In this document: positions 1 through 22,423 of the stretch, in pieces
Layout: each line of letters opens with the position of its first letter
How positions within the stretch are numbered: the first letter of the stretch is position 1
Source: a virus
Direction: 5' to 3' (one strand)
DNA: 22,423 nucleotides
IMG/VR virus record: IMGVR_UViG_3300046543_000062
Span: 1 to 22,423 of that record
The notes under the pieces: model-generated
The model's input: the letters and a program-made list of their open reading frames with translations, nothing else
Databases searched by the model: none
What the model was told of the DNA's origin: nothing
Program-made: the position numbers and the translations under genes

Positions 1-789
1 GAGCGTACCTAGCGATTGGCCGTGGAACGTGAAGACGGTCGTTTCATCGCGCCCGCGTAGCTTCTCGATCAACTCGACCGCGCGCTTCGAAAGCGGAACA
101 TGCCGTTCGTCATAGTTTTTCGTCTTGCTCAAATGAACGCTTCGGCCGCTCACTTCTGGCCAGTGCAGCGACACCAGTTCGCCGACGCGCATCCCAGTTT
201 CGATCGCGAGCATGAATGCGATGGCCATCTCCTGCTGCTTCGTGGTGACCGGTGAGCTTTCCTCATAGCCAAGCGCTCCACAGATAGCCGAGGTTTCTGA
301 TTCGCTCACTCGACGGTTTCTGGGCCTAGGGTCACGCGGGCGCTTCACATCTTCAAATGGGATCGAATTAAGCCAGCGCCATTCCTTTCTTGCGATCTGG
401 AAGACAGCCATTAATAGATTCCACTCGCGGTTCACACTAGCCGCCGATACCTCTTTCAAGCGCGAGTCACGCCAACTTGCAATATCCGTCTGAGTAACTT
501 CGCTGGTTATCTTGTTGCGGAATGAAAGTTCGCGACCGAGTTTTGCGAGGCGCACGCGTTCCCACCGCTCGCCCTTTTTGGTGGGCGCAACCTCTTCGGC
601 ATATTTAACCAGCGCCTCTGAGACAAACCGTTTCGGCAACTCGCCGCGCATCCCTGATAGGATTTCGGCCTCCCGCGCAGTTGCCCATGCGACAGCCTGG
701 GCTTTAGTCGGGAACGTATCAGAATCCCGAACACCTGCCTTCTCGACCTCGGCCCGCCAGCCCTTCGACCGCTTCCGATAGTAAGCCAT
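1..789 (-). CDS. int: Tyrosine-recombinase phage integrase (C-terminus beyond window)
   Basis: Open on the minus strand from ATG at 789 to the window edge: 263 codons, no stop, so about the last 60-80 residues are missing. The start has a good SD (AAGGAG, 793-798). The N-terminus (MAYYRKRSKGWRAEVEKAGV) is the arm-type or core-binding start seen in many proteobacterial phage integrases, followed by a SAM-like helical region. The catalytic domain shows the first Arg in ETGMRVGELVSLHW and the beta-hairpin Lys in LSKTKNYDERHVPL. The HxxR box and the nucleophilic Tyr would lie left of the window. It would catalyse site-specific integration and excision between attP and attB. It lies at the end of the late operon next to accessory genes, as expected near a prophage end. 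No attachment core could be identified here. Confidence 0.95.
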   Translation of the reverse strand, partial: MAYYRKRSKGWRAEVEKAGVRDSDTFPTKAQAVAWATAREAEILSGMRGELPKRFVSEALVKYAEEVAPTKKGERWERVRLAKLGRELSFRNKITSEVTQTDIASWRDSRLKEVSAASVNREWNLLMAVFQIARKEWRWLNSIPFEDVKRPRDPRPRNRRVSESETSAICGALGYEESSPVTTKQQEMAIAFMLAIETGMRVGELVSLHWPEVSGRSVHLSKTKNYDERHVPLSKRAVELIEKLRGRDETTVFTFHGQSLGTL

Positions 790-798
790 GACCGCTCC

Positions 799-1028
799 TT
801 GGCGGGAAAATGGCGGGATTCTATCGTAAACGAACGAGAATCTTGGCTCCGAATGGATCGTATTGACACTTGTGATCGAGCCATAACGTGTTGTTAACGT
901 TGCGTAAATGTATATGTTGGCGCGAAATGTATTTCGATGTACCATGCAGTCTCAAGTCCGGTCCCCGGCACCACGATACCTATAGTTCACAAGGGACGCC
1001 GCCATGCTTGGCGGGATGGTGGCGGGAT
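799..1028. repeat. Two paired copies of TGGCGGGA flanking the int/GIY-YIG divergent region
   Basis: TGGCGGGA occurs at 800-807 and 811-818, and again at 1009-1016 and 1020-1027. In both pairs the copies start 11 bp apart (one helical turn) and face the same way, and each pair is extended by a shared T before and T after. The first pair sits just upstream of the int SD, the second just upstream of the GIY-YIG SD. They could be integrase/excisionase arm sites or operators for the divergent genes. The function is inference; the repeats are seen. Confidence 0.55.
863..901 (+). promoter_or_regulatory. Possible -35 box and overlapping inverted repeat in the int/GIY-YIG intergenic region
   Basis: A perfect TTGACA lies at 863-868. 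No good -10 follows at 16-18 bp. An inverted repeat AACGT-N7-ACGTT (885-901) lies where the -10 would be, which would suit a repressor site. Low confidence: there is a -35 match but the promoter is incomplete. Confidence 0.25.
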
Positions 1029-1053
1029 CGACTCTCTAACCTCCGGAGAGCCT

Positions 1054-1461
1054 ATGCCTATTCCTCTTCATACATTCGCCCCGATCGATGGACCACGCGT
1101 CCTGTTCGAAAAATGGTTTGAAGACAATCCTCATGTCCTGTTTCATACCAAAGAAGAAATTATTCGGGACGCTGAAAAGTACGAATGGGACCTTGGCCCA
1201 TCAGAGCCGGGAATCTATTTCCTGATCCAAGGAGACGCAATCGCATATGTCGGGCGAGCACTGACCATCCGAGATCGACTCAAGGCACATCACGAAAAAG
1301 GAAGGCGGTTCGATCGGTATTGGTGCTTCGGTGGCATGCCAGACGATTGGCAGTCACATCTGGAAGGCTTCTACATAAAACGGATGAAACCTTTCATGAA
1401 TATTGCGACTGTCAGTTACGATCCGTTCTTAAACGACGTATCAAAAAGATATATCCCCTAG
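1054..1461 (+). CDS. Small GIY-YIG nuclease-domain protein
   Basis: A 135-aa protein that is essentially one GIY-YIG domain. It shows GIY at residues 53-55, YVG at 65-67, a basic helix (TIRDRLKAHH) after it, and the probable metal-binding Glu at 104 in HLEGFYIKRMKPFMN, with the usual trailing Asn. I chose the ATG at 1054 because GGAGAG lies 3-9 bp upstream; the same frame is open further up to 937 without an SD, and the conserved part begins after 1054. It stands alone on the plus strand, divergent from int, in the accessory zone. GIY-YIG domains cut DNA in homing, restriction or repair; which applies here is not clear. There is no DNA-binding module such as a NUMOD, so a classic homing enzyme is less likely than a moron nuclease. 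Confidence 0.8.
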   Translation: MPIPLHTFAPIDGPRVLFEKWFEDNPHVLFHTKEEIIRDAEKYEWDLGPSEPGIYFLIQGDAIAYVGRALTIRDRLKAHHEKGRRFDRYWCFGGMPDDWQSHLEGFYIKRMKPFMNIATVSYDPFLNDVSKRYIP

Positions 1462-1509
1462 TTGCGTCCTAATGAAATCAATCAGTTACGCATAGGTTTC
1501 AAACACCCA

Positions 1510-1515
1510 TATAAT
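1510..1515 (+). promoter_or_regulatory. Candidate -10 box (TATAAT) for the SGNH lipoprotein gene
   Basis: A perfect TATAAT lies 14 bp before the ATG at 1530, in the 68-bp gap after the GIY-YIG gene. No convincing -35 is visible. A start near 1522 would leave a very short leader with the GGGG SD at 1520-1523. This may mean the gene has its own promoter, as accessory 'moron' genes often do, or that translation starts at the in-frame ATG at 1545. Confidence 0.35.
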
Positions 1516-1529
1516 CTCGCGGGGCAAAA

Positions 1530-2267
1530 ATGAACGGAAAAATCATGAAGGGTATCGTGGCGTCTTTCGCCGGCATGCTGGTTATGGCATGTAGCGGGGG
1601 TGGTGGCAGCGGAACGTTATCGGCAACATTGGCTATTGACCCGCCTGCATCAGCACCGATTCCGCCCAAGTCTATCAACATAGATGCGGAAGGCGATTCG
1701 ACTATACACGGTGCACAGGTAATCAATGGCGTGACATCGCAGACGCCGAATAGCGCACCGGCCGTGCTTCAGACAACGTTGCGCAGCGCCGGCTTCAATG
1801 CCACTGTGCAGAACAGCGGTCAGAACGGTGCGACGGCCGATTCTGCGGTCGAAGGTCTGTCACCCTGGTATTCGGCAACGCTGGCAACGCGCCTGTCAAC
1901 GAATCCCGCGCAGATCGTCATCGGCAACTACGCAATCAACGATTCGACTCTGCGGACGACCGATCAATACATGTCCGATCTGACGCAATGGATTCAAATC
2001 GTTCGTGCGTCTGGGAAGATGGCAATCCTCGAAGAACCGAACCCGGTTTGCGCTCCGTATGTGCCGAATCTCGATACCTACGTCGCGGCAATGCGCACGG
2101 TAGCGCAGCAGAATAATGTCACGCTGATCGCACAGTACGACTACCTCAAAAGCCTTCCTGACTGGCAATCGATGCTGACCGACTGCATCCACCCGACAGA
2201 CGCAATGTACGCCATCAAAGGGCAGCGCGAGGCAGAGGTATTGAAGCCGCTTGTCACATCGATGTGA
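1530..2267 (+). CDS. SGNH/GDSL-family hydrolase, predicted lipoprotein (phage moron)
   Basis: A 245-aa protein with a lipoprotein signal (hydrophobic h-region, lipobox VMAC with Cys21), then a flexible Gly/Ser linker. SGNH blocks: GDS (nucleophile Ser57) in IDAEGDSTIH; a Gly/Asn block in NSGQNGATA (95-103); GNYAINDST (132-140) at the usual GxND position; and catalytic Asp218-x-x-His221 in DCIHPTD. These enzymes are esterases or O-acetyl hydrolases on lipids, glycans or peptidoglycan. A lipid anchor would put it at the inner or outer membrane of the lysogen. It is on the plus strand against the late operon and its 3' end overlaps the convergent 176-aa gene by 14 bp. This layout suggests lysogenic expression, for instance surface-glycan deacetylation and exclusion of other phages; that role is inference. 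Start is 1530 or 1545. Confidence 0.85.
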   Translation: MNGKIMKGIVASFAGMLVMACSGGGGSGTLSATLAIDPPASAPIPPKSINIDAEGDSTIHGAQVINGVTSQTPNSAPAVLQTTLRSAGFNATVQNSGQNGATADSAVEGLSPWYSATLATRLSTNPAQIVIGNYAINDSTLRTTDQYMSDLTQWIQIVRASGKMAILEEPNPVCAPYVPNLDTYVAAMRTVAQQNNVTLIAQYDYLKSLPDWQSMLTDCIHPTDAMYAIKGQREAEVLKPLVTSM

Positions 2268-2784
2268 ATTTCGGCGTGAAGCAGATCGGCAGACGGTTGT
2301 CCGGACCGCGCGACGACGGAAGATTGTCTATCAGCTTCCAGTTCTCGTCGAGTGCCCACCATAATTTGTAGCCGAGCTTAAGACCGCTGCTATTGGTCTG
2401 GCAGAAGTATTTTCCGTCTGACGTGTGCGCTTTTAACTCAGTGAGCGTCGGACCATCATGGACTAGAACGTCGATTACCCAATCCGACGGATTGTAGGGA
2501 AGCCCAAGCGGCCAGTAACATAGTCCATATGCCGGGTTTCGCCAGAGCCATCGCGTGCGCAACCACCAACGCTCCCAGCCGATCGGCGCCGGCGCGCCCA
2601 CAGGCTGAAAATATCCATCGCGCCAGCCAGCATCAAGAGACGCATCTTCGGTCTGGAACCAGCACAGCCAGTTCGGCAGATAACCGTCGCTCTTGCAGAA
2701 CAGGGCGATTACTGGCGCAAACGGCACCGCAAGCAGGTATGTGAAGAGTATCTGAGCGATCGTCGAGAACACATAACGGGCCAT
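2254..2784 (-). CDS. Phage membrane-anchored protein of unknown function, last gene of the lysis cluster
   Basis: A 176-aa protein. An N-terminal hydrophobic segment (about residues 4-30, FSTIAQILFTYLLAVPFAPV) is followed by a Trp/Tyr-rich soluble part. Similar short proteins with one N-terminal membrane segment and many Trp residues occur beside lysis genes in Burkholderia and other proteobacterial phages, but I cannot name a function. It starts right after the holin stop (TGA then ATG), with AAGGGG as SD, so it is in the late operon. It lacks the long charged coiled coil of Rz-type spanins. Its 3' end overlaps the convergent lipoprotein gene. Confidence 0.75.
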   Translation of the reverse strand: MARYVFSTIAQILFTYLLAVPFAPVIALFCKSDGYLPNWLCWFQTEDASLDAGWRDGYFQPVGAPAPIGWERWWLRTRWLWRNPAYGLCYWPLGLPYNPSDWVIDVLVHDGPTLTELKAHTSDGKYFCQTNSSGLKLGYKLWWALDENWKLIDNLPSSRGPDNRLPICFTPKFTSM

Positions 2785-3393
2785 TCAATGCCCCTTGAAC
2801 AGACTTGGCTCAGGGAGGGGTGCCGGGGCGACAGGATCGGCAGCGGCTTGAGTGTGGATGTTTATCGGCGCGTTTGCCGCGGCATATCCAACGTCTGCGA
2901 TCATCTTCGTCTGGCCGGCGCTTTCCTTGCTCGACCCGAAGTAATACGAGATCACCGATATCCAGGCGGTCTGAAGCGCTCCGATCATAACGAGCAACAG
3001 ATCGTGGACTGTATTCGACAGCGGCGCCAGCATAACCGCGGTGAGCGCACCGAAGAAGCCCAGGGTGACACCGCCTGCCAAGAACTGAGGGGTGTAATCA
3101 CGAGGGTTCGACGTCTGTCGTGCGCGGGCATTCTGCACATCGGCAAGACGGTTCGCCTCCGCGGTAATCAGAAGAGTCTGCATCTGAACCTTGTTCGACA
3201 TCTCGGCTTCTCTCAGCTTTTCGAGTGCGGCCGGGTCAGCGGCAATTGCCGTATTCACCGAATCCGCATCATTCGAAGTGCCGAGCGCACTCGCAATCAA
3301 TGCTCCAGCAACGCCGCCGAGCGGGCCGCCAAGTGCCGTACCGAGAATTGGAGCTGCTTTGCCGACTGCGCCGGCGATGTCTGACCAGTTCAT
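2785..3393 (-). CDS. Holin of the 3TM type
   Basis: A 202-aa protein. An N-terminal Gly/Ala-rich amphipathic stretch (about residues 6-38, with LGGPLGGVAG) comes before a charged helical middle and two clear membrane segments (about 104-125 and 129-152), then a Pro/Ala-rich tail. This order matches the 3TM holin family found with phage and gene-transfer-agent endolysins. It would form inner-membrane lesions that release the signal-less endolysin next door. I chose the ATG at 3393 rather than 3405: GGAG lies 6 bp upstream, and this start sits just past the endolysin stop (TGA-T-ATG), whereas the 3405 ATG lies inside the endolysin gene. Both starts are in frame. Confidence 0.8.
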   Translation of the reverse strand: MNWSDIAGAVGKAAPILGTALGGPLGGVAGALIASALGTSNDADSVNTAIAADPAALEKLREAEMSNKVQMQTLLITAEANRLADVQNARARQTSNPRDYTPQFLAGGVTLGFFGALTAVMLAPLSNTVHDLLLVMIGALQTAWISVISYYFGSSKESAGQTKMIADVGYAAANAPINIHTQAAADPVAPAPLPEPSLFKGH

Positions 3394-3394
3394 A

Positions 3395-3814
3395 TCACGC
3401 TCCATTTCTCATCATGTCGGCGAGACGCGTCGCACGTGCACCTACCTGCGTTGCCCAGCGACTAGCCAGCATTCCATTCGCCGCAGCGTTGTAATCTCCG
3501 CGCTGGATAGCCGCCAAGGTATTCACGAACGACAGAAGACCACCGCCCATGTTGAATGTCATGTTGACCATAACGCGCTGTCGAACGGGATCGAGCGTTG
3601 ACCACCACGGCAGGTTTCGATCTAGCCAAGCGGTCGTGCGCCCAATATCGTTCTCTAGCAGCGCGTTGCACTCGTCCTGCGAAATACCGACATCGGACAA
3701 GTTCCGACCTACGCCGATCGTCGTCTTTCCTACCGTGTCGAGGTATGGCTTGAGTCTCACGCCTTCGTCGCGGCACAGCTCTGCGACGAGCGTTGGCATA
3801 TCGAAAGCGCTCAT
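3395..3814 (-). CDS. T4-type lysozyme endolysin (GH24)
   Basis: A 139-aa muramidase. The T4-lysozyme triad is present with the exact family spacing: Glu17, Asp26 and Thr32 within DEGVRLKPYLDTVGKTTIG. Later parts (ALLENDI, MVNMTFNMGGG, ATRLADMMRNG) also fit GH24 phage lysozymes. It hydrolyses the MurNAc-GlcNAc bond to lyse the host. No signal peptide or SAR segment is visible, so it needs the holin. I chose the ATG at 3814 because of the SD GAAGGTG and because it overlaps the upstream stop (ATGA); the frame is open up to 3877 but that part does not look like the family. Confidence 0.93.
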   Translation of the reverse strand: MSAFDMPTLVAELCRDEGVRLKPYLDTVGKTTIGVGRNLSDVGISQDECNALLENDIGRTTAWLDRNLPWWSTLDPVRQRVMVNMTFNMGGGLLSFVNTLAAIQRGDYNAAANGMLASRWATQVGARATRLADMMRNGA

Positions 3815-4140
3815 GTGTTCACCTTCGCTCGGAAGTAATACCAAACGGCTGTTGCAAGCCCGACAATCAACGCCCATACCCCTTTTTGCGCAAGGTCGAC
3901 GCGCAGTTCCTCATAGAACCTCGTTTTCGCCAGATAGCGTTCAATCATCGCCTCGTGATACCTGCGATGCCCGTCCCAGTCGCCGCCGGGGAATGCCTTG
4001 TGTAAGTCGTCCACTCTGCGTATAACCTCGTCAACTTTGCGATCCGTCACAAGTTGTTGTGTGACGTTCTCGGAATGCCGCTGGTCCATGTCGGCTGAAA
4101 GGGCGTTTATCGCCGCTGCAATGTCTTCGTGTATCGGCAT
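3811..4140 (-). CDS. Small protein with C-terminal membrane anchor in the lysis cassette
   Basis: A 109-aa protein. The N-terminal 80 residues are charged and helical (coiled-coil-like, residues 12-50), and one membrane segment lies at about 86-103 (GVWALIVGLATAVWYYF) with a short basic tail. This C-tail-anchored form is common directly upstream of phage lysozymes. It may be an antiholin, a second holin or a holin regulator; sequence alone does not decide. It overlaps the endolysin start by 4 bp (ATGA), so the two are translationally coupled. The SD is GGGG, 6 bp before the ATG. Confidence 0.75.
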   Translation of the reverse strand: MPIHEDIAAAINALSADMDQRHSENVTQQLVTDRKVDEVIRRVDDLHKAFPGGDWDGHRRYHEAMIERYLAKTRFYEELRVDLAQKGVWALIVGLATAVWYYFRAKVNT

Positions 4141-4179
4141 TCGAAGCCCCGGAAAATGCCACTCTATGGAGGCGTATTT

Positions 4180-4317
4180 TTATACGGCTGGCAGCGGCGT
4201 ATTGCCTGCTGCAAGCCATTTTTGATACTCAACATAATCCGAGTTCTTCGGATCAGCCGGAATAAATGCGCCATCGGACAGGCGTTTGATGATGAACTGG
4301 CTAACGATCTGATACAT
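4180..4317 (-). CDS. 45-aa phage protein next to the tail fibre gene
   Basis: A short gene starting MYQIVSQFIIKRLSDGAFIP and ending PLPAV. The SD is excellent (GAGGAG, 5 bp before ATG 4317) and the gene begins 9 bp after the fibre stop. Short peptides with this 'DGAFIPADPxNxDYxxYxxWLAxGNTP' pattern are widespread behind phage tail-fibre genes, where the same motif also forms the end of some fibre-assembly proteins. The pattern recall supports it being a real gene; its function is unknown. Confidence 0.8.
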   Translation of the reverse strand: MYQIVSQFIIKRLSDGAFIPADPKNSDYVEYQKWLAAGNTPLPAV

Positions 4318-4326
4318 GGTCGCTCC

Positions 4327-5763
4327 TCAAAGTGACGCGTTAAGCGCAACGTCTCCGCCTGCGGCCCAAAAGGCACTCCCAAGTGCTGTAACCGACGCAA
4401 ATAAGTTCACGACATTGCTAAAAACGCTGTCGACACTCAGACCGGAAGCATTGCTGTAAGCGGGTGTCCCAAGAAATGTGACACTCGGAGCAGCTCGCAT
4501 ATCTGGAAATGTAAATCCGCCGCCGATCGGTCCCGTCGGTGCCGAATATCCGAAGAACTTCGGAGAATTTAGCAGCCGGTAATAGCGTGTGCACAATGGA
4601 AACTCGACGGGATATCCGCGAACTTCGAACGGTTGTACTGCGCCTTCGTTTAGCTGAACCTGCGCAATCTGGAAAAAGTCTGCCGCGCCTGCGGTGCCGG
4701 TCGGAGTGACAGAGAAGCCTACGGCGAACTGTGTTGCTGTAGCGGGAACTACAAACGTCATCGTGCCGCGCGCATATGTACCGGTCAGGGTTTGCGTCGT
4801 GGTCACATTCCCGAATGAACCCGTAAAGCCGGTTGCCGCGTTACCATCCACGCCAGTCCCGAAGAACGCGAGCGCAGTCAATGCCGTTCCATTGAACGCG
4901 CCGTTACCGAATGCAGACCACGACAGCGTGACTGTCTTACCAACCCATCGAATCACATCACTGCTTTCGAATGACGTGCTGACATTGATTACCTGCGTAT
5001 TGACATCACCGGCATTGCGTTGCACCTTCAGTGCGAATCGCGAGCCAGGAGGGACCGTACCATTGCGCGTGGCCGTATATCCAGTCGCGAAAGAGATGCG
5101 GTAAATTTGCCAGCAGTCAGGGCCATACGCAGCGGCGGACGTAGCCGCGTTCGTGAAGCTCGCGCCACGCTGCCACACGTCGAAATCGCCGTTGATGATC
5201 TTGTTGATCAACCCTTGCGATGTATTCGGCGCGAGTTGCGACAACGCGATAAATTGCGTTCCGTCGTACCTGACCACGATCGATTGACCGGTTTGCAAAT
5301 CGCCAGGGGCAAGCTGCACAAGTCCGCTCGGACCTTGCTTCATGACTGCTTTCGCACCAACCGTGCTGATGTTCAGCGTGACCGCGCTAGTCGTATTCGC
5401 GCCGGTTGCATTAAACGAGAACTGTTGTCCTGCGACATACGCGGTGATTGCTGGCGAACTAGCAGCCGTGATTGTGTCTGTCCCGGCAATCGTGCCGAGC
5501 GTCGTTATAGCTCCGTCTTGAATCTGTCCCACATTGGGCGCGGCCGTCCTTGTCGTTCCGGCGCCCACTCCTGTAAGCTGGAACCCGCCGAGCGGAATAT
5601 TCGCCGTGGGAGTTTGCTGGCCGTCTTTGGTAAGTGCGTTCGTCAGCCCATTATTTGCGATGTCGGAAAGCGTATTATTGGCCCACGTCGAACTAATCAC
5701 CGTGCCTGTGATAACCGGATTGCCAGCGACGAGCTGGAAAACGCCTGAGCCGTTGTATGGCAA
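4327..5763 (-). CDS. Tail fibre / receptor-binding protein with TTG start
   Basis: A 478-aa protein. The N-terminus (PYNGSGVFQLVAGNPVITGT) is the short particle-binding start found in many phage tail-fibre and neck proteins. Residues 55-180 are Thr/Ala/Gly-rich beta sequence. From about residue 191 (INKIINGDFDVWQRG) to about 390 lies a jelly-roll-like region resembling the carbohydrate-binding modules of phage fibres, followed by a C-terminal receptor part. No hydrolase motif was seen. Start choice: there is no ATG. TTG at 5763 has a strong SD (GGAGGTG, 4 bp away) and gives the expected family N-terminus; TTG at 5781 has none. A terminator lies just upstream, so this gene probably also has its own promoter or depends on read-through. 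Confidence 0.85.
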   Translation of the reverse strand: MPYNGSGVFQLVAGNPVITGTVISSTWANNTLSDIANNGLTNALTKDGQQTPTANIPLGGFQLTGVGAGTTRTAAPNVGQIQDGAITTLGTIAGTDTITAASSPAITAYVAGQQFSFNATGANTTSAVTLNISTVGAKAVMKQGPSGLVQLAPGDLQTGQSIVVRYDGTQFIALSQLAPNTSQGLINKIINGDFDVWQRGASFTNAATSAAAYGPDCWQIYRISFATGYTATRNGTVPPGSRFALKVQRNAGDVNTQVINVSTSFESSDVIRWVGKTVTLSWSAFGNGAFNGTALTALAFFGTGVDGNAATGFTGSFGNVTTTQTLTGTYARGTMTFVVPATATQFAVGFSVTPTGTAGAADFFQIAQVQLNEGAVQPFEVRGYPVEFPLCTRYYRLLNSPKFFGYSAPTGPIGGGFTFPDMRAAPSVTFLGTPAYSNASGLSVDSVFSNVVNLFASVTALGSAFWAAGGDVALNASL

Positions 5764-5775
5764 GGTACACCTCCA

Positions 5776-5804
5776 AAGCAAAAAGGCCGCACTAGGCGGC
5801 CCTT
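5776..5804 (-). terminator. Rho-independent terminator between the internal-virion and fibre genes
   Basis: On the minus strand, GGCCGC (5801-5796), loop CTAGT and GCGGCC (5790-5785) form a perfect 6-bp GC stem, followed by TTTTTG. It lies after the gene ending at 5888 and about 20 bp before the TTG of the fibre gene. It would cut or weaken late read-through into fibre and lysis genes. The plus strand has no T-run, so it acts in one direction. Confidence 0.8.
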
Positions 5805-5819
5805 CAAAAGGATTAAAAA

Positions 5820-6040
5820 TGAATAACAGTCATTTCTGGCAGATCGCTATATCGTCCGCCGTCGTCGGAGCAATCCCCGCAATCAAGTCAGTGATTAGCG
5901 AGAGCCGCGCCAAGCGCAGCCGCGAAGGGAGACGCACCTTTTTGAACGAATTGGCCTACAGGCTGGGCAAACGCTGGGCGGGCCATAAGAGCCGCTTGCG
6001 TGGCTCTTTGCCCGATTCCGGTATAGGGAAGCGCGGCTAG
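5820..6040 (+). CDS. Possible small plus-strand membrane peptide (73 aa), antisense overlap
   Basis: An ORF beginning MNNSHFWQIAISSAVVGAIP, preceded by AAAGGA with 6-bp spacing. Residues 6-26 form a hydrophobic segment; the rest is basic. The first 68 bp lie in the otherwise empty 5764-5887 gap; the remaining 153 bp overlap the 3' end of the opposite gene. The SD and hydrophobic start are suggestive, but the ORF is short and its C-terminal half looks like an antisense shadow. No family is recognised. Confidence 0.3.
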
Positions 6041-7615
6041 GCCGGCTGCCGCGCCTGCTGCGAGTGTCGGTCCTCCGAAGCCTGCCGCTGTAGCTCCGCC
6101 ACCACCTAGTGCGCCTAGAATGCCCATCAGCGCCGCGCGACCAGGGGTGCCACTATCTGGGTATTTCGAACCAAGCACATTTTGGCCGGCACTGGACAGG
6201 TCCTGCATGAGCGCATTACCTGTTGCTGTTGCGCCCTTTCCGACCGACTTATCGGAGCTTCGCACGGCGTTCTGAAGTTGTCCGGCTGTGAATATGCCAT
6301 CGTTATTCATCGCGCCTTGCGATCCGGCCGCAGCTCGAAGACGCACGAATTTCGCATAGGCCGCGTTGGCATTAGAAAGGTTCTGAACATCAGCAGGCGC
6401 GTTATAGCGCGTTAGCGATGTATCGATCGCGTTTTTGATTTCGCCAACTGCTGCGCCTAATTGGCGATTGTCGAAAGATGCATCGCTGGAATATCCGCTT
6501 GCAATCCTCGAAAGCTCGCTTTGAGCGCCCTTCAGCGTCGGACCGTCCATATTTCCTTGCGGTCCCAATTTGCCCATCACCTGAGTCTTCAGAATGTTCA
6601 TGAACGTCTGTTGCTGCTGAACAGGAAGATTTTTGGCGAGTCCGGTCAGATTTGAAATATCTGCTTGAAAGTGCGGGTCGGTAGCCTTGAACGTCATATT
6701 GGACAAAGCATTGTCGTATGCATTGCCGATCTGAGTCTTGACCGCTTGGACCGCATCATTCCCGACAGGACCGCTATAGGTCTTGCCGATCGGCGCAAGC
6801 ACGTCGTTGTAGACAGCGTTGTTGAAGCTTTGAACCGATCGTTGCTGAGCGTTCTTGATCATGTCGCCGAGAATCGGAACACTTGTCAGCTTGTCCTCGG
6901 TGCGCGCAAAGCCGCCGCCGAGCGTTTGACCAGGCGTCATCGTCACGCCTGCATCCGCCAGTGTCTTTTGTGCGGTGCCCGATGCGCCGGAAATAACCTT
7001 CCCTAGCGCGTTTGCGAGCGTTGCGCCGCCCGCTCCGAATGCTGCGCCAGTGCCTGCTTGCCCTGCCTTCTGCTGCCAATAGCCTTCTTGACTGTTCGGA
7101 TCAGAAGGAGTCATCGCTCCACTAGCTGCACCGATAGCCGCACCTGTGCCGATACGACCAAGCGCACTTGCCGTAGCAGCGGCGGGCGCTACAGCCGCCA
7201 ATGGAGCAGTCGCAACGATATTGCCGCCGATCTTGCCTGCGGTATTCGTGAGTGGGTTCGCTGCCGCGTATTGCTGGTTCTGAGCATCAAGATTCTTGAC
7301 GCCCTGCTGAGCATCGTTGACGAGCCAAGGCCCTACATTGTCCGACCCAACTGCGCTAAGTCCTTTGCCGAGCAATTCCTGCGCGCCGAGAACGGTATTG
7401 CCGAACCCATGTCCTAAGCCGGCGCCAAGTGAAGCTAAGTATCCGGGCGCGCCTTGTTGCGGGGGCTGAGGCGGTTGGGGCGGCTGAACTGCCGCAGGAG
7501 CTGACGCAGGCTGAGCGGCGGAAGCGCTTTGAGCGTTGCTAGCAATCAGCGCATCCAACGGGGATGCCTGTTGCGGCGCCGCGTTACTCGCGATCAGATC
7601 ATCCAAGGCGCTCAT
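5888..7615 (-). CDS. Ala/Gly-rich virion protein, putative DNA-ejection (internal) protein
   Basis: A 575-aa protein. It starts with a near-duplicate motif, SALDDLIASN (residues 2-11) and PLDALIASN, then an Ala/Pro/Gln-rich linker. A helical, Gly/Ala-rich region with transmembrane-like stretches follows (GRIGTGAAIGAASGA; near the end ALMGILGALGGGGATAAGFGG). The middle (about residues 230-470) is more ordinary helical sequence. Long Ala-rich proteins after the tail hub, with two similar neighbours, match the E-protein (P22 gp7/gp20/gp16-like) position. This is a placement argument, not homology that I can prove. ATG at 7615 overlaps the upstream stop (ATGA); an in-frame ATG at 7642 is inside the upstream gene and less likely. 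Confidence 0.7.
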   Translation of the reverse strand: MSALDDLIASNAAPQQASPLDALIASNAQSASAAQPASAPAAVQPPQPPQPPQQGAPGYLASLGAGLGHGFGNTVLGAQELLGKGLSAVGSDNVGPWLVNDAQQGVKNLDAQNQQYAAANPLTNTAGKIGGNIVATAPLAAVAPAAATASALGRIGTGAAIGAASGAMTPSDPNSQEGYWQQKAGQAGTGAAFGAGGATLANALGKVISGASGTAQKTLADAGVTMTPGQTLGGGFARTEDKLTSVPILGDMIKNAQQRSVQSFNNAVYNDVLAPIGKTYSGPVGNDAVQAVKTQIGNAYDNALSNMTFKATDPHFQADISNLTGLAKNLPVQQQQTFMNILKTQVMGKLGPQGNMDGPTLKGAQSELSRIASGYSSDASFDNRQLGAAVGEIKNAIDTSLTRYNAPADVQNLSNANAAYAKFVRLRAAAGSQGAMNNDGIFTAGQLQNAVRSSDKSVGKGATATGNALMQDLSSAGQNVLGSKYPDSGTPGRAALMGILGALGGGGATAAGFGGPTLAAGAAAGLAALPYTGIGQRATQAALMARPAFAQPVGQFVQKGASPFAAALGAALANH

Positions 7616-9540
7616 TTCAGAATCCCGTTCGAGACAGCCCATTCAAGGCGTTGGCGCAGTTGCGGATTAGATGCCGCTGCTTTCAAAGCCTGAGCTTTTG
7701 CTGGACCGGTTGGCATGGAATTGAAGGTCGATACTTGATTGGCAACCGCAGGCGTCATGTTCTGGTCGAACTGGTTTTCCTTCTGGTTGTATGCCTTGGC
7801 ATCACCAGATGTATAGGCGCCTGACAAGTAATCGGACTTCAGAAGACGCGTTTGAATCTGTCCGCGTAATGTGTCAAGACCATTTTGAACCGCTTGTTTC
7901 GGTGCGCCGTACGAAGGAATCGAACCGTAGACGAGATCGCGTGCTGCGTCTGAATTGATGCCGAGCTGTGAACCGAGGTTAGTCACGAGGTTATCGCGCG
8001 ACTTCTCATATTCGGCAGCGTTGGCGCTGAATAGTCCGGCGAATTTTGCGCCGGCAGGCCCGATCGTCGCCGGCGACGCGCCCTGAGCAAGCTTCGACAT
8101 GTTATCCACGTCTTGAAGGGCTGCCGGCGCTCCTGAGCGAACCGTTTGCAGATTCTGATACGACTTCTGCATGGTGTCGACTTGGCCTTGTGCCGTCGCT
8201 TCGGCATTGGCTTGTGCGCCCATCGGAGCACTCGCGGCGGGTCGACCAGATTGAGGCGCAGTCGTCGTGCCACTACCAAAGACTCCGCTAGGACCGTTCT
8301 CGTGCAGCGCGATAGCCGTCGACAGAGCCTGACGCTGAAGCGGATTCGAAAGATCGATTTGTTGGTTAGGCTTGACGCCCAGGCGCTGAGAGACATCTTG
8401 AATATACGCATTCGTATTGTTCTCGTTCGGAGGCGCCCACTTCGAAATAACGCCCGCGACCGTATTAACGCCCTGCTTGCCATAGCTTTGCAGATTGTTG
8501 TCCAGTGCGGTAAGCCCAGTCTGCATATCCGGATATTGCGCAAGCTTCCCACCCGGCATCATCGCGCCAGGGTTGTTGTTGCGGACCGGAGCCGGCGCAG
8601 TCGGATTCGTGACCGCTGCCTCGTTCGAGTATTCCATCTGGTTCGTCGCCGGATTGAACACCTGAACCGGCTTGAACTGAGCTCCACCGGCCGCAGTTGC
8701 AGCGGCGTTGCCCTGCATGACTCCCTGAGCGCCTTGAATGGGCTGCACCTTGGCGACATTGCCAGATGCATCGAAAAGTGGCGTCGCGCCATCAGGGATA
8801 GCCGGATTGAATGCGACCGGCTGTTGAGTGAACGGATTGCGCATGATGCCGGTACCGGTAGTCGGCGCGACATAGCTGTCTTTTTGGAACTGCGCTCGAT
8901 TCGCCTGAGACGGATCGAAGCCGCCCTGACGGGCCTGCATCGTCGCCGCGGTCGGCGCATATGCTGCAGCAGTCGACTTAAACAGTTCCTTTTGCCCTTC
9001 CGGAGTCATATACATCATTGCTGCTGCGGTCGTCGGGATGCCGTTCGGATTCAGCGGACCACCAGGCGAAAGCAATCCGCCTCCCTGCTGAGGAGCGCCT
9101 TGTGCAGGCGATCCTGCGCCACCGAGAGCGCTCGCAAGCGCCTGCGGCGTAGGTTGCCCGCCGGGCGTCGGAACAGGCGAACTCGTCACGCCAGGACCGG
9201 ATGAGTTGTCGTCCGTCGCTGCTTGTTGCGGCGCCGACTGCTGCGCTGGGGGGGAGCCAGTAAGCGCGGACCATTGGTTCTGTCCAAGCTGGTTATATCC
9301 CTGCGCGACATTTTGCTGCATCTTCGCAGCCATCAGCGCTTGACCGAGTTGCGCGAGGCCACCAACCGCGCTGTACTTAGGCACAATCGAATATTGGCCC
9401 GATCCGACAGCCTGCGTGTTCTGCGGCTGGAAGGATTGCTGCATAAGAGCTTGAGCCAAAGCTTGCTGCTGTTGAAGCTGATATGCGCTTCCTTGAAACT
9501 GCGGAAGAACCGTCATTCCCGGCATTGCTGCGCTAGCCAT
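7612..9540 (-). CDS. Internal virion protein with muramidase/transglycosylase-like P5 domain
   Basis: A 642-aa protein. Residues 1-320 are Gln/Ala/Pro/Gly-rich. Residues about 320-417 carry a recognisable lysozyme-like domain of phage structural 'P5-type' proteins: RNNNPGAM, then YPDMQTGLTALDNNLQSYG, VAGVISKWAPPNENNTNAYI and LDLSNP-like IDLSNPLQRQAL. The C-terminal part is helical. Such domains locally open peptidoglycan during DNA entry. It overlaps the previous gene by 8 bp and the next by 4 bp, and sits second of three probable ejection proteins. SD is AGGGG, 7 bp before ATG 9540. The enzymatic activity is inferred from the family pattern; I cannot point to a certain catalytic Glu. Confidence 0.75.
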   Translation of the reverse strand: MASAAMPGMTVLPQFQGSAYQLQQQQALAQALMQQSFQPQNTQAVGSGQYSIVPKYSAVGGLAQLGQALMAAKMQQNVAQGYNQLGQNQWSALTGSPPAQQSAPQQAATDDNSSGPGVTSSPVPTPGGQPTPQALASALGGAGSPAQGAPQQGGGLLSPGGPLNPNGIPTTAAAMMYMTPEGQKELFKSTAAAYAPTAATMQARQGGFDPSQANRAQFQKDSYVAPTTGTGIMRNPFTQQPVAFNPAIPDGATPLFDASGNVAKVQPIQGAQGVMQGNAAATAAGGAQFKPVQVFNPATNQMEYSNEAAVTNPTAPAPVRNNNPGAMMPGGKLAQYPDMQTGLTALDNNLQSYGKQGVNTVAGVISKWAPPNENNTNAYIQDVSQRLGVKPNQQIDLSNPLQRQALSTAIALHENGPSGVFGSGTTTAPQSGRPAASAPMGAQANAEATAQGQVDTMQKSYQNLQTVRSGAPAALQDVDNMSKLAQGASPATIGPAGAKFAGLFSANAAEYEKSRDNLVTNLGSQLGINSDAARDLVYGSIPSYGAPKQAVQNGLDTLRGQIQTRLLKSDYLSGAYTSGDAKAYNQKENQFDQNMTPAVANQVSTFNSMPTGPAKAQALKAAASNPQLRQRLEWAVSNGILK

Positions 9541-10633
9541 AGATGTTCCCCTGATTCAATGCGTATGCAAGTGCTTGTCGACGCTGCTGATCGCGAGCGA
9601 GGTTTTGCTGAAGCGATTGCGTGTTCGCGACGTTTTGCTGATTCATCGCGTAGTTCATCAGCGCGGCGTTACTCGGGCTGAAGTTATTTTGGTTCGCCGC
9701 CTGTTGATTCTGTTGCGACTGCTGCTGAGAATTCTTGCTCTGCTGGCTTAGCATCTGTTGCGCCATGTTCATGAAGGTGCTGTTATTCAGCAAGCCTCCC
9801 ATCGAAGCGCCACCGATTGATGAGCCGCCAGCGGACGCACCAGACAGGCCACCTCCGAGCGCACCGCTGGCCGTGCCAGTCATGCCGCCACCGGGAAGCA
9901 AGCCGCTAAATAGACCGGTAGGCGACGAACCAAGAGCGCCGCCCATATCGCCGGCCATTGCACCTCCAAGCCCTGATCCGCCAGCGGATACAGTGCCGGT
10001 CAAGCCCGCATCGCCGAATGCAGCCGGGCCACTGAACAATCCTGTCAATCCGCCGGCACCGCCCGTAATCCCACCTGTCGCGGCAGCATCTGTTCCAAGA
10101 CCAGTCCCAAGGGCTGTTCCTGCGGTCGTGCTTCCGCCTAAGCCGCCAGCGCCGAAGAGACCGGACAATCCGCCGCCTCCGAATAGGCCGCCTCCACCGG
10201 CAGCCGCAGCGCCTCCGATACCCGCATCAGCGGCGCCCGCAGCGCCCGCGCCGGCTGCTGCTGCACCACCGGCGCCACCACCGCCGGCCGCGCCCAACGC
10301 GCCACCCAATGCGCCGCCAGTGAAGGCCGAGCCGATGCCAATCCCGATCGCATCACCCGGCTTCGCATAAGCCGTGTTCGCGAGGTTGTTGACGACTCCA
10401 ATCTTGCGCAATGGATTAACTGCGGAATCCATCTTGTTGATCGGTTGTGCGATCGGCTGCAAAACTTGGTTAGTCAGCTTCGGGATTTTGTGAGACGTGA
10501 GATCGACCCACTTATCCCCGATACCGCCAGGAATCCATGCGATAGGATCGGTCCACTTTTGAATCTTTCCGCCAATCGCACCAATCGGAGAATCTTGGTT
10601 GCCAGCGCTCAGCGAGTTTCCGAAGACGCCCAT
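9533..10633 (-). CDS. Gly/Ala-rich low-complexity virion protein
   Basis: A 366-aa protein in three parts: an ordinary N-terminus (1-100, MGVFGNSLSAGNQDSPIG...), a long Gly/Ala/Ser-rich middle (about 100-280, runs such as AAGGGGAGG), and a Gln/Asn-rich C-terminus (280-366, e.g. SQQSKNSQQQSQQNQQAA) ending in a basic helix. Its ATG directly follows the stop of the S74 gene (TAA-ATG) with a weak SD. The position suggests a first ejection or internal protein. Glycine-rich regions of this kind often insert into or cross membranes. No family could be named with certainty. On the plus strand the same DNA gives a Pro-rich shadow ORF. Confidence 0.65.
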   Translation of the reverse strand: MGVFGNSLSAGNQDSPIGAIGGKIQKWTDPIAWIPGGIGDKWVDLTSHKIPKLTNQVLQPIAQPINKMDSAVNPLRKIGVVNNLANTAYAKPGDAIGIGIGSAFTGGALGGALGAAGGGGAGGAAAAGAGAAGAADAGIGGAAAAGGGGLFGGGGLSGLFGAGGLGGSTTAGTALGTGLGTDAAATGGITGGAGGLTGLFSGPAAFGDAGLTGTVSAGGSGLGGAMAGDMGGALGSSPTGLFSGLLPGGGMTGTASGALGGGLSGASAGGSSIGGASMGGLLNNSTFMNMAQQMLSQQSKNSQQQSQQNQQAANQNNFSPSNAALMNYAMNQQNVANTQSLQQNLARDQQRRQALAYALNQGNIYG

Positions 10634-12250
10634 TTAGGCCGCCAATTGGTAGTTTACGCGGTCGAATCCATCGTCACCACGACGCACAGCATGCGGCGCG
10701 ATCTTGCGCACCTCGTCTGCCATGAAGCCGAGATGCCGGACGTTCTTTGGTTCCCACATGTACCGATAGGTGTAGACACCCAATCCGTTAGCCCAAGTCC
10801 CAACACGGTTGATTGAGCGTTTTGCTCGACGGTCGGACATCATCATGCCCATGATGCCAGCAGAGCCAAGTCCGAATAGACCGCTCATCGTATTGTTGGA
10901 ACTTGCTTGTCCAGCGTTGTATCCGGCAAGTTGCGATTGGTATTGATTGTTGTAGAGTCCGGCAATGTCGGCCGGTGCCGCACTGCTCTGCCCAGTTCCT
11001 GAATAGCCGGGGATCATGCTGGCAATCGAACTAAGGTTAGAGTACGGGGTCTGCCCGATGCCGACTTGCTGCCCGTAAAGACCAGAGCGCTGTCCAATGG
11101 AACTCATATCGGTCCCAAGCGCCCCAAGTTGGCCTTGTCCAAGTTGGCCAGCGAGGCCATAAAGGCCCGCTTGACCTCCGAGAGCGCTAGCCTGTTGACC
11201 ATATGCGTTAGCTTGGTTTCCCAACACGCCAGCCTGTTGCCCGTATGCGCCGACCTGATTTCCCAACATTCCGGCTTGCTGCCCATACAAGCCAGCTTGC
11301 GCACTCAGATTCTGCCCCTGTGCGCCGAGCAGACCCGATTGCGTATTGATGCCAGATATCTGATTTTGCAGGTTTTGCGCGCCGAGTTGCGAACCCGTCA
11401 TGATCGATTGGTTCTGCGCGTTGCTGTATGCCTGTTGCTTCGTGTTATTGAAGTTCGTCATAGCGTTGTTGTACGCCTGCGAACCTGGAGTCAAGCCTTG
11501 ATTTGCCAACTGAGCATTAAGCGACTCGCTCTGCTGCGAGAATTGCGGATCGAGGTATTGAGTCTGAGCCTTATAGGCTGCGTCCTGCCCTTGCTGCTGC
11601 GCATTTTTAGCCGCGCCTTGGTCAAGTTGCGAGCCAAGATTGGCGTATTGGCTATTCAAATTGTTGTATTGACCAGCCAGCGCACCGGTATTGCCCATCA
11701 GGCTGTTGTAGCCTGATGCGGCGTTAGAAATATTGTTAGAGATGCCCCCATAATTCGAGGCAACATTACCGATATTGTTAGAGATGCCCTGATATTGCGG
11801 AGAAAGACCTAACGCACCCTGTTGGTACTGCGCAAATTGGTTATTTACACCCTGTGCTTGGCCCCCAATCCCGCTAAGATAGCCGCCGAGATTGTCTAAA
11901 CCGCTCATCGCATTCTGGTTTATCGAACCGCTGTTCCCGGCTTGCCCTAGAAGTCCGTTCAGAGAATTCTGAAGCTGCGGATTAGCGCTCACCTGAGTGT
12001 TATAGATCGGTGCGCCGGTCGCCGGGTCGGTGCCTGTCTGCGTAGACTGCTGAGAGCCAAACGCATTCGAATAGTTGTTTAGGTTAAGCGCCTTGTTATA
12101 GGCTGCCGTGTCCGTATTCGTTTGCGTGGTCGCCTGTGCGACTTTTGTCGGATCAGGATACGAAGGGGCCGAACCACCCCCGCCCTTCCCACCGCCGTAG
12201 AAAGTGAACGCATCGACTAGCAGATACTTAAGAATCTTAAAGACGTTCAT
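10634..12250 (-). CDS. Fibre/needle-like protein with C-terminal S74 self-cleaving chaperone domain
   Basis: A 538-aa protein. The N-terminus (MNVFKILKYLLVDAFTFYGG) is hydrophobic. Residues 40-465 are Asn/Gln/Gly/Ser-rich with 14-residue repeats. The last 70 residues are a peptidase S74 intramolecular chaperone: SDRRAK supplies the Ser472/Lys477 dyad with the usual spacing, then YTYRYMWE, HLGFMADEVRKIAPHAV and DGFDRVNY. In known members the domain trimerises the fibre and then cuts itself off. Here it directly follows the dyad-bearing start, as expected. The protein is therefore probably a trimeric fibre or needle. The start is ATG 12250 (SD AAGGAA; ATGA overlap with the GNAT gene); the frame extends to 12301 inside the upstream gene. 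Confidence 0.8.
   Translation of the reverse strand: MNVFKILKYLLVDAFTFYGGGKGGGGSAPSYPDPTKVAQATTQTNTDTAAYNKALNLNNYSNAFGSQQSTQTGTDPATGAPIYNTQVSANPQLQNSLNGLLGQAGNSGSINQNAMSGLDNLGGYLSGIGGQAQGVNNQFAQYQQGALGLSPQYQGISNNIGNVASNYGGISNNISNAASGYNSLMGNTGALAGQYNNLNSQYANLGSQLDQGAAKNAQQQGQDAAYKAQTQYLDPQFSQQSESLNAQLANQGLTPGSQAYNNAMTNFNNTKQQAYSNAQNQSIMTGSQLGAQNLQNQISGINTQSGLLGAQGQNLSAQAGLYGQQAGMLGNQVGAYGQQAGVLGNQANAYGQQASALGGQAGLYGLAGQLGQGQLGALGTDMSSIGQRSGLYGQQVGIGQTPYSNLSSIASMIPGYSGTGQSSAAPADIAGLYNNQYQSQLAGYNAGQASSNNTMSGLFGLGSAGIMGMMMSDRRAKRSINRVGTWANGLGVYTYRYMWEPKNVRHLGFMADEVRKIAPHAVRRGDDGFDRVNYQLAA
11165..11290 (-). repeat. Three tandem 42-bp (14-residue) coding repeats
   Basis: Units 11290-11249, 11248-11207 and 11206-11165 encode LYGQQAGMLGNQVG, AYGQQAGVLGNQAN and AYGQQASALGGQAG. 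They lie inside the S74 protein. A second pair of 14-residue units (GISNNIGNVASNYG / GISNNISNAASGYN) lies further upstream in the same protein, at about 11700-11790, so the 14-residue period may be a property of the whole shaft. Confidence 0.8.
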
Positions 12251-12696
12251 TTCATTTCCTTGCGCAGCGCGTCGAAGTATTTGCCATCCAGATACCTGCA
12301 CTCCCGTTTGAGCATCCCGTACAGGATCAGATCGGCGCCGTCTGCTGCGGCTTCCCGTAATACGCCTTCAGGTTTGAATCCGAGAGCTTCGTCAAATCGT
12401 TGAGCGTCTTTGTTGTCGGCACGCACGAGGCCGCTTACCCGATTCACCCCGAGTTGCAGGAACGGATAACGAAAGCATGCAGCCATATACGCAGGCGTCA
12501 TCCAGTGGCGCGACCCGTCCGATGCGACGTGCATCATCACGTTCGGGCCGTTGTGCTGCTCATATAGAACCCCGGCAACCAATTCGCCATTGCGCTCAAG
12601 CCCGATCGCGCTATAGCCGAACAATTCCTTTTCGCCAACCTTTTCCGCCACGAAGCGCATGACGCGCTCCGGCTGATCCCAAACGATGCGCTTCAT
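12247..12696 (-). CDS. GNAT-like acetyltransferase-fold protein in the tail module
   Basis: A 149-aa protein with GNAT features: strands around LFGYSAIGLERNGELVAGVLY, PYMAACFRYPFLQLGVNRVSGLV as the beta4-alpha3 region, and the typical end DAQRFDEALGFKPEGVLREA with ILYGMLKREC. The classical acetyl-CoA loop (Q/RxxGxG/A) is not obvious, so activity is uncertain. Small GNAT-like genes beside tail genes are frequent in podovirus-like prophages; their substrates are unknown. It is joined on both sides by ATGA overlaps, so it is made together with the structural proteins. Confidence 0.75.
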   Translation of the reverse strand: MKRIVWDQPERVMRFVAEKVGEKELFGYSAIGLERNGELVAGVLYEQHNGPNVMMHVASDGSRHWMTPAYMAACFRYPFLQLGVNRVSGLVRADNKDAQRFDEALGFKPEGVLREAAADGADLILYGMLKRECRYLDGKYFDALRKEMK

Positions 12697-14492
12697 ACCG
12701 TCCAGCCCGTTTCGAACACGATGTCAGACGCGGCCCAATGCGTTTCCGTGCCGTTCACCGCAGCTTTCAATGTCGGTGAGCCGGTCATACCGATACCGAC
12801 GACGCCTTGCCAGGCTTTCGCGATCTGAAGCGAGCCGCCCCAAACAGCCATATCCCAAATGGCCGAATCCCATACGCCGAAGCTCGTCGGTAAGAAATTT
12901 AGCGTTGAATTTGGTATGTTCTGGTCGTAATCTACATTGATGCCGGCTGACAGCGCCGGAGCGCCGTTTGTCCAGAGAATCGGGCGCATCATCGTGAATC
13001 GCTTCTGCAAGGGCGTTCCGAACTCGTTGAACGCTTGCTGCGCAACTGCGTTGATATTGCTGCTGTTGTCGCTGTAGCCGCTCCACGCTAGGCCAACATA
13101 GCCGTCGCTTCCGAAGTAGATTTGATCGTTGAACCGTTCCCAATGGTTTGCGTTCCAGCCGGTGAAGTTGCACCACGCGCCAGTAATGGTGTTCATCACG
13201 TATTGCTGCTGCTGTCCAATACCCGAGGGGATATTCAGAATGACCATGTTCTCAAGCGGAAACAGGACCATGCACCAGCCGTAGTTATTCGGGTACAGAC
13301 TCGTCGCCTGAGAAATGGCGCCTTGAATCTTGCCGGTAATGTTGACGGCGGTATTAACACGGGTCGAAGCCAGCAATTGCGAAATCGGGCCAAGACCATC
13401 CTTCCCGATGTACAGCAGGTCGCCGCCATACTTCATGAATGAGCGAAATCCCATCGGTGTACCGAGCTGGTAGACGCCGACGAGAGCGAAGGTCGACGAC
13501 TGCGATGGATCGGTCCCTTGGTATATGACAACTTCGCCTTCACTCGTGACGAAGCAAAGCTGATCCTGGACGCCATAGCCGCCATCCATCGTCAGGATAC
13601 CCATCGACACAAGGGAGCCGCCTCGTCGACAGATCGGACTCAGATCAAGAAACTGTGCCGCACCGCCGAACTGTCCCACCGGCAAATACCATGCTTTCAG
13701 GCTGTTCTTCTGGATGAACCAGAGTCGGCTGGCAAAGAGCGTGATGAATGAAAGCGTATTCGGGTTGACGCCAGAGATGTTCGTCGACAGCGAATAGACT
13801 CCAACCACGGTCGCATTGCCGCCCGGGTTCGACGACATCACATAGGTAAAGGTATTCGCGCCCGTTACCGTGATCGTGAACGTTCCGTTATAGGCGGCCG
13901 GAGTAGCGCCGCTGACCGAAACGATGTTGCCGGTTGTCAGACCATGCGGCGCCGCAGTCGTGAGCGTTGCAGTCGTGCCGGCATTGGTAATCGTGCTTAT
14001 CGTCTGCCCGGTGCCACTCGTGATCGCCTGCCAGGTGCTACCGTTATAGATGAAATACCCGTCCTGACCGTTCACGATGCCAAGGAACGGGCCGGCCAGC
14101 GTAGCAAAGTTCGTATAGGACCATTTGTCGCTGGTCATTCCGGTAAGCACCGGAGCACCGACTACACCACCCGACGTGATATCGTAAATCCCAGTTCCGG
14201 ACGCAGCGAACAGCTTGTTTGATCCGGTCGACGAGTTATACGGCATCACCGTATTTACTTGGCCGGGAAGGCCAGTCGCCCACTTCGTGAAGCCCTGCCG
14301 CGCCATCACATCGGATGTCGTGGGAAACCAGTTCGTGAGCGTTACCGCGTCTTGAGGAGCCATTTCCGCGAGCGAATCACGCGCATTCCAGCCGCCGATC
14401 GGCGCCGGAAGGTTGACGGTAGTCGAGCGCTGCCCTTGAGCCTGCCGACGTTTCCGTTGGGCCGCTGCTGCGATGCCGGTGATATTGGTCAT
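12693..14492 (-). CDS. Tail hub / packaged-DNA stabilisation-like protein (P22 gp10-like)
   Basis: A 599-aa protein. The N-terminal motif (PAPIGGWNARDSLAEMAPQDAVTLTNWFP) and repeated beta-strand sequence with recurring YIGKDGL-, GTGIYD- and WxxF-type blades suggest a beta-propeller hub, as in P22 gp10 and related podovirus proteins. An inserted Thr/Gly-rich domain at about residues 160-235 (TTAAPHGLTTGNIVSVSGA, then YNGTFTITVTG) resembles a small Ig-like module widely shared among phage structural proteins. It follows the adaptor-like gene directly (TAA-ATG), as in P22 (gp4, gp10). Assignment rests on fold impression and order. Confidence 0.65.
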   Translation of the reverse strand: MTNITGIAAAAQRKRRQAQGQRSTTVNLPAPIGGWNARDSLAEMAPQDAVTLTNWFPTTSDVMARQGFTKWATGLPGQVNTVMPYNSSTGSNKLFAASGTGIYDITSGGVVGAPVLTGMTSDKWSYTNFATLAGPFLGIVNGQDGYFIYNGSTWQAITSGTGQTISTITNAGTTATLTTAAPHGLTTGNIVSVSGATPAAYNGTFTITVTGANTFTYVMSSNPGGNATVVGVYSLSTNISGVNPNTLSFITLFASRLWFIQKNSLKAWYLPVGQFGGAAQFLDLSPICRRGGSLVSMGILTMDGGYGVQDQLCFVTSEGEVVIYQGTDPSQSSTFALVGVYQLGTPMGFRSFMKYGGDLLYIGKDGLGPISQLLASTRVNTAVNITGKIQGAISQATSLYPNNYGWCMVLFPLENMVILNIPSGIGQQQQYVMNTITGAWCNFTGWNANHWERFNDQIYFGSDGYVGLAWSGYSDNSSNINAVAQQAFNEFGTPLQKRFTMMRPILWTNGAPALSAGINVDYDQNIPNSTLNFLPTSFGVWDSAIWDMAVWGGSLQIAKAWQGVVGIGMTGSPTLKAAVNGTETHWAASDIVFETGWTV

Positions 14493-15413
14493 TTACGGAC
14501 CGGTGGTCGGGAAAGAATCGGGGATATTCTCTGGCCCGAGCAGATAGCTCGACAGGCGCGGTGCGAACGAAAGCATCGGCGCTCCCTGCTCCTCGCCCTT
14601 AACCGAAGACAAGATGTCGTCAAACTCGTCTTGCAAAATCTGCGTCTCGAAGCCCTTGATGCCCCAGTATTTTAGCTTCAGCCCTGCGACCATCAGCCTG
14701 TCATCGAACTGGCAAGTGTCTGTGTCAGACGTGAAGCTGCCCTTGGGAATGCCGCTGACATCGCTTACCCAATATTTCGAGACATACTCGAAACCGAGGT
14801 ATTCCGACGTGCTGACGCCCGGCCAAATCTGGAAAGTGTTTCCAAGGATGCGCCAGCGAATGCGAGGGCCGGTCGCGATATAGCCTGACTTCAGCCATTG
14901 CCATTGCTGCGGGCTTTCGGGTCCGAGCATTTCCCAATGCTTCGACTTGTCCCATTGCGTGCGATCGATGATCCGCTGGTAGTCTGCGGGGAAGGCGTAT
15001 TTGGTCTGTGCGAAGGTCAGCGTTACGCCAGTCCCGCTCGCCGCGGCCGGCTGGCTCATCGTGATCTGTGTCGACGAATCCACCGACTGAACGTACGTGT
15101 CCTGATTGATGCCGTTGCCAGTCACCATGTACGTGCCAGCGACGATCGCCGCTGTCGATGGGATATTCGTGATAACGGCCGAACCGCTCGTCACGTTGCC
15201 CGTCTGAATTGTCCACTGGCTGGTGAACCGGTATTCAGTCGTCAGAGCCTGCCAATTGAATGCAGGCTCACGAACCAATTCGTAGCCGACCGCGTTGAGC
15301 AACGCAAGCTGCTGCGTCGTGTCTTGGGCGGTATTGCCCGCAACCGAAAACGGCACAGCAAGCCCCAATTCACCGGTGGCCTGCTGAACCAACTGCAACA
15401 TGGTCGACGACAT
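14493..15413 (-). CDS. Head-tail adaptor / tail-tube-like connector protein
   Basis: A 306-aa protein. The N-terminal helix (MLQLVQQATGELGL, then ALLNAVGYELVREPAFNW) and the C-terminal helix pair (DRLMVAGLKLKYWGIKGFETQILQDEFDDIL) match the alpha-helical adaptor ring proteins of short-tailed phages (T7 gp11/P22 gp4 type). A beta insertion with TGSAVITNIPSTAAI... lies at about residues 70-130. It would dock onto the portal after packaging. It follows the 198-aa gene by 3 bp, with SD GAGG. ATG 15413 was preferred to the in-frame ATG four codons later because of SD spacing. Confidence 0.7.
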   Translation of the reverse strand: MSSTMLQLVQQATGELGLAVPFSVAGNTAQDTTQQLALLNAVGYELVREPAFNWQALTTEYRFTSQWTIQTGNVTSGSAVITNIPSTAAIVAGTYMVTGNGINQDTYVQSVDSSTQITMSQPAAASGTGVTLTFAQTKYAFPADYQRIIDRTQWDKSKHWEMLGPESPQQWQWLKSGYIATGPRIRWRILGNTFQIWPGVSTSEYLGFEYVSKYWVSDVSGIPKGSFTSDTDTCQFDDRLMVAGLKLKYWGIKGFETQILQDEFDDILSSVKGEEQGAPMLSFAPRLSSYLLGPENIPDSFPTTGP

Positions 15414-15416
15414 GGA

Positions 15417-16013
15417 TTACGCCTCTTTACGGGGACGGCCGGGACCGCGCTTTTCGGGGTCCATCGCTTGCATTGCTTCGAGTTGCGCGCCGAGCCGGAG
15501 CACCGTAGCCTTCAGGTCTTCGATTTCCTGGTTGCGGAGCATGAGGTCTTCGGCTTGCTTCTGTGCGAGCGATGAGTCTTTCGCCGCAGCGATATAGGCC
15601 GCTGCCTTCGTGCGCAGCTCATAGCAGCCCATGCCGATACGCTGGCATTGCTGGTCCGAACATTCGGCCACTTGCTCAACCGTGTGGAATTCGAGCGCCT
15701 TCAGCTTCGCCACCGTCGCAACGTCCAGGCGCGGCCAATCTTCAATCGGCGTACCGGATTCAGGACGGTAGGTCGTGCGACGCTCGTATGCCGCCCAATG
15801 CTGCGGCCATTCGTTCTTATCGTCCTCGCGCGCCGGCCGTTCGATAACGTTCGTCGGATCGCCCGGATTGCACTTCTTGATCATCGGCACGAGGTCAAAC
15901 TCGGGCTTGCCGCTCTCTTTGCTGCGGAATTCGTTGTATTGCTTGCCGGGATAGAACTCGATATACAGCCCTGCTCGCGGGTTCTGGGCATCACTTTCCA
16001 GTGCTTGGTACAT
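15417..16013 (-). CDS. Head-module protein with C-terminal AT-hook-like tail
   Basis: A 198-aa protein of unknown function. Residues about 95-145 (VATVAKLKALEFHTVEQVAE...) resemble a helix-hairpin-helix/SAM-type fold, 150-182 is a coiled coil, and the end (RGPGRPRK, residues 189-196) is an AT-hook core (GRP). AT-hooks bind the minor groove of AT-rich DNA, so it may touch packaged DNA. SD CGGAGAAAAGC before ATG 16013 shares the CCACGGAGAAA leader with the scaffold gene. Confidence 0.7.
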   Translation of the reverse strand: MYQALESDAQNPRAGLYIEFYPGKQYNEFRSKESGKPEFDLVPMIKKCNPGDPTNVIERPAREDDKNEWPQHWAAYERRTTYRPESGTPIEDWPRLDVATVAKLKALEFHTVEQVAECSDQQCQRIGMGCYELRTKAAAYIAAAKDSSLAQKQAEDLMLRNQEIEDLKATVLRLGAQLEAMQAMDPEKRGPGRPRKEA

Positions 16014-16037
16014 GCTTTTCTCCGTGGATTTGTCTTG

Positions 16038-16244
16038 TTATGCGGCCGGCGCAGCGGGCGATTCAACCGATGCGACTACCGCCTCGACTTCTGTCTTCAC
16101 CGCTTCGACCGGCTTTGCCGCTTCTGCGACAGCATGCTCAAGCACGGTGTCGGCAAACGGCATCGGGTCTTCCACGCCACGCACCTTTGCCAATGCTCGC
16201 GCCATCAGATGCACGAAATCCTTCATCTCTTGCGTCAGATTCAT
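16038..16244 (-). CDS. Small acidic Ala/Val-rich head-module protein (68 aa)
   Basis: The gene starts at ATG 16244 with SD GGAG, 6 bp away; the open frame extends to 16271 but the SD favours 16244. The protein has an N-terminal helix (MNLTQEMKDFVHLMARALAK) and a low-complexity tail of repeated KPVEAVKTEVEAVVASVE-type acidic residues ending SPAAPAA. No family recognised. It lies 24 bp upstream of the 198-aa gene, just after a terminator. Confidence 0.65.
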   Translation of the reverse strand: MNLTQEMKDFVHLMARALAKVRGVEDPMPFADTVLEHAVAEAAKPVEAVKTEVEAVVASVESPAAPAA

Positions 16245-16252
16245 TTCAAACT

Positions 16253-16283
16253 CCAAAAAAAGGGGCGCCATATAGACGCCCCA
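16253..16283 (-). terminator. Rho-independent terminator after the capsid block
   Basis: Minus-strand GGGGCG (16282-16277), loop of 9, CGCCCC (16267-16262), followed by a run of seven T. It separates the capsid block (portal to the 98-aa protein) from the downstream tail genes, so tail genes would be made at a lower level or depend on read-through. Confidence 0.85.
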
Positions 16284-16304
16284 AAGGTGCCACGGGAGAA
16301 ACTG

Positions 16305-16601
16305 TTAGACCGATGCGATACCGAACCAGCCGTAATCGCCGGTGCTCATCGCAGTAGCCGGCGACGTGTACGAACCGCCCGACGCCGTCGCGAGGAACGT
16401 CGACGGCGCCACCGTGCATGCGGTCGTTGAAGCGGTGATCGACGCATTGGCCTTGGCGAAGACGTAGCGCTTACCGTCGCTGCCAAAGACCTGCTCGCCG
16501 AGGTTGACGGGAATCTGGCGAGCGCCCGACGCGATGTCGGTTGCCAAGATCGTGTTGATCAGATCGAAGCCGATCTGCGGAGTTACGGAAAAGACGGGCA
16601 T
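16305..16601 (-). CDS. 98-aa protein following the major capsid protein (possible head decoration)
   Basis: The gene has SD AAGGAG, 5 bp before ATG 16601, and starts 9 bp after the capsid stop, inside the capsid-terminator block, so it is probably made at high level. The sequence is mostly beta-like with Gly, Thr and Ala (e.g. GSDGKRYVFAKANASITAS). Size and position suit a capsid decoration or stabilising protein; no specific family could be named. Confidence 0.65.
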   Translation of the reverse strand: MPVFSVTPQIGFDLINTILATDIASGARQIPVNLGEQVFGSDGKRYVFAKANASITASTTACTVAPSTFLATASGGSYTSPATAMSTGDYGWFGIASV

Positions 16602-16610
16602 GATTGCTCC

Positions 16611-17576
16611 TTAGGCGATGAGAACGCCACTGAACTGCGGTCCACGGGAGGTCAGGTTGCCGGCCCAGCCAATCAATTTGCTAACCGCATCTTGGTTGAC
16701 TGCCTGACGCTCGCCGCCGATCGGCACGAAGTTACGGTCACGGTGCGGCCGGAACGAGATGTACTTCGTGTTGAGACCCCACATGTGATTCGCCGTCGCG
16801 TTGGCGCCGATACCGCCGTCAAGCACAACGTCAGCCGCCATGCCGCCGCCGTAGAACTTCAGTGCGGGGAAGCCTGCGCCGGCGAGCTTCGTATTGCCAT
16901 CGCTCATGACGCGCTGCTGCGCCTGCATCGATGCGACATACATCGAGTAGTAGTTGTTGTCCGCAACGAACAGGTCCATACGATCACGACCGCGAACCGC
17001 CTTCAGGGCGAGCTGCGTCATGTAGTTCTGGATGTTCGCTGCCGAGACAGCAGCACCACCGTTCGTCGTGCCCGAGAACACCTGCGATTGCCAGAAGGCG
17101 AACGATGCGCGGTTGATACCGCCATACGTGCCCGAGGTCGGCGCATCCGGAACAGCCGCAGCCAAGCCGGTGATGTTCTTGCCGCTGTTGCCCGTACCAT
17201 CGAGGTAGATGTCGGCCGCAATACGGTTGATCAGCTGCGCTTCAGCAATGTCCATGCGCGAATCGAGCAGGTCGATGATCGCTTCTTTCGACGAGTTCTG
17301 AAGCATTTCCAGACCCGAGATGGTGACAGCCGCTGCGTACTGCTGGATCGAGAACTGAGCCGCCGAAATCGGGCTGTTCGGCGCGATGTTCAGGACTTCG
17401 TAACCCGAGTACGAATTGACGTTGGTCGTCGTCGCGTCGGTGTACATGACTTCTTCCAAAATCACGTTACCACCGCCGAACGGACGGACATTCCCACGCT
17501 CACGCAGAACCATGAGCAGGGCGTTGTTGTTTGTTACGTTGTCAGCGAGTTCGCCGCTACGACTCTGAATGGTGGT
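16611..17576 (-). CDS. Major capsid protein, exon 2 (codons 14-334 plus stop)
   Basis: Major capsid protein with HK97-like character: SGELADNVTNNNALLMVLRE..., then GGNVILEEVMYTD, and the C-terminal GGERQAVNQDAVSKLIGWAGNLTSRGPQFSGVLIA. A naive start at ATG 17513 gives 300 aa, but in-frame sequence continues upstream to TTIQSRSGELADN at 17576, and the frame hits a stop at 17586-17588. The missing first 13 codons are at 18441-18479, separated by a group I intron. Joined, the protein is 334 aa, a normal size. It lies between the scaffold and the 98-aa protein. The protein name comes from its family pattern and position; exon joining is inferred from the frame and intron rules. Confidence 0.88.
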   Translation of the reverse strand, partial: TTIQSRSGELADNVTNNNALLMVLRERGNVRPFGGGNVILEEVMYTDATTTNVNSYSGYEVLNIAPNSPISAAQFSIQQYAAAVTISGLEMLQNSSKEAIIDLLDSRMDIAEAQLINRIAADIYLDGTGNSGKNITGLAAAVPDAPTSGTYGGINRASFAFWQSQVFSGTTNGGAAVSAANIQNYMTQLALKAVRGRDRMDLFVADNNYYSMYVASMQAQQRVMSDGNTKLAGAGFPALKFYGGGMAADVVLDGGIGANATANHMWGLNTKYISFRPHRDRNFVPIGGERQAVNQDAVSKLIGWAGNLTSRGPQFSGVLIA

Positions 17577-18440
17577 CAGACCTTGTTATCGCACCGGCTC
17601 TTTATCCAGTGCTTCACCATATTCCTATGGTGCTCAGACTATGTCATCACTATCCCGATGTTCTGGGTAGGCAGGGCGCTCGTGGGTTCGTTACTGCTTT
17701 CGCTCGGAACCTAGTCGTTACACGTTCCGCACCCCTCAGCCTTTCGGCCTGCATGTGCGGCTTCGCTCGGCGTTGCCCGTTCTGGGTTTTCACCGAATTC
17801 ACCCTGTTTTACATCGCCTTCCTGGTGCTATAATATCTCTATTACGTACTCCTACAAACCCATGAAACCCGGCAAAAAACCATTCGTCGAGAAGGTCTGC
17901 CCCGCATGCGGAGTGACCAAGCCGCGCTCTGAATACTACAGGAAGGGCGAGACGGTCAGCCATAAATGCAAACCGTGTTCGCTCGCTGCTATCCGCGAAC
18001 GCGCGCCCAAGTACATCGGAAAGTATTCCGAGTACCAGAACGAATGGCGCAAGCAGAAGTATTCGACCGAGCCTGACTACCGGGAAAAGATCGCCGAGCA
18101 GAAAAAGGCTTGGCGCGCCGGGCGCATCGAAGAACTGAATGCGAAGCGGCGTTTCCGGTGGGCCAATGATCCTTACGATCCGGCCCGCAAGTACTATCGA
18201 CGAAAGGACGTGAAAGACCGCACCCCGAAATGGGTCGACCTCACAGAGATCCTAGAGTTTTATGCTAAGTGCCCCAAGGGTTACGAAGTTGATCACATCG
18301 TCCCCTTGAAGGGTTTGATCGACGGACGCCCCGTTTCTGGGCTTCACGTCCTTCACAATCTTCAATACCTCACGGCAGCGGAAAATCGGAAGAAGTACAA
18401 CAGAATTACGGAAGAGACACTACAGCTTTCAGATTTCTTA
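17577..18440 (-). ncRNA. Group I intron (864 nt) inside the major capsid gene
   Basis: Exon 1 ends GCU and the intron ends in G (...GUCUG), the group I rule, and removal restores frame and a family-like capsid N-terminus. P1: exon 1 CAUCGCU (18447-18441) pairs with GGCGAUG (17818-17812), 7 bp with U-G at the splice site. P4: CGGUG (17795-17791) with CGCCG (17772-17768). P5: CCC (17786-17784) with GGG (17778-17776). P6: CCGCAC (17760-17755) with GUGCGG (17732-17727), inside it a GAAA-capped stem. P7: GACUA (17716-17712) with UAGUC (17641-17637), in the contexts AACGACUA and AUAGUCUG, as in the T4 td intron. P9: CACCAUA-GGAA-UAUGGUG (17632-17615). The HNH gene fills the P1 loop. The subgroup looks IA-like. 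P3, P8 and P10 were not resolved. Confidence 0.9.
17808..17834 (+). promoter_or_regulatory. Intron-borne extended -10 promoter for the HNH gene
   Basis: TGCTATAAT (17826-17834) is a perfect extended -10 box; TTTACA (17808-17813, 5/6 match to TTGACA) lies 15 bp upstream. The start would be near 17841, giving a leader of about 20 nt. The -35 box overlaps the internal guide sequence (17812-17818) on the other strand. No clear SD precedes ATG 17862, so translation may be weak. Confidence 0.6.
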
Positions 18441-18485
18441 AGCGATGATGTCGCTGATTGCTCCATTGGCGAATGCCATGTGTAG
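17862..18485 (+). CDS. HNH homing endonuclease, antisense inside the capsid intron
   Basis: A 207-aa protein. Two CxxC knuckles (Cys13/16 and Cys36/39) form an N-terminal zinc ribbon; a basic helical linker of about 90 residues follows; the HNH fold shows Asp144-His145 (VDHIVPLKG), Asn166 in LHNLQYL and Asn175/Asn180 in ENRKKYN. It probably cuts intronless capsid genes at or near the splice junction and so spreads the intron. Unlike most phage intron endonucleases it is encoded opposite to the host gene. Residues 194-207 are encoded by the antisense of capsid exon 1, and its stop codon abuts the capsid SD. Start 17862 is the first ATG of the frame, with no obvious SD. Confidence 0.88.
   Translation: MKPGKKPFVEKVCPACGVTKPRSEYYRKGETVSHKCKPCSLAAIRERAPKYIGKYSEYQNEWRKQKYSTEPDYREKIAEQKKAWRAGRIEELNAKRRFRWANDPYDPARKYYRRKDVKDRTPKWVDLTEILEFYAKCPKGYEVDHIVPLKGLIDGRPVSGLHVLHNLQYLTAAENRKKYNRITEETLQLSDFLSDDVADCSIGECHV
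18441..18479 (-). CDS. Major capsid protein, exon 1 (13 codons)
   Basis: On the minus strand AGGAG (18490-18486) then 6 bp and ATG at 18479, 21 bp after the scaffold stop, where the capsid gene should begin. It encodes MAFANGAISDIIA, followed in the unspliced RNA by an immediate UAA. Joined to exon 2 it gives ...SDIIA-TTIQSRSGEL, the normal start of this capsid family as I remember it. Without splicing only a 13-residue peptide would be made. Confidence 0.85.
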
Positions 18486-18500
18486 CTCCTATCAGTGAGA

Positions 18501-19559
18501 TCAAATACGGCTTGCGGTTGCCTGGTCGAAGGATTCTTCCAGTGCCGCTCGCCGTCCTTTCGGTGCCCCGCCTGTCGTTGCCGCGAGTGCGCCGGGTGTG
18601 GCCGTTCGCGTGCTGACTGCGTTCGCTTTGGCTGCTTTCGCTGCCTTATCCGCCTCGATCCGACGGTTCTTCTCAGCTGCATCGCGTTGTGTCGCCTGAT
18701 GCTTCGTGAAAAGTTCGTCGTTCAAGCGGAGCGCCTTCGAATAGGCGCTATCAAGATCCGTAGCCATGCCCGCTTGTAGCAGGCGCTGCATCTCCGGTCC
18801 CAATTGGTCTACAAACGGATGCGATGACCTGAAGTTCTCAACTTCGGCCACCGCAGCCGCCTGAATCTGTGCGTGTTGCTGGTTCTGATACTGCGACATC
18901 TGGTTTTCCAGATCGCGTGCGCGCTGTTGCGCTGCCATCACGTTCGGATCGATGTGGTGCTGCATGTGCTGCGGCAATGCCGCGCTCTGCTGCAACATCT
19001 GCTGGAGTGGAATGCCGACCGCATGAGCCACATTCACCAGCGTCTGAATCTTCGTCGCCTCGTCGCCGGTCGCAAGCAGCTTGCGCGTGTACAGCAAGTC
19101 GCGGACGACGACTTCCGGCTGAACGCCCTGCTGCCGAAGCTCGTCCATGTGCGGCTGGATCGATTGAACGATCGGCTCAACCTTCGCGCGGTAGTCATCG
19201 AACCCGCGCTGGCTTTCCTGCTCGCGCTGATGGATGTACTTCGCTACTTCCGGGTCGAGCTTGTCCCAATGGGCGCGCTGATCAGCCTTCCACGACTTCG
19301 GCGGCTCGGGGCGCTCTGTTGCTACCGGCTGCGCCTCGACGCCTGCCACAGCCTCCGCAGATGGCGCCGCAGGTGCTTTCGGAGCGAACCGACCAGACTC
19401 GTCACGCGACCGGCCTTCGTTCTCGACCGGCTCAGCGCTGATGTTCTCGACGCTCGGCGCATCAACCACAACCTCATGCGTCACTTCGGCTGGCGTGTCC
19501 GTTACTGACTGGTCGATCGCTTCCAGCGCTTCGGCTAAATCTTCTCTGCGGGTTCCCAT
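18501..19559 (-). CDS. Scaffold-like head protein
   Basis: A 352-aa protein. An acidic, disordered N-terminus (about 1-80), a Pro/Ala-rich part, a helical middle starting about residue 90 (KSWKADQRAHWDKLDPEVAKYIHQ), a Gln-rich coiled coil around 200-245, and a basic Ala/Lys C-terminus (e.g. KAAKAAKANAVSTR) that could hold a coat-binding helix. Together with its place between portal and capsid genes this fits an assembly scaffold. SD CGGAGAAACC before ATG 19559; the leader CCACGGAGAAA also precedes the 198-aa gene. Confidence 0.75.
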   Translation of the reverse strand: MGTRREDLAEALEAIDQSVTDTPAEVTHEVVVDAPSVENISAEPVENEGRSRDESGRFAPKAPAAPSAEAVAGVEAQPVATERPEPPKSWKADQRAHWDKLDPEVAKYIHQREQESQRGFDDYRAKVEPIVQSIQPHMDELRQQGVQPEVVVRDLLYTRKLLATGDEATKIQTLVNVAHAVGIPLQQMLQQSAALPQHMQHHIDPNVMAAQQRARDLENQMSQYQNQQHAQIQAAAVAEVENFRSSHPFVDQLGPEMQRLLQAGMATDLDSAYSKALRLNDELFTKHQATQRDAAEKNRRIEADKAAKAAKANAVSTRTATPGALAATTGGAPKGRRAALEESFDQATASRI

Positions 19560-19573
19560 GGTTTCTCCGTGGC

Positions 19574-19921
19574 TTATTTAAGCGCGTTCACTTGGTCGAT
19601 GATCTTTTGCTTACGCGCCTTCTTTGACTCGGGCGCAAGGTCGATCTTTTCTTTGGGCTTCAGGTACTTCGTTTCATTGCCAATCTCGATGCAGTTGTGC
19701 GCCTTCAGGTGCGCGCGGTGGTGCGATCGAGATGTGATCATTTCGCCGGTGATCATCGACTTGTAGGGCGACATATCGGCCGCCACGAATGGAGCGCTGA
19801 CGACACGCTGCACTGCGCCGCCGCATTCACAGTCAGGGATTCCCAAATCGCGTTCGGCAACAGAGCGATACACGGCATCGTCCCTGCCGCAGGACTGGCA
19901 TTTCGTGGCGTAGAGAGGCAT
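19574..19921 (-). CDS. Zinc-ribbon protein, FmdB-like N-terminus
   Basis: A 115-aa protein. The N-terminus MPLYATKCQSCGRDD with CxxC, followed by CEC-GG and VQRVVSAP, resembles FmdB-type zinc-ribbon proteins. The C-terminus is Lys-rich and helical (KKARKQKIIDQVNALK). It lies between portal and scaffold, where many related phages carry a similar small zinc protein; its role is not known. Start ATG overlaps the upstream stop by one base (TGATG). Confidence 0.7.
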   Translation of the reverse strand: MPLYATKCQSCGRDDAVYRSVAERDLGIPDCECGGAVQRVVSAPFVAADMSPYKSMITGEMITSRSHHRAHLKAHNCIEIGNETKYLKPKEKIDLAPESKKARKQKIIDQVNALK

Positions 19922-20109
19922 CAGTTATTGATCTTGTGCAATTGAATCGGAAGCGAGTAAAACTCGTATTCCGCGTCCTTTTCTGGACACGCTAGCATGT
20001 GACACGAGGCCACGTATTTATGGCACTCGTATTCCGATGGCGTCTTTATCAACATTGCGCTTCCGCACACTCCGCAACGCAATGACGGGATGTAATAGGC
20101 GTATTTCAT
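19921..20109 (-). CDS. Small cysteine-rich protein (62 aa) after portal
   Basis: MKYAYYIPSLRCGVCGSAML begins the protein; Cys pairs CGVC and later C-H/C residues (ECHKYVASCHMLAC) suggest a compact zinc knuckle. It starts at the portal stop (ATGA overlap) with SD GAGGA, so it is translated with portal. No family recognised. Confidence 0.65.
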   Translation of the reverse strand: MKYAYYIPSLRCGVCGSAMLIKTPSEYECHKYVASCHMLACPEKDAEYEFYSLPIQLHKINN

Positions 20110-22316
20110 TCCTCGCTCCCTGACTTTGCCGCGCTGATCTGCGCTGCGTCTAGCGTGGTTTCAGCGGAGATTTCCGCGACTTCGATAGCGCGGGCATTGT
20201 TCAGATGGGCGATGAGCACTTGCATCTGCGCCTGCATTTCAGCCTTCTGCGAGTCGAGCATCATGCGCATCTGCTCCAGGCGCTGCTCCTGCTCGGCTTT
20301 CATCTGGTCGCGATGCATTTCAAGCACTTGCTCTTGCGTCGCCTGACGCGCTTGTGCTTCCTGCTCGGCATTGGCCGTCTGTTGCGCGAGATGCGCCTTC
20401 AGCATTTCAAGCTGGCCTTGCTGCTGCATCTTGGCCTGCTCAATCTGGTTGCGCCCCTGCTCCATCTGCATGTCGATTTGCGCGCCAGCCTGCTTCTCTT
20501 GGATGCGCGCTTGCGATTCGGCCTGCACCTTCTGAATCTCGATCGGAGGCGGCTTGGGTTGTCCGGCCTGCGCCTGAATCTGCTTAGTCAGCGTCTCCGC
20601 GGCGTTGTCGATCATCCCTTCGAGCGTCTTTCCTGCCTTGAACGCCGATACGCCAAACTTGAGGATTTCGACCAGCACGGGCGCCAATTCAGGCGTCGTC
20701 TGAGCGGCAGGAACGGCCTGCTGAAGGAACTTGCTGACCATCTCGACGAATTCAATACGGTCTTGCTTCTGCGCATCCTCGTCGATCTGCACGAGCGAGT
20801 CTGCGTCCACCTCAATGCGGAACGAGCGCAGCACCTTGTTGCGCAGCATCTGAAGCGCTTGGGGCACGAGCTGCCGATCTTCTGGCAGCAGTTGAGCGGC
20901 CGACGCCATCTGCAGAATGGTCTGATCGCTGAACTTGCCGCAAATCACCTGTGCTTTCAGACGGAGCAGTTCAGTGGCGTAGATCGCAACATCTTCCTGC
21001 GTCGTGCGCAACCGCACCGCACCGAAACGCGCCTTGATGCCCTGCGCCGTCGCTGTCTCTGCTGCGTCCGTCTCGCCGCGCATGATGTCAGCAATGCCAG
21101 TCAGCGCGTAAATCTGCTGCACAACGTTCTCGCGTGCCTCGAATGCAATCTGTAACGCCTGCGCGATCGGGCCAAGGTCAATGATGTCGACTGCGCCCTT
21201 CAATCCGCCCTTCTCAGCGAACGCCGCGAAGCTCTTGACCGGGATCAGGTCATTGTTGCCCGTCTCCGTGAACAACCGCTGCAATTCCTTGAACTCAGCG
21301 TTATATACGCCGCGTACTTTGAGCGCCTTGATCAGCCCGTCGATGCGATCGCTGATGACATCAAGCTCGTTCGCCTGGTCCTGATATTGGATGAAGTCAG
21401 GGACCGGAACGAGCGTATCGCTGGTCGTCGTGCCGAGCAGCGGCTTCGGGCACGGGAAGAAGCCTTCCAAATCCAGCGGATCGGATTTTTCGTCGAGGAT
21501 AGACCCTAGTTTTTCATGCAGCCATACCGCGTTTTGCGTCGTCTTGTCCCAAAGTTCAACGATGCATGCCTGCTTGTTCGCGGTCTGAGCAGACGGCATG
21601 CGTGACTTGCCGTAGTTCTCCGCTGGATTGCCTGCATCCATCGGAATACGCATCGCCGTTTCTTCACCGAACCGCGCGCAAAGGTCCGCATACGACATGT
21701 AGACTTTGCGCCATACGCATGTCACTTCTTCCCATGTGCGCGCGACCGAATGACCAAAGTCCTTCCAGTGCACGTAGTCAACGGGCGCGGTCTCATCGTC
21801 CAACTGTTCAAGCGGAGCATCCTCGGAGATTTGGGCAGCACCGGCGCCTTCAATGACCGCAGGGTCGTCGCCTTGCTCTTCGTCCGACGAGATCGGCTCT
21901 TGAATGCTCGTCTTCGGCTCATATCGGACCCACGCGATGCCACGACCGCCAAGAAAGCGATCCTGGACGCTGTTCTTCATCGCCTCCCGGTAATCCGGGT
22001 AATGGCGCACTTCAAATTCCAGCGCTCTTTCAAGTAGGAGTGAAGCCACACGCCCGACAGGGTCGCTATCTCTGAAACGACGGGATACGTCTGGCTGTGG
22101 TAGACGACTGAAGGTTGCTGGAACCAGTGTCTGTACGTTGGCCCATAGGATGTTGAAGCGTGCAGATTCGCTGCCATAGGTATATTCCTTCGCGTCGTCG
22201 CGATATCGCTTGACGATCTTGCCTGTGCGCTGCGTCCATTTATCGAACGCCTTGTCGTAGGCCGTGATGTAGCCTAGGTAGCGCTCTACCTCGGGCGAAC
22301 GCGTTGGTTGTGCCAT
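20106..22316 (-). CDS. Portal protein
   Basis: A 736-aa protein, the usual size for P22-like portals. The N-terminal half shows portal features: FNILWANVQTLVPATFSRLPQPDVSRRFRDSD (about residues 50-80) and the crown/wing region with WVRYEP and VDYVHWKDFGHS. The middle (about 370-420) has IADIMRGETDAAETATAQGI, a motif typical of this portal family. The last 143 residues are a Gln/Glu/Met-rich coiled coil, like the barrel of P22 portal. It would form the dodecameric vertex that takes up DNA and carries the neck. The start ATG overlaps the preceding stop (TAATG). Confidence 0.9.
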   Translation of the reverse strand: MAQPTRSPEVERYLGYITAYDKAFDKWTQRTGKIVKRYRDDAKEYTYGSESARFNILWANVQTLVPATFSRLPQPDVSRRFRDSDPVGRVASLLLERALEFEVRHYPDYREAMKNSVQDRFLGGRGIAWVRYEPKTSIQEPISSDEEQGDDPAVIEGAGAAQISEDAPLEQLDDETAPVDYVHWKDFGHSVARTWEEVTCVWRKVYMSYADLCARFGEETAMRIPMDAGNPAENYGKSRMPSAQTANKQACIVELWDKTTQNAVWLHEKLGSILDEKSDPLDLEGFFPCPKPLLGTTTSDTLVPVPDFIQYQDQANELDVISDRIDGLIKALKVRGVYNAEFKELQRLFTETGNNDLIPVKSFAAFAEKGGLKGAVDIIDLGPIAQALQIAFEARENVVQQIYALTGIADIMRGETDAAETATAQGIKARFGAVRLRTTQEDVAIYATELLRLKAQVICGKFSDQTILQMASAAQLLPEDRQLVPQALQMLRNKVLRSFRIEVDADSLVQIDEDAQKQDRIEFVEMVSKFLQQAVPAAQTTPELAPVLVEILKFGVSAFKAGKTLEGMIDNAAETLTKQIQAQAGQPKPPPIEIQKVQAESQARIQEKQAGAQIDMQMEQGRNQIEQAKMQQQGQLEMLKAHLAQQTANAEQEAQARQATQEQVLEMHRDQMKAEQEQRLEQMRMMLDSQKAEMQAQMQVLIAHLNNARAIEVAEISAETTLDAAQISAAKSGSEE

Positions 22317-22423
22317 TATTTCACCAGGCTAGAGCTTGACCACGGGGCATTCTGTTGGCCAATCTGGATATTCAATCCGAGAGACGGGCCGTAGACATTC
22401 GCGCCGCTGTGGAACAGACGAAG
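22316..22423 (-). CDS. C-terminus of an unidentified upstream gene (partial)
   Basis: The last 35 codons of a minus-strand gene, ending in SSLVK and TAA, with the stop overlapping the portal ATG. In this phage layout a terminase large subunit often precedes portal, but the 35 residues seen (LRLFHSGANVYGPSLGLN...) are not enough to confirm it. The coupling to portal shows it belongs to the same operon. Confidence 0.5.
   Translation of the reverse strand, partial: LRLFHSGANVYGPSLGLNIQIGQQNAPWSSSSLVK

Follow-up and report, generated by a model that had tools for sequence, protein, structure and literature searches.

The major capsid gene of mycobacteriophage LittleE (JF937101) carries an intron of ~820 nt whose splicing was established by RT-PCR and N-terminal sequencing, and a capsid-gene intron of lactococcal phage Tuc2009 is cited in the same paper (PMC3706429). 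In the T4 td/I-TevI system, with its sense ORF and a ribosome site hidden in a hairpin, the intron has to ensure that translation of the nuclease does not interfere with splicing (PMC3073962). Group I introns with an antisense homing nuclease were described in Didymium rDNA (I-DirII and Dsq.L2066), the I-DirII nuclease having its own promoter (PMC9548176, PMC3073962).

Here we describe a capsid-gene intron in a viral contig of 22,423 nt, referred to as the window. The first-pass annotation regarded such an interruption as unusual, which is overstated given LittleE and Tuc2009. We place the group I intron at 17577..18440 on the minus strand (864 nt), based on an empty-site comparison, a match to the Rfam model RF00028 and covariation. 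The capsid gene, on the same strand, comprises a Shine-Dalgarno sequence AGGAG (18486..18490, recognized in the sequence and equally spaced in intronless relatives), an ATG (18477-18479), exon 1 with codons 1-13 (MAFANGAISDIIA, 18441..18479) and exon 2 (16611..17576, 321 aa, phrog_9953 major head protein, E 3.5e-100), the exons being directly joined in intronless relatives. Deleting 17577-18440 gives a single 334-aa ORF in which MAFANGAISDIIA joins TTIQSRSG, identical to the junction in 78 sampled intronless relatives (drawn from the 80 nearest of the capsid relatives, which number at least 598, with 16 spurious matches of the codon-13 regular expression removed by hand from the empty-site count). 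The spliced N-terminus equals that of these relatives letter for letter; the closest is 99% identical across all 334 residues, and the Mx8 major head protein is 52% identical to the spliced product. The annotation had claimed that the start of the 300-aa capsid ORF (16611-17513) is wrong, its real Shine-Dalgarno sequence, ATG and 13 codons lying upstream, and that removing 17577-18440 restores the frame and the family N-terminus; it had proposed looking for intronless relatives, and their empty site agrees with it on both counts. The 300-aa ORF is an artefact of the ORF start rule: intronless relatives start at the upstream ATG, and inspection revealed no Shine-Dalgarno sequence ahead of the 17513 ATG.

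The first intron codon after exon 1 is an in-frame UAA, so unspliced RNA would yield only a 13-residue peptide; such a stop is present in most group I introns (PMC3073962). Exon 1 ends in U and the intron in G, as had been noted. The U closes exon 1 in 12/12 carriers, and codon 13 has this wobble base in all carriers versus 6/78 intronless relatives (Fisher 3e-10, a value that ignores shared ancestry). A single capsid match per record was found in nine carrier records of up to 39 kb, and the intron lies between codons 13 and 14 of the sole capsid gene seen in the contig.

Scans with the nuclease described below and with the intron pattern brought together twelve contigs with the intron at the same capsid site: the window and eleven further carriers (L002/L058, L003 and L127-L135, where L132 is L123 and L134 is L125). 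Capsid exons flank the insert at the same site wherever the sequence reaches, and the intron measures 812-872 nt where both ends are present. All carriers are metagenomic contigs; neither a carrier nor the nuclease was found in the genome_contigs search.

The minus-strand Rfam search suggested by the first-pass annotation matched RF00028 at 17615-17867 with 55.1 bits (E 1e-11), above the gathering score of 50, and relatives scored 52.8-73.9 bits. We modelled nine helices with 49 pairs over 11 complete cores. In this model 94.6% of cells are paired and 32/49 pairs have two-sided changes; it was drawn on the window sequence, so the pair counts lean towards it, and the covariation contrast is very large (0.550 versus 0.03-0.09 when partners are slid by 1-3 columns, which lowers pairing to 29-38%; 0/500 shuffles). 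The internal guide sequence GGCGATG (17812..17818, −) forms with exon bases CATCGCT (18441-18447) the previously proposed 7-bp P1, with a G·U at the splice site, in 11/11 copies, its partners lying ~600-620 nt apart; in L133 an exon G to A and a guide C to T change occur together, the one compensatory case among 11 copies. Two-sided changes are present in three pairs of P3 (5′ strand CAGGGTG, 17800..17806, −, pairing with 17672-17678), in 7/9 pairs of P4-P5-P4′ (TCGGTG/CGCCGA and CCC/GGG, 17767..17796, −), in 11/14 pairs of P9 and P9.1 (17591..17632, −), and also in P6 and P6a. The P7 strands GACTA (17712-17716) and TAGTC (17637-17641), which form the guanosine site (17637..17716, −) and enclose P7.1, P3′ and P8, are invariant in the 11 copies. 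P3, P6, P6a and P7 are 97-100% paired and P4 95.5%. Covariation or invariance thus backs each of the helices that the annotation had fitted (P4, P5, P6, P7 and P9), as well as P3, P6a and P9.1. All copies have an extra hairpin region between P7 and P3′ (P7.1 as drawn is 74% paired), and by eye no clear exon 2 complement to the guide sequence, as in P10, was seen.

On the opposite strand, a gene for an HNH nuclease of 207 aa (17862..18485, +) occupies the 5′ half of the intron, with a position and orientation common to all 12 contigs. The first-pass annotation mentioned neither this ORF nor the mobile-type nature of the intron. The carrier nucleases, of 185-207 aa and 59-97% identical to the window copy, have an N-terminal zinc ribbon with conserved cysteines and an HNH motif, in which VDHI, N166, N175 and K178 are invariant among 37 relatives. 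The nuclease is under purifying selection, as judged from a dN/dS of 0.04 between the two closest copies (window and L002). It matches PHROG endonuclease families (endonuclease VII, 7e-16) and falls below every Pfam cut-off, with HNH_3 as a sub-threshold match. An AF2 model from 37 sequences reached a pLDDT of 84 (an earlier one from five sequences was poor, at 55), and a PDB fold search with it returned no significant solved structure. The stop codon seen in L002 (GATTAG) is absent from the window (GATTTC), where the last 16 codons continue through exon 1, the stop lies between the capsid ATG and its Shine-Dalgarno sequence, and the tail end is disordered in the AF2 model. The stop lies in, across or beyond exon 1 in 9/12 copies (L133 by position); that it is always in exon 1 was rejected, since it is inside the intron in L002, L127 and L130.

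Other HNH relatives lie within dense viral tRNA arrays (L008, L017, L025, L026, L034 and L037), in viral contigs with overlapping matches to betaproteobacterial and permuted tmRNA (L014 4289-4606, L015 4600-4910), and in one with a glutamine riboswitch match (L012 3462-3509). Elsewhere in the window, we noticed an ORF at 937-1461 with GIYFLI...YVG, GIY-YIG nuclease-like by eye and devoid of Pfam matches, and, running against the transcription direction of the structural genes, a GDSL lipase/acylhydrolase gene at 1530-2267 whose product begins like a lipoprotein.

Ahead of the antisense gene we identified an extended −10 promoter-like element, TGCTATAAT (17826..17834, +). TATAAT is present in 10/11 copies, with TACAAT in the remaining one, and the complete TGCTATAAT is found on the nuclease strand in 9/11, L129 having CGCTATAAT and L133 TGTTACAAT. 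The distance to the ATG is 6-9 nt in 9/11 copies (6 nt in six, 7 in L129, 9 in L003 and L131); in the window and L002 it is 27 nt to the first ATG, and in the window copy the leaderless position holds only an in-frame ATT. None of the 11 copies has a Shine-Dalgarno sequence before the nuclease ATG. Because of this absence and the short distance, the nuclease mRNA, predicted to start at ~17841, probably has no leader, and its synthesis probably does not depend on capsid transcription. A general sigma-70 scan gave promoter-like sites no more numerous than in shuffles, and one TGNTATAAT per window, also seen in 23/100 shuffles, is not rare alone; the case for a promoter therefore rests on conservation.

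Carriers and non-carriers are interleaved among near-identical capsids, the window capsid being 99% identical to that of intronless L041, 98% to intronless L042 and 97% to intron-bearing L002/L058, and nuclease and capsid divergence are uncorrelated (Spearman −0.13; the nuclease tree is poorly resolved). This pattern is as expected of a mobile element. Between the window and L002, identity is 95.6% over the intron (99.3% in its core), 100% over the first 100 nt of exon 2 and 90.6% beyond, a pattern that co-conversion would be expected to leave but that does not prove it. A Burkholderiaceae host is plausible, since a capsid with 84% identity, its gene intronless, is encoded in a genome of Pandoraea iniqua.

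As in LittleE, the intron sits in the major capsid gene with a nuclease ORF on the opposite strand, so that an antisense-nuclease capsid intron is already known in kind; the family and position of the nuclease differ. That of LittleE is a LAGLIDADG enzyme (PF14528) encoded 3′ of the core match, an arrangement that the window intron does not share, its HNH gene lying in the P1 loop; BLASTP found no significant similarity between the two. The LittleE core scores only 30.7 bits against RF00028, below gathering. Given this weak core match and the position and family of the LittleE nuclease, the two layouts are probably convergent, of independent origin. The Didymium introns likewise have antisense nucleases, but they are eukaryotic rDNA introns with His-Cys nucleases and RNA polymerase II, the Dsq.L2066 ORF lying in P9.2. 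The terminase large-subunit intron of Klebsiella phage vB_KpnP_ZX22 (PQ311673, here L121; RF00028 66.6 bits) shares a 46-nt core stretch with 91% identity, but its HNH gene is in sense orientation, and by inspection the ATTATAGCA motif was not seen in it. That record (2404-5036) lists the terminase large subunit as two CDS, one on each side of the HNH gene and group I core. A 200.9-kb phage contig (L126, 1838-5486) has a DNA polymerase I-like gene split by an intron that shares the P9.1 sequence, contains a sense HNH gene and scores only 28.3 bits against RF00028. Within the open-access PubMed Central literature, the conserved family and its layout appear undescribed.

We consider, with a probability of about 0.87, that the element as a whole is a functional, mobile-type, perhaps group IA-like, group I intron housing an antisense, self-promoted HNH homing nuclease. 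A dead intron or a broken capsid gene, with the capsid coming from an internal start or another gene, hardly seems credible: splicing here is predicted from sequence, which leaves room for it, but the covarying core is conserved, no second capsid gene was found in the carrier contigs, and the start used by intronless relatives and the missing Shine-Dalgarno sequence at 17513 argue against an internal start. Nearly as improbable is an antisense ORF that stays open by chance, or that encodes a passenger nuclease independent of the intron. Relatives of the nuclease do occur without an RF00028 match nearby, several in tRNA-rich contigs; the placement and orientation are, however, constant in 12/12 contigs, and the dN/dS, zinc-ribbon cysteines and HNH motif speak against a chance frame.

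The remaining alternatives concern the antisense transcript, and we regard both as unlikely. Instead of a promoter, TGCTATAAT could be an RNA element of the intron or encode CYN as the beginning of a longer nuclease, as motif and ATG share a reading frame in 10/11 copies and TGTTACAAT, the variant of L133, is a synonymous change. An in-frame TGA immediately before the motif excludes the coding reading in L131, the lack of a start codon between motif and upstream stop makes it improbable in the window, L002 and L128, the frame is broken in L129 with TATAAT intact, and the related sense-orientation intron of L121 seems to lack the motif. A mainly regulatory role for the transcript is somewhat more doubtful still: it would base-pair with the capsid start, the 5′ splice site and exon 1, and hold up expression of the capsid. 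The antisense mRNA would indeed run across exon 1 and the 5′ splice site, reaching the capsid start codon as well in the window, and the sole terminator-like site on the plus strand within 16500-19700 is ~1.1 kb further on; selection on the nuclease protein, however, indicates that coding function matters, and the overlap with exon 1 differs among copies. Equally tentative is the idea of a second role for the nuclease mRNA, as a timing switch: produced early from the leaderless promoter within the intron, it would pair with the 5′ splice site and the capsid start and restrain both splicing and capsid production until overtaken by late transcription.

In the favoured reading, that of a mobile intron with a self-promoted nuclease, the capsid pre-mRNA would fold so that P1 joins the last seven bases of exon 1 to the guide ~620 nt downstream, and self-splicing would restore the capsid frame, while the UAA after exon 1 would bar ribosomes from unspliced intron. 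The loop enclosed by P1 would house the homing endonuclease gene, and the extended −10 promoter inside the intron would give a leaderless or nearly leaderless mRNA, allowing nuclease synthesis without ribosomes on the intron RNA and independently of late capsid transcription. As in T4 td/I-TevI, homing may follow: in co-infecting phages, the nuclease would cleave capsid alleles that lack the intron, which would then be copied in during repair.

Gene callers misstart capsid genes of this type and lose their N-terminus, and the 12 loci offer a directly testable family. For intron-borne nucleases of bacteria and phages, translating ribosomes disrupt ribozyme folding; where T4 td hides the ribosome site of a sense ORF, placement on the opposite strand with its own promoter and a leaderless start would avoid this conflict, and LittleE suggests that capsid genes acquired such a layout more than once, and with different nucleases.
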